In this document: positions 1 through 64,000 of the stretch, in pieces
Position numbering within the stretch: position 1 is the stretch's first letter
Layout of the letters: the number at the start of each line of letters is the position of its first letter
Assembly: GCA_916048055.1 (NCBI GenBank)
Contig: CAJZHL010000010.1
Location: forward strand, 578,501-642,500
Reading direction: 5' to 3'
From: Pedinophyceae sp. YPF-701
Taxonomy: Eukaryota > Chlorophyta > Pedinophyceae
Length of the DNA stretch: 64,000 nucleotides
Made by a program: the position numbers and the translations under genes
The notes under the pieces: model-generated
Seen by the model: the letters and a program-made list of their open reading frames with translations, nothing else
What the model was told of the DNA's origin: nothing
Databases searched by the model: none

Positions 1-1
1 G

Positions 2-787
2 GGGGAGGCACGCGGAGAGCCCCCGGTGCCCGCGGACGCCGTCACGGCGGCAGCGCTGACGCAGGCCGCGCCGTCGTCCGGCCGCGGCCCCGCGTCGCCC
101 GTCCTGAAGTTCTTCAGTCGAGGACTAAGCCGCGGTTTGAAGATGGTGCAGAGTGTCTCGCAGCTCGCGCACAAGAGCCTGACTGCGGGGTCCCCGCACG
201 CGAAGGGCGCGTCCCCGCGGCCGGCGGACGCCGGCAGCCCCGCGAAGCCCGCGCTGTCGCTGCCGGAGAAGGTGGCGCGGCTGCTGCAGGTGCTGCTCGA
301 GCACGTGTGCCGCGAGCCGCCGCACGCGCGCGGGGCCGCGGCGGCGCTGTGCGTGCGCGACACGCGCATGCTGGACCAGATCCGCACGCCGGACATGCGC
401 GCGCGGGTCTTCGCGGCGCTGCGCGGGGACGACGGCGGGGGGGGGGGTATCGAGGACCTGACGACGGCGTACCGGCTGTTGGCGCAGCACCCGGCGGCGC
501 GGACGACGGGCGTGAACACGGCGCGGTGGCTGCAGGAGTTCTGCGTCGCGCACGGCCTGCGCGTGGGGGGGAGTGCGGGGAAAGTCCCGGGGGGGAGGAA
601 GGGGAAGAAACGGGGCGCGGGGGGGATGTCCACGTCGGGGCTGACGCAGGAGGAGCTCGCGGCGTGCTTTTCGCGCGCCGAGCGGACGCTGCAGATGCTC
701 GGCGTCGTCCGGCCGGTGAAACGCCGCCACGTGGAGTTTTCGGTCGCGGCAGCACAGCCGTGGGACCTCAACCCCACGGACGAGTAA
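2..787 (+). CDS. ORC3: Origin recognition complex subunit 3, C-terminal part (5' truncated by window edge)
   Basis: The frame is open from base 2 to a TAA at 785-787, so this is the last exon of a longer gene; the 5' part lies outside the window. The last 35 or so residues contain ACFSRAERTLQMLGVVRPVK, which resembles the end of ORC3 proteins, where a winged-helix segment of the form F-x-R-A-x-x-E-L-x-x-L-G-F-I-K-P-T-K precedes a short tail. Upstream, ARWLQEF and a helical segment around residues 130-180 fit the preceding ORC3 C-terminal helices. A basic Gly/Lys-rich insertion (about residues 185-215) is not typical. ORC3 is a core subunit of the complex that marks replication origins in the nucleus. 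The call rests on the C-terminal motif only; a different winged-helix nuclear protein is possible. No targeting peptide can be assessed. Confidence 0.65.
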   Translation, partial: GEARGEPPVPADAVTAAALTQAAPSSGRGPASPVLKFFSRGLSRGLKMVQSVSQLAHKSLTAGSPHAKGASPRPADAGSPAKPALSLPEKVARLLQVLLEHVCREPPHARGAAAALCVRDTRMLDQIRTPDMRARVFAALRGDDGGGGGIEDLTTAYRLLAQHPAARTTGVNTARWLQEFCVAHGLRVGGSAGKVPGGRKGKKRGAGGMSTSGLTQEELAACFSRAERTLQMLGVVRPVKRRHVEFSVAAAQPWDLNPTDE

Positions 788-1077
788 AGCGGCGCGCCCT
801 GGCGGTGCGCTGTGTGTGAGGGCGAGTGTGCGGGCGCCGGTCGGTCCGTGCTGCGTCGCTGGGGTCCCTGGGGCCGTGTTTTGTTGTACAGAGGGGGGGT
901 TCAGGCCATGGCCTGAACATGGGGTGGCTGGTGCGCTCCGACGTCGAGGGGCGGCGGCGCGCGCTGCAAGGCGCACTTGTCCCGACGAGAGAATCGCCGA
1001 GCGAGAAGCGCGTTGCGTGGCACGATCGAGGCGGACGGGGGTTCGAAAGCTCTGCTGTGAGAGAGGGCGCTGGCAGC

Positions 1078-3681
1078 ATGGCGGTCCGGAGCTATATCGC
1101 GGGCGCGCCCGGCGCGCACGCTGGCACTCTTCGTCCGCGCCGCGTTGGCGGCAGTGCGGCGATGCCGCGTGCAGTGGCCGGGGCGCGCGCCGCCCGGCCG
1201 TGCCGGCGGGTGCTGGCAGCCGCGACCAAGGACAACGGGACCAAGGTACGCGCGCAATTCGCGTTTCGTGCGGCAATCATGCGTACGGCGCGCCTTTGCG
1301 CCCGTGTTGGACGTATCTCGCGCCGCACGCCCCGCTCCGGGCGGGGCCTGAAGCCTCCGGCAGTTGACCGCCCTGGACGCGGCGCCGGCGCCGGACCCCG
1401 CCCTGCTCGCACCTCGCTCCCGCCGACTCGTCTCGAGCCTCCCTTCGCGCGCCCGGTTTCGGCCGTAAACCCGCCGAAACCTGCGGTCGGCGCCGCATCT
1501 CCCCACTGGCAGCGAGCGCGTCGCTCAGCCAGGCGTCGCCGCTGCGCGCGCGCCCCGTCGCCACGCGCTTACTTGTACCTAGGGAGCATTCGAGCCCTCC
1601 TAGAGCGTCGAGCGGCCCGTTACGCCCCTGGTCGACCCGTACGCGCGGTTTGGTGCTCCTCTGACCCTCCCTGCTCCCGGGGCTCGTTTTGCGCAGAAAC
1701 TGTCCGAGGTGTACACGAAGGAGATGCAAGCGAAGATGGGCGGCGACCTCACGTACCGCCACGAGCAAGGCACGCCCCCGCCCGCGTCCCGCGCACCAAC
1801 CGACGCTTCCTAGGGATTCAGTTGCGCTTTCAACGCGCCCCCCGCGGCCCGTCCGCCCGCGGTCCCGCACGCGACCGCCCGCGACGGCACGCTCGCGCCC
1901 GGCGCCTCGTATCGCAGGCATGAACTACGCCAGGATCTGGCCGGACATCATCGTCGGCTCGTGCCCGCAAACCGCCAAGGACATCGACACGCTCGCGGAC
2001 AAGGAGAACGTGAAGATCGTCGTATGCCTCCAGGTGCGCGCACCACCGCTCGCTCCGCGCTCGTGCGCTGCGCCGTCGGCGTCGGCGTCGCCCGCTCCCC
2101 CCGCGACACACACGTGCAGGTTGTGTGTCGCCACTGCTGCGTGTGCTGCCCTGTCCGGGGACGGAATGGTTTCTGTGTCCTCCGCAAGCATCGCGCTGCG
2201 GTGCAGCAGTGAGCAGGTCGTCGGTTGGTACGGCCATGCGAGATACAGGCGACCTCCATGCATCGAGCCCACGGCATCCAAACCTGGGTGCTCTTTTGCT
2301 CCTTCAGTCAGGTTTGGATGCCGTGGGAACGCTGCGTGGAGGTCGCCTGTGTCTCGCACGGTCATACCACCTGCGCTTGACGATGGGGTCGGGTGCGTTC
2401 GACGTGGCAAGGTGACTGCCATCACGCGGCCATCGCTGGTGTGTGCGCGCAGGAGGACAAGGACCTCGCGAACTTCGACGTGGACGTGCAGGAGCTGCGC
2501 GACCGCTGCGAGGAGCGCGGGGACGTGCTGCACCTCCGCCTGCCCATCCGCGACTTCGACCCCTTCGACCTCCGCCTCGGGTGCGCACACAGACCTGGAT
2601 TCATATCTGCCCGCGTGCACCCAGACCATATCCCCCTCGCCAGGGCCGACCTGTGCCGACACGCGCGCCCGCCCCCGCCCCGCCGCGTCCCCGCAGCCTC
2701 CCGTCGGCAATCTCGGTCATGCACCGCGAGATGCAGCGCCACTGCGCCACCTCCGTCGCGCGCCTCGGCAAGCAGCCCACGGTCTACATCCACTGCACGG
2801 CGGGCCTCGGGCGCGCGCCGGGCGTCGCGCTCGCGCTGGTCCACTGGACGCGTGGCGTGCCCCTCAGCGACGCCTACGAGCAGCTCTTCCTGCAGCGCGA
2901 GTGCCACCCGAAGCTGTTTGCCATCCGCGAAGCCACCATCGACATCCTGAGCGGCGGGCACCGGGTCGGGGTCGTGCTGAGCGTGCGGGCGCGCAAGGGC
3001 TCGGTGGTGCAGATCGCGGGGCTGGACGTCGGGTGGAGCGGGCGCATCGCGCTGGAGTGGTCGGACGAGCGGCACCGCTTCGAGGTGCACCGGGAGCTCC
3101 CCCCGGGGACGTACCAGTACAAGTACATCATCGACGGGACGTGGACGCACAGCAGCGACGCGGTGCGCGCCCCGTGACGCTGCGCACGTCGCCCTCGCTC
3201 CTGCCTGCACCGGGGCGGACCGACTGTGCGCTGGTGGTGTGTCTGGGCCGACTCTGACTCTGACGCGCAGGGTGGTGGTCGGCGTCACCGCCCGAGTGGC
3301 CGGAGTGCCCGTCGGCTCGTGTGCGAGACGGGAGTCGTTTCCGCCGTGGTGTGCGACCCGCTGCACGCCTGTCAGGCACTGAGGTTCGGCTTTCCTTCCC
3401 CCCCTTCCCCGCAGCCCACCCTGGCGGACAACGGGAACGTGAACAACATGGTCGACGCGGTGCCGGCGGACACGGACGCGTCGTACTGGACCTACCGCCA
3501 CCGCCTGATGGCCGAGTGTGCCCCGGGCAGTGGCTTCACGTGCGGTCCGACCAAGGAGGAGCTGGAGCACGTGAAGCGCGTGATCGAGAGCGGCTCGATG
3601 ATCGACGAGAAGCGCCGCCCCGGGAACGTCGCTGAGGCCGAGGCCACCATGACAAAGGCTGCCGCCGCGCGTCAGAACTGA
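1078..3681 (+). CDS. SEX4: SEX4-type plastid phosphoglucan phosphatase (dual-specificity phosphatase + carbohydrate-binding module)
   Basis: Six exons join in phase: 1078-1245, 1697-1769, 1918-2033, 2453-2580, 2697-3162, 3415-3681, giving 405 residues. The Ala/Arg-rich first exon looks like a plastid transit peptide, and the ATG at 1078 is the only suitable start. The family signature MNYARIWPDIIVGSCPQT follows. The phosphatase loop HCTAGLGRAP is an HCX5R motif with the nucleophile Cys at about residue 195. A CBM48-like region follows (about 257-345: AGLDVGWSG, then YQYKYIIDGTW). The C-terminal DNGNVNN motif and helical tail are typical of SEX4. SEX4 removes phosphate from starch glucans so that amylases can act. 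The second intron (1770-1917) must use a GC donor, because Q|GMNYAR is the only join that keeps the conserved sequence. Intron 3 carries a hairpin element. The gene converges on CPN20. Confidence 0.93.
2223..2372. repeat. Foldback (hairpin) element inside SEX4 intron 3
   Basis: Two arms of about 64 bp (2223-2286 and 2309-2372) are reverse complements at roughly 86% identity, with a loop of about 22 bases. The longest uninterrupted pairing is the inner stem beginning ACGGCATCCAAACCTG. The element lies in the longest intron of the gene (2034-2452). A MITE-like insertion or a small-RNA precursor are both possible. Confidence 0.8.
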
Positions 3682-4405
3682 ACACCCCCGCTTCTAGCCG
3701 TGGCAGTGCGGCGACGCGCGAAACCGTTTTGATCATCATCGTGAGCGTGGTCGTTCCATCGTCTCCCCCGCGCAGCAGCGCCGGGAAATCCCGTGACCAG
3801 CACACCACGCTGCGTTGTGTGTCGGTGCGTGTGCCAGCGTACACGCACCGCGCACAGCCAGCTCGCATGCACAACGCGCCGGGACCGTCGAGCCCGCGGG
3901 CCGTGTGAAACCGAGCGCACCGCAACTGCGTCCACCGCGCTCCGCGCAGTGTGTCAAAGGGCTGTTTCGTCGGCGCCGGGTGCACTTGAAAAGAGAAGTG
4001 AATGCGGCAGACGAGGCGCACATCGAGCGTCCTGTGGAACCCTCCGTCTTGTGACTCACTCATTCCGAGGCCTAGGGCCGCGCGCTCGTCGCACGGGTCC
4101 CCCATGATAGCTGCCTCTCTTCCTGCCCGACAGGCACAGCTGCTAGGACTCCGCTGGACACGCGACAGCCCCCAGGCTACGTTGATCCGCGCGGCACGAA
4201 CAGCGAGCCGCCTCCGCGTTCTGCGCAGCCAGTCCGCTTCCACGCATCAAGGTATGCTCCAGCCACGGCAGTGGGCAACCACGACCAAGCCCGCTGCAGC
4301 AACAGGCCCACCGACCACCACACGGCCCCGCCCACCTGCTCGCACCGCGCACTGTACAGCGCAGGTCACACGTGGCTCAAGAGCCCCCCCCCGGGCCTGA
4401 CTCGA
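3682..4405. other. Convergent intergenic region, SEX4 / CPN20
   Basis: This 0.7-kb stretch lies between the stop codons of two converging genes. I see no open frame with splice support, no RNA gene and no repeat. It presumably holds the two 3' UTRs. Confidence 0.5.
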
Positions 4406-5803
4406 CTAACTCAGGACCGCGAGGATGTCCGACTCCTTCACGACGATGTACTCGCGCCCGTCCTCGCCAGCGAACTCCACGCCCGCGTACTTGCTGTACA
4501 GCACCGACGCGCCCGCGTCGATCCCGATCTGCGCACAAAAAATAAAACACACCCCCCCTGAGTCATCCGCGCCGCAGCGACCCGGCGCTGCAAGCAGACA
4601 TCATGCTCCAAGGCAGCGAGCGCGCGAGAAGTCGGTCCTCACCGGGATCACTTCGCTCTCGCCCTTCTCGCCCGGGGGCCCCTTGCGCCCCGGCCCCGCC
4701 GCCACCACCTTGCCGATCGTCGGCTTGTCGCCGTCGCCCGCCGCCATGAGCACGCCGCCGGCCGTCTTCGACTCGGCCTCGGCCACCTCGAGCAGCAGCC
4801 GGTCGCCCAGCGGCTTGAGCGCCCGGATGTCGTCCGCGCCCATCAGCCCGATGCAGTCGTCCTCCTTGAGCACGACGTACTCGTCGTCGCCCATCTCCAC
4901 CTCGGTGCCCGCGAACTTGCTGTAGACGATGCGGTCGCCGGCCTTGACGCTGCGGCAGTCCGTGGCCGCGGAGACGACCTCGCCGGCGGTCGGGCGCTTC
5001 TGGGCGCTGCCGGGGAGGAGGATGCCGCCCTGCGAGACGTCCTCGACGTCCGCGATCTTGACGAACACGCGCTCGCCGACGGGGGCGACGGTCTTGAACT
5101 GCGCGGGGCGCGGGGGCGGGGGCGCCTGTGGGGCGAGCAGCAGGCGAGTGGGCGCGACAGGCGGCGCTACTCGAGCAAGCGAGTCCTCCGGGCCGCCAGG
5201 GTGGGCGTTGCCATCAGGAGGGAGAGGGACGGGGCGCGGATGGGGATGTCGAGGCCAGGAGCGCCCTGGCGACGCGAGCAACAGACTCCGGTGCCGGAAG
5301 CTCGTTGCGACAGCCGCGCGGGCGTCGCGCGGGGGGCGTTTGGCGACATTGTGAGGCGGACTCCAGGCCAGGGAGCTCTGGATGACCGCACGGGGGACGG
5401 AAACAGGTGCGCAAGTGGGCGCATTCGCGGCATTCGGCGCTGCTTCTAGTGTGCTGGTGGCCGCGCCGTGCGTCGGAGAGATGATGTGCGGGTTCCGAGG
5501 ACGGAATCCGGAGCCGCGAAATATATTTGAGCGGTCTGTCCGCCGTCGTCGACGAGGCGGACCCCCGTCTCCGCGCAGGCGTGGATGACGTCGGGCCCAG
5601 CAGTCTCGGCCACGCGCGCGGCGGCAGAGCGCGTCATGCGCCACGCGGCGCCGCCGCCGCACACGACCAGATCAAACGAAGCCGGGGCGCACCTCGGACG
5701 GGATGGTCGTCGCCGCGGTGACGCACAGACGCCCCCTGCGCGAGACCGCCTTGCTGCCCGAGCAGCGGGCAGGCAGAGCAACGCGACCGATCATGCTCGC
5801 CAT
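4406..5803 (-). CDS. CPN20: Chloroplast co-chaperonin CPN20 (two GroES domains in tandem)
   Basis: Three exons on the minus strand, 5803-5693, 5125-4643 and 4528-4406, join in phase to give 238 residues. The first exon is a 37-residue Ser/Arg/Ala-rich plastid transit peptide starting MASMIGRVALPARC. Two GroES domains follow. Domain 1 is about residues 46-135 (APVGERVFVKI, then GGILLPGSAQKRP and YSKFAGTEVE). Domain 2 is about 136-238 (LKPLGDRLLLEV, GGVLMAAGD, LYSKYAGVEF, ending KESDILAVL). Both halves keep the GGI/VL mobile-loop region. The double domain is diagnostic of the plastid co-chaperonin that caps the Cpn60 ring. Length is close to the land-plant protein (about 250). The start faces a plastid-type gene at 6041 across 237 bp, which probably serves both genes. 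Confidence 0.95.
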
Positions 5804-6040
5804 CTTGTGCCTACTCGAAACGGATGCCGCCAAGGACGACCGCCGATTCCGCGCCGCGGAGCCCAAGTAGCCGCGTTCGCCGCAAGGAGCGGTCGGGATG
5901 TCTCCTCCTATACATCCCGCCCCTTCTTGCGCGCAGCCGGGGCCGTGGCACGGGGCGCATTGGCGCCGGGACGAGCCGCGGAGGCACAGACTTGGGTTGG
6001 AGGCTGAATACAACGTGCCTCGAGTCCTGCTGTGGCGACC

Positions 6041-6732
6041 ATGAACGCCTGTGTTGCTCCGGGCCTCTCGGCGCGGCCCGTCCGGTGCGGCGGCGCGGCC
6101 TTGCGCTCCCGCGCGTCGCCCCTGCAGAGCATCGCAGCCTCTCGCTCCGTCGTCGACAGCGGGGCCGCGTCGCCACCGTCGCCATTCAGCAGGTGCGTGC
6201 CACCACCAAGGGTCACCTCTGGGTCCCCCCACCGCCCCTGCGCGCGACGGACCGCGCGAGCGCCGCGCTGATCGGTCGCACGCGCTCCATGTGCGCCCAT
6301 AACGGGCCGATTCCGATCGTTCCGTCCGGCACTGCAGGGCGGAGCGGCGGGGGCACAGCGCAGCAGGGAAGCCGCACGCGCGAGACACCACGACCCGCGC
6401 GGGCGGCGTTCTCGCGCCCCTAGGCATCCTGTTCAACCCCACCGTCCTCATCATCATCTGGGCGTTCGGCGCGTTCCGCCTCGCGAAGGGGTTCCACAAG
6501 ACGACGTGCGCGCCCTCCTTCCGCGCCCGCACGCCGCCGCATTCTCCGCGCACCGGGCCCCAGGACGCGCGACCCGCGTCACTGATGCGCCCGCCTCACA
6601 TCGCGAGCCTCGCTCACGGCCGCGCGCAGGTACTCGGACTCGTACAAGCTAGCGCTCTGCACGGTGTGGCCCGTGCTGTTCGTCGCGTCGCCCAAGTTCC
6701 GCAAGTCGTTCGCCGGCGCGTGGAAGGCATGA
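6041..6732 (+). CDS. Small plastid-targeted membrane protein, function unknown
   Basis: Three exons, 6041-6192, 6338-6505 and 6630-6732, join in phase and give 140 residues. The first 50 or so residues (Ala/Ser/Arg-rich, starting MNACVAPGLSARP) look like a plastid transit peptide. The mature part has a hydrophobic helix at about residues 78-97 (GILFNPTVLIIIWAFGAF), a basic turn with GFHKTTYSD, and a second hydrophobic stretch (LALCTVWPVLFVASP) before a short basic tail. I do not recognise the family, though this layout of NP-containing helix, aromatic turn and WPVLF helix looks conserved rather than random. The GT-AG introns and continuous phase across three exons support a real gene. It is divergent from CPN20 and shares its upstream region, which also suggests a plastid role. 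The exact start (6041) is inferred. Confidence 0.65.
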
Positions 6733-6930
6733 GCGAGCGCGGACGCCCTGCGCGGCGCCGCGACGACGCGGTGAGGCCTGTTGCCACCACGTTGCTGTAA
6801 TTGCATGGACTGTTTGAGCTCGGGGTCGCGCAGGCACGCGCCGCCGACGCAGCGACCGCCGCGACGGCCCTCGACGGCCCTCGACGGCCGCCTGGACGGG
6901 TCTCACATCGGCGCGTGCGCCTCGCCCACG

Positions 6931-8508
6931 TCAGCGGGGATAACGCCCCCCGCTGTAGGGGGGGGGTCCTCGAGGTCCAGGGTCCTCGAGGCCGTCGCTC
7001 CAGCCCCCGCGCGCCGCGTCCGGCGCCATCCACTCGAACGGCGGCGTGTCCTCCTCGACGCCGCCGTCCGCATCGTCCAACAGTGCCCTGAGACCCCCCC
7101 CCTCCTGACGTGGCTCGTACTCCGTCCCCCGGTCGAGGTAGCCCGCGGCGCCGTCGTAGTGCGACGGGTCCCAGTCGTCCTCCGACGCGCACCGTTCCTG
7201 CGCACCCGTGGCATGCAACCCTCCACGCCGCGCGTCTTGCACCTCATGCCACACCCGCCCTCTCCCGTGCCCACTGTCGCGCTCACGCCCCCGATCCACG
7301 CCGGACCCGTCCCGCCAGCGCCTCGCCGGGTCTCCGAGCCGCCGCCCGAGCGCCCCTGACGTCCGCAACGTGTCAGACTGCATCACCCCCCCCTCCCAGC
7401 CAGACAGGGCCGGACTGCGGTCTCGCAGCCGCGAGCGCGGCGCCGAAGCATACAGCTGCGGGCGAGGGAGCTCCTCGCGGCGATCCGCCTCGTCAGCGGC
7501 CCGGTCGAGGCCCCGCCACGCCTCACGCGCCGCTGGAACGGCAGCCTCCCTGCCGTACGTGCCCCGCAGCCCGTCGTCCCAGCCCTCGGGCTCCCGCCAG
7601 TGCAAGGGCTCCTCCGGCGAGGGGAAGCGCGGCCCGCGGGCGCCCGGCGGCGGGGAGTCGCGCAGGGCCCTGCGCCCGTTGCCGTGCAGGGCGGCGCCGT
7701 CCGGGCGCAGCAGGGCGTCCCAGCCGCGTCTCGCGGCGTCCGTGTGGAAGCCCTGGCCGCCGTCGAGGGCCGTGGGCGCGGCGTCGGGCGGCTTCCCGGG
7801 CGCGTGGTTCGACCCCCCGGGATGGTGGGCGGTGAGTGCAGGCTTTGAGTATTGCAGGTCAGTGAGCGGCGTTCGTACGGGGAGGACGCGGTCGATCCCG
7901 GCTTCCTCGGACGACGCACCGGACGGAGAGTACGGCTTGACGAGGCTGGGGGGGTTTGCCGGGAGTGCGGAGAAGCCAACGCGGCGCAATGCGGCGGGTT
8001 GAGCAGGTGCGGGTGCGCGCTGTGGGCTTGGGAGGGCGTCGTCGCGCTGCCGGGGCCTGGCAGCCTCCGCGATGGACATGAGCGTGGCTTTAGGGGGCCG
8101 TTCGAGCTGCAGGATGTCGCCTGGGCTGCTGCCATTGGCGGACACGTGGCGAACCGGCGGTGATGGGCTCGGCGTTGCGTCTGGGCTGGGCGCCGGTTGC
8201 TGCGGCTGCGGGAACTTCGTCGCGAGGTGGGTCGGCACCAGGGCCCTCGAGGTCCTCCTGCGCACGTTCAGGGCCACGGAGACTGTCCCGTTTCAGGACC
8301 GCGGCGCGATCTTTGTTTGAGTGGTGGGTGCTCCGCGTCGCGTGTTGCGGCGTTTCGGACGGACGAACACGCACCCCTCCATCATCTTCAAGGCGTAGGC
8401 CAGCTGCTGCTCCCCCGTCCTCACTCGCTCTGGCGCGCCAGTCTCGCCATGGGCTCTCTTGCCCTTTTTGCGGGCCTTGTCCCGGGCCTTCTCGACGCCG
8501 CTCTGCAT
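6931..8508 (-). CDS. Unknown, largely disordered basic protein
   Basis: Two minus-strand exons, 8508-8375 and 8257-6931, join in phase and give 486 residues; the stop TGA is at 6931-6933. Exon 1 starts MQSGVEKARDKARKKGKRAH and is strongly basic. It contains the short helical segment EQQLAYALKMMEG, which is the only part that looks like a folded motif. The remaining 440 residues are Pro/Arg/Gly/Ser-rich with scattered Trp (for example PLHWREPEGWDDG and FEWMAPDAA), and look disordered. I do not recognise a family. Coding status is supported by the long open frame, the phase-consistent intron, and residue use unlike the reverse frames. The gene is divergent from the mannanase gene at 8754, with 245 bp between start codons. 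A nuclear or RNA-binding protein is possible but not shown. Confidence 0.5.
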
Positions 8509-8753
8509 GATCGTCGACGAAACCGTTCCGACGGAGAGATCGACTCAGTGTGCGCGCGCGACAGGCCGCCGCGGCCTTGACGTGCCCGAGCACGAGCGTC
8601 GCGGACCACCACGCTTGACTCAGTTTCAAGTGAGGAAGACTCGACCGCCCTCGCGCGGCCCTCGGTGCTTGGCGCCCCTCAAGACGCACGCGGAACGCCG
8701 GACAGCATCACTCTCTGTTCGTCCGTGGCGCAGATCTGGTCGAGACGTCCGTG

Positions 8754-11299
8754 ATGAGGCGGGCACGAGCTGTTGCGGCAGCCGCGCTGATGCTGGCCGT
8801 CGTCCTCTGTGCGCTCCTCGCGCTCCCCGTCCGCGCGCTCAGCGCGAACCGGCACGGGTTCATTCGCGTGACGGACGGCAAGTTCGTGAACGAGGACTGC
8901 GAGGAGTTCCGGTTCTCGGGCGCCAACCTGTGGGCGCTCACAGAGGCATCCGCGGGCGTGCACTGGGCGCTGCCGAACGACGCGAGCTTCCTCGGCGACC
9001 GCGACTACCTGCGCTTCATTCTCGACCGCGCCGTGGCGTCGCGCCTCACCGTTCTCAGGATGTTTGGCGAGGCCCCTCCACACTGTACATATATGTGTCA
9101 GTCGAGCCCTCGTGCAGGGTCGTCCCGCGCGCCCGGTGCCACGTCCTCACGCGTGACGTCTCGCTGTCGATTTTCTGCAGCCCACGGCACGGAGGACGTC
9201 TTCCGTCTGCAGTGGAGCCCCGGGAACTACAACGAGCGCGCGTTCACCGCCCTGGACCGCATCCTGCACGAGTGCCGCCAGCGCGGACTTAAAATCATCC
9301 TCAGCCTCGCGGACAACTGGTGCGCACCGACATGCGGCGCCCAGCGGCTCGCAGCTGCCCCTGCGCCTGTGTCGTGGCGCAACACTTGACAGACACACAT
9401 CATGGAATAAAGCGTTGCGGAGCGCGACGCAGGAAGTTCTACGAGGGGAAGGCGCAGTACACGGCATGGGCGAACGCGAACAGCGTCGACGACTTCTGGT
9501 CGGACGAGAAGGCGCGCGAGCTGTACCGCAACCACGTCCGGGCAATGCTGCACCGCAGGAACAAGTTCAACGGCCTGCAGTACCGCCAGGACGACACCAT
9601 CTTCGTAAGACCCCGCCGCCCGTGACTCCGCGAAACGACATGAGACGTGAGACGGCAGCGATGATGAATGCATCAACGCGTTTTCCGAGCAAAGTGTTGC
9701 TGATTCGGGCATGGGACGTCCCGCGATCGATGCAGGCGTGGGAGCTGATGAACGAGCCGCGTGCTCCCGCGCCGGGCGGCGCGGAGAAGCTGCAGCGCTG
9801 GCTGGACGACATGGCTGCATACGTGAGGCAGCTGGACGGGCAGCACATGGTGACGTACGGCGGGGAGGGCTTCTACCGCGCCGGCACGGGGCGGGACGAG
9901 CCGCTGCCGGCGACCTGGGCGCTGAACACGGGGCAGGACTTTTTGCAGAACATTCGCAACATGGACTTCGCGGCGATCCACGTCTGGCCTGACAAGTGCG
10001 GGGGCCTGTTGCTCGGCGGGCAGCAGCGTGATGCGGTGCTGGCTTGCGATGCATTGCGTGTTGCTGCTGCTGCTGCTGGCTGTGCCGGCGGCCAGGGTGA
10101 GGGCTCGGTTGGTGTGCAGGTCCTGCGCCAGGCGCTGCGCGTGTCACCGGACGAATCGCCTCAATGAGACGGTGGGAGACGGAAGGGGCGCTCCGCTGTC
10201 TGACGACGCGCGTTGCGGTGTGCGGTGCTGTGCAGCTGGAAGATGCTGTGGCCGGGCTTCGTGCGGCGCTACATTGCTTGGCACGCGGACGACGCGGCGG
10301 CGCTCGGGAAGCCCCTTGTGGTCGAAGAGTACGGCAAGGTAGGTGATGCCTGTCCGCGGACGAGGCTGTGCGTGGTGCTGACTCAGCAGACTCGGAGTGC
10401 CCATCTGCTGAGTCATGTGGAGCTGTTGAGTGCCGAGCCTGAGGACATGACGGGCCGAGACACACTGATACGAGACACATCGATGCGAGGTTCACTGCGC
10501 TGAAGCTAGGACTGCTTTCCACGAGTAAGGTCTGCGCAGATGGAGTGGACGAACACGGACGAGGGCCGGCGCGCCGTGCGCGACCCGTACATCGCCGCGG
10601 CGTACGAGCAGATCGAGGAGTCGATGGCGATGGGCAAGGTGCACGGTTCGCTGTTCTGGGAGTGGGAGCCCGCGCAGCACGACGCGCCGGGGCCGTACTC
10701 GATCGCGACCACGCACCGCAGCACGTGGAGCATCATCGCCGCCCACGCGGACCGCGTCGACGGCTTCATGCGGGGCTCCAGGTCCGACGCCGGTCCCCAC
10801 AACAGTCTGTTTGTCCCATGGTAATCATATATGGATTCGTGTTGATGATTTCTTATCATCTGATTTGACGTGCCTTTCGGGCTCCCCGTCTTGGCTCTGC
10901 AGGCGTGTGGCGACTTGCACGCCGGCCGCCACGCGCGCCGCCGAGCCGCACGTCAGCGACGAGTGGATCGCGCAGAACGAAGCCTACCTGCTATCCAAAC
11001 GCCTCGACGACTCCACGCGGGACTCCGTGCGCACCAGCGCGGACCCAGGCCAGGCGCTGCTCGCAACCCTCGACGGCACGTGCCTCCTCCTCGACCTCTA
11101 CCTCGGCAACAAGGACGCGGGGATCCCCACGGCGGACCCCCTGGCGTTCCGGGCCGTCCCAGGGTCTGCAGGCGGGCAGGGCAGGTGCTGGACGTTCTGC
11201 TGCCCCGCGGTGCCGGAGGGCGACATCGCGACGCCGGAGCATCCGCCTGAGCTGGCGTATGGGCAGCTCGACCGGGATGACGGGCTTGACCCCGCCTGA
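8754..11299 (+). CDS. Secreted endo-beta-1,4-mannanase (glycoside hydrolase family 5, mannan-type) with C-terminal extension
   Basis: Seven exons, 8754-9066, 9181-9319, 9433-9604, 9736-9995, 10236-10338, 10540-10781 and 10903-11299, give 541 residues. The start is the ATG at 8754; a signal peptide with a hydrophobic core (ALMLAVVLCALLAL) follows, so the enzyme is secreted or vacuolar. GH5 mannanase landmarks occur in order: GANLWAL, LKIILSLADNW, GKAQYTAWA, then WELMNEPR with the acid/base Glu near residue 215, GEGFY, AIHVWPD, and VVEEYGK with the nucleophile Glu near 326. The enzyme cleaves internal beta-1,4-mannosyl bonds. Intron 1 is ambiguous: a GC donor at 9067 gives the family-like MFAHGT, while a GT donor at 9085 keeps seven more residues. 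The last exon adds about 130 residues with several Cys that I cannot assign. Without intron 6 removal the protein would end at 10824. Confidence 0.9.
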
Positions 11300-12504
11300 A
11301 ACCTCTGGGCACGAATGAAGTGTGTCGGACAGTGCTTCTATTCGTGTGCTGAGAGTCTGACGAGGTGGCAGCGCCCCGCGGGCGAAGTGGCGGCTCGCGG
11401 ACCTCCGTCGACCTATGCTTGACAGTGTGACATCGTCTTCGCGGCGACCGAGGCTGGGCCGAGAGCTGGCTGGTTGCGCGCAACTTGCACTGCAGCAGTC
11501 GCTTCGACGTGGCTGAGAACGGTGCAGCAGACGAAGCTGGCGCAGTTCGCCCCGACTTACAACCAACGGGAATTCAACATTTCTTTGCTCTCTCGGAGGG
11601 TATGTGCTAATGGGTGGCTTGCACGTGGCACGCTGGGCCTTGCATGGGTGTGGACTGGATTCGTAAGTGTCCTCCACTCGCTCGGTCACTCATCCCGGGG
11701 ACACGGCCGCGGCGACCGACACGACGCCGGTGCGGGGGTTTGCCAGCAGAAAACACGTGTCTGCCAGTGTGTTTGGTGTGGCCGCCATGTTAGGGGAGTA
11801 AAGCGACCAACGAGGGCCGTCATGTCGCCAGGAGGACGGGTCAGTCGCCGTTTGTGTGTCTGCTGGCAGATACTGCAGCGATATAATGTACACGTGATCT
11901 AATTTGCCGCGGCGCAGAGAACGCCGGCCGGCACTGAGGCTCCTCGGCACCAGCATCCCCGCTGCTGCACCAACGGGGACGGGGCGGGGCGCCGGCGCGC
12001 GCTCGTGTGCGCACGGAAACGCGTCGCAGTGCCGGCCAGCAGCTGACTTGAATTGGGTGTCGACTAGTGGACACAAACGGGGGTGGGGTGGGGGTCCAAC
12101 GTAGAGCGAGCTGGCGGGGGTCGGGCAGGCCGATAGGGACGGCGCAACCCTGCCCGCGGGAACGCACGCGGCGGAGCGGGCCGTTGCGCGCTGGTTCGGA
12201 AGGTCGTCGCAGTGGCTTGGGGTGAGGGCGTGGGAGCGGCAACCCCCATGATGGGGGGGGGGAGGGGGGTTGGTTCGAGGAGGGTGGTTGATTTGTGTGG
12301 TCAATGCTCGCAGTCGCCGCGGGGGCGCGGTTTCCCGCTGCGGCGCGTGCAGCTGGCCGTCGAGAGTGCGCGCAAGCCGCGGGCGACCCGGGCTGCGCGC
12401 GCCTCGGCAGGTACCACGTGAGCTCGGCGGAGCCATGCAGGGCTGGGAGGTCCGCACGGGGACGGGGGGCACGGGGCCGCGCGAGAGGCGCGGCGACGTC
12501 AGCG
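11300..12504. other. Convergent intergenic region, mannanase / ACT-repeat gene
   Basis: A 1.2-kb stretch between two converging genes. Open frames here lack splice or family support and look like chance frames of GC-rich DNA. G-runs occur near 12255-12275. No RNA gene or repeat was seen. Confidence 0.45.
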
Positions 12505-15343
12505 TCACGACTCCCCCCCCTCCTTGGCCGCCCCCTCCTCCGTCACCGTCTCCGGTGCGCGCAGCGGCGCGCCCGCGGGCGTCACCACCCTCACGCGCGG
12601 CAGCTCCATAGACGCAGCCGCCGCCAGCTCCTGGCTGCCGGCGTCCTGCGCCTCGATCGCGCTGGCGTTGCGCAGGCACGACCCGCCCACTTTGCGCGTG
12701 CCGCGCCTGCTCACGCTGCCGGACGCCGCCGCGCCGTCGAGGCTCAGCTGCGCCATGCCCTCCGCGGGGGAGCGCGAGTACAGCGCGGACGACCACGCGT
12801 CCCGGCCGTGGCCCGTGCCGTCCGCCGTGGACGCGCCCGACTGCATGCGCCGGTGGACGCCCGACCCGCGCCGCCCGAACTGGAAGCTGAATTGGTGCCC
12901 GCCGCTCGCCGACGCCGGCGTGCCCCCGACGTGGTCCGCGCTCAGCCGCGAGGCGATCGCGTCGCTCCCCGCCTCGCTGTGCGCGCCGACCGACTCGGCG
13001 CCGCCGCTGCGCCTCCCGACGGTCATCGACCCCGTCGGCGTCTCCGCCTCGCCCGAGCACATCCGCCCGCCCACGCCCATGCACGCCTCCTTGATCCGCT
13101 GCCGCGACGGGAACCCCCCGTCGTCCCGCATCAGGTAGAAGCGGTGCAGCATCGCGCCGCTGCCCCCGGGGCCCTCGACCACCTTCGCGCGCGTCACCGA
13201 CAGCCCCGCGCGCTTCAGCTGCTGCAGCAGCTCCGGGAGCAGCTCCTTGCGGTCGCACGCCTGCACGTCGAGCTTCAGCCCCTTGGGGAAGCGGCGCGTG
13301 ATGGCGCGCTCGAGCTGCGCCGCGAGGCGGTCGGCCTGCGCGCGGTCGAACCCGGCGTCGCCCATGCGCGGCCGGACGTAGTACTCGAGGCACGCGTCGT
13401 TGCCGTCCGTGTCGACCGTGGCGTGGAAAATGTCCATCTGCAGGTCGGCGAGGGTGCACGTGGCGTCGAAGAGGAGCTTCGGGCGGTCCGCGCACTGCAC
13501 GAGGACCTCCCAGTAGTTCTGGCGGTCCGAGAAGGTGATCTGCACGTCGGGCTTGACGTCGACGGGCGTGCAGTCCTCGGCCTCGGGCGGCGGCGCGCCG
13601 TGGGCCGAGCTGGCCTCCGCGGCGGAGTCGGCGCCGCCGCCGCGCTGCCACTCGAAGCCCTCCTCGAGGAGCATGAGCTGGTGGAGGCGGCGCTCGTGGG
13701 AGATCTCGCCGTGCACGTTGGCGCAGCGCACGACCGGCGGGCGCGAGTTGCCCCCCGCGCTGAGGCCCTTCCTCGCGATGAGGTCCGTCATGTACTGCTG
13801 GAGCTTCTCCTGCCGGTACGGGTCCAGGATCGGCTGGCTGCCCTCGGTGACCGAGATCACCATGGCGCAGCGCCCGTGGTACGTCCACAGGGCCACGGAG
13901 CGCACGTCGCAGCCGTTGGAGGTCAGGAGCTGGACGAGGTCCGAGAGCATGCCGGGGACGTCCGGCCCCGCGGCCTCGAAGACCGTGGCGGTCGCGCCGG
14001 GGCTGCCCTTGGCCTCGGCAGCCTCCGCCGCAGCGGCGCGGATGTTCAGCATGCGACTGATGCTCGAGAGCTTGCGCTCGTCGGTGACCTTGTTGCCCTC
14101 GGCGTCGGTCAGGTGGAACACTGCGTGCGCGGGGCGGGAGGGGTCGGGCGCGTCGCGTGCGGGGCGCGAACCGCCGTGTAGGGTTGCGCTGGCATCAAGG
14201 GGGCCGGGCGGCGCGGATCGTCCGCGGCACCGGGCGGGCGGGCGCGCGGCGCGGGGCCGGGGACTGCCGCGGGCGGTCACGGGGCCGCGCGCGGCAATGT
14301 GGCGGCTGCGCGCGGCGTGCGCGATCGCCACAGTGGGTCCAGCCGTCAGCACGCGCGTTGGAGTCGGGGGCGCACCGTCGACGAACCATCCGCCGTCGGA
14401 GGAGATCTTGGCGGACTTGACGTTGAGTCCGAGCATCGTAAAGTGCTGGACGAGCTGCAGGGGGCGCGGGAGACCGGGCTGTGGTGCTGCTGAGGGCAGT
14501 GCCATACGGGAGCGTGCGCTGGGCTGCGCGGGCCGATCAGGGGACCCGCGATACGCGCAGCATACGCGCAAATGCGTGTAATTGAAAGGCTGCTGGCGCT
14601 GTGCCGCCGTGAGCGACGGCGCGCGGAGCGGCCCGAGTCCGGACCGCAGAGCATCGGCGCCGCGCGACGCGGGCCAGGGAGACGCCGGCAGCGCGGCTCC
14701 CAGGCGCCGAAAACGCGCGACGAGGCGCACGGGCGGCGCATCGGCCCGACAACTCCGCGCCGCGGCGCTCCCTCGGCAAGGGGCCAGCACCACCGAGACT
14801 TCTGGCGCGCGTCAAATCCAGGCGCCCGCTGAAACGGCCCGTCCGCGGCGCGGGGCCCTGCAGCCGCGGCGGGGGCCGCCAGGCGCTCGTCTGCGCCCCG
14901 GGCGGCGGGCCGGCCGGCCCGGGGGCGGCCCTCGCAGCAAGCTCACCTCGATCAAGGTGCCCGGCCGGTTGGCCGAGTCCACGGTGATGACCGTCGAGCA
15001 GGGGTCCGTTTCCGTGTCGATAGAAACGTTAGGCGGCGAGATTCTGCGATTCCGGGGCGCGCGGGCGCGTGGGCGGTGAGGAATGCCGGCTCGAGCGCTC
15101 GGGCCTCCAAACGCACTGTCGGCGCGCGCGCGCGCGCTCCGGCGCGTATTTGCGGGCGTGCGCGCGCCCGCACCTCAGCTCGAGCGTCTCGTACTCCAGG
15201 AGCGACCCGGTGTTGCAGTCCACGGCGCTGGAAGCGTTCTGGAGTGAGTTGGTGCTCTCTGCCTTCCGGTACTCGGCGATGTGCGCGAGGGAGCCCGTCC
15301 GGCTCCCCATGCCGCCCATCCACAGGCCGGCGAGCACGTTCAT
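12505..15343 (-). CDS. ACR-type protein with four ACT domains
   Basis: Four minus-strand exons, 15343-15174, 15043-14947, 14454-14376 and 14120-12505, join in phase to give 653 residues. ACT1 (about 70-135) begins STVITVDSANRPGTLIE and continues through ISSDGGWFVD and VFHLTDAEGNKVTDE, the classic ACR start. ACT2 (about 155-215) contains DVPGMLSDLVQLLTSNG. ACT3 (about 317-375) contains QCADRPKLLFDATCTLADL. ACT4 (about 399-450) contains ACDRKELLPELLQQLKRAG. Each domain keeps the D/N-R-P-x-L-L ligand-side pattern or a close form. The last 200 residues are low-complexity. Plant ACR proteins are relatives of the GlnD uridylyltransferase ACT region and are thought to sense amino acids; no catalytic domain is present here. 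The start was chosen as the first ATG, since the upstream frame has only GTG. Confidence 0.9.
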
Positions 15344-16540
15344 CGTGACGCGCGCTCCCCGCGGCCCGCCAAGGCGCACAGCCGGCCACAGCGCCGTCTA
15401 GGCTCCACCGCAGGGCGGAACAGCCAGCGCCCCGATCACTCGACGCGCGACTCGCAGCTCGCACCCACACGCGCAAGGCGACCGCCCAGCACGCCTTATG
15501 CCCGCACGGAGCGTCACCACCGCCTACTGACCGCCTGCGACGCCGCACACGCCCTCCTCTTTTCACCTCCCCCCCTGCCTCCATGAGGCTCCGCGCGCGC
15601 CGCCGCGCGCCCCGCTGACCCGCCCCGGCGCTGCCCCGCGGCGAGCTTGACGCCAGGTTACCCCAAAACGCCGATCTCGTCGCCGGAATATCCCGCCAGA
15701 CGCCCACACGAGCGCTCAAGGGACAGCGAGTCCCGTCGAACCGTTGAAGACGTTTTCACCCGCGCGCAGCGACGCGCCGGGCGCGGTTCCGGCGCGCCCG
15801 TCCACCCGGGCGGCGTCCAAGCGTGGTATTGAGCGCCGCGTGCGCGCAACCGGCTCCCCCGCCGCGGCGGCTGCGCGGCACCAGCCTCAGCAGAGCGGGC
15901 CCTGGCGCCGTGTCACGCAATGCGCCCACCGCGGCGAGGGGCCACGCGCAGCGCTGCGCCGAGCTGGTCCGGACAGGCCGGGGTGCGCTCGGCGGTGGGC
16001 CGGGTCCGGGGCGTCTCCGGCTCCGGCTTGACGCGCGCCACCATCCGATGCAGGGGGGGGGCGCAGGGCGGCATGGCATAAAGTGTGTGCGAGGGGCTTG
16101 CTGCGTCGCGGCGTGCGGGAGCGGTCCGCGGCGGCGATGCGCGCTGGCTCGGGAGGGGGTTCCGGCGCCGAGGGGGGCGCGCCGGCCCGCGCGGCTCCGG
16201 GGAGGTGCACACATGGGGAGGTGGCCCAGGACGTGGCTGCGCGCGGGCCGGCGCCGCCGGGGAGGGTCTGCGCGCCCAGGGCCTCCGCCTTCGTCGATGA
16301 AAGTGAGATGCGATAGGCGAGCGGGGAATTTCGGCGTGCGACGGCGCCAACGCCCGCTCATACTCGTCGGCCGGCCCCGGGCCGGCCCCCATTGCCTCGT
16401 CGAACGACGTGGACCGCCATTCGCACCTCCGCCCGGCCGTTTGATATCCATCGACCGGAACACGTTGCCCATCGCACTCGTCCGTGGCCCCCACCCCGCC
16501 GTCTCCCGCCTTCCCTACCACAGCACTTGTGCGTGCGGCC
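15344..16540. promoter_or_regulatory. Divergent upstream region of the ACT-repeat gene and FAD4
   Basis: About 1.2 kb lies between two divergent start codons. I see no supported gene; the open frames have no family features. It should contain both promoters and 5' UTRs, but no specific element could be named. Confidence 0.35.
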
Positions 16541-18029
16541 ATGCACGCTCCCGCCGCCCTCTGCGGCGCCAACGCGGCGCGTGCGCCTAGTGCGGTCCGC
16601 GGCCGCCGCTGCGTCACCACCGCGGCCGTCCAGACCACCTCTGTCCCTAGCACCAGCGCCCCCCCTGCTCCCCGCAAGGGAGGCAGCAAAAAGAAGATCG
16701 TCCTGATCGAGGGGGACTCTCTGACGTCGACCTGGGAGCACAGGGCCATCGTGGGCGGCACGATGGCGCTCATGGGCGCGCAGGGCCTCCAGGTATGCGC
16801 CGGCCGCGCCCGCGCTGCCGCTCCAGGCGCACGGCAGCGCTGGTGGCTCAAACGCCTCTCGGCCCGCCACGCCCCGCACGAGCACTCAGACGCGCCACAC
16901 TGCACCCCATTGCGTCGCTCGTACCTCGAACTGCGCGTTACGGTCTGGCCTTCTGCCCCCAGCGGCGGCTCTGCGCGCCGCAGCTGCCGGGAGTCGTGCG
17001 GCCAGCAATGCACGTGGTGCAGCCGCGACGCGTGAGCGCTGTGTTGTCTGCATCCGCCGCGCCACCTCGTTCCGCGCACCACGTGGGCCCCAGCGGGCGC
17101 GCGGCGCGGTCCCGAGGGCGTGCGATCGCGCGGTCCGCCCGGGGACCCCTAGGCACCACGCACACATCGGTGCGCCCCTCCGCGTCGCTTCGCAGGGCTT
17201 TGCCAACGTGCACGACGGCGCCTCCGCGGCCATCGCGCTCGGGTCCTTCGGCGCGGCGTACTTCATGGCCGGTGAGTCCCCCCGCCCGCCCCGCGCGCTG
17301 CCTCCCCCAGCGCGACGTGATGCCGCGCGCTGGCGCCGCATCGGCGGGCTGGTCGGATGCGTGTCCGGCGCGGATGCGTTCTCCTTGCACCGCGCGAGGC
17401 TCACGCGCACCTGAGACCCCTGGGTTCGGCGCGCAGACCTCGCGACGGGCCTGTACCACTGGGGCGTGGACAACTACGGCAGCGCCGAGACGCCCGTGGT
17501 GGGGCGGCAGATCGAGGCGTTCACGTCGCACCACAAGCACCCCTGGACGATCGTGGAGCGCGAGTTCTGCAACAACGTCCACCTCGTGTTCAAGCCGATG
17601 CTGCCGTTTGCGGCAGTGTTTGCCGCTTCGGCGCACTGGACGCCCGACTCGTGGAACATCTGGGCGTCGACGTTCATGTTCCTGTGCGCCATGAGCCAGC
17701 AGTTCCACGCGTGGTCGCACATGAAGGCCTCGGAGCTCCCCGCGCCGGTGCTGTGGGCGCAAGAGACGGGGCTGCTCGTGTCGCGCCGCGAGCACGGCCA
17801 GCACCACCGCGCGCCGTTCGAGGGCCACTACTGCATCGTGTCAGGCTTCTGGAACAAGTACCTCGACAAGGGCGGCGCGCCGGACGGGTTCTTCCGCAAC
17901 CTGGAGAAGGCCGTGTATGACCGGACGGGCGTGGCGCCGCGGTGCTGGGACGAGCCGGACTTCGACACCCCGGACTACGACTACCGGCCAGGGCAGGCTG
18001 CGCCGGCGCAGGACGCCGCGATGCAGTGA
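16541..18029 (+). CDS. FAD4: Plastid fatty acid desaturase 4 (TMEM189/FAD4 family)
   Basis: Three exons, 16541-16792, 17196-17271 and 17437-18029, give 306 residues, similar to the plant enzyme (about 320). The first 45 residues form a plastid transit peptide (MHAPAALCGANAARAP). The catalytic region is rich in His and matches the family in order: LATGLYHWGVDNYGS (about 112-126), SHHKHPWTI, NNVHL, QFHAWSHM (His near 199 and 203), then REHGQHHRAPFEGHYCIVSG. Hydrophobic segments flank these motifs. FAD4 introduces the trans double bond at carbon 3 of palmitate in plastid phosphatidylglycerol, a thylakoid lipid. The animal branch of the family acts on plasmanylethanolamine, but the transit peptide and the DNYGS and FEGHY context favour the plastid enzyme. 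The gene is convergent with RPAP2. Confidence 0.92.
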
Positions 18030-18366
18030 GGCGCGGGCGGCGGCGAGAAACAGAAGCGCTGCACATTTTTTGATACGACAGCACGACGTCGGACCGCCAT
18101 GTGTCCCTAACTAAGTGTCTAAACATAGTGTAATACTACCCGCTTGAAGCGACGCGCCTCGCGTCTCTCCCGGGGCCTCGGAGCGCCCGCAGGGGCCACG
18201 GAAACCTCGCGCTGCGGTATCATGCGCCCGAACGGTGCGCATGAGCGCCGCCGCGGCCGACGCCAAACGCCCACCACCGTCGGCCGGGGCGCCACGGCCC
18301 CGCGCGAGACGCCACGTGCCGGGCCCTCGCACGGTGACGCGAGGGTGCTGTCTGACGCCCCCCCCT
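18030..18366. other. Convergent intergenic region, FAD4 / RPAP2
   Basis: A 0.3-kb gap between two stop codons; I see nothing but presumed 3' UTRs. Confidence 0.5.
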
Positions 18367-20278
18367 TCATTGGAACAGCGCCGCAGCCAGGCCCTCGAGC
18401 TCGTCCGCGGGGACGTCCACCTCGCGCAGCGCCTCCCGCATCTCCTCTGCGCTGCCGCCCGCGCAGCTCTCCGCGCCGCCCTCGAAGGCAAACATCCCCG
18501 CCAGCGCGGGCTGCCGCCGGAACGCCAGCGCGCGCAGCAGCACCGCGGCGTACAGCGTGCGCTCCGACAGCGCGAGCGACGGCGGCGGCACGCGCATGTC
18601 CAGCGTCGAGATCAGCTCCAACACGTCCGCGTTGACGGTCGCCAGCGGCACCGGGGACTTGGCACGCAGCGCGAGCTTCTGGGCGAGCGGCGTGACGGAC
18701 CGTGCGAAGGCCAGCGCGGCCTCGTGGTGCGCGCCCGGCGGGCGCGGGGCCACCGGGGCGGCGCCGGGGTCCGTTGGGCCGCCGCTGGGCCGCGGAGGGG
18801 GGGGGTCTATGGCGCCAAGGAAGACGCGGGTGCGGTCCGTGCGGCACCGCGAGAGGGCCAGGTAGCGCGCGGTGAAGCAGGAAGGCGGCAGCTCGAACTC
18901 CTTCGGGATCCCGAACAGGTCGTCGTCGGATTCCGACCCCCCCCCGCTGCGCTTGCAAGGACGGCCACACAGGGGGGGTGTCAAGGCACGTCAGCGCCCT
19001 GCACGTGCGCTGCGGCCGCACGGCCGCTGCGAGCGACATGCTCAGCACGCGTTCGGACGGACTCAGGTCGGGCGGCGCACCCGTCAGAGCCGCCCCCCCC
19101 GCCGTCGCTGCTCCGCCCGTCCTGCGACGACTCCCAGCCCTCCTCGTCGTCCGTCTCCCACACCTCGTCCCCGGAGTCCCCCCCGCTCATCTGCCCGCGC
19201 ACCGTGTCGCTCACGTCACGCTGTTTCCGCAGCAGCACTACGCGCGGGTCCACACCCCCCCCCGGCAGCCACGCCGGCAGCAGCGGCGACCGCAGCGGCG
19301 GCGGCGCGTCCGCGCTCCTCCGCTCCTCCGCGCCGTCGCCCGGCGCCGCCGCGCCGCCGCGCTCCACGCGCAGTGTTGCCATCTTGCCCGCCACTTCGTC
19401 ACCGTCCGCCCCGCCGCTCCCGCCCGGCTCGTCCTGGCCCGCCTCGATGTCGAGCACGAGCACCGCGTCGCCCCGCGCCTTTCCGTCCGTCGCGGGCGGG
19501 TCCGGCGCGGGCTTCGCGGGCTCCCGCGGCGCCGGTTGTCGCTCTCGCACCACCATGCTGACTGCGCCGCCCTGCGCTGCGGATGCGCTGACGTAAGGCA
19601 GCGCGAAGCCGCCGGCCTGCGGGGCGCGTGGAGGCGTGTCGGCGGCGTTGCGCGCGCCGTCCCGGCGGGCGGCCGCGGCCTGTGCGAGCCTGTGCGCGTA
19701 TGCCGTCTTTGTGCTGACGGCGTCTCCGAGGCTGGCCGCGAAGGCCGCGGCGTCGACGTGGCATTGCGTGCCGCAGAAGAACTCATGGGGCCCGCTCTCG
19801 CCGCCCGTCGCGTAGAACTTTTGCTGCGCGACGGAGACGTGCAGCGTGGGCTTGCGGGGACCCTGGCAGGGGGCGCTGCAGAGCGGCCAGCCGCATTTCC
19901 CGCCCGCGGCCCGGTCCTCCGCGAGGTTGTAGAACTCCTGCGTGCGGCGCGCGGGGCGGAGCGGCCTCGGGCGCGGCGAGCGCGGGCGGTGAGTGCGCAT
20001 GCAACAGGCGGTGAGCGGGGCCGGCGTCTGCGGGCCACTACCTCGCTGGTGAAGTGCCAGCACAACGCGGCGAGCTCCTCCCTGCTGTTCACTCGCGGCA
20101 CGGAGGCCAGCTCCATCGCGGAAGCCAGCACGGCGCGCCGGCGCAGCGCTTGGCCTGCAGCCTCTGCACACGCAGCGTCCACGCCGCCCGCGTCGCGCGC
20201 GGGAGCCGGCGCCTCCGACGAAGCCACTCCGCCGGCCCCGCCCCGCGCTTCCTCGACGTCGTAGCTCAGCTTATACAT
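18367..20278 (-). CDS. RPAP2: RPAP2/RTR1-type RNA polymerase II CTD phosphatase
   Basis: Three minus-strand exons, 20278-20042, 19937-19081 and 18946-18367, join in phase and give 557 residues. The RTR1 zinc-binding region spans about residues 80-150: FYNLAEDRAAGGKCGWPLC (C-x4-C near 95 and 100), a beta stretch with LHVSVAQQKFYAT, then FFCGTQCHVDAAAFAASL (C-x3-C near 137 and 141). This Cys pattern and order match RTR1/RPAP2. The middle (about 190-370) is acidic and Pro/Ser-rich. The C-terminal 190 residues hold LFGIPKEFELPPSCF and helical segments similar to the conserved end of plant RPAP2-like proteins. RPAP2 acts on Ser5-phosphorylated RNA polymerase II CTD and in polymerase import. The start ATG at 20278 opens with MYKLSYDVEEA. 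Exon 3 could begin at a neighbouring AG, but only 18946 keeps phase. Confidence 0.8.
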
Positions 20279-21405
20279 CGCGCTGTGGCACCGAGTAGCA
20301 CGCTCCCCGCCAGCGCTCCCCCGTGAGGCTGCGGCCCACGGACCTGCGGCCGCCGAACGCCACAGACGAGAGCACTGCCCTCGAGCAGTCTGCGGGCGCG
20401 ACGGCCAGCGCGCCCACCGCCGCGCAACGCAGGGCGGCGTCAGGTACCCGACCGCCTAGCGAATAGGCTGCACCCTCCACCCGGCACCGTTCGCCCGCAG
20501 CGTCGGCAAGCCGGAAGGCCTCGACGAGCCCGGGCAGTGGGTGGCCCCGCCGGCCGGCGGACGCAAAGCGGGCTGCGCGCCGACCGAGCGGGAGCAGTTG
20601 GGGGGGGGGCGAGCTGGGCGCAGGATGTGCCTCGTCGGGCGGAGCCCTGCGCCGCGGGGGGGGCGCTGGCGCTACATGGTGCGGCGACAGGGCGCTCGGT
20701 GGCAGTAGCGAACCAAGTTCGAGCTGCGGGGTGTGTGCCGAGCTCCGAAACGTGCTGCCAGGCCTCCTGTAGCGCAGGTTGCCCGCCCGTCGAGAGGGCG
20801 TGGGGACGCAAAGCCGGCACCGCTGCGTCCGTTTAGATATTCTGTGGCGGCATAGCGGGGCCCACGAGGTGAGCCGGCTTGAAACGCTGCGTGCGCGGAT
20901 GCTCTGCATGCAAACAACAGCTGGAATGAGCCGCCCCCGCGCCATGCTCGCGCGCCCGAGCCGCCAGCATCGAGAACTCGCGTTGTCTGCTACACGCAAG
21001 GGCCTGGCGCGGAGCAGCGTTGCCCACGGCGCCTGCTAGCGCCCAGACCTCGCTGTCGCGTGCTCGCCGCCGCGCACAGAACGCATGCGCGGCGGGCCCT
21101 GCGTCGAAGTTTTGATTCTCGAATAATTCCACCGCCGTCTCCGACGCGGCATCATCGAACACGAGCTCTTGTGAGGGCCGGCATGGCCACGATATGTTTG
21201 GCAACCCTGTGCGTCCTTCCCGCAGACTTTCTCCAGGGAGGTGGCGCTTCTCGTCGCGCTTTCAGCTCCCTAGCATGGTGGCTATCGCCAGGCTCGACGC
21301 AGGCACCCCGCGGGCGCGTTGAGACCACCGCGCGGGCACGCACGCCCTGCCGGGCCACAGTGGGCAGCAGGCCCGGCGCCTCTCTGGTGCTGACTTGCGT
21401 CCGCG
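20279..21405. other. Divergent region between RPAP2 and the large kinase gene
   Basis: About 1.1 kb between divergent starts. Minus-strand open frames (20271-20999 and about 20833-21204) include stretches that look partly coding, for example ELVFDDAASETAVELFEN, but I see no start, splice or family support. Promoters of both genes should lie here. Confidence 0.3.
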
Positions 21406-24400
21406 ATGGGGCAGGGCGCGAGCGTCGGGCGGGTCGCTGCCGCGCCGGAGGCCGTGCGGGACGCGGGAGCCCTGAACGGCGTCGAAGGCGCGAACGGCAG
21501 CTATGATCACCATCTCCAGGCCCACACCGACACCACGGTGTGCCTGACTCCCCAAAACGGCGGGGGAAAGGGAGGCTCACGGCCCGGAAAGCCCAAGGGG
21601 TGGAAGAGCAAGAGCGGCACCGTCAGCCCGTACGCGACGCCGCAGCAAGGGCCTCGAGGCTCCCACGACGCGGCAGCGCGGGACGTCCCAGGTGCGAACC
21701 CTGCCCGCGACGCACCACGCCGCCCGCTGCTCCGCCCGTCTTCCACCCGCCGCCCGCGCCTTGCCCGCGGCCACCGCTCCCCCAGCCCTGGACGTGCACA
21801 CTCACCGCTGCACTGCGGGCCCGGCGCCGGCCCCGACGCCCCACGCGGCACGTGCGGCCGCGCCCCGCGGCATCCTCGCACATCGTACAGTCGCTCAGGG
21901 GACACGCCGTGCGGTCTGCGCGACGCAGATGGCGCGGAGCTGGCGAACGGGGGCGAGGATGCCCCGTACAGTCCTGCGGCGGAGCCCGTGGCGACGGCGC
22001 AGTGCGGGTGCGGCTCCAGCCTCTCCGCGGTGTGGAACAACCACCTTCGTCCGGCGTTCTCCCCGCGGCGCATCGAGCCGGAGCAGGACGGCGCCTCGCC
22101 CTCGGCCGGCGGAGGGGCCACGAAGCCGCGCACGCCGTCGCGCCTGGCGCTCTTCTCGCCGCGCGCGCTCGCGCAGGCCGCGAGGGACCGCCGGGAGCAG
22201 CGGAGGCGCGACCGCGAGGACCGCATTTCCTCGGAGGGCTCCGGACCCGAGCGCAGCAACCTGTCGATGATGGGCGGGGCCGCGCGAATCAACAGCTGGC
22301 GCAAGTCCCGCGCGAGCCAGAGCGAGAGCTCGTTCTCGGGCAAGGGCAGGAAGGACAAGCGGAACTCCGCGGAGGAGGTCACGCCGCGGCAGCAGTCCCG
22401 CCTGGGCCGCCTGCCCCCGCAGGCGCAGAAGAAGGCCACGGCGCCGGTGCTCAAGTCGGCGCTGAGCAACAGCAAGATGAACGCGACCGCGGGCGTCGCG
22501 GAGGAGGCGAGCGCGCCCGCGCGCCGCGTCGGGTTCTCGTCCGCGGGGGACGTCCTCGAGCCAGCGCCGTCGACGCCGGTGCGCGGCGTCAAGTTCGCGG
22601 GCGGGGACAGCGAGACGGAGTCGCCGCGCGTGACGGGCGGCGGCGCGCGGCGGAAGGGCGTGGCGTTCGCGGGCCCGCCGTCGGACAGCGAGGCCGCGGA
22701 GGGGTCGCGGCGCGTGGGGTTCGCCGCGACGGACGGCGGGACGAGCAAGTCGGCCAGCGGGCCGAAGCGGCGCGGCGTGGCGTTCGCGGCGGACGACGAC
22801 GACGACGGCCCCGGCGTGGGCGGCGCGGCGGAGCTGTTCAGCCCGCGCACCGTCGCGCGCGCGCTCTCGATCCACGGGCGCAGCGCGGCGGACGACGACG
22901 AGGGCGGGGTGACCACGTACGAGGACGTCGCCAAGTCGATCCGCGCGGCCAAGCGCCGCGACTTCGACGCCATGAGTTTCAAGTCGGCCAAGACGGCCAA
23001 GTCGTTCAAGTCCACGCGGTCGGTGCGGCGGCGCGGAGGCAAGTCGCGCGTCGAGCGCGACGACGACGACGAGGACGATGAGGACGCGAAGAGCCACGCG
23101 TCCGACGGCAGCCAGGACCTGGCGGGCTTCGGGCGCGAGAGCGGGCGCGAGAGCGTGCACTCGGAGCACTGGGACCGCGCGGGGGGGGGCCTTTCGCCGC
23201 GTGGGACTGCCGACGCGCTGGACCCTGCGCTGCGGAGCAGCGTGTCGGGCAACGGGAACGTCGACGCGATCATGCGCCCGAACTCGAGATTCGCGCCGGT
23301 GGCGGTACCGAGCGGGCTGCTGCGGTGGCACAGCAACGCGGGCGACGGCGCGCTGTCGCCGACGGCGCGCGGGCCGAGCGCGTCGGGGAGCGGGAGGGAC
23401 GCGGGCGGCGGGGCGAAGAAGCGCCGCGGGGTGATGTTCAACAACGTGGTGGAGGAGTCGCCGTCGGCGTCGTCGCGGCAGGGCGAGTCGTTCACGGCGG
23501 CGGCGGGGCCGGGCGGCGCGCTCACCGAGGGCAACCTGGCGATGATCGACGCGACGGAGCGCCCGGTCGGCCTGCCCGGCTTCGAGAAGAAGCCGCTGCC
23601 GGCCGACGCGCGGTCGGCGCGCACGGGCGTGTCGCGGCAGGTCCGGCGCGAGAAGAACCTCAACGTCGGCGCCATCGGCAGCCAGGTCTTCCTGAACCAG
23701 TACGCGCTCCTCAAGACGCTCGGGCAGGGCTCGTTCGGCGCGGTGTACCTGTGTTTCGACCTCTCCGAGTCGCGCATGGTCGCCGTGAAGCGCGTCGAGC
23801 GCGAGAAGCGCTCCAAGGCGGCCTCCAAGGCCATGGGCGGGCAGCAGGACCCGGAGAAGGTCCTGCGGCACGAGATCGAGGTGATGGAGCAGCTCACGCA
23901 CCCGAACGTGGTGCGGGTGTACGAGGTGATCGACGACCCGGACTCGAAGCTGCTGCTGGTGGTGATGGAGTTCATCCAGGGCGGGCCCGTGCAGGAGGAC
24001 TTGCCCGACGGGTCGTGCGAGCGGCTGAGCGAGCCCGTGGCGCGCGGGGTGTTCCGGCAGCTGCTGCTCGGGCTCGCGTACATCCACGGGAGCGGCGTCA
24101 TCCACGGCGACATCAAGCCGGCCAACCTGGCCTACGACACCAAGGGGACGGTCAAGCTGATCGACTTCGGGTCCGCGACGTTCTTCCCCGTGACGGACGA
24201 GACGCTCGACGGCGACGAGGACGGCGAGAAGGCGCGCCTGGCCAAGGGCGGCGAGGGCCTGCCCGACCCGCTGAACGGCAACGCGTTCTGGTACTACAAG
24301 GACACGCTCCAGAAGGCGCAGGGCACGCCGGCGTTTTTGTCGCCGGAGATGTGCTGGGGCGACCCCACGTCGGGCCGCAGCGCGGACCTGTGGGCGTCGG

Positions 24401-26739
24401 CGGTGACGCTCTACCACCTGCTGGTCGGCGACCTGCCGTTCGGGCGCAAGAGCGGCACGGTGTTCGCCATCTACGACGCGATCATCGACGACGAGATGCG
24501 CGAGCCGCCCGAGGAGTTCGGGCTGAGCGAGGGCGCGCTGAGCCTCCTGCGCGGCATGCTGGCCAAGGACCCCAAGGAGCGGCTGACGTTTGGCGCGGTG
24601 GTCGACCACCCGTGGGTGACGGACGACGGCAAGCTGCCGATGCGCACGCTCGTGATGGAGGCCGTCGAGCGCGGGCGGGTCGAGGTGGTCGAGGGCGACG
24701 ACCTCGGGGACGACCGCGTGTACGGCGCGCTGGTCTCGCGCGAGTTCGGGCTCCTGGGCAAGGACGACTGGATGGACGACAGCGAGGCCGACAGCGACGA
24801 GCTGATGTCGGTGGAGTCCGAGATCGAGGCGGAGCTGCGCGACGACGACGTGGTCTTCTTGACCGAGAGCGAGAAGTTCCGCGGGATGACCAAGCGGTAC
24901 CAACCCGGGGAGTACCTGTGCTGCGAGGGCGAGGAGGCGGGGACGTGCTTCTTCATCATTCAGGGGCAGGTCGACGTGTTCAAGCTGCGGGTCGCGGAGG
25001 AGGTGCCGCCGGACGGGTCGAGCCAGGCGGGGTCGGCGCTGTCGGCGCGGTCGTCAGCGCCGGAGCTCCCGCCGCCGCACGCCATCGACGCCAAGCAGCT
25101 GGGGCGGCTCATCAGCGAGGGGCGCGCGATCCAGAGCGAGCGCATCGACGACGCGGTGCCCGTCGGGAGCCCGCGGTTCCTGCCCGGACGGCGGCACCAG
25201 TCGATGAACGTGAGCGAGAACCTCGAGGCGAGCGCGGCGGCGCAGCCCGCGCGGAAGTCCGCGGACAGCCGGCGGTCGCGGCGGCGGAGCAGCCTGGTCG
25301 CCGCGCAGGTCGCGGGGCTCGCGGGCGAGCTCGACCAGCTCTCGCACGAGCTCGAGGAGAAGGCCGCGGCGGAGGCGACGCAGGAGGACGGCAGCGGCGC
25401 GGGAGGGAACGCGTTCCTCGACGCGCCCGACGCCGCGGCCGCGCCCGCCAAGCCGCCCGCGAAGCTCCCGCCGATCAAGGGCGCCCCGGCGGCCAAGGCG
25501 ACCGCCCCGGCGGCGGCCAAGCCCAAGGGCAAGAGCATGTTTGGCGCGTACAAGGTCAGCATGGTGCCGAAGAAGGTGCCGAAGAAGAAGCCGCCCGCGC
25601 CGAAGCTGAAGCGGTACGAGTCCGGGAAGGCGTGGGACATCGAGGACGTGGTGCCGGAGAGCGACCACAGCAGCGAGGACGACGACGACGACGACGACGA
25701 TGACGACGACGACGACGCGGCGAGCAGCAAGGGCAAGGACAAGGGCGAGGCCGGGCCGAGCGCGGGGGCCCCGGCGGGGCGCGGGCCGCTGGAGTCGGTG
25801 TCGGAGGTGCCGCACGCGGCGCCGCCGGCGGTGGGGGCGGTGCAGCCGGACTCGCTCATCTCGCGCGCGCGGCAGTTCGACTCGGTCGACTCGATGGCGA
25901 AGGCGCAGATGCGCGGGGGCGGGCGCGGGGAGGCGCTGGACCGCATGGTGATGGACACGGTCAACAGCCTGATGCCGACGGTGGACATGTGGCGCAAGGA
26001 GGGCACGAACCAGTCGCACCTCGCGCGCATGGGCCCGCGGTGCTTTGCGGGCGAGATGGCGCTGCTATCCAAGTCCGGGATCCGCAGCGCGACGATCCAG
26101 GCGGTCGGGGACGTCGAGGCGATCTGCCTGCCGTCGGACGAGCTCTTCCAGGTGGCGCTCGCGCGGCCGAACCTGCAGGTGCACCTGAAGCACCTGCTGG
26201 CGCAGCGGCGGGCCAACCGGCGGATGATGGAGGCGGTGGAGGCGCTCGCGGACCTGCACCAGACGCTCAAGGGCGGCGTCGACGGGTTCATCTTCAAGGA
26301 CAAGACGCGGCCGAAGGACGCGGTGCCGACGCACCGCGGGCCCTCGCGGGTGGAGTCGAGCGTCGCGGGCGGCAAGCCCTCGGGCGGGCGCGCCAGCCGC
26401 GTGTCGCAGGCCACGAGCCACAGGAGCATGCCCGACGAGGACGACTTCGAGGACGACGGCGACTACAGCGCGGCGCAGGAGCCGGAGGACTGGGTGGACC
26501 CGCAGGAGGCGCCGCAGGAGGCGCCGCGGGTCGCGCCGCAGGAGGCGCCGCGGGTCGCGGGCGGCGGCGTGCTGGGCTTCATGGCGCGGACGACGGGCGG
26601 GACGGAGAAGGCGCCCGGTCCGCGGCTGGCGGTGCTGGGCGGGGCGTCGGGCGGGAACTCGGCCCGCGGGACCGAGAACGAGCGCGCGGACGGCTCGCGG
26701 GCGATGATGGAGCGGGTGTCGGCCGAGCTGGCGGCGTGA
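21406..26739 (+). CDS. Large CaMKK/GRIK-like Ser/Thr kinase with split cyclic-nucleotide-binding domain
   Basis: Two exons, 21406-21691 and 21899-26739, give 1708 residues; the 207-base intron is a multiple of three with no in-frame stop, so unspliced RNA is also open. The start MGQGAS is a good N-myristoylation signal (Gly2, Ser6). Residues about 300-605 are disordered with six repeated RVxF-like motifs. The kinase domain spans about 692-1009: GQGSFGAVYL glycine loop, VAVKR lysine, HGDIKPAN catalytic loop (HGD, as in plant GRIK kinases), DFGSA and SPEMCWGDPTSG. A cyclic-nucleotide-binding fold begins near 1083 (FRGMTKRYQPGEYLCCEGEEAG, FFIIQGQVDVFK). It is interrupted by about 350 disordered residues with a poly-Asp run near 1354-1370, then resumes near 1476 (CFAGEMALLSKSGIRSATIQ). 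Function is inferred: a membrane-tethered activating kinase gated by a ligand. Its substrates are unknown. Confidence 0.9.
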   Translation: MGQGASVGRVAAAPEAVRDAGALNGVEGANGSYDHHLQAHTDTTVCLTPQNGGGKGGSRPGKPKGWKSKSGTVSPYATPQQGPRGSHDAAARDVPGANPARDAPRRPLLRPSSTRRPRLARGHRSPSPGRAHSPLHCGPGAGPDAPRGTCGRAPRHPRTSYSRSGDTPCGLRDADGAELANGGEDAPYSPAAEPVATAQCGCGSSLSAVWNNHLRPAFSPRRIEPEQDGASPSAGGGATKPRTPSRLALFSPRALAQAARDRREQRRRDREDRISSEGSGPERSNLSMMGGAARINSWRKSRASQSESSFSGKGRKDKRNSAEEVTPRQQSRLGRLPPQAQKKATAPVLKSALSNSKMNATAGVAEEASAPARRVGFSSAGDVLEPAPSTPVRGVKFAGGDSETESPRVTGGGARRKGVAFAGPPSDSEAAEGSRRVGFAATDGGTSKSASGPKRRGVAFAADDDDDGPGVGGAAELFSPRTVARALSIHGRSAADDDEGGVTTYEDVAKSIRAAKRRDFDAMSFKSAKTAKSFKSTRSVRRRGGKSRVERDDDDEDDEDAKSHASDGSQDLAGFGRESGRESVHSEHWDRAGGGLSPRGTADALDPALRSSVSGNGNVDAIMRPNSRFAPVAVPSGLLRWHSNAGDGALSPTARGPSASGSGRDAGGGAKKRRGVMFNNVVEESPSASSRQGESFTAAAGPGGALTEGNLAMIDATERPVGLPGFEKKPLPADARSARTGVSRQVRREKNLNVGAIGSQVFLNQYALLKTLGQGSFGAVYLCFDLSESRMVAVKRVEREKRSKAASKAMGGQQDPEKVLRHEIEVMEQLTHPNVVRVYEVIDDPDSKLLLVVMEFIQGGPVQEDLPDGSCERLSEPVARGVFRQLLLGLAYIHGSGVIHGDIKPANLAYDTKGTVKLIDFGSATFFPVTDETLDGDEDGEKARLAKGGEGLPDPLNGNAFWYYKDTLQKAQGTPAFLSPEMCWGDPTSGRSADLWASAVTLYHLLVGDLPFGRKSGTVFAIYDAIIDDEMREPPEEFGLSEGALSLLRGMLAKDPKERLTFGAVVDHPWVTDDGKLPMRTLVMEAVERGRVEVVEGDDLGDDRVYGALVSREFGLLGKDDWMDDSEADSDELMSVESEIEAELRDDDVVFLTESEKFRGMTKRYQPGEYLCCEGEEAGTCFFIIQGQVDVFKLRVAEEVPPDGSSQAGSALSARSSAPELPPPHAIDAKQLGRLISEGRAIQSERIDDAVPVGSPRFLPGRRHQSMNVSENLEASAAAQPARKSADSRRSRRRSSLVAAQVAGLAGELDQLSHELEEKAAAEATQEDGSGAGGNAFLDAPDAAAAPAKPPAKLPPIKGAPAAKATAPAAAKPKGKSMFGAYKVSMVPKKVPKKKPPAPKLKRYESGKAWDIEDVVPESDHSSEDDDDDDDDDDDDDAASSKGKDKGEAGPSAGAPAGRGPLESVSEVPHAAPPAVGAVQPDSLISRARQFDSVDSMAKAQMRGGGRGEALDRMVMDTVNSLMPTVDMWRKEGTNQSHLARMGPRCFAGEMALLSKSGIRSATIQAVGDVEAICLPSDELFQVALARPNLQVHLKHLLAQRRANRRMMEAVEALADLHQTLKGGVDGFIFKDKTRPKDAVPTHRGPSRVESSVAGGKPSGGRASRVSQATSHRSMPDEDDFEDDGDYSAAQEPEDWVDPQEAPQEAPRVAPQEAPRVAGGGVLGFMARTTGGTEKAPGPRLAVLGGASGGNSARGTENERADGSRAMMERVSAELAA

Positions 26740-27439
26740 TGTGTGCGGGGGCCGCCGAGGCTGATTTGGCTTGGCATCGTCGCACGGCCCACGTGCACGA
26801 TTATTGCGACAGTCGTGTGCTGTTGAAAGATTGTCCACTACATTGTGATCCAAGCGCATGAGGACGAGTCGCGTGCGTCGCGAGGTTCAGGCAGCGAGGT
26901 GGAGAGAGCGGCGGGGTGATCGAGTGGCGGCGCGAGGGTGCTCAGAGCAGCGTGCTCGGACCTCACAGAGACTCTCGTTGCCGGGGCGCACCACCCGATT
27001 CTTGCTCCTCCGGGAGCGCATGGTGGTGCACGCTCGTTCAACAGGCCCAGGCAACGGGGTGCCGATCCCACCGAGGGGAGAAGGGGGCGTCAGACAGCCT
27101 GCGCGGGGAGGCGCGGGCGCAGCGCAGCCGCCGCAGGGGGAACGTCCGGGCGGCGTGCTTGAGACGGACGAAAAGCAGCAGGAAGCAGTCTCGTCGCTTC
27201 GAACCTAGTTCAGACCGCCGCGCGACTCCCCCAGGTGCGCGCGCTACTCAGCGGCTTCGGCGCGCGGTCGCCTATCCCTCGGGGCGAGGTTTGTCAGCCG
27301 GGGGCGCACTGCCGTGTGATCAACGACGATTCGTACCAGGCTGAGACGGGTGTTGCACGGACCGCTGAACCCGCCGGGGCCTGGCTGAGAGCAAGCGAGC
27401 ATGTACTTCGGGCCGCAGCAACTGCCGCGCGCACCCGGG
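26740..27439. other. Intergenic, downstream of the kinase gene
   Basis: No supported gene or RNA was found; the beginning should be the kinase 3' UTR. This marks the start of the accessory stretch. Confidence 0.4.
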
Positions 27440-27625
27440 CGCGCCTCGCAGGCTGCACAGGCATTGCACATGGAGCTTCGACTCCAGGCCAGCGAGGTTC
27501 GCTCGGAGGGAGGGAGACTTGGGTCGCAGGTTCGGGGCCCGACGCGAGCCGCGCGTGGTAGGGGGCGCCGGGCTCCGCGGGGGGGCGCCGGCGCTTGCAG
27601 CGGCCGCCGCTGCGGCTGAAGTGGC
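27440..27625. repeat. Dispersed repeat, copy A
   Basis: About 170 bases here align by eye with 32450-32640. The best block is the shared stretch GGGGCCCGACGCGAGCCGCG (27535 and 32555 regions), followed by GGCGCCGGCGCTTGCAGC in both. No clear frame is kept, so this looks like an old transposon remnant. Confidence 0.5.
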
Positions 27626-27689
27626 AAGACATTACATGTACCAGGACCTACATACCTCTCCGCCCTAGTGGAGATGTTCTGGCAGACAG

Positions 27690-28330
27690 CCCGCAATCAG
27701 TGCGGCGCTGACTGCCAAGCCGAGCGCGTACGCGCGCCTGGTGGAGGAGAACGAGGTTTACCTGCAGGATCAGCTGATGACGCCATCAGGTGCGTTTTAT
27801 CTTCGAGGGGGGCTGGGGGGGGAAGGGTCGAAGCACATGGCACGACGCGGTGATTCAAACTTGCCTGTTGTCGCCCGACGCGTCGAAACAGGGTCGCCCC
27901 TCTCTGTTTGGTTGTACATTCGTCGGGTGCTCGCAGGTTGCACAGGTGGTGGCTCCGCGAGTGCCGAACGGCGGCTGGGAAGCACGTTGACCGGCGTGAT
28001 GCTCCGAGCGCGCACGTCCTCTCCAACCGCCCCAGGCCCGAGGGCGCCGAAGCGCTCGCTGCGTGGGTTGGCCTCCAGCCTCGGGGCCCGCGGACGTCGG
28101 ACATCGACGCCCTGCAGGCCCAGCTGATGCGGGTCGGCGGGCACGTCCTTGACGGCATGCCGCTGGTGCTGATGCGGGCCGGGGTCCTCGGCCCGCCCGG
28201 AAGATACTCGTACGGCGAGTTCTTCCGGGCGAGCGGCGACGCGGTGGACCCGCGTCTCTGCCATCTTCAAGACGGTGACCAGGAGTGGGACGGCGAGGCC
28301 GAGACCGGCGGCCCACCCGGCGAACCTTGG
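27690..28330 (+). pseudogene. Exon-like coding remnants of an unrecognised protein
   Basis: An exon-like stretch at 27690-27789 follows a CAG and ends at a GTGCGT donor; it reads SAYARLVEENEVYLQDQLM. A second open stretch at about 27950-28330 reads AHVLSNRPRPEGAEALAAWV and, further on, MRVGGHVLDGMPLVLMRAG and YSYGEFFRASGDAVDP. The two parts do not join in phase in an obvious way, and I could not find a start or stop for a whole gene. I do not recognise the protein family. The second part is duplicated as an inverted copy downstream, with mostly third-position differences, which argues that this frame was translated at least until the duplication. It may be a decayed gene or a gene with further exons I missed. 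Confidence 0.35.
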
Positions 28331-28537
28331 GCCGCCGGTCTCGGCCTCGCCGTCCCACTCCTGGTCGCCATCCTGCAGGTGGCAGCGACGCGGGTCCACC
28401 GCGTCGCCACTCGCCCGGAACAACTCGCCGTACGAGTAGCTTCCGGCCGGGCCGAGGACCCCGGCCCGCATCAGCACCAGCGGCATGCCGCCAATGACGT
28501 GCCCGCCGACCCGCATCGGCTGGGCCAGATCCTGCAC
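28112..28537. repeat. Long near-perfect palindrome (inverted duplication of a coding segment)
   Basis: The left arm (about 28112-28313) and right arm (about 28328-28537) are reverse complements at about 93% identity over the best 195 bases, with a central spacer of about 15 bases. Read from either side, the arms give nearly the same peptide (MRVGGHV, GMPLVLMRAGVLGP, YSYGE, FRASGDAVDPR). A transcript would form a hairpin of about 200 base pairs. Confidence 0.9.
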
Positions 28538-29372
28538 AGATCCGAACCAGCGGCAGCGTTTCGCCGGTGCTTTCGTCTCGACTTAGCTGCGGGGTCGCGA
28601 CGCACCCGCCGCGGTCAGGTTGGAGCCCGGCCTGATGGATCGTCCGCGCCCGTCTGGTGGAGCGGAGGCAGAGCTTTTGCTCGCCAATGAAGTGAGGCTG
28701 TTCGTCATGTCATGCTGCGCGCGCTCACAACGCGCTGTCGCAGCGGTGGGACCTCACCCTCGGGCACACTAGAGCCCGGCGGACGATGTTCGGCCCCTTC
28801 TCCCGCGCGCCTCGCCCCGCGCGGTCTGCCACGTTGGGCGACTGCAGTCAGGGGAAGGTGTCCTCGACTGAGCGCGTGAGGGCCGATATGAGCCCCTCGC
28901 CGCGCCGGCTGCGTACATCGGGCAGCGTCCAGCGTCGCGGCCGTACGAAACTGCAACTTATCGCAGCCGCGCATCGGCCACTGCAGAGCGAGGAACACCA
29001 GGGGTCGTGTACGCGCATTCTGCGGGCGGTGAACAGGTGTGTGCGTGTACACGCGTGGTATGCATCAGTGGCAGCGCGGCACTGTACATGTGTGTCCGGA
29101 ACGCGCCTGCATGCGGCACCGCTGGCGATGCAGCCTAGGTGCTTGGCGCGCTGCCGCGTGCGGATGCCGCGTTCGAGGCGCATGTCAAGCGTGGCGCTAC
29201 GACGTTCAGTATCAGAGGAGCACGGCGAGATGTCGGCCGCGCGTCGCTGTCATCGCGCAACGTCGTTGCGGGCCCCACCTCCCAACTGCCTCCCCTCGTT
29301 GTTTCCTTGGGCGCAGGAGGCGGCGCACGGGGGCGGGAACGCGACACGGCAGCTTCAGACGATCACATCATC
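28538..29372. promoter_or_regulatory. Upstream region of LRR gene 1
   Basis: The part from about 29039 to 29372 is clearly similar to sequence just upstream of the three minus-strand LRR genes (about 58098-58430, 60769-61090 and 63416-63740, reversed), so the promoter or 5' UTR was duplicated with the genes. No specific element was recognised in the rest. Confidence 0.5.
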
Positions 29373-31274
29373 ATGCCACAGGGACGGCGCAGCGGTGGGG
29401 GCGCGCCCCGCGAGCGCTCAACTCGCGCACGGCCCCAGCAGCATCAGCTGGAGGACATTCAATGCGGGCGGGACGGTCCCCTGGCCAGCGTCATACGTAC
29501 GCTGCCGCGCATGTCGCGCGTCGCCTTGGCGGCGACGTCGTCGGCGATGATGGCAGCGGTGCTGGAGAGCTGCGACGGCGCGAGGTGGTGGTCTCGGGAC
29601 GCAGGCAGGTCTTGTGCGGAGGCGGGGCATGTGGGGCAGACGGTGGCGCGGCGGCTGGAGGGGCGGGTGTCGGAGGGGACGAGCTCGGAGGTAGGGTGGG
29701 CTACGGGGCGCGGGGAGTGGGTGGTGTATCAACGCGCAGGCAGTTGCGACGTGGGCGTGCCGTCCGCGGTGGTGCGCGTGGAGGCGGGAGATCGGGATCT
29801 GCTGGAGTCGCTGGTCCAGACGGATGCCGGCCGGCGTGAGCTGGCGTCGGCGCCTGCGGTGACGGCGGAGATGACGGGCCTGCGGTATCTGGACGTGGCA
29901 GTGTCCGGGCTGGACATGGAGGGTGTGTGGGGGCGGGAGTGGCTGCCTGCGGGCGTGGCGGCGGGCATCACGGAGCTGAGGGTGGGCGGGACGAGGCTGG
30001 AGCGCGTGCCGGAGGGGATGGTCTCGCTCGAGGTCCTGGACGTCAGCGATTGCAACCAGCTGGAGGGCGAGACGTTCCTGCCGGCGTCGAGCGCTGGGCG
30101 GGTGCGGGTGCTGAAAGCCAACTACAGCAACCTGCGGAGGGTGCCCGAGGGGATGTGCGCGCTGGAGGAGCTCAGTGTGTGCGGGCACTGGTACAACTGG
30201 GGAGCTACAGGAGCACCGGAGTACTGCCGCCTGGACGAGGCGTGCCTGCCGGCGTCGTCCGCGGCGGGGCTGCGTGTGCTGCGCGCCGACTACAGCGCTC
30301 TGCGCAAGCTGCCCGCGGGCATGCGGGCGCTGCGGGAGCTCCATGTGCGTTGGTGCGAGAATCTGCAGCCCGAGCTTGCGCTGGCGGGCGCTGTGGAGCT
30401 GCGGGTGCTGGATGCTTGGGGCACGGGGATGCGGGTGGTGCCGGAGGGGCTGACGGCGCTGGAGGTGCTCGACGTGAGGAGCTGCGGGTCGCTGGACGTC
30501 GGCTCGCTACGCAACGCTGCCACGGTGCGCGTGCTGAGGGTGAACAGCGCTGGGCTGCGGAGGGTGCCGGAGGAGCTGACGGCGCTGGAGGAGCTGGACC
30601 TGAGCGGCTTCCCGGGAGAAATCACGGAGGGCTTCTTCCCGGCGCGGATCTCTGCGAGGCTGCGTGGGCTGAAAGTCTTCTTGTGCCCTGCAGTGAGGAG
30701 GGTGCCGGAGGGGCTGACCGCGCTGGAGGAGCTCATCGTGAGTGATTGCGAGCAGCTGGACGGGGAGGCGTTCCTGCCCGCGTCGTATGCTGCGAGGCTG
30801 CGAGTGCTGAGAGCCTCGTTGAGCAACGTGCGGAAGCTGCCGAGGGGCATGGACGCGCTGGAGAAGCTGGACGTGAGCTGTTGCAAAGAGCTGGACTGGG
30901 AGGACGCGGTGGAGGTGCTTGGCGGTGCTGCGAGGCTGCGGGTGCTGCATGCACGCAATAGCAACATGCGGAGGCTGCCGGAGGGACTGTGCGCGCTGGA
31001 GGAGCTGGACGTGAGCCATTGCAAGCAGCTGGACTGGGAGGACGCGGCGGAGGTGCTGGGCGGCGCTGCGAGGCTGCGGGTGCTGAAGGCAAGCAATAGC
31101 AACATGCTGAGCCTGCCGGAGGGACTGCACGCGCTGGAGGAGCTGTACGTGCGAGAGTGCATGAATCTGACGGGGCCGCTGGAGCAGAGCGTCGCGTACC
31201 GTCTGCGTCGGTGGAGCGTTGCGGGGAGCGGGCTGGTGCTGCCGGCGGGGATGAAGGAGACGCATTACGGGTGA
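29373..31274 (+). CDS. F-box-like/leucine-rich-repeat protein, family member 1
   Basis: A single exon of 633 residues. The frame is open further upstream, but the ATG at 29373 (MPQGRRSGGG) aligns with the starts of the three paralogues (MVPRRRSD, MAPRRRSD and MAPRRCSD). Residues about 28-70 (LEDIQCGRDGPLASVIRTLP, then SRVALAATSSAMMAAVLESC) look like a degenerate F-box. From about residue 145 to the end run LRR units of the form LRVLxAxxSxLRRVPEGLxALEELxVxxC, with about 46 residues per double unit. This copy carries two units of the DWEDAVEVLGGAA type. F-box/LRR proteins usually select targets for ubiquitin ligases; that role is only inferred here, and an intracellular recognition role is an alternative. 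It lies 25 kb from its three relatives and in the opposite orientation. The 3' flank keeps about 80 bases shared with the others. Confidence 0.8.
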   Translation: MPQGRRSGGGAPRERSTRARPQQHQLEDIQCGRDGPLASVIRTLPRMSRVALAATSSAMMAAVLESCDGARWWSRDAGRSCAEAGHVGQTVARRLEGRVSEGTSSEVGWATGRGEWVVYQRAGSCDVGVPSAVVRVEAGDRDLLESLVQTDAGRRELASAPAVTAEMTGLRYLDVAVSGLDMEGVWGREWLPAGVAAGITELRVGGTRLERVPEGMVSLEVLDVSDCNQLEGETFLPASSAGRVRVLKANYSNLRRVPEGMCALEELSVCGHWYNWGATGAPEYCRLDEACLPASSAAGLRVLRADYSALRKLPAGMRALRELHVRWCENLQPELALAGAVELRVLDAWGTGMRVVPEGLTALEVLDVRSCGSLDVGSLRNAATVRVLRVNSAGLRRVPEELTALEELDLSGFPGEITEGFFPARISARLRGLKVFLCPAVRRVPEGLTALEELIVSDCEQLDGEAFLPASYAARLRVLRASLSNVRKLPRGMDALEKLDVSCCKELDWEDAVEVLGGAARLRVLHARNSNMRRLPEGLCALEELDVSHCKQLDWEDAAEVLGGAARLRVLKASNSNMLSLPEGLHALEELYVRECMNLTGPLEQSVAYRLRRWSVAGSGLVLPAGMKETHYG

Positions 31275-31394
31275 GCTTAAGCACTGCAAGCTTGCGGTCC
31301 TGCTCAGGGATGCCGACGGCCCGTGTGAGGCCCCGCACCGTGGTCGCCCGCGTCGTGTCTCGCCGCGCGATCCCGCCCCCGTCCGGGCGCCCTC

Positions 31395-31625
31395 GCGTGC
31401 CGTTCCTGCGGCAGCGCGTCGCCGGAGGACCAGCGCCATCTCTTGCTCGAGTGCGACGCTCCGGAGGTCGTCGCCGCACGCGGAGGCGGCCTGCGGGGGG
31501 GCGTGCTGCAGGCGAAGCCGCGGGCCCGCTCGATCGCGGGTGGTACCGAGACGGCGCGGCTCAAGTCTCACAACGATGAGTTGGACTTATGACTCCACCT
31601 CGAGTGGAGTGATTGATTGATTAAT
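31395..31625 (+). mobile_element. 3' end of a LINE-like (non-LTR) retrotransposon
   Basis: A short open stretch ending at TGA 31590-31592 contains CRSCGSASPEDQRHLLLEC, the C-x2-C...H...C zinc knuckle found at the C-terminus of many non-LTR reverse transcriptases. After the stop a short run of GATT/AATT units (31608-31630) resembles the simple 3' tail of such elements. The body of the element is missing, as expected for a 5'-truncated insertion. It sits directly behind LRR gene 1, at the point where similarity with the other LRR 3' flanks ends. Confidence 0.6.
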
Positions 31626-31641
31626 TAATCAAACTCCTCAG

Positions 31642-31866
31642 GCCCAGACGACGATCGAGGCGCAGGCGCTGGCCGGACACCCGCATGCCCGCACGCGCCT
31701 GCTCTTCCTCGACGCGGACTTCTATCGCGCCGTGGCGCGTCTGCTCGCCCTGCTCGATGCGAAGGACAACAACGCGGCAGCGCAACCACGTGGAACGCTG
31801 CCCCCGAGCGGTGTCACCCGCCCCCGCTCCCCGGGCGCGCTTCCGAGCGCAGGGCACGACCGCTGA
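31642..31866 (+). pseudogene. Orphan exon-like open stretch
   Basis: After an acceptor-like CAG at 31639-31641 the frame is open to TGA at 31864-31866 and reads TRLLFLDADFYRAVARLLAL, which looks like a real helical protein segment. There is no start codon and no neighbouring exon that joins it. I do not recognise a family. It may be a fragment carried by the adjacent retroelement or the remains of a broken gene. Confidence 0.25.
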
Positions 31867-32399
31867 GTCAGACCAACGACCGGCCCCGGCCGCGCTCGCG
31901 CGAGGGCGCCTCCGCACACCAGAACGCGTCGTCGAGGGGCAGGCGGTGGGGATCTGGCTCGCGTCGTGGCGCGGAAGCGGAGCGAGGAGTGCGGGCACGG
32001 CTTTCCGACGCGGGGGCGGGAGACGCGCGGAGCCACGGCCGACGGCGCGACCACCGCCCCGCAGCGCATGCCCGTTCGCAGCGTACGCCCCCCCCTCCAA
32101 CCGTCACGCGGGCACTGGCTGCCCTTGCGCGCGTGTGGTCAGGGTGGGGCGGCTGGGCTCAAGCCCGGTCCCCGTGCGTTCCACACACCTGCCGGCGCTC
32201 TTGACCGGCCCCGGGCTTCGTTTTTCCCCACTGGGTCTCTTGCTGCGCGCGCTCACAGGTACACGACGGCCTCATTCGACGCCCCGGAGGAGGCTCCTGT
32301 CCTCGGTGGGCGTGACCGCGGCCCCCGAGACTCGGCATCCCCTTCTATGTCCCATCTGCGCTGGCACGATGCGTGATGCGCGCGCAGTGCATGCTGCAC
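31867..32399. other. Accessory intergenic region
   Basis: No supported gene. The plus strand near 32335-32380 reads LLCPICAG, a possible fragment of a retroelement zinc knuckle, but the frame is broken. Confidence 0.3.
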
Positions 32400-32660
32400 T
32401 CAGGCGTGGCGGCGCCGCGCATCGTCCGTGCGGTGCTCGCGCGTCGCGAGGGGCCGGGAGCTGGTGCTGCACGACGAGGCGGGCAGGGACGTCCACTCCG
32501 GGCCCGCGAGGTGCGGGTGCGCGCGGAGCAGGACTTGCGTCGCAGGAGCGGGGCCCGACGCGAGCCGCGGGTGCGGCGGGGCGCGCGCGGGGGGGAGGGC
32601 GCCGGCGCTTGCAGCTCCGCGAGCTCCGCTCTTCGCGAGCGCGCCGGCGGCCGTCTCCGA
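32400..32660. repeat. Dispersed repeat, copy B
   Basis: This copy is similar to 27440-27625 over about 170 bases. In the plus frame starting near 32430 it reads ELVLHDEAGRDVHSGP, which may come from the 3' domain of a retroelement. The frame is broken by indels. Confidence 0.4.
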
Positions 32661-32769
32661 CTCGTGTGTGTGCGGCGCGAGTGTCGTGCGCCGCGGGACG
32701 GGGCGCCGGAGGAGCTTCACGGGCCTGGGGCCCTCCGGGCGGGCGGGAACCACATCGCGTACGGCGTGC

Positions 32770-33480
32770 GCGCGAGCGCGGCCGAAGAGAGGGCGGCGCC
32801 AGCGCGTGGAGTGCCTGGAAGTGGGGGGGGGAATTCAACCTCCCGGCCCGGTCGCGCGCGCCGACGGAGCGACCGCGGCTGACCGTCGACACAGATATGG
32901 TCAAGTGCACGCGCGGCGCGGGGTGGGCGGCCGCAGAGGCGCAGCCAGTCGCCCCGGGGACCCAACAAGCCCGCGCGGGCGTGGGCGCAGAGCAGCGGCG
33001 AAGCTGCCCCGCACCCTGCGTCAGCGTGCGTGTGCTGCGCGCGGGCGCGATGTGAGAGACGCGGTGCGTCCAGAAACCGCAGCAGGCGCGTGCGACCGGG
33101 GCCGAAGAGCGGCGCAAGCGCGTCGAGTGCCTGGGGGAGCCAAACCTCAGCCTCCCGGTCCGGTCGCGCGCGCCGACGGAGCGACCGCGGCGGCGCGTCG
33201 ACGGGGGCATGATGAGGTGCACGCGGTGCGGGGTGGGCGGCCGCAGAGGCGCAGCCAGTCGCCCCGTGGACCCAACAAGCCGGCGCGGGCGCGGAGCAGC
33301 GGCGAAGCTGCCCCGCACCCTGCGTCAGGGTGCATGGCGCGGTGTGAGAGACGCGGTGCGTCCAGAAACCGCGTCGCATGCGCGCGAGCGCGGCCGAAGA
33401 GACAGCGGCGCGAGCGGGTGGAGTTTCGGGGGGCAGACATCCAACCTCCCGGCCCGGTGCGGCGCGGCTCGAGGGGCGGC
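32770..33480. repeat. Tandem repeat of about 300-315 bp, 2.3 copies
   Basis: Unit 1 is about 32770-33084, unit 2 about 33085-33374, and a partial third unit about 33375-33478. Shared blocks include GGGTGGGCGGCCGCAGAGGC and AGCAGCGGCGAAGCTGCCCC. Indels between units change the frame, so it is not a coding repeat. Confidence 0.8.
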
Positions 33481-33974
33481 GAGGGCGCGCCGAGCTGCGA
33501 GTCCTCACACGGGCCAGGGCCCGCTGCGCCTCACACGGGGGAGCGGTGCAGCCTGCTCTTGCGTTCGGGAGCGGTGTGAGTATGTCTGTCGGAAGGAAGT
33601 TTGTATCCCTGCGCAGGTGCGTCGCTGCAGGTCCGCTTTTGGTTGTCGGCGATGACTTCGAGATGATGACGGCTCGTGGAGCTGAAGCCGCATTCGCGGG
33701 CGTGAATTCGGAGCCAAGCAGGCCGCCAGACAGCTGTTGGGCTGCAAGGAGCCGGCGACGCCGTGCCATGTACGGCCTTTTCAGCGAGTTTACGGCGCGG
33801 AGAAGGATCGCATGGCTTCGTCGGAGGCAAGCGACGAGTGCAGCAGGGCGAATATCGGGGAAAACCGGGGCCGAGGGCTGCTGGGTCTGTCTGGCCACGT
33901 TTCGGGCTCCCGTCGCGTCCCTGGACGCGCAACCGCTTCCCGAGCGCGCAGGGACGTGCAATAAATGATTGCCT
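33481..33974. other. Intergenic region next to the tRNA gene
   Basis: No gene, repeat or RNA was recognised. The sequence is less GC-rich than most of the window. Confidence 0.4.
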
Positions 33975-34133
33975 TGACCACGGTAGGGGTCGAACCTACA
34001 ATCTTCGGCTATTCTACTCCCGGAGAAGCCGGGGGGTGCTGCCCAGTGCACGCTGCCGTGCGTACACCGGGAGCCCCCGCCGCCATCCCGGACACTTCGT
34101 AGGCCGACGCCTTATCCATTTGGCCACGCGGCC
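33975..34133 (-). tRNA. tRNA-Arg(ACG) with an 86-nt intron
   Basis: Read on the minus strand, the 5' half runs from 34133 to 34097 and the 3' half from 34010 to 33975; together they form a 73-nt tRNA. The acceptor stem pairs GGCCGCG with CGTGGTC (two G-U pairs). The D arm is GCC...GGC. The anticodon stem pairs TCGGC with GCCGA around the loop CTACGAA, giving anticodon ACG. The T arm is GTAGG-TTCGACC-CCTAC, and the discriminator base is A. The intron (34096-34011) sits one base 3' of the anticodon, the normal eukaryotic nuclear position. It is long for a tRNA intron. The CCA end is not encoded. Confidence 0.95.
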
Positions 34134-35900
34134 GTGCGAATCCACTCTGAATCGCTGCGTGTAAGTGGCGCAATTAGCAAGATTGCAAAATCACATGTGT
34201 GTTTCCATACACGCGATACAGGTCATCGTTGGAGGCAACAGCCCTTCAGCGCACATGAACAGCTTCGCACTCGACATCCTCGCAGGAGAATCCACATCAG
34301 CTGACCAAAACAATCAGCAAAGCAGCCGGTCGAGCACCTTGGTAGCCGCTGCGGGAAACAACGGCTCTAGTGTGACCCCTGGGCGCAACGCACAGCGCAA
34401 CCCCTCCGGCAGACTAACACGCCTTTGCGGCGGCGTCGGCGAGCACTGGAGCACGTAAAACCGCCTGGAAACAAACACAAGAGGCCCAAAACAGGCCCCC
34501 ACGACAGACAGAGCGGGGGACAAGGCTCTCCCCCTCTCTGCCCGACACGTCTCGCCCCCGGCGCCGGCGGCATCTACCGGGCGCGACGCACGCCTGCCGC
34601 ACACGACGCCGCAGGACGGACGACCACCCCCCGCAACCAACAAATGCCTGCCATCCCACAGCAGCCGCCAGCTGGGCAGCAGGTGCACGACGCCCCTGCG
34701 TGGCCACGGAGCCCCGTCGTGTCCCCTACGCGCTGTCGAGCTGCCGGGAAGCGAGCCTCACATCCCTGCCGTGCCCCCGAGCGCGAGAAACCGCCGGCCA
34801 TGCTCACTCTGGGGCTGGTGAGGATGCCCCACGAGGGTTCCCCAGGAGCGCGCGCCGGCGCTCCCTCCCTCTGCAGCGCCCCGCGATGACGCGTACTGCA
34901 GCACCGGCTCGAACACGCCGCCCGCCTCCCGCAACACCGCCCTCCCCACGCCCGGCGGCCCCTGCCATGCCTCCCCCATGGACACATGCCCGTGGGTCCA
35001 CACGCGCGCTGCATCGCCCGCGCGCTGCCATCCGCATCGGGCACGAGGAAACCTCCGTGGGGCCAGGCCCGCCGAAAAAGGTCGGCGAATCATCACGGCC
35101 GCGACGTCGGTGCAGCTGACAGAAGCAAAAAGGGGGCTTTGATCGATCCTCCGTCGGGGAGAAAGGGTCCTCGTTCGCGCTCGAGACCCGGCCGTTCCGA
35201 GGGGTCCTAGCTGTTCGTCCGTGTGAAGCACGACCCACACACACGCCGCACGGACACGCCACGATCCGCACCGTCACCGCGGCCCACACACGCACGTCCC
35301 GTCGTCGTCGTCGTGATCGTCGCCCGCCGCTGGCGCGCGAGACGGGGCCGACGGGGCGCCCGCGCAGGCGTTAGGGCGGGACAAGGGCGCGGAGGGGTCT
35401 CGGGCGGGAGGGAGCGGGCGGCATCGCTCGGGTTGCGCGCCAGGGGAGAGGATTGCACCCGCAGGCGAGGACGAGCCCGGGGGCCCGGCCCCGGCGCGGG
35501 GGGATGACCAGGCGGGTCGGGAGGGGACGAACCCAGGTGCGTGGTCCCGTGCGGGCCGTCATCGGCGCGTGCGCGCCCCCCGCGCGGCGCGCGAGGCCGG
35601 ATGGGTCCCCAGCGCACGGTGGGGTGGACGCGGGGCGGGCGCGCCCGGCGGCGCGACGGCGGCCCATTGCGCTCCGCCGTCGCCAGCGGCGCGCCACGCG
35701 CGCGAAGCGCATAGGAATCGCCCCGCTCCCGCGCCGCGCGCGGCCCTCCGCGCACCGCACAGCGACGGGCCTGGCACCCACGCACGGCGCGCGACGCCCG
35801 TTCGCGCCGTGGGGACGATGCCAGCGGCCGCGCGCCGGCGTTTCCGCGCGTCCTCGATCCCGGAGCCGCGCCCTCGGCCCCGCGCGCCCGCCGCCCGCGA
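34134..35900. other. Long intergenic region
   Basis: About 1.8 kb with no gene that I can support. The first 300 bases are AT-richer than the rest. Minus-strand frames at 34574-35240 are open but show no family features or splice support. The last 400 bases may hold the 5' part of the next gene. Confidence 0.35.
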
Positions 35901-35959
35901 CCATCGCGCGCCCCCTTGACCTGGGCAACAGCGTTCGCTCACCCGCGCGCGCCCGTCGC

Positions 35960-36828
35960 CCCGCGCCGCCGCAGCGGCCGACGCGCCGGCCGAGGCGCCC
36001 GAGGACCCACCAACGGACAAGCCGGACGCCAAGCCGGGCGCTCCGACGCCCGTGCGGCGCTCCAGCCGGCGCGCCACGCCCCAGGCGCGCCGGGCACCGT
36101 GGGCGGCGCGTCCGGCGCGGCGCAGCCCGCCGCGGGCCAGGACGCGTCGGTGTGCGGCCTGGACCTCCTCGCGGAGGTGACCGCGACGGCCAGCCCGCGC
36201 AGCCCGGCCCCGCAGCCGCCCCGCGCGGGGGCCTCACCCCACCACGCCCGCGCCCCCCACCGCGCCCCTCGACACCCCCGGCGCGCCCAACACGCTGCCC
36301 GTGATGCCCCCGCCCGGCGCGCCGGCCCCGCGCGGCCGCAAGCGCGGCGCGCGCAAGGGCACGCCCAAGTCGTGCATGTGGTGCGGCCTGCCCAAGCGCA
36401 TGGGCGTCGACCACACCGACTGCAACCGGCCCGAGCACCTCGGGCACCCGTCGGTCGCCGGGACCGCCGGCAAGGGCCGCGGGCTCGCGATCAAGCGCCG
36501 GAAGCTCGAGCTCCAGCGGCAGCGGCAGGCCAGCGCCCCCGCGGCGGGGGACGCGGAGCTGCCGCCGGAGCTGCCGCCGGAGCTGCCGGTGCCGGAGCTG
36601 CCGGAGCTGCCGCAGCACCTCCCGCCGCCGAAGCTGCCGCAGCACCTCCCGCCGCCGAAGCTCGGCCCGCCGGTGCTGCCGCCCATGCTGCCCCTGCCGT
36701 GCCTGCCAGAGGTGCACCCGCCCGAGGCCGCGCACTCGGTGGAGGAGGGCGACACGCAGGACGTCGCGGTGCACACGGTCGCGGCGCCGGGCATGCCGGA
36801 GGTCGCGGCGGGGCACCACTCGCAGTGA
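35960..36828 (+). CDS. Probable nuclear protein with zinc knuckle and basic motif (5' end unresolved)
   Basis: The last exon is clear: in the frame ending at TGA 36826-36828 it reads RGRKRGARKGTPKS, an AT-hook-like basic stretch. Next comes CMWCGLPKRMGVDHTDC, a C-x2-C-x9-H-x2-C zinc-knuckle-like motif, then a second basic stretch (KRRKLELQRQRQ), a Pro/Leu repeat region built of ELPP and LPPPKLPQH units, and an acidic tail. Upstream, coding-like pieces at about 35960-36055 (EAPEDPPTDKPDAKPG) and 36130-36170 (ASVCGLDLLAEV) are probably earlier exons, but I could not join all of them in phase, so the start is unknown. I do not recognise the family. DNA or RNA binding is inferred from the basic and Cys/His motifs only. 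A (CCTG)5 run follows the stop. Confidence 0.5.
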
Positions 36829-37087
36829 GCCTGCCTGCCTGCCTGCCTGTTGTGAAACGAGAGACTCTCTGGTCTGACCTGGGCGGGACGGCGCGGGGGA
36901 GTCGCTGTGGCGGAGCGCGCGGGCCGATAGACGTGGGAGCCGACGAGAGGCACCAGTGGCCGCGGCGGCGCGCACAGCTGACTCCACGTTTGGCGCGGAA
37001 TCGGGAACTAGGGTTCCTCCTCGAGTGGCGACTCCGAGGCGGCTGGGCCAGGCTCTGGGTTCGCGCACCGCGCTCAGGGGAGGAGAT

Positions 37088-38399
37088 ATGATCCGTGCGC
37101 TGTGCGCGGCCGCGGTGCCGCGCGTGGGCGCCGGCCTGGGCCTGGGCCTGGGCCTGGGCGTGGGCCCCAGCGCCACCACCACCTCGCGCGGGATGGCGCA
37201 GGTGTCGGTGGCGATGGTCAAGGAGCTGCGGCAGAGGACCGGCGCTCCCATCGGAGACGCGCAGAAGGCCCTCAAGGAGAGCAACGGCAGCATGGACGAG
37301 GCGATGGAGTGGCTCAGGCGCAAGGGGCTCGCGGCCGCAGCCAAGAAGGCGGCCTCCCGGCACGCGGCAGACGGCCTGGTGAGTCCCGTGCGGAGCGAAC
37401 TGAAACATCAGTTGCAGAACGATGCAGTTCGCGCTGAATCCTTGCAAAACCCTCCTGACGTTCGGAGCCCTGCGCGCTGTTAGGGTGGTGGTGGCGGCGC
37501 TCCTCACCATCAGAGAACGAGGCGGTGCCGCCACGACCTCTCGACACCCGCCCCGACCCCGCGCCGCAGGTCGCGCTGGCGACGGCTCCGGGCCGCGTGG
37601 CCGTCGTCGAGGTCAACAGCGAGACGGACTTCGTGGCGCGCAACGAGACCTTCCAGGCACTCCTGCGCAGCGTGTCCCAGGTGCCGCGCCAGCGCACACG
37701 CGCCAGCGCACACGCGCCAGCGCCCCGCGCCTGCCCGCGCACGCCGCGACCACCCGCGCGCAGACACCGCCGCCGCCCGCGTCCCTGCAGAGCATGCTGT
37801 CGCTCGAGGCGGCGCCGGGCGAGGCCGAGATCGCGGGGGACGTGGTCGGCGGCGCCAAGGTGCCCGAGGGCGCCCCGCACGCGGGCATGACGGCCGAGGA
37901 GGCGGCCACGAGCGTCTCCGCGTCGGTCCGCGAGAAGGTGTCGCTGCGGCGGGGGTTCCTGGTCGACTCCCCCGGGGGGGTGATCGGGACGTACGTGCAC
38001 GGGCAGGTGGGCGACGGCGTGGGCCGGATCGCCGGCGTGGTGGCGCTGGAGGGCGCCGGGGACGCCGCGGGGGCGGAGCGGGTCGCGCAGGGGCTGGCGA
38101 TGCACGTGGCGGCGATGCGTCCGCGGTACGTGACGGCGGAGGACGTGCCGGCGGAGGTGCGCGAGGCGGAGCGGAAGAAGCACGTCGAGGCGGCGGTGGC
38201 CGCGGGGAAGCCGGCGGACATCGCGGAGCGCGTGGCCGACGGGCAGTGGCGCAAGTGGCTGGCCGAGTGCTGCCTGGTCGAGCAGGAGTACGTGCTCGAG
38301 GAGGGACGGAGCGTGCGGGACGTGGTGGGCGCGCTGGGGAAGGGCGCGCGGGTGGCGCGCGTCGTGCGGGCCGAGGTGGGCGAGGGCCTGAGCGAGTGA
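37088..38399 (+). CDS. TSFM: Organellar translation elongation factor Ts
   Basis: Three exons, 37088-37378, 37570-37680 and 37791-38399, give 336 residues. The first 35 or so residues ([14 protein letters not shown], then a Gly/Leu run) look like a mitochondrial presequence, though a plastid address is not excluded. The N-terminal UBA-like domain reads [19 protein letters not shown]; the TGAP form (not TGAGMMDCK) is nearer to plant mitochondrial EF-Ts. The core signature [13 protein letters not shown] lies in exon 2. Exon 3 holds the dimerisation domain with [23 protein letters not shown] and a coiled segment. EF-Ts recycles EF-Tu by GDP/GTP exchange. The last codons (EVGEGLSE) form the first unit of a 25-bp tandem repeat that continues past the stop. 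The gene converges on the RNase III gene. Confidence 0.92.
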
Positions 38400-38522
38400 G
38401 GTGGGCGAGGGCCTGAGCGAGTGAGGTGGGCGAGGGCCTGAGCGAGTGAGGTGGGCGAGGGCCTGAGCGAGTGAGGTGGGCGAGGGCCTGAGCGAGTGAG
38501 GTGGGCGAGGGCCTGAGCGAGT
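38373..38522. repeat. 25-bp minisatellite, six exact units, starting inside the EF-Ts coding end
   Basis: The unit GAGGTGGGCGAGGGCCTGAG plus CGAGT is repeated head to tail at 38373, 38398, 38423, 38448, 38473 and 38498 without a visible mismatch. Unit 1 is coding and the junction with unit 2 makes the TGA stop, so the array grew from the last codons into the 3' UTR. Confidence 0.97.
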
Positions 38523-38740
38523 GTCCTGTTTCTGTTGTAGTTCTTCGCCGACCCACAGGCACCCAGACAGTGTGAGCAGTCGTGCACGACGGTGAGACAA
38601 TGCGGGGGTCGTTCAGGAAGCGCGGGTCCCTATCCCGCCTAGTCGCTCGCCAAGCAAGTCACACCGTCACGAGCGTCAGTTCACGCCAAAGCACCACAGT
38701 CGAAACACAAAAGTCAACACATATCGCCACACCGCGTGTC

Positions 38741-40555
38741 TCAGATGGGGCGGTACTCCTCGTCCGTCGTGCCGGAGGAGGGGCTGCTCGGGTCGCTGCG
38801 CCCCGCGCCCTCGTCCTCGTCGCTCGAGGACCCCGAGTCGGACAACGTGGCCAGCGCAACCTCCGCAGCCTCGTTCTCGGCCAGCGACGGGGTCAGCGCC
38901 GTGCCCTTGCCGTACACGGTGCCCCCCGCAGACACCTCCACCGACACCTGCGGCGGCTTCTTCCCCCGCTGCGGCAGCTTGCGCACCGTCCTGCACGCAA
39001 CACAGCGACGGCGTCAGACGGGGAGGCGGGGGGGGGGGAAGGCGCTCTCTCGCCCGCCCAGCGCGCAACGCGGTCAGGCACCCTCCTCCGCGCGCACCTG
39101 AAACGCGGCGACCCGAACCCCTGGTCGCGGCACATGCGCACCAGCTGCTGCTTGTAGTTGGTGTTGCGCATGAGCTCGTTCGTGTCCGGCCACGCGTCCT
39201 CGACGACGCGGCGGACGAAGGACCGGCACGCGCCGATCCCGCGGTCCGTGAGCAGCGCCCCGAGGAGCGCCTCGAAGCAGTCCGCGAGCACCTTGGGCCG
39301 GTAGTGCGACAAGTTGTTGCGCATGTCGTGCGCGTTGACCACCGCGAAGCGGTTCAGGCCCAGACGCATCGCGCACCTGCGCGCACGAACGACACGACTC
39401 GATGCGGGCGGTCACGGACGGCCCGCGAGGAGGGCAGCAGCCACGAGGGCGAGTTCGCGACCCGCGCACCGGTACAGGGCTGGTTCAGACACGAGCTTGG
39501 ACTCGATCATCGTCAGCGTCCCCTCCTTCTCCTCCGGGTACTTCTCGAGCATCCACTCCCGCACCACGATCGACATGACCGCGTCGCCCAGGTACTCGAG
39601 CCGCTCGTAGCTGCGCAGCTCGTCGCCCAGCGGCAGCGCCGACGTCGCGGTGAACGCCCGCCGGAAGAGCTGCACGTCGCGCACGCCGCACCCGACCAGC
39701 CGCTCGAACCGCCACCGCGGCACGTCGCGCAGCGGGTGCGGGCTGCGACCCTCGGCGTCGAACCCGGCGGCCAGCAGCTCGCGCTTGGTCGCCTGCGCGG
39801 GCACCGCTGGCGTGCGGGGTGCGCGTCGGCGCGCAGACGCGGGGGGGTGGGCACACGCACACACGCACACGTACCCCTGGTTTGATGACTTCTCGAACTC
39901 CGGGGCTGACGTGGCGCGGCGGGAGCACGGGCGCCCAGCCGGCGACGCGCGTGAGCGTGGTGCGCAGGCGGTACGGCAGGCAGAGCCAGAGCGCGACGGG
40001 GACGCGCAGGACGCGCGCCACCCGGCGCAGCACGCGCTGCACGTTCCGGGCGTGGAACTTCTTCAGCGCGATGCCCAGCGTGGGCAGGTAGCTGTACGGC
40101 GGCGGCAGCTTGCCGCGCACGCGGTGCCACGCCACGTCCGCCGCGCGCTCCGGCCAGGACATGGCCGCGCGCCGCTGCTTGAGGGCCTGCAACTTCTTCC
40201 GTCGCCGCGCCCCCACCCTGCGGCGCTTGCGCGGGCCCGGCGAGCCGCCGCCGCCGCTGTCCGAGTCGTCGCTGCTGCCCGAGACGGACCTCTCGGGGCG
40301 GCCCTTGGCGGGACGGGCGGCCGCCTGGACTGCCTGCTTCGAGGGGGGCCTCGGGGGGCGGGCCCGGCCGGCCGGTGCGTTCGCCGCCTCGTCAGACCGC
40401 CCGTTGCCGCTCGAAGAGCTGCCGTTGCGGGAGCCGTTCGACGGCGGAGCGTCCGCGCCCCGCTGGGCCTGCTTCGGTGGCGCGCCGCGCGCGTCCTCGC
40501 CGTCCCTGGGAAAGAGCCGGGAAACGGACGCCTTGCAGCGCTGGGCGGGGCCATA
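38741..40555 (-). CDS. RNase III-family endoribonuclease with C-terminal dsRNA-binding domain (start uncertain)
   Basis: Four minus-strand exons join in phase: from 40162 or higher to 39911, 39792-39470, 39376-39098 and 38990-38741. From the ATG at 40162 the protein has 367 residues. The frame continues upstream to about 40555 and reads like coding sequence (PRKRRRVGARRRKK, a likely nuclear localisation signal), so an upstream first exon is likely. The RNase III signature is intact: YERLEYLGDAV with the catalytic Glu and Asp, and ADCFEALLGALL with the second acidic pair. A dsRBD follows (NYKQQLVRMCRDQGFGSPRF, then VYGKGTALTPSLAENEAAEV). There is no PAZ or helicase, so it is not a full Dicer. 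Likely roles are rRNA or other structured-RNA processing, possibly in the nucleolus; a small-RNA role is speculative. Confidence 0.88.
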
Positions 40556-41444
40556 GGAGGCGGTGCGAGCACGGGGATCGGCGCGCTGGGCGAGCCGGCG
40601 CGCAGTCGGCACGCCAGGCGCGCGAAGGCGCAAAAGTGGTCAAAAGCACACCGCGCCGCTTTCGCGCACGTGGGGCGGCGAACCGATCGCGCTCAATGCC
40701 GCCGCGGCGACGCACGCACTCGAGAACCGGCCGCCGCACGCACCCGTCGCTCACCACCTCGGCGCGCGCCGTGGACCCCCGGTGCTCCTTGGCGCGAGTG
40801 CGCTGACGCGTTTTGCCGCGCCCCGCCGACGAGCAGGGTCGACGCGGCAGAGGCGCCGTCGCGAAGGAGCCAGTAGTCGGTCGAGATATCATCCCGGGGC
40901 GTCCGGCGCGCCTCGGCGCCGCAAGAGCCCCCTGGCCCAACCCACTCCGCCCAGCGAGGGTAGGGCACGCGCACCCGCCGAGGCCCGCGCCCGACGGCCA
41001 CAAGGTGCCGCCGACGTTCAAGGTAGCCACCGGACGACGCTGCGGAGCGGTCGGGTGCGGAGCTAGGCCGGGCATCGTGCCGTGCGCGCTCGTCGCCATG
41101 GCACACCACCACCTGGTCGGCCGCGGTGGCGAGCAGCGGGCGCCGGGGGCGCGGCGCACCGGCGCGGAGGTACCGCGGGCCGCAGCGCTGACCGCCCATG
41201 TGCCCGGCGCGAACCGCGCGCGCGCGTGAGCAGACACCAGGGACCTCGGGGCACTCAACCAACACTCCCCCCCTCTGCGGCAAGCAGAGTGTTCGGCCTG
41301 TTTCTGCGGCACACGAAACGCGCTGGTGGGGACCGCGGCGGCGGACGACACGCTGGTTGCCGGAGCGGCACTCCCATGGACGACACACCCCTCACACACA
41401 TACTCAGCCCGGCGGCGCCTCCTGCTATCCGCGCCGCGCTGCTC
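40556..41444. other. Region between RNase III and CLC genes
   Basis: Nearly 0.9 kb upstream of the RNase III coding exons and downstream of CLC. A first exon and promoter of the RNase III gene may lie here, but I could not identify them. Confidence 0.3.
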
Positions 41445-44400
41445 TCAGAAGAGCTGCGTGACGGTGTGCTGCACGGCCCGCTGCAGGACGTCCGGCTGCA
41501 GGTCGTGCCGCGTGATGATGCCGATGACGTTGTTCTGCACGTCGGTCACCGTCAAGTGCCGCAGACCCATCGCGCGGAACAACAAGTACGCCCGCTCCAA
41601 ACTGAAGTCCTCGCTCACCTGCAACCACCACGCGCGCGCTCAGCACACGATGGGCACGCGCTGCGAGCGCCGCACACCCTCTTGGCGCACGTCCCCACTG
41701 CTGCCCGTGAGGCCCCACAACACGCACGCACGCACCTTCATCGCGGAGGTGTCGACGAACCGCCGCAGGTCCACCAGCTCCCCCTCGTCCCGCCGCGACC
41801 AGATCTCCTCCGGCCCCTCCGCCGTCGCCGCGTCCTCCCAGTCCAGGCCCTCGCCCGCCTCCTCGCCCGCGGACCCCGCCGCGCCCGCCGTCGTCGCAGA
41901 GTCGCTCCCGCCCGCCTTCGCGCCCCCCGCGCCGCCGCTCGGCGCCGTGCCCGCTCGCGGCGTCTTCGGCGACGCCGAACGCCCCCCGCTGCTGCCCCCG
42001 CCGCGGTCGCTGCCGTCCTCGCCGTGGTGCAGCAGCCCCGCCTTCTCTGCGTCCATCTCCAGCGGCATCATCTGCACGTCCGCGCCCGCCTTCCGCCCGC
42101 GCTTCCTCTCCTTCCTCCGCTGCCTCCTCGAGCCCGCGTGGTCGCCCACGGACAGCGCCGGGCGGTCCAGGACGGCCAGCTCCCTCGCGCCGGTCGCCGC
42201 GCGGGCGGGCGGGTGCGGCGCCACGCCCCAGCCGTACGACTCCGCTTGCAGGTGGCCTCCGTTCGCCTCCTCGTGGCTCCGCAGCAGCACCTCGAGGTGC
42301 TTCCGCAGGATGATGCCCACGAAGACCCTCCCCCCACCCGCGACCTGACTCGTGGGGGTGTTTGCCCGCACGACCGGGAAGCCGCTGGCCGGGCACGCCG
42401 CGAGAACCGCGCGCAGGGCGGCCGGCGGGGCCTTCTCCGGCACCGTCGCGACGGGGTGCGCCATGGCGGCGCGCACGGGCACGAGGTCCAGGGAGTGCAT
42501 CCCGCCGCCGAGCGCGCTCGCGTCCTTTACGCACGCGTCGGGATCGCCCAGGAACGGCACGTTGCGGGCCTCGAGCTGCGCGTGGTACAGCGCCGAGGGC
42601 TGAAGGGCGTCGGCGGCGGCCTTGGCCACCATGACGCTCGTCAACAGGGGGACCAGGAAGTGGAGGTCCCCCGAGAGCTCGACGGTGATGACGACGAGCG
42701 ACACCGTCAGCCGCGTGACGCCAGACATGAACGCGCCCGCGCCCACGAGCGCCATGGCGCCCGGGTCGATCCAGGACCACGGGGAGGGGTCCAAAAACAC
42801 CCCGGGGGGCGCGCCGGGGCTGCCGCCGTGCAAGCTCGCGATGAGGTCGACCGCCGCGAGGCCGGTGAGCCGGCCCACGAGCGCGCCGATGAGCATCATG
42901 GGGACGAAGAGCCCGGTGGAGATGGCGGCGCCGGCGGCCCACGCCGCGGCTAGCAAGTACACCGCAAGCATCGTCGCCAGCGGGAGGTACCTGCGAGCAG
43001 AGGCAGGGGGATGCGGCCTTGAGCGTCGTGTCAGCCAATCGGCGGGTCGGTCGGCGCAGTCTTCAGTGGTGCCAGGTGTCGTCGCGCGTGGACAGGGGGT
43101 CTCTCACCCGACCTCCCGGTGCGTGTTGCGGGAGAACAGCCGCAGGATCGTCTCCTCGCCGGTTCCCCGCATGAGCGTCGACATCTCGTTGTACACGATC
43201 GGGGCGGTGCCGTTATTCCCGGTGACGTTTGCCGCGGGGCAGCCGTACGCGCTGACGTACGCGTCGACCACCCTGCTCGGCTTCCAGTCCGGCTCCGTGA
43301 CGTTCGACGGCGCCAGGGGACAGTCGAAGCGCGACGCGGCGCCCGCGGGCGTCGGCGTGGGGTCCACGCGGCACGGCGCCTCCACGCACGCAAACAGCAG
43401 CGGCAGGCACGCCGCGAGCGTCGCGAACACCGCAGCGAGCACCGCCGGCTCCAGCTTCCGCCACGTGTCCGGCTGCTGCAGCGCCGCCACGGCCCGCTTG
43501 CGCCACGCAGCCGCACGCAGGATCATGCGCGTGAAGGCCGCGGCGAGCGCCCCGCACAGGAGGCCGATGACCGCCGCGGGCACGACGGCCGCGACGTGCG
43601 CGTTGATGACCTGCTTGACCTCGAACAGGTCGGTGTAGGAGCGGTCCAGCAGCCCGAAGTGCCCCCCCTCTTCGAACAGAGACTCCTGGATCGACTCCAT
43701 CAGACCCATCGCGAGCACCGCGAGCGTGCACGCGAGCATGATCTCCCACGACAGCGTCGCCGTCCAGAACGACGCCACCTCCTCCTGCGACGGGGCGAAA
43801 ACGGTCGCTGTCAGGTGCTGATGCCAAGCGACGGCGACGACGACGACGAGGAGGAGGCGCGAAACGGGCGTCGTCGGCGCACGGGCGGCGCACCATCGCG
43901 AAGAGCAGTCCGCCGACCGGCGCCCCGAACGCGGCCGCGACGCCCACCGCCACCCCCGCGGTGACAAAGTCCCGCCGGTCCCTGTTGTTCCGAAACCGCT
44001 GAAACAGCCGCGTGTCGAAGTTCAGCGTCCGCGAGTACCCCTGCGCACACGAGGGGACAGACGCGCGAATGGCGCCCTCCGCCGACGCAACGACGAACAA
44101 CGAGGCGGCGGCCCGTGGTGGCCGTGGCCCCTCACCTGGCTGATGCCGCCGCCCATGATGGCGCCGAGGTGGATCATCGGGCCCTCGGGCCCCACGGGCA
44201 GACCCGACCCGACCGCGAGCGTCGCGCTGAGGAACTTCGCCGCGAACGTCCGCACGGAGAGGATCCGGGGCAGCGCGCACCCGTTGAGGTAGGCCATGAT
44301 CTCGGGCACCCCGGGGCCCGCCGACTCGGGCGCGTAGCGCACGACCACGTGCGAGGCGACGAGCGCCATCGCGGCGCTGACGCCGACCGAGTACGCCCAC

Positions 44401-45185
44401 GCCGGGAGGAGCCCCGCGGACTGCGCGATGCTGCGCGCGCCGACGACGCGGATGCTCGACAGCACGTCGATGCAGAGGTACATGAGGAAGCCGACGACGC
44501 CCATCGCGAGGCCGATGCAGGCGACGACGGCCCAGCGGTCCCACCGGCGGTGGTGGAGGTGCGCGTGCTGCGAGAGCCTGCGCGGAGTGGGGAGGTGTGG
44601 ATGCAGTTGTTTTTGCGGCGAGCAAACAGTGCCGACGCCGCGTGGCTGGCGCGAGCCAGCTGCGAGGTGTGATCTCAAGGGTGGATTTCGCCGCGAGAGC
44701 CTGGGGTTCCGCGCGCGAGGCGGCGCGAACGCAGGCGTCCAACGCGTGGCGCGGGACCGGGCGTGGGGCCGCGGCTGTCGGGGCGCGCACCATTCGCGGT
44801 ACAGGGCGCTGTTCTGTGGGAGATAGTCGAGGCTCTGGATCTCCTTTCCGCTCGCGGCCGCGGCCGTGCGCGCCCCCACGGGCGTGCGAAACCGCAGGGG
44901 TTGCACCGGCGCTCTCTGCTCGCTCGAATCCGAGCCGCCCGCATCCAGAGCCGATTCTACGAGCCGCCGCCACGCCCGGTACAGCCGGAAGCGCAGTCCT
45001 GCGCCGGTGGCGGCCACTGTGGTCCGCACCCGCGCCGCCCGGCCGGGCGGAGCAACCGCAGCGTTGCCAAGCAGAGGGGTGCGCGGGCCGAACGCGATGC
45101 CCGTGCCCGTGGCAGCGGGCGCCGGTGGGTCCGACTCGAAGCTCGTGAACGACCCGCGGTCGTCGTCACCCCACTCGTCGGCCAT
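41445..45185 (-). CDS. CLC-family anion channel or anion/H+ exchanger with CBS domains
   Basis: Six minus-strand exons, 45185-44791, 44577-44136, 44040-43894, 43784-43108, 42990-41736 and 41618-41445, give 1029 residues. CLC landmarks occur in order: [13 protein letters not shown] (about 221), [14 protein letters not shown] with the gating Glu near 259, [17 protein letters not shown] with the proton-glutamate position near 329, and [12 protein letters not shown] with the GxFxP motif. About 10-12 hydrophobic segments are present, and a luminal loop between them contains Cys and N-x-T sites. The C-terminus has two CBS regions separated by a long disordered insert; the last CBS ends [13 protein letters not shown]. 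The Pro in GPGVP is the state seen in nitrate-selective plant CLCa, where most family members have Ser. Both glutamates suggest exchange rather than channel activity. Location, probably an internal membrane, is inferred. Confidence 0.93.
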
Positions 45186-45729
45186 CGCGCCGGCACTGTG
45201 TCGCTGAGATGCTTCCTAGGCGCCGGCGTCTGCCTGCGCCCGGCGCAGGGGCGTCTCCTTGCGCAGCAGCCTGAGCGCCTACCAACGGATACGTCGGGCC
45301 GGGCCACGGCGGGCGGAGCTACGTGGACGCGCGGTGCGCAGCGTGCGACTTGCAGAGGGCCAACCTCCGGGCGCGGATACGTGAGCACAAGCTGGCGCGC
45401 GCAACGCCGTGGTGTCGCAACGATTCAACGGTGTGTGGCCTGCCCGGGTGCCGCAACTCGCGTCACTGAACAACGTGCGCAGGCTGCACGCGGGCGCAGC
45501 TCATCAGCGGAAAGATGACCTCACGGTAGGAAAACTTTCAGTCGAGAGATCCCGATCGAGTCAGCCAAGAACAGCCTGCTAGAAGGGGACCGCGCCCAGC
45601 GCGTCAGCCACACATTCGACGCCAGCGATACGTTCCTCGCAGCACTGCACGACATCACTAGCTCCAGTGCCCGTTGCGTCGCGTCGTCGTTTGCGCCGCC
45701 CGCGCGCAGGCGGGGCCCCCGCAGGGGCC
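45186..45729. promoter_or_regulatory. Divergent upstream region of CLC and DOLPP1
   Basis: A 0.5-kb stretch between two start codons; no specific element was recognised. Confidence 0.35.
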
Positions 45730-46736
45730 ATGTCCGCACCACTCGCGTCCGAGGGCTTCGCCGTGCTCGACTTCGCAGGGAACCGGTTTCGGCAGGATGA
45801 CAGCATCGAGTACATCCTGGCGTGGCTGTCGCTGCTGCCACACGCCGCGCTGGTAGCGCAAGCGGCAGTGGTGTACTCTCGGCGGGAGGTCCACCAGGCG
45901 CTGCTCTTCCTGGGTGCGGGCCCCGGCGTCCGGGCGACCGTCGCGGAGCGCCTACGTGCTGTGCGCGGCCAGCGGCATGGCTGTCGCTCAGGCCGCTTTC
46001 GTCGTGACGTGCGGACGTTTTCCTGCGTCGTGTGCACTTGAACGCGAGGCTGCGACGCAGAGAGTGCGTGGCGATCGAGGTGACGTGCCCGCTGCACGTC
46101 CGCAGGCACGCTGCTCAACGCGCTCCTCACGAAGGTGCTCAAGTCCCTCGTGTCCGACCCAAGACCAGCGGAGCGGTGCGTGCAGCTAGATACGTGCGGC
46201 GAGCACGGCCTCCCGTCGTCGCACACCTCCTTGAGCTTCTACCTCGTCGCCATCATTCTGCTCTCGATCCTGCGGACGAAGGAGTACAGGCAGGTCCCCC
46301 GGCCGCTGCAAACAACTTCATGTGTCCTGTGTGTGTGGGTCCAAAAGCGTCACGGTCGTCGATTTGCGCGCCCACGTGACGCAGCCCCGACCCGAAGGCC
46401 TCTTCGATCGATCACCTCGGGCTGGCGAGGGCGTGGCAGGCGCTGGAGGCGCTCGCGGCGCTCGCCACGGCGTCCGCAGTTGGTGTGTCGCGGGTGCAGC
46501 TGGGCTACCACACGTGGGCGCAGGTGATCGCCGGTGCCGGGCAGGGCGTCGTGTTTGGCACGGTGTGGCACGCGGCGACCGTTCGGATCGTCGCGCCGGC
46601 GCTGCGTCCGCTGCTCGGGCTCAGGCTGGTACGTGCACTTGGTGTGCGCGACTCGCTCTGCCTGACGTGGCCGACGGAGGCCGAGCGCGCGCTGTGCGAG
46701 CAGGGCAGCGAGCCCGACACGAAGAAGCGGCGATGA
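45730..46736 (+). CDS. DOLPP1: Dolichyl-diphosphate phosphatase (PAP2 family)
   Basis: Three exons, 45730-45913, 46106-46293 and 46398-46736, give 236 residues, almost the length of the animal protein (238). The three PAP2 phosphatase motifs are intact and in the right order: KSLVSDPRP (K-x6-RP), GLPSSHTS (PSSH) and SRVQLGYHTWAQV (SR-x5-H with the catalytic His). The N-terminal half has the family segment DDSIEYILAWLSLLPHAAL, and four hydrophobic helices are visible. The enzyme recycles dolichyl diphosphate on the luminal side of the ER after N-glycan transfer. The acceptor of exon 3 (AAG before 46398) is the only in-phase choice I found, though not a strong site. The gene converges on the TraB gene, with 104 bp between stops. 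Confidence 0.9.
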
Positions 46737-46840
46737 CGCGGCCGCACCTCGCTAGCGCAACTGCAACAGGACTACGAGGTGACATCGCAGGGTGTGGGCC
46801 GTGAATCACGCACAGTTGCGAGCCCGCAACGGGATGTCAC

Positions 46841-48779
46841 CTACGCCTGGTTCTGCGGTGGCGGCATGTTGTAGTGCATGCACCGCAGGCTCTCGTCCAG
46901 CACCTGGAAGTCGAACCCCCTCCCCCCCTGACTCGGCTTCACCCGCCTGACCTCATCCAACACCTCCCACATGTCCGTCCCGCGCGGCCAGCCCTGGCAC
47001 ACCTTGTCCAGCACGTCCCGCTCCACCGACGCCATCATCATCTGGCTCGTGTAGTACGTCTCGGTAGCGATGCCGTACGCCTCCGCCGCCGCACCTGGCT
47101 CCGTCCCGGCGTCGCCCAGGCACGTCGCCAGGTCCTGGAGCACGTCGTCGGTGACCTGCAACCGCAGCGTCGCCTCCAGGAGCGCCCGCTTCACCGCCGT
47201 CTCCTCCGCGCCCAGCGCCCCCGTCGGGGAGGACCGCAGCAGGTCCTGGAACGTGCCCGCGGGCACATCGAGCAGCGGCCTCGCGATCTGCACACGGACA
47301 CACACGTGCGCATGCGGCGTTCAGGGCCTCGTTCGGAGCAGCACGTCGCTCCCAGCGGCTCGCTCACGCATGATGCAAAACAGCGCAAGCCGTCCGGGGT
47401 GGTTGGGGACCAGTGAGCGTTGGCGAGGAGCACGACGAGCCCCCCCTGCTTCGCACCTCTTCCCACTGCGCGCTCGTCCAGGCTGCCCGCGCGGGGTCCC
47501 TGAGCTCCTTGAGCATCCCAGGGAGGTGCGACGCCCCCACCACGCACACGACGGGCGCGCCGTCCGCCGGCGCCGACAGCGCGCGCGCTGCGGCGGTGGC
47601 GGCCAGGATGGTGTCGCGCTCCTCGATCATGACCCGGTCGACGACGCCCCGCGGCTGGCGCGGCAGCGGGTGGCCCGCGGCCATCTCCAGGTAGTTGTGG
47701 CGGGCCTGCCAGCTGTACGCGGCGTCGAGCTCCTTCGCGGACGTGTCCGCAAGGATCCGCCTGCGAGAGCGGTGTGATAGGGAAGCGGGGGTTGCCAGTC
47801 GAAGTGCTTCGAGTAAATGTGGCTGCGACTGTTGGCACAGCGCGCGGTGCGGGCGCGCACTTGTACGTGAGGTCCTTTGGGCGGTCTGCGAAGACGATCT
47901 CCGCGTCGTTCGCGATGGCCGCGATGGCGACGAGGTGCTCGGTGACCGCGGCGGGGTTGGCGCGCAGGGTCTGCCACAGCTCCGAGGTCAGCTTGTCCTC
48001 CTCCCCCCGCAGCACGAGACCCGCGTTCGCGAACATCTGCACGAGGCAAGGGGGTGGTGGCCGGGAGCGGGTCCGCCGTCTCCAGTGACTTGCAACAAAC
48101 ACGTAGTGATAGCAACACGCACTGTGGAGCCGTGTTGCGGCGCCGCTGCGTTCGCTCGGCCGGTGCGCGTGCGAGGTCCTGTCTCGCGACCAGGTGGGGC
48201 GGGGGGCGCGCGCACCGCGAGCATCATGTCCCCCAGGAGCCCCTCGTCCGTCATGCTCCCCACCCTCAACGCGTTGTTCCACTCGTACCCGTGCCGCATT
48301 CCGATCGCGGTCTCGACCACGACCATCTGCACCTTGTCCTTGATGATCGACTCGGCAATGTCGAGCTGCGTAGGGCCCGCACGAAGCGGAGTCGTGAGCG
48401 CACTGACGGTGAAGCGAACCATCGGGTGCCGCTCGAAGGGCGCACCAATGCGCGTGACGAAACTGCAGGGGTGATGAACGAGTGGTACCTGAAGCTCTCT
48501 GTGGTCGACGCCGAATATGCGCAGCGGCGCAGCCCCCTCTAGCTGGATTACCTCGGCGGAGGACGCTTGTGCGCCCTGCGTCGCCGCTGCCGGGCAGCGC
48601 AATCGAAGTGGCGCATGGTTCGCCCGCAACGTATGTACTCCATGCAGCAGGGATCGACGAGACGCCCGAAACACTCCGCGATGAGCGCGGGGCGCCTGCG
48701 CAGCCTCTCGCAAGCGTTGTGGGCCGCACTGCGCGGCCGCCGGCTGCGCCGCCGTGCGGGAGAAAGCCTCGACACGCAT
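46841..48779 (-). CDS. TraB-family protein with organelle presequence
   Basis: Five minus-strand exons, 48779-48489, 48365-48216, 48036-47861, 47760-47457 and 47287-46841, join in phase and give 455 residues. The N-terminus (MRVEAFSRTAAQPAAAQ, with many Arg and no acidic residues) looks like a mitochondrial or plastid presequence. The TraB region starts near residue 88 with PLRIFGVDH and continues LDIAESIIKDKVQMVVVET. It includes EHLVAIAAIANDAEIVFADR and RDTILAATAAARAL, and ends VVCVVGASHLPGML, the conserved Gly/His motif near the end of the domain. The biochemical role of TraB proteins in eukaryotes is poorly known; metal-dependent hydrolase-like activity has been suggested for the fold. The C-terminal 150 residues are helical. 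The start ATG is the first one in frame. It lies 162 bp behind the OAT gene on the same strand. Confidence 0.78.
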
Positions 48780-48941
48780 CCCAGCCCTTCCTGTACGCAG
48801 AATGCCCCGCCCCGTCGCCGAAACAGGCACGTCACGCGGCGCACTCCGCCTCAGACAGCCCCATGGGGGACTTCCGTACGACACACCCACAACCCCCGTC
48901 CAGGCGGTCGAGGCCCCCAGACTCACAAAGAGGCCGGTGTG

Positions 48942-50805
48942 TCACGCCGTCGGCGTGTCCGCGAGCACCGTCCGCAGCGCGTCGCACGCCCGCGCCATCT
49001 CGTCCTCGCTGATCACCAGCGGCGGCGAGAATCGGATCGCGTCCGTCTTGACGGGCCGCGTCACGACGCCCGCCTCCTTCAGCCGCACGCACACGTCCCA
49101 CGCCGTCGTGCTGGGCGCGCTGTCCGAGAACTGGATGCACTGCAGCAGCCCGCGCCCGCGCACGTCGCGCACCAGGGCCGGGTGCTGCCGTTGGAGGTCC
49201 TCGAGGCAGGACCGCAGCTGCGCGCCGCGCTCGCGGCTCCGCTCGACCAGGTTCTCGTCCACGAGGATCTCGAGCGCCGTCCGGGCGACGGCGCACCCCA
49301 GGGGGTTGCCGCCAAACCTGCAGCGCGAGACGACCGTACGGGACGATGGCGCGGGGGCAACGGAGACACGCGGCTCGCACGGTGGAGTGGCTGCAGTGGG
49401 GCGTGGTATAAGTCGGGGAGCGCACGTGGACCCGTGCTGGCCGGGCTTGAGGTGCTGGTACACGGCATCGTCCGCCAGCACCGCCGACACAGGATACATC
49501 CCGCCTGCAAGCATCCCGAGATGCGCACACCGCGTGAGAGGACATCGGCGAACCGCGCGCCGCTGCGTGTCGCGAGAGCGAGCCCGTGTGCACGGCGTGC
49601 GCGCTGGAACGCCGGTGCGTCGGGCAGGCAGGCGCGGTGTCGCCCCCGCACCTGACAGTGCCTTCCCGAGCACGACGATGTCCGCGCGCGCCTCGCCGTG
49701 CGGGTCCTGGTGGCGGTGCGCGAGCATGTCCCCCGCGCGGCCCAGCCCCGCCTGCACCTCGTCGGCAATCATCAACACGTTGTACTTCGTGCACAGCGCA
49801 CGCACCCCTTTCAGATACCCGTCGTCCGGCACCACCACCCCGCCCTCCCCGAGGATGGGCTCCACCATGTACGCGGCGATGTTCGGATCCGCAGCGAAGG
49901 CCTTCTCCAGCGCGGGGAGGTCGTTGAACGGCACGAGGTCGAAGCCCGGCATGAACGGACCGAAGCCCTCGGTGAAGACGGGGTTGGTGGACGAGGAGAT
50001 GCCCGCGAGCGTGCGGCCCCAGTAGTTGCCGTGCGGGAACAGGACGACGGCGCGGTTGGCGGGGATGCCCTTGGCGGCGTAGCCCCAGCGCCGGGCGATC
50101 TTGATCGCCGTCTCGCCGCCCTCGACCCCGGTGTTCATGGGCAGGACCTTGTCGTACCCGAACATCTTGGTCACGAACTCCTCGTAGGGGCCCAGCTGGC
50201 TGTTGTAGAAGGCGCGGCTGGTGAGCGCCAGACGCGCGCACTGCGGGCCGGTTGGGACGACGACGTATGGGAGATCCGCGTGGCGCAGCATCGCTTGATT
50301 ATACCGAGCGCGCAGGGCGGTCACCGGGCAGTGAGGAAGCTTGCCTGCTGTTGCATCGTCTGCACGAGCCTGGGGTGACTGTGGCCTTGGTTCACGGCGC
50401 AGATGCCGCTCAGAAAGTCAAGGTACTCCTTCCCCTCGACGTCCCACAGCTTGGCACCCAGCCCCCGGTCCACGATGACGGGCAGGGGAGCGTAGTTCCA
50501 GGCCCCGTGCTTCAGCTCCCGGTCAATGTACTCCTGGCTCGTTGCATGCTTCGTGCGATTCCACTGACAGATGTCCTCCGCCACGGCCGCCGAAAACCCT
50601 CGCGCCTTCCCGCAGCCGGCCGCAAGCGCCGCACGAGCCACCTCGGCGCCCGAGAACGCCGGCGGCGCCGCTCCAAGGGCTGCCGCTGCCCTGCAGATGA
50701 GGAGATGCGAAAGCGCTCACATGGTCATCATCAAGCCGGCGACGCGGCGCCACCTGATGCGCGGCCCGGTCGGCGCACTTGCCTCAGTGCTGCGCTCCGC
50801 AGCAT
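48942..50805 (-). CDS. OAT: Ornithine delta-aminotransferase, mitochondrial
   Basis: Five minus-strand exons, 50805-50754, 50679-50345, 50240-49652, 49504-49426 and 49317-48942, give 476 residues. The first exon encodes a short mitochondrial presequence (MLRSAALRQVRRPGRAS). Family landmarks follow: YAPLPVIVDRGLGAKLWDVEG, GHSHPRLVQ, SRAFYNSQLGPYEEFV, MNTGVEGGETAIKIARRWGY, and the PLP site VVLGKALSGG with the Schiff-base Lys near residue 320. HGSTFGGNPLGCAVA then spans the exon 4/5 junction. The enzyme converts ornithine and 2-oxoglutarate to glutamate semialdehyde and glutamate. Intron 2 has a GC donor with near-ideal context (CAG|GCAAGC); using it gives TMQQQ|CARLALTSRAF, which fits the family, while the GT 16 bases downstream does not. 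Confidence 0.95.
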
Positions 50806-51110
50806 GTGCGCGACGATGCGGTTCTCGCCACGGCGCCGCCGTATCCTGGCACGCCGCCAGTGTCCCCAGTGCGTCGGTCGCGTGCGGGGCCGCAAACACA
50901 CGTGCCCGGTGCGCCGCAGAGGCGTGGTCGGACACAGAGTATTAAGGCGTGGTCGGACACAACAAAGGCACACCCCCCACCTCCCCTCGTCCGCGGCACG
51001 GCCCCCTCGAGTCGTGACTCTCGCGCGGTCAGCATCCAAGGCGAGAGACCCGCCCGTTCCGCGTGATGCGCCGCGCCGCATCAGCGCCCGTGTCTCATCA
51101 CACCTCGGTC

Positions 51111-53047
51111 CTACGCAGCCACCACGCGCACGTCGTGCCCGATCCCGGCGCCGCTCGCGCCCCCGCTCTCGCCCCTCCGGCGCTCGCCCCACCCGTCCTC
51201 CGCCCCCTCGTCCGGCGGTCTCCGCTTCGCCCCGCGCCCCGCGCCCGCCTCCTGCTCCCCCGACCGCTCGCGCTTCACCCGCCGCGCGGCCCCCCGCTCC
51301 GACCCCCTCGCCGCCTCCGCCTCCCCGCCGCGCGCGTCCTCCTCGCGACTTCTCCTCCGCTCCTCCCGCTCCCCGCCACCCCCCGCCGCCACGGCCACCC
51401 GCGGCCTCGGCAGCAGGCTGCCCCCCATCGCTGCGCCAAAGCTCCCCGGCAGCTCGAGCTCCATGGAGAAGAACGGGTGCGCGAGGGCCTCCCGCGCGGT
51501 CATCCGTCGCCCCGGGCGGTGCTCCAGCATTCCCTCGATGAGCGCCCCGAGCGCGTCGGCCACCGCCGCGTCGCGAGCCAGCAGCGGGTCGCCGTGCTTG
51601 ACCATCATCGCGCGCACGCGCGTCAACTTCTGCACTGCGCGCAGGCTCCGCGCGCTGCGGCACCCCGTGGGCCAGTTCAGCGCGCCGACCTCCCCGCGGC
51701 GCCCCCCCGGCACCGCAAAGTACTTGAGCGCGTCGCGGTGCGCGCCCTGGACCATCGACGCCGGGATCGGCCCGAGGGTCTGCTCCATCATCGCGAGGTG
51801 CTCGAGGTTGTCGTGCGTCTGGTACAGCGCGTCGCCCGTGACGAGTTCGACCATGATGCATCCGACCGACCACACGTCGCACGGGGCCGACCACGGGATG
51901 CCCAGGATGATCTCCGGCGCGCGGTAGTGCCGCGTGGACACCACCGAGCAGTGGTACTGGTCGCGGAACGTCGCGGACCCGAAGTCGATCACGCGGATCG
52001 TCGGGTCGGTGGGCACGCGCCGGCCCAGCGGGCCCGGGTCGCCCTCCGCCTTCACGTACCGCGGGCCCGCCGCGAGGATGTTCTCGGGCTTCAGGTCCGT
52101 GTGGCACAGGTCGATCGAGTGCAGGTACGCCACCGACTCGAGCAGCTGCCGCGCGAAGGACTGCACGTACGCCAGCGGGAAGCCCTTGTAGCCGTTCTTG
52201 CGGATGAAGTCGAACAGGGACGGGCCGAGGCGCTCGAACACCATGCAGATGTGGCCCCGGAAGTCGAACCTGCGCAGGGCGGCCGAACGCGCGTCGGTGA
52301 ACGTCGTGCGTGTGGGTGCGGGCGCGTGGGGGTGTGGCGCGGCGCGGGGGCGGGGGGATCGCGCACCAGTCGAGGAGCGGCACGCAGTGGTGGGAGCCCG
52401 CGGGGTCGTTGATGCGGACGGTGTTGAGCACTTCGAGTTCGATCATCGCGGCGTGGCGGTACTTCTCCACGTTGCGGATGATCTTGATGGCGCAGTACGC
52501 GCGGCGCTCGCGGTCCCAGCACTCCATCACGCGCCCGAACGTACCCTCGCCCATCTGGCTCAGGACCTTGACTGCACGGCGGGGCGGCGCGCGGGCCGTC
52601 AGGGGGCACGACACATGGTGCGCTGGGCTGCGGGCGGCGCTGTGCGGGGTGCGGGCGGCGCTGTGCGGGCGAAAGGGGGGCGTACATCTACTGGACAGAT
52701 TGTCGCCCGGCGCCACTTTGAGGTGACCGTCCTGCGCGGGCGTGCGGAGGTGCAGCGAGCGGTGACTTGAAAGCAGCGCGGGGCGTGGGCCGTGCAGGGC
52801 GCACGCGAGGGCTGCCTGGCGCCCGCATGCTGGAGCAGCATGGTGTGTGTGCGACGGCCGGACGCCGGTGCCCCGCGCGGCGACGGTCTGGGGCGAGGAC
52901 GGCGCCCGCACTGGCAGCTCGCAGCACGGGGTGCGCGCTCACCCTGTCGTCGCCCCGGTGCGGCATTTCCTCGCGATCGAAGGCGTTCAGAGAGCTCTGA
53001 CTCAGCGGTTTCGGCACAGCGGCTCGAATATACTCCTCTCCCGCAGC
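51111..53047 (-). CDS. LAMMER/CLK-type dual-specificity protein kinase (5' end incomplete)
   Basis: Four coding exons on the minus strand, 53047-52943, 52731-52686 (46 nt), 52571-52367 and 52269-51111, join in phase; an upstream exon with the start codon is missing from the model. The lead-in DGHLKVAPGDNLSSRFKVL matches the family. The kinase domain follows: MGEGTFGRVMECWDRE, AIKIIRNVEKYR, HTDLKPENIL, DFGSATF, and STRHYRAPEIILGIPW. The diagnostic LAMMER-type motif is present as EHLAMMEQTLGPIP. The C-terminal tail (about 130 residues) is Arg/Glu/Gly-rich and disordered. LAMMER kinases phosphorylate SR splicing factors, so this gene probably controls splicing in the nucleus. The preceding frame has only GTG in front of 53047, so that exon is internal. 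It is divergent from NAC alpha. Confidence 0.92.
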
Positions 53048-53795
53048 CTGCGCGGCAAGCGAGCGCGACACGGGGTGCAGCAGTGAGAGCGCGCAGCCCG
53101 GGGCAGACGCCGCACGCGCCCCGGCCAGGACACGCGCGTGGCCGAGCGGGGCCCGCTGCGCGTCGTGTGCGCGCCGTCCGCCCTGTTTCCGGGTCCGTGC
53201 GTTTCAAACGCGGCCCTGGTTTCATCCAACCAGGATGTGCGCGGTGGTGGGTGGCGCGGGCGTGACATCGGGGCGGCGCGACGCACGTTGACGGCGGTCC
53301 TCTGGTGCCTGTTCGGGGTGTCGCGCGCAGCGTGCGGTGGGCTCGCGCGGCGCGCCCGCTCCGCAGGAGGCGGTGGTGGCGAGGGCGGGGACGAGCCTCG
53401 CCCCCCCATCGCGGCCCCCTGCTACCCTGCCTGCGGGGGGCGCTCCGGCCCGCTCCGACGGGTGCGGGCAGTGCGCGGGCTGCCAAGCGGAGGGCGTCCG
53501 GCACCGCGCGGCGGCTCCGCGCTGTCCGCTCCAGCTCTCGGCGCCGCCGTGTGCTCCGTGTCGTCGCAGCCCGCGGTCCGAGGGGGTCGCGGGGCGCAGA
53601 CGTGGTGCGGGTGTTCCGCGGCGAGGCAGTGTGGCGTGCGCGCGCGTCGCCGCCGTGCTCGTGCTCGGAGGCGGTGGGGGGAGCGACGTGACTGTGCAAG
53701 ACGCGAGGCGGGGTGTCAGTTTGTCGCCTCCACGGCTACATGTGGGGGCGGCGCGCGCGCCACCGGCCTCTCGGGCGTACACTGAGCGAGCAACC
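53048..53795. promoter_or_regulatory. Divergent region, LAMMER kinase / NAC alpha
   Basis: The first exon of the kinase gene and both promoters should lie here. One possible minus-strand start near 53264 (MSRPRHPPPRTSWLDE) could not be linked to the next exon with confidence. Confidence 0.3.
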
Positions 53796-55252
53796 ATGAC
53801 GGCGGAGGAGATCAAGGCGAAGGAGTCGGAGGTGCGACACCAGAGAGCGTTCAGCCGCCTGAGGGGCTCCCCGCGCGCTCGGGGGGCGATGCGCGGCGGT
53901 GACGTCGATTCGTTCGAAATGCATGGGGCGCTTGATTGGTGTTCCGCGCTGCGAAGCGGCCCCCGCCCATGGCGGGCCGCTTGCGGTTTTGGCGCCTGCG
54001 GCTCGCGGACCGTCAGAGGGCGCGTCCGGTATCCTCCGGTCGCCTCACCGCGCCGCCCCCTGGATTTTCATCGCAGGACGTCGAGGATGTCTCCTCTTCG
54101 GATTCGGAGGGCGAGCAGGAGGACAAGGGTGCGTCGCCCGCGAGCATGGAAAAGCACACGCCCGTTCCGGCCGCTGGGCGCTCCAGCCGGCCACGCAGCG
54201 CCCGCACGCGCCCGCTCATTATCAGAGCGATCGTTCTCCACATTGGTTTCGAGTCAGCCTCGCGCCTGCAGCCCACACGCAGTCGACTTGTGCTGCTGCG
54301 TGCGCGCCCTGCGACCCACCGTCAGCTGCGCGCCCGTCGCTCGGCGCGGCCGCGCTGGTGTGGCGGCGAGACCGCGCCCCGCCCACGCACGCGTGCTCGG
54401 TGGCGCTCGCCAGGCGACCGCTCGGCTGCCCAGCGCACGCTGCCGCCAGGCAGCGCTGCCGGCGTTGCGCAGACGCAGAGCCCGCCCGAAGCACCTCCGC
54501 GCGCGCATGTTCGAGCTCACGCCTCTCCGCGGCGCCCCGCGCTGCTTGCGCGTCCTCGAGGCCGTCCCACCCGGCAGCCCCCACCTGCTGTGCCGCGCAG
54601 GAGACGGGTCCGGGCGCGGGCGCCAGAGCCGATCCGAGAAGAAGGCTAGGAAGGCGGTGCAGAAGCTCGGCATGAAGGTGCGCGCGCCCGCACTCCCCAC
54701 ACGCCCGCACCTCCCCCGCGGCCGCCCCCATGCCTCCCGACCCCCAACACCCTCCGCGCGCCCAGCCCAGCCGCCGCCCCGCTCCACGCGCCGCGCCCCA
54801 CCGGCGCCCCCCCCCCCTACGCGCCCGCAGCTGGTCCCGGACGTGGACCGCGTGGCCATCCGCAAGAGCAAGAACATCATCTTCAACATCCGGAAGCCCG
54901 ACGTGTACCGCGCGCCGGGCAGCGACACGTACGTCATCTTCGGCGAGGCCAAGATCGAGGACATGTCGGCGCTGCAGGCGCAGGCCCAGCTGGAGCAGTT
55001 CAAGCAGGCCCAGGCGCAGGTGAGGCGACCGCGACCGCGACGGCCCCCTCTCCCCGCCGCGTGCTGCGTGCTGCGTGCTCTGCGTCCTGCGCGCGACTCG
55101 CTGCGTGCGTGCTGGCCCCGCGGGGCACCCGGGCGGTGACGACAACCTTCCGCCGTTTCTGACGCGACCCCGCAACGACGGTGGCGTGGTGACGACGATT
55201 TACACCAGACTTGCCTGAGCCCCGGCCCCGCAGCGGGCGCACGCACGCACGC

Positions 55253-55284
<32 letters not shown>

Positions 55285-55753
55285 GCCCCTGCGCCCCCAC
55301 GCGCCCCTCGGCAGCTGCGCCCCGGCCATGACGATCCACAATCTGTACTCACTCTCTTCCAAGCCACACGTGCGCCTGGCGGCGAACGCCGCCAGCCACG
55401 TTGTCGTAAATGCGCTTCGTGGAGTGGCATTGCGGAAACTTTGAACCCGAGCCGGCCGGCTGCAGCTGCCAGCGCGCACTTCGCACGACCCGACCCTCGT
55501 CACCCCCCCTTCGCGACAACGACCCCCGCGCCCCCGCTCCCCCCTGTCGCAGGCCGCGCAGGCCGTCCAGCCGTCGACGGACGCCGCGGCTGGCGAGGAG
55601 GACGACGGCGAGGCGGTGGACGAGTCCGGGCTGGACCCCAAGGACGTGGACCTCATCGTGCAGCAGGCGGGCGTGTCGCGCGCCAAGGCGGTCGGGGCGC
55701 TGCGGAAGACGGACGGGGATATCGTGTCGGCGATCATGGAACTGACGATGTAG
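53796..55753 (+). CDS. NACA: Nascent polypeptide-associated complex subunit alpha
   Basis: Five exons, 53796-53831 (only 12 codons), 54077-54128, 54601-54677, 54831-55019 and 55553-55753, give 184 residues. The acidic N-terminus ([16 protein letters not shown]) leads to the NAC domain: [17 protein letters not shown] is the ribosome-binding basic region, then [32 protein letters not shown] and a Gln/Ala-rich helix. The last exon carries the UBA domain ([20 protein letters not shown], ending [11 protein letters not shown]). NAC binds nascent chains at the ribosome exit with the beta subunit and steers ER targeting. The order, length and both domains match the family. The fourth intron holds an (ACGC)n microsatellite. 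The gene is short and should be highly expressed. Confidence 0.95.
55238..55285. repeat. (ACGC)n microsatellite in NAC alpha intron 4
   Basis: About 48 bases of ACGC units with one GCGC interruption lie within the intron 55020-55552. Confidence 0.9.
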
Positions 55754-56225
55754 AGCCGCGCGCCGCCCCACGTCGGCCACGACCCGCCCCCGAGCGGCCG
55801 TTGTGAACCGGGGCACACATGCACGCGCACGCCGCGCTCGCAGCCGCAGCGCACCGCGCCTGGTACGCGTGCCCGGGTACCGTCCACGTGATAGGCGCGT
55901 GCGAGGGTGGATGTTGCGTCGTGTGTGTGCCGCTCTATTCGCGCATCAGCATGCGCACAGACACGTGCGCACAGACCCCAGCGATGATCGACATCTCAGC
56001 GGACGCAACATCGAAGGCACCTGCAACGGAGCTTGGCTGCAGCAGTGGTTTTGCTCACCTACAGGAACCCTCGCCGCAAGGATGCTTGAGCGGCGCCCGC
56101 ACGGGAGAGCGCGGCGAGACACGTCGCGGGCGACCATGACGCGGGGCTTCACACGGGCCGTCGGCATCCCTGAGCAGATCAGCGTCCACCTTACTGGTAA
56201 CGCCTCTAGAGGTGCACAAGAGGCG
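55754..56225. other. Intergenic region between NAC alpha and the LRR array
   Basis: No gene was found. From about 56120 to 56190 it matches the 3' flanks of the other LRR genes (the CCCGTGTGAAGCCC region, read on the minus strand), so that part belongs to LRR gene 2. Confidence 0.5.
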
Positions 56226-58097
56226 TTACCAACAGCTCTCTTTCATCCCCTCTGGCAGCACCAGCCCGCTCCACTTAACGCTCCACCCACGCAGACGATC
56301 CGCGACGCTCTGCTCCAGCGTCCCCGTCAGATCCTCGCACCCTTCAACGTCCAGCTCCTCCAGCGCGTGCAGTCCCTCCGGCAGCCTCCACATGTTGCTA
56401 TTGCGTGCATACAGCACCCGCAGCCTCGCAGCGCCGCCCAGCACCTCCGCCGCGTCCTCCCAGTCCAGCTCTGTACACCAATCCACATACAGCGCCTCCA
56501 GCGCGTGCAGTCCCCCCGGCAGCCTCCACATGTTGCTTCGGCACGCACTCAGCACCCGCAGCCTCGCAGCGCCGCCCAGCACCTCCGCCGCGTCCTCCCA
56601 GTCCAGCTCGTTGCACTCATCCACGTCCAGCTTCTCCAGCGCGTCCATGCCCCTCGGCAGATTCCGCACGTTGCTGTGCGAGGCTCTCAGCACTCGCAGC
56701 CTCGCAGCATACGACGCGGGCAGGAACGTCTCGCCGTCCAGCTGCTTGCACCGGCTCACGTTGACCTCCTCCAGCGCCGTCAGCCCCTCCGGCACCCTCC
56801 TGATTCCAGGGCAGTCTCTGACACTCAGCCTGCGCAGCCTTGCACAGATCCGCGCCGGGAAGAGGCCCTCCGTGATGTCTCCCGGGAAGCCCTCCAGGTC
56901 CAGCTCCTCCAGCGCCGTCAGCTCCTCCGGCACCCTCCGCAGCTCAGCGCTGTTCACCCGCAGCACACGCACTGTGGGAGCGTTGCGCAGCGAGCCGACG
57001 TCCAGCGACGTGCAGCCGCTCACGCCGAGCTCCTCTAGCGCCGTCAGCCCCTCCGGCACCACCCGCATCCCCGTGAACCCAGCATTCAGCACCCGCAGCT
57101 CCGCAGCGCCCGTCAGCACAAGCTCAGGCTGCAGATTCTTGCACCCGTACACGTGGAGCTCCCGCAGCGCCCGCATCCCCGCGGGCAGCCTGCGCAGATC
57201 GCTGAATTCGGCGCGCAGCACCCGCAGCGCCGCCGCGGACGACGCCGGCAGGCACGCCTCGTCCAGGCGCCCGCACTCGCACACACTGAGCTCCTCCAGC
57301 GCGCACATCCCCTCAGGCACCCTCCGCAGGCTGCTGCTCTCGGCTTTCAGCACGCGCACCCGCCCCGCGCTCGACGCCGGCAGGAACGTCTCGCCCTCCA
57401 GCTCCGAGCACCGGCTGACGTCCAGGACTTCGAGCGAGACCATGCCCCCCGGCACGCGCTCCAGCATCGTCCCGCGCACCCGCAGCTCCCTGATGCCCGC
57501 CGCCACGCCCGCAGGCAGCCACTCCCGCCCCCACACGCGCTCAATGTCCAGCCCGTACACTGCCATATACCAGTGCATGGCATGCATGCCAACGCACCGC
57601 AGGCCCGTCATCTCCGCCGTCACCGCCGGCGCCGACGCCAGCTCACGCCGGCCCTCGGCCGTCCGGTTCAGGGCCTGCAGCAGACGCCGATCTCCCGCCT
57701 CCACGCGCACCACCGCGGACTGCACGCCCACGTCGCAACTGCCCGCGTGGTGATACACCACCCACTCCCCGCGCCCCGTCGCCCACCCGACCAGCGACCT
57801 CGTCTTCTCCGACACCCGCCCCTCCAGCCGCCGCGCCACCGTCTGCCCCACCCGCTCCTCCGCACACTGGCTGCGTGCGTCCTCTGACCGCCACCTCGCG
57901 CCGTCGCAGCTCTCCAGCACCGCTGCCATCATCGCCGACGACGTCGCCGCCAGCGCGATGCGCGATCTGCGCGGCAGCGTACGGATGACGCTGGCCAGGG
58001 GACCGTCCCGCCCGCATTGAATGTCCTCCAGCTGATGGGGCCGACCGGGTTCCGAGCGCCCAGACGCGCCCATGTCGCTGCGCCGGCGCGGCACCAT
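56226..58097 (-). CDS. F-box-like/leucine-rich-repeat protein, family member 2
   Basis: A single exon of 623 residues starting MVPRRRSDMGASG. Residues about 21-62 contain EDIQCGRDGPLASVIRTLP and ALAATSSAMMAAVLESC, the degenerate F-box shared by the family. LRR units occupy about residue 150 to the end. It has an unusual insertion (GMHAMHWYMAVYG) near residue 155, where the others have a shorter strand. Two DWEDAAEVLGGAA units are present, as in member 1, with a period of 46 residues (LRVLSACRSNMWRLPGGL, then LRVLYARNSNMWRLPEGL). The C-terminus ends VLPEGMKESCW, unlike the KTHDG end of members 3 and 4. Function is unknown. It is the outermost copy of the array on the NAC alpha side. Confidence 0.8.
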   Translation of the reverse strand: MVPRRRSDMGASGRSEPGRPHQLEDIQCGRDGPLASVIRTLPRRSRIALAATSSAMMAAVLESCDGARWRSEDARSQCAEERVGQTVARRLEGRVSEKTRSLVGWATGRGEWVVYHHAGSCDVGVQSAVVRVEAGDRRLLQALNRTAEGRRELASAPAVTAEMTGLRCVGMHAMHWYMAVYGLDIERVWGREWLPAGVAAGIRELRVRGTMLERVPGGMVSLEVLDVSRCSELEGETFLPASSAGRVRVLKAESSSLRRVPEGMCALEELSVCECGRLDEACLPASSAAALRVLRAEFSDLRRLPAGMRALRELHVYGCKNLQPELVLTGAAELRVLNAGFTGMRVVPEGLTALEELGVSGCTSLDVGSLRNAPTVRVLRVNSAELRRVPEELTALEELDLEGFPGDITEGLFPARICARLRRLSVRDCPGIRRVPEGLTALEEVNVSRCKQLDGETFLPASYAARLRVLRASHSNVRNLPRGMDALEKLDVDECNELDWEDAAEVLGGAARLRVLSACRSNMWRLPGGLHALEALYVDWCTELDWEDAAEVLGGAARLRVLYARNSNMWRLPEGLHALEELDVEGCEDLTGTLEQSVADRLRGWSVKWSGLVLPEGMKESCW

Positions 58098-58639
58098 CGC
58101 GCTGCGACAGCCTCAGATCGCCGTGTCGCGTTCCCGCGCCCTTGCGCCGCCTCCTGCGCGCCCACGGAGAAAGGTCAGGGGTCACATCCACTGAGGCCGC
58201 GGCCACGTTGCGCGACGACAGCGACGCGCGAGCGACATCGAGCCGTGCTCTGCTGATACTGAACGTCGTATCGCCATGCTTGACATCCGCCTCGAGCGCG
58301 GCAACCGCACGCGGCAGCGCGCCAAGCACCCAGGCTGCGCTGCATCGCCAGCGGTGCGGCATACAGGCGCGTTCCGGACACGCATGCGCAGCGCCGCACT
58401 GCCAGCGACACACACGTCACGCACCTGCGCACCGATACACCCGTTGCCCGCAAACGCGCGGAGAGACGACCCCGCTGCTCCTCACTGCCTGAAAGCGTGC
58501 TGCCAGACGCGAGTGCGGTGGGCAGCGGACCCGCGCGGTCGCCGTGACTGGACCTCGCGTGTGTGTGCACGCAACCGGCACGGCGAGGCGCCCATGTCGG
58601 CACTCGCGCTCACCGAATCGAGACACCTCCCCCTGACAG

Positions 58640-58770
58640 CAAGGGATGCCTCACGTTGCGCGGGCTGTACGGCCGCTGTTGCCAGGGACTCCACCACGCG
58701 CTCCGGTCCCGGCTGCACGCGCACCACCGCGGACGGAACGCCCACGTCGCTAAGTGACCAAGCAGTGTGG
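58640..58770 (-). pseudogene. Truncated LRR-gene fragment in spacer 1
   Basis: The minus strand reads DVGVPSAVVRVQPGPERVVE, which matches residues about 120-140 of the intact LRR proteins (DVGVPSAVVRVEAGDR) and then diverges. It has no start and no repeats, so it is a fragment copied along with the unit. Confidence 0.65.
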
Positions 58771-59049
58771 AGCAGTGCACAAGCAGTTTGCGACAGTGGT
58801 GTGAAGGACGCAGCAGGCGCTCGCTCGCTCACTCGCCCGCGCATCAGCACGCGCGACTACATGTGCGCCGAGCACGGTGCTGCTCGACGTATCAGCACAC
58901 GCAGCCTCGGAGACATCGCCATGTCCGCTCAACAGCTGGAGCAACCTGCCCAGCCGGGAACGGTACAGAGCCGCGAGACACCCCTCGGGCGACCATGACG
59001 CTGGGCTTCACACGGGCCGTCGGCACCCCTGAGCAGATCCGCATCCACC

Positions 59050-60768
59050 TCACCCGTCATGTGTCTTCCCCATCCCCAACGGCAGCACCAGCCCGCTCCC
59101 CTCAACGTCCCACCGACGCAGACGGTCCGCGACGCTCTGCTCCAGCGTCCCCGTCAGATCCTCGCACTCATCAACGTACAGCTCCTCAAGCGCGCACAGT
59201 CCCTCCGGCAGCCTCCGCATGGCGCTGTGGCACGCACTCAGCACCCGCAGCCTCGCAGCACCGCCCAGCACCTCCGCCGCGTCCTCCCAGTCCAGCTCGT
59301 CGCACTCATCCACGTCCAGCACCTCCAGCGCGTCCATGCCCCTCGGCAGCTTCCGCACGTTGCTGCCTGAGGCAATCAGCACTCGCAGCCCCGCAGCATA
59401 CGACGCGGGCAGGAACGCCTCGCCGTCCAGCTGCTCGCACCGGCTCACGTCGACCTCCTCCAGCGCCGTCAGCCCCTCCGGCACCCTCCTGATTTCAGGG
59501 CAGTCTCTGACCCTCAGCCCACGCAGCCTCGCACAGATCCGCGCCGGGAAGAGGCCCTCCGTGATCTCTCCCGGGAAGCCCCTCAGGTCCAGCTCCTCCA
59601 GCGCTGTCAGCTCCTCCGGCACCCTCCGCAGCCCAGCGCTGTTCACCCTCAGCACGCGCACCGTCGGAGCGTTGCGCAGCGAGCCGACGTCCAGCGACTC
59701 GCAGTCCCGTACGTCGAGCTTCTCCAGCGCCGTCAGCCCCTCCGGCACCACCCGCATCGCCGTTCTCGGAGCACTCAGCATCCGCAGCTCCACAGCGTCC
59801 GTCAGCACAAGCTCAGGCTGCAGATTCTCGCAGAAGTCCACGTGCAGCTCCCGCAGCGCCCGTATCCCCGCGGGCAGCCTGCGCAGGGTGCTGTAGCCGG
59901 CGCGCAGCACACGCAGCCCCGCCGCAGACGACGCCGGCAGGCACGCCTCGTCCAAGTGCGCGCACCCGTGCACACTGAGCTCCTCCAGCGCGCACATCCC
60001 CTCGGGCACCCTCCGCAGGCTGGTGAACTCGGCCCTCAGCACCCGCACCCGCCCCGCGCTCGACGCCGGCAGGAACGAGTCATCGTCCAGATGTGCGCAA
60101 TCGCTGACGTCCAGGACCTCGAGCGAGACCATGCCCTCCGGCACGCGCTCCAGCATCGTCCCGCCCACCCTCAGCTCCGTGATGCCCGCCGCCACGTCCG
60201 CAGGCAGCCACTCCCGCCCCCACACGCCCTCCACGTCCAGCTCGTACACTCCCACGTCCACGCACCGCAGGCCCGTCATCTCCGCCGTCACCGCCGGCGC
60301 TGACGCCAGCTCACGCCGGCCGGCATCCGTCCGGACCAGGGACCGCAGCAGATTCCGATCTCCCGCCTCCACGCGCACCACCGCGGACGGCACGCCCACA
60401 TCGACGCACGTGCCTGCGTGGTGATACACCACCCACTCCCCGCGCCCCGTCGCCCACCCGACCTCCGACCTCGTCCCCTCCGACACCCGCCCCTCCAGCC
60501 GCCGCGCCACCGTCCGCCCCACCCGCCGCTCCGCACAAGGGCTGCGTGCGTCCCCCGACCACCACCTCGCGCCGTCGCAGCTCTCCAGCACCGCCGCCAT
60601 CATCGCCGACGACGTCGCCGCCAGCGCGATGCGCCACCTGCGCGGCAGCTTACGGATGACGCTGGCCAGGGGACCGTCCCGCCCGCACTGAATGTCCTCC
60701 AGCTGATGCTGCTGCTTGGGCCGTGAGCGCCCGGACGCGCCCCTGTCGCTGCGCCGGCGCGGTGCCAT
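59050..60768 (-). CDS. F-box-like/leucine-rich-repeat protein, family member 3
   Basis: A single exon of 572 residues, using the ATG at 60768 (MAPRRRSDRGASG) that aligns with the paralogues, although the frame is open 175 codons further upstream. The F-box-like region (LASVIRKLPRRWRIALAATS) and the DVGVPSAVVRVEAGDR segment are kept. There is only one DWEDAAEVLGGAA unit, which largely explains why it is about 50 residues shorter than members 1 and 2. LRR core residues are conserved, while the exposed positions after LRVL and before LRRVPEG vary (for example AEFTSL, AGYSTL, SAPRTAM). It ends VLPLGMGKTHDG, the same as member 4. Expression and partners are unknown. Confidence 0.8.
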   Translation of the reverse strand: MAPRRRSDRGASGRSRPKQQHQLEDIQCGRDGPLASVIRKLPRRWRIALAATSSAMMAAVLESCDGARWWSGDARSPCAERRVGRTVARRLEGRVSEGTRSEVGWATGRGEWVVYHHAGTCVDVGVPSAVVRVEAGDRNLLRSLVRTDAGRRELASAPAVTAEMTGLRCVDVGVYELDVEGVWGREWLPADVAAGITELRVGGTMLERVPEGMVSLEVLDVSDCAHLDDDSFLPASSAGRVRVLRAEFTSLRRVPEGMCALEELSVHGCAHLDEACLPASSAAGLRVLRAGYSTLRRLPAGIRALRELHVDFCENLQPELVLTDAVELRMLSAPRTAMRVVPEGLTALEKLDVRDCESLDVGSLRNAPTVRVLRVNSAGLRRVPEELTALEELDLRGFPGEITEGLFPARICARLRGLRVRDCPEIRRVPEGLTALEEVDVSRCEQLDGEAFLPASYAAGLRVLIASGSNVRKLPRGMDALEVLDVDECDELDWEDAAEVLGGAARLRVLSACHSAMRRLPEGLCALEELYVDECEDLTGTLEQSVADRLRRWDVEGSGLVLPLGMGKTHDG

Positions 60769-61309
60769 CGCGCTATGACAGATCCAAGCTGCCGTGTCGC
60801 GTTCCCGCCCCTGTGCGCCGCCTCCTGCGCGCCCACGGAGACAACGAGGGAGGCGGTCGGAAGGTGGGCCCGCAACCACGTTGAGCGACGGCAGCGACGC
60901 GCGGCCGACATCATTCCGTGCTCTGCTGATACTGAGCGTCGCAGCGCCACGCTTGACATCCGCCTCAAACGCGGCACCCGCACGCAGCAGCGCGCCAAGC
61001 ACCCAGGCTGCATCGCCAGCGGTGCCGCATACAGGCGCGTTCCGGACACGCATGCGCAGCGCCGCACTGCCAGCGACACACACGTCACGCACCTGCGCAC
61101 GCAGACACCCGTTGCCCGCAAACGCGCGGAGAGCCGACCCTGCTGCTCCTTGCTGCTTGAACGTGTGCTGGACGCGCGAGTGCGGTGGGCAGCGGACCCG
61201 CGCGGTCGCCGTGACTGGACCTCGCGTGGTTGTGCACGCAACCGGCACGGCGAGGTGCCCATGTCGGCGTACGCGCTCACCGAATCGAGACACCTCCCCC
61301 TGACAGCAA

Positions 61310-61437
61310 GGGATGCCTCACGTTGCGCGGGCTGTACGGCCGCTGTTGCCAGGGACTCCACCACGCGCTCCGGTCCCGGCTGCACGCGCACCACCGCGGA
61401 CGGCACGCCCACGTCGCAAAGTGACCAAGCAGTGTGG
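61310..61437 (-). pseudogene. Truncated LRR-gene fragment in spacer 2
   Basis: Almost the same sequence as the fragment at 58640-58770 (VGVPSAVVRVQPGPERVVE on the minus strand), in the same place relative to the flanking genes. A third, cut copy is visible at about 63945-64000. Confidence 0.65.
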
Positions 61438-61699
61438 AGCAGACAGTGGTGTGAAGGACGCAGCAGGCGCTCGCTCGCTCACTCGCCCGCGCATCAGCAC
61501 GCGCGACTACATGTGCGCCGAGCACGGTGCTGCTCGACGTATCAGCACACGCAGCCTCGGAGACATCGCCATGTCCGCTCAACAGCTGGAGCAACCTGCC
61601 CAGCCGGGAACGGTACAGAGCCGCGAGACACCCCTCGGGCGACCATGACGCTGGGCTTCACACGGGCCGTCGGCACCCCTGAGCAGATCCGCATCCACC

Positions 61700-63415
61700 T
61701 CACCCGTCATGTGTCTTCCCCATCCCCAACGGCAGCACCAGCCCGCTCCCCCTAACGTTCCACCCACGCAGACGGTCCGCGACGCTCTGATCCAGCGTCC
61801 CCGTCAGATTCCTGCACTCATCAACGAACAGCTCCTCCAGCGCGCACAGTCCCTCCGGCAGCCTCCGCATGTTGCTGTAGCTTGCCCTCAGCACCCGCAG
61901 CCTCGCAGCGCCGCCCAGCACCTCCGCCGCGTCCTCCCAGTCCAGCTGTCTGCAGAACGCTACATTCAGCTCCTCCAGCGCGTCCATGCCCCTCGGCAGC
62001 TTCCGCATGTTGCTGTTTGAGGCTCTCAGCACCCGCAGCCTCGCAGCATACGACGCGGGCAGAAACACCTCGCCGTCCAGCTGCTCGCACCCGCTCACGT
62101 CGAGCTCCTCCAGCGCCGTCAGCCCCTCCGGCACCCTCCTCACGGCAGGGCACCAGCTGACACTCAGCCCACGCAGCCTCGCACAGATCCGCGCCGGGAA
62201 GAGGCCCTCCGTGATTTCTCCCGGGAAGCCGCTCAGATCCAGCTCCTCCAGCGCTACCAGCTCCTCCGGCACCCTCCGCAGCCCAGCGCTGTTCACCTTC
62301 AGCACGCGCACCGTGGCAGTGCTGCGCAGCGAGCCGACGTCAAGCGAGGCGCAGTACCGCACGTCGAGCTCCTCCAGCGCCGTCAGCCCCTCCGGCACCA
62401 CCCGCATCCCCGTGCCCCCAGCGCTCAGCACCCGCAGCTCCACAGCGCCCGCCAGCGCAAGCTCGGGCTGCAGATTCTTGCACCAGTCCACGTGGAGCTC
62501 CCGCAGCGCCCGCATGCCCGCGGGCAGCCTGCGCAGAGCACTGAAGCCGGCGTACACCACACGCAGCCCCGCCGCGGACGACGCCGGCAGGCATGCCTCG
62601 TCCAGGCGCCCGCACCCGTGCACACTGAGCTCCTCCAGCGCGCACATCCCCTCAGGCACCCTCCGCAGGCCGGTGCCGTCGGCCGTCAGCACCCGCACCC
62701 GCCCCGCGCTCGACGCCGGCAGGAACGTCTCGCCCTCCAGCTCCGAGCACCGGGTGATGTCCAGGACCTCGAGCGAGACCATGCCCTCCGGCACGCGCTC
62801 CAGCCTCGTCCCGCCCACCCTCAGCTCCGTGATGCCCGCCGCCACGCCCGCAGGCAGCCACTCCCGCCCCCACACGCCCTCCATGTCGAGCCCATCCACT
62901 GCCATGTCCAGGTACCGCAGGCCCGTCATCTCCGCCGTCACCGCCGGCGCCCACGTTAGCACAAGCCGGCCGGCATGCATCCGGACCAGGGACTCCAGCA
63001 GACCCCGATCTCCCGTCTCCACGCGCACCACCGCGGACGGCACGCCCACGTCAGCGCAGGTGCCTGCGTGGCGATACGCCACCCACTCCCCGCACCCCGT
63101 CGCCCACCCGACCTCCGACCTCGTCCCCTCCGACACCCGCCCCTCCAGCCGCCGTGCCACCGTCTGCCCCACCCGCCGCTCCGCACGAGGGCTGCGTGCG
63201 TCCCCTGACCACCACCTCGCGCCGTCGCAGCTCTCCAGCACCGCGGCCATCATCGCCAACGACGTCGCCGCCAGCGCGATGCGCGACTTGCGCGGCAGCG
63301 CACGGATGACGCTGGCCAGGGGACCCTCCCGCCCGCACTGAATGTCCTCCAGCTGGAGCCGTGCGCGTTTCCAGCGCTTGGACGCGCCCGCATCGCTGCA
63401 TCGGCGCGGCGCCAT
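61700..63415 (-). CDS. F-box-like/leucine-rich-repeat protein, family member 4
   Basis: A single exon of 571 residues starting MAPRRCSDAGASKRW. The F-box-like part reads REGPLASVIRALPRKSRIAL. As in member 3 there is one DWEDAAEVLGGAA unit and the C-terminus is VLPLGMGKTHDG. Variable LRR positions again differ from the relatives (ADGTGL, AGFSAL, SAGGTGM, ASYSNM). The first LRR block (GLRYLDMAVDGLDMEGVWG) is close to member 1 (YLDVAVSGLDMEG), not to its array neighbour member 3 (CVDVGVYELDVEG), which suggests exchange between copies or a mixed history. The product is probably soluble, with no signal peptide or membrane segment. Function is unknown. Confidence 0.8.
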   Translation of the reverse strand: MAPRRCSDAGASKRWKRARLQLEDIQCGREGPLASVIRALPRKSRIALAATSLAMMAAVLESCDGARWWSGDARSPRAERRVGQTVARRLEGRVSEGTRSEVGWATGCGEWVAYRHAGTCADVGVPSAVVRVETGDRGLLESLVRMHAGRLVLTWAPAVTAEMTGLRYLDMAVDGLDMEGVWGREWLPAGVAAGITELRVGGTRLERVPEGMVSLEVLDITRCSELEGETFLPASSAGRVRVLTADGTGLRRVPEGMCALEELSVHGCGRLDEACLPASSAAGLRVVYAGFSALRRLPAGMRALRELHVDWCKNLQPELALAGAVELRVLSAGGTGMRVVPEGLTALEELDVRYCASLDVGSLRSTATVRVLKVNSAGLRRVPEELVALEELDLSGFPGEITEGLFPARICARLRGLSVSWCPAVRRVPEGLTALEELDVSGCEQLDGEVFLPASYAARLRVLRASNSNMRKLPRGMDALEELNVAFCRQLDWEDAAEVLGGAARLRVLRASYSNMRRLPEGLCALEELFVDECRNLTGTLDQSVADRLRGWNVRGSGLVLPLGMGKTHDG

Positions 63416-64000
63416 CGCGCTGCGACAGCCTCAGGTCGCCGTGTCGCGTTCCCGCGCCCGTGCGCCGCCTCCTGCGTGCCCACGGAGACAAGGGAGGCGG
63501 TTGGGAGGTGGGCCCGCAACCACGTTGCGCGACCACAGCGACGCGCTGCCGACACCGAGCCGTGCTCTGCTGATACTCAACGTCGTAGCGCACAGCGTGA
63601 CATCCGCCTGCAACGCGGCACCCGCACGCGGCAGCGCACCAAGCACCCAGGCTGCGCTGCTCCGCCAGCGGTTGCGCATGCAGGCGCGTTCCGGACACGC
63701 ATACGCAGCGCCGCACTGCCAGCGACACACACGTCACGCACCTGCGCACGCACACACCCGTTGCCCGCCCGCAAACGCACGGAGAGACGACCCCGCTGCT
63801 TGAACGTGTGCTGGACGACGCGCGAGTGCGGTGGGCTGCGGACCCGCGCGGTCGCCGTGACTGGACCTCGCGTGTGTGTGCACGCAACCGGTACGGCGAG
63901 GCGCCCATGTCGGCGTACGCGCTCACAGAATCGAGGACACCCCCCCCGGGGATGCCTCACATTGCGGGCTGTACGGCCGCTGTTGCGCTCCGGCACGCAT
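63416..64000. other. Upstream flank of LRR member 4, start of a further spacer
   Basis: Matches the 5' flanks of members 2 and 3 over most of its length and then the beginning of the truncated-fragment block, up to the window end. The array probably continues beyond 64000. Confidence 0.6.

Follow-up and report, generated by a model that had tools for sequence, protein, structure and literature searches.

Diversifying selection at core surface residues and sequence exchange among copies in a tandem family of LRR genes with an F-box-like N-terminus in the green alga Pedinophyceae sp. YPF-701

Plant NLR (NBS-LRR) resistance genes lie in clusters of tandem arrays in which ectopic exchange is frequent and the concave residues of the leucine-rich repeats (LRRs) are variable. 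Plant S-locus F-box proteins are recognition adaptors with sequence exchange, and in plant S-RNase self-incompatibility F-box proteins separate compatible partners from incompatible ones. To our knowledge, little is known of the ways in which unicellular green algae recognise one another, viruses or further intruders, and a family of this size whose frame is conserved and whose surface is under selection would give a direct entry by naming genes, positions and a pathway (SCF ubiquitination). The LRR family described here resembles the plant NLR clusters in its tandem arrays, ectopic exchange and variable concave LRR residues, and the LRR of the window genes matches an RPS2-like Pfam model. It differs from them in an F-box-like N-terminus, with neither NB-ARC nor TIR detected, and in belonging to a unicellular green alga. 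With the S-locus F-box proteins it would share the arrangement of an F-box recognition adaptor subject to sequence exchange, whereas the target domain and the locus structure are different.

The host, YPF-701, comes from marine sand in Japan, has recently been named Akinorimonas japonica and is reported to reproduce sexually by cell fusion (PMC12574857); NB-LRR genes have been reported from another chlorophyte (PMC7145615). Brown-algal ROCO LRR genes, proposed as immune receptors, are reported to have four concave-side sites under positive selection and to undergo repeat shuffling (PMC11378527). Algal LRR repeats, concave-side positive selection and shuffling are common to both families, but the lineages are unrelated, no ROC-COR GTPase was detected in the window genes, and the window genes are single open frames rather than the one exon per LRR described for the ROCO genes (PMC11378527). 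In Caenorhabditis F-box families dN/dS is reported to peak in the substrate-targeting part (PMC8665587). These are likewise large lineage-specific families with a conserved N-terminal part and a fast-changing target-binding part, but the latter is FTH/FBA2 in the nematode account and LRR here, and support for the algal F-box is indirect. No description of the present family was found among the literature records listed, judged by titles and abstract openings; as far as that search reaches, the architecture and the host are new, with precedents in the plant NLR, brown-algal ROCO and nematode F-box families.

The window, that is, the whole 64,000-nucleotide stretch analysed, spans C10:578501–642500 of a 27.9 Mb genome in 32 contigs, contig C10 being 1,528,817 bp long. 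A sequence-only reading had placed three genes on a unit of ~2.65 kb, and this arrangement was confirmed: the genes are minus-strand frames with starts 2671 and 2647 bp apart, and the stop codons of units 2 and 3 are separated by 2650 bp. The features are collected in Table 1.

Table 1. Family features in the window, in window coordinates.
Feature	Position	Strand	Description
Fourth family copy in window	29373..31274	+	633 aa, strand opposite to genes 1–3
Gene 1	56226..58097	-	same family as gene 3, 623 aa, one additional 46-aa LRR pair
Gene 1 tandem repeat stretch	56352..56708	-	138-bp (46-aa, two-LRR) unit
Gene 2 3′ flank and last codons	58792..59101		310 bp identical to 61442–61751
Gene 2	59050..60768	-	same family as gene 3, 572 aa, 82% identity to gene 3
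Gene 3 3′ flank and last codons	61442..61751		310 bp identical to 58792–59101
Gene 3	61700..63415	-	open frame, 571 aa, F-box-like N-terminus and LRR solenoid
Gene 3 LRR solenoid	61751..62923	-	residues 165–555, about 18 strands, AlphaFold2 model
Gene 3 F-box-like segment (residues 20–63)	63227..63358	-	aligned with F-box of paralog P0010

The AlphaFold2 model of gene 3 has a pLDDT of 84.5 and shows the LRR solenoid at residues 168–553. In all 14 of its motifs residue x5 closes the strand and x7 and x8 come after it, and the variable residues are positioned at the strand end or just beyond. The F-box-like segment is conserved between copies (amino-acid difference 0.078) and in gene 3 is predicted to form helices at residues 32–39 and 42–62. 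No Pfam F-box match was found in the four window genes or in four genes of a second array on C20, and distant paralogs matched weakly (P0010 at 20.1 bits against a cut-off of 20.5, P0009 at E 0.065), the P0010 locus reaching 25.7 bits in a six-frame search. Alignment to F-boxes with hhalign gave 84% with same-superfamily F-boxes and 19% without them, controls giving 0.7% or less; a figure of 94.5% was set aside, as its query set contained P0009 and P0010 themselves. The N-terminus folded alone was modelled poorly (pLDDT 55), and its fold had no match at E ≤ 0.001, with no F-box chain among the matches listed. The designation F-box-like/LRR given in the first reading holds for the LRR, on the repeated motif and the predicted solenoid fold; support for F-box membership of the family is indirect, the Pfam match being absent in the window and C20 genes and weak in the distant paralogs. 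NB-ARC, TIR, ROC and COR were not found in three window genes (Pfam matches up to E 1 for NB-ARC, ROC and COR), and NCBIfam matches to bacterial LRR effectors were far below cut-offs and reflect the LRR only. The genome carries SKP1 (3 matches), cullin and 19 F-box matches over cut-off; only two NB-ARC matches were found (C2:628633–629076 and 637276–637725, inside open reading frames 1955 and 1621 aa long).

An own-genome search gave 143 matches, and at least 45 copies with at least 57% identity to gene 3 were counted in the stretches fetched. Of these, 21 lie in a main array at C10:362–419 kb, 7 elsewhere on C10 and 11 on C29, while C16 has 2 and C2, C3, C15 and C17 have a single copy each; three weaker matches (on C12, C28 and a C10 fragment) were left uncounted. 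The codon alignment comprises 39 of the 45 copies; those omitted are the two that are split, three incomplete copies on C29 and the C2 copy with 57% identity. Proteins of aligned copies with a clear start are 400–685 aa long, many near 527, 572 or 621; the number of 138-bp (46-aa, two-LRR) units varies across the family, and many length differences between copies are 46-aa steps. Two array copies, L031 (C10:370463–372027) and L033 (C10:411157–412355), are split by frame changes, and copy loss therefore proceeds alongside gain. The diverged second tandem array is located at C20:143–206 kb (L045–L049), its matched parts being about 37–54% identical to gene 3; 15 of its genes were read and 7 pairs tested. 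Matches in this array recur at an offset of ~20.9 kb, which suggests a large segmental duplication. A search of protein records, restricted to proteins 0.55–1.75 times as long as the query and to the 7,991 top candidates, returned 16 proteins, among them more distant YPF-701 paralogs. Annotation may overlook such families, because only one of the 45 copies, the most diverged one on C2 (P0001), was among those records.

Units 2 and 3 had been described as carrying an identical 3′ flank beside LRR codons that differ at exposed positions, and this contrast is present. The exact 310-bp tract takes in the last 49 coding bases, and the flank match runs on to 58605, for 497 bp in total with 2 mismatches and one 17-bp indel. 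The coding sequences differ by ~10% (dN 0.113, dS 0.102), a level at which 310 consecutive matches would arise by chance with a probability, by arithmetic, of about 6e-15. Amino-acid differences between the two genes fall on 40 of the 64 predicted exposed codons and on 29 of all 321 other LRR codons (Fisher p 1.8e-19), the latter divided into 8/98 in the framework and 21/223 in the other LRR codons; the N-terminal part has 34/184. The claim that coding and spacer are unequally similar likewise stands for this pair, since synonymous divergence is not equal to spacer divergence; the combination named in the first reading as refuting, such equality together with a dN/dS far below 1 at exposed positions, was not observed. 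A recent exchange between neighbouring units is the best interpretation of the identical flank. Nearly the whole 310-bp tract is matched at 88–91% by four further places, all in the main C10 array, where a fifth matches 309 bp at 93.5%, and the remaining matches are partial. With full-tract matches so few and the others partial, a functional element shared across the family is improbable.

Motif positions were assigned from the consensus, which has 14 LRR motifs (8 type A and 6 type B). The exposed class consists of 64 codons (x5, x7, x8 and x10, plus x11 in type A), the framework of 98 and the core of 36 (x7, x8 and x10 in type A; x7 and x8 in type B). The core subset was picked after viewing the per-position rates in the window family, and the C20 test alone used it unchanged. 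Canonical LRR positions 2, 3, 5, 7 and 8 pooled differ in 0.425 of comparisons versus 0.155 for the rest of the LRR, positions 2 and 3 being fairly conserved. By counting, pN is 0.378 in exposed versus 0.042 in framework codons, and pS 0.302 versus 0.099. Codon models were fitted to 19 disjoint pairs (38 copies). A plain model, with no multi-nucleotide changes, gave an exposed omega of 1.04 and a 2.9-fold synonymous rate, a result that speaks against selection. Allowing multi-nucleotide changes improved the fit by 2ΔlnL 697, and the 64 exposed codons together, with free rates, then had an omega of 1.27, not above 1 (2ΔlnL 2.5). Equality of the exposed and N-terminal synonymous rates was rejected even so (2ΔlnL 12.2), the whole-LRR rate being about 1.5 times the N-terminal one, and a single synonymous rate for all LRR classes was not rejected (2ΔlnL 3.15, 3 df).

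For the core, omega was 1.67 with free rates (2ΔlnL 7.0 against omega = 1) and 2.35 when all LRR classes share a synonymous rate (2ΔlnL 115 against omega = 1); the shared-rate model gave 0.95 for the edge and 0.16 for the framework. Bootstrapping over pairs, in the shared-rate model and with fixed rates of transition and multi-nucleotide change, placed core omega at 2.13–2.68, with 0 of 60 resamples below 1. In the C20 array core omega was 4.72 (free) and 1.53 (shared), omega = 1 being rejected in both (2ΔlnL 8.7), and the shared synonymous rate was itself disfavoured there (2ΔlnL 11.0). Diversifying selection had been proposed for the LRR surface in general; it is supported at the core concave positions of the window family and, independently, of the C20 array, and more weakly for the whole exposed class. 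The dN/dS above 1 expected at ligand-facing sites of diversifying recognition families, a grouping by mode of evolution and not by homology, is observed at the core, whose positions were chosen in the window family after its rates had been seen; the broad exposed class is not above 1 with free rates.

A limitation of gene conversion to the flanks, also proposed in the sequence-only reading, was not borne out, as shared tracts also occur in the coding sequence and flanks are generally more diverged than fourfold sites. Over all pairs the median divergence is 0.187 in the upstream flank, 0.348 in the downstream flank, whose alignments contain unalignable stretches, and 0.091 at fourfold sites. 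Near-identical flanks are the exception, because a difference below 0.03 is seen in 12 of at most 666 pairs on the 3′ side, with 5 of at most 703 on the 5′ side. A shared-tract test on 35 copies, dropping two near-identical duplicates, a short copy and the C17 copy, found 23 of 595 pairs globally significant, and 10 with codons permuted as blocks; the significant tracts lie in both the N-terminal and the LRR part of the coding sequence. Between-site association drops from an r2 of 0.162 within 10 bp to 0.041 at 10–30 bp (null 0.029), and from 0.216 to 0.045 when the exposed codons are removed; convergent change could contribute to this pattern.

Exchange is well illustrated by an 8,054-bp tandem duplication, recent in origin, that spans three genes (L006, L008, L010, L011, L013 and L017; C10:389–404 kb), the copies being named here by position in kb. 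Gene pair 391/399 has 1 coding difference and pair 394/402 has 4, and the far upstream flank of 394/402 differs, presumably as the edge of the duplication. Pair 389/397 has near-identical flanks (0.003 and 0.009) and 106 coding differences, of which 104 fall within the LRR, and 61 amino acids are changed overall; exposed residues are changed at 32/64 positions versus 22/321 for other LRR residues. No donor for the replaced tract better than 191 of 200 bases was found in the sequence fetched. Given flanks nearly identical around a divergent LRR and no good donor, one copy probably had its LRR replaced by sequence from outside the fetched set. The flank of units 2 and 3 looks like the mirror of this case, a recent exchange covering the flank only.

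We consider it most likely, with moderate confidence, that these genes encode intracellular F-box-like/LRR recognition adaptors under diversifying selection. The window would then contain one section of a large tandem family whose intracellular products join a curved LRR domain to an F-box-like N-terminus. On the computational evidence, core residues on the concave face of the β-sheet are under diversifying selection and the scaffold is kept, and copies exchange sequence by ectopic gene conversion and unequal crossing-over, which makes each gene a mosaic. The concave face is predicted to bind varying protein targets, most likely of non-self origin, for instance from viruses or other intruders, and the N-terminus may, more tentatively, engage the SKP1 subunit of an SCF ubiquitin ligase and thereby send bound targets to degradation. 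A fast surface, a slow scaffold and shuffling between copies are together the usual mark of a system that recognises changing targets, pathogens among them. The analysis supports diversifying selection at the core surface, together with shuffling, in a recognition-type LRR family, for which a role in immunity, self/non-self recognition or mating would be a reasonable proposal. A bolder version is possible, and we offer it as a conjecture: a unicellular green alga with almost no NB-ARC genes may have evolved a large LRR receptor repertoire of its own, of ubiquitin-ligase type, in which ectopic recombination would keep sites in nearly free association and new binding surfaces would be assembled continually from framework and surface variants held in one common pool.

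Relaxed constraint alone, with surface codons nearly neutral, the framework kept for folding and conversion spreading old variants in proteins that have no recognition role, is rather unlikely. It agrees with the exposed omega of 1.04 in the simplest codon model and of 1.27 when all exposed codons are taken together under free rates, but core omega exceeds 1 under both rate assumptions and in the independent C20 array. Nor is fourfold synonymous change raised at exposed codons: among codons that keep their amino acid it is 16/171 (0.094) in exposed and 105/1182 (0.089) in framework positions, with 195/2415 in other LRR and 110/2099 in N-terminal codons, and mutation is therefore not raised there. 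The 39 copies carry 37 distinct exposed signatures, in which polar, charged and aromatic residues are common and aliphatic ones rare.

Post-fusion recognition in mating or self/non-self discrimination, with the proteins telling compatible from incompatible gametes, is less probable still. The diversity and exchange would fit an incompatibility system, and cell fusion with anisogamous sexual reproduction is reported in YPF-701, but the account describes fusion for a single strain only (PMC12574857), and the copies are spread over six contigs besides C10 rather than confined to one locus. An assembly artefact, in which unresolved haplotypes or collapsed repeats gave the odd pattern of identity, is quite improbable: the 8,054-bp duplication with its one diverged pair could be two haplotypes placed in tandem, but one artefact would be insufficient for surface variation across 39 copies on several contigs and in a second array. 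The least credible rival is that the LRR surface varies through targeted hypermutation or through codons prone to mutate. In its favour, counting and the plain model suggested raised synonymous change at exposed codons (pS 0.30 versus 0.10; alpha 2.9), and framework codon position 6, between exposed codons, is slightly raised too (pS 0.16–0.18). Against it, the rise at exposed codons is gone among amino-acid-keeping codons (0.094 versus 0.089; C20 core 0.208 versus 0.246), a common LRR synonymous rate is not rejected with multi-nucleotide changes (2ΔlnL 3.15, 3 df), and framework positions 4 and 9 beside exposed codons remain at pS 0.06–0.13.

Two further features of the window were observed outside the genes. 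A 410-bp near-perfect palindrome (28117–28526, 91% self-inverted) lies just upstream of the fourth copy, and no second copy of it was found by DNA search of the alga's own genome. The spacers at 58682–58750 and 61349–61419 contain a ~70-bp piece of the genes' own N-terminal coding sequence at about 76–84% identity, which is a trace of past exchange.
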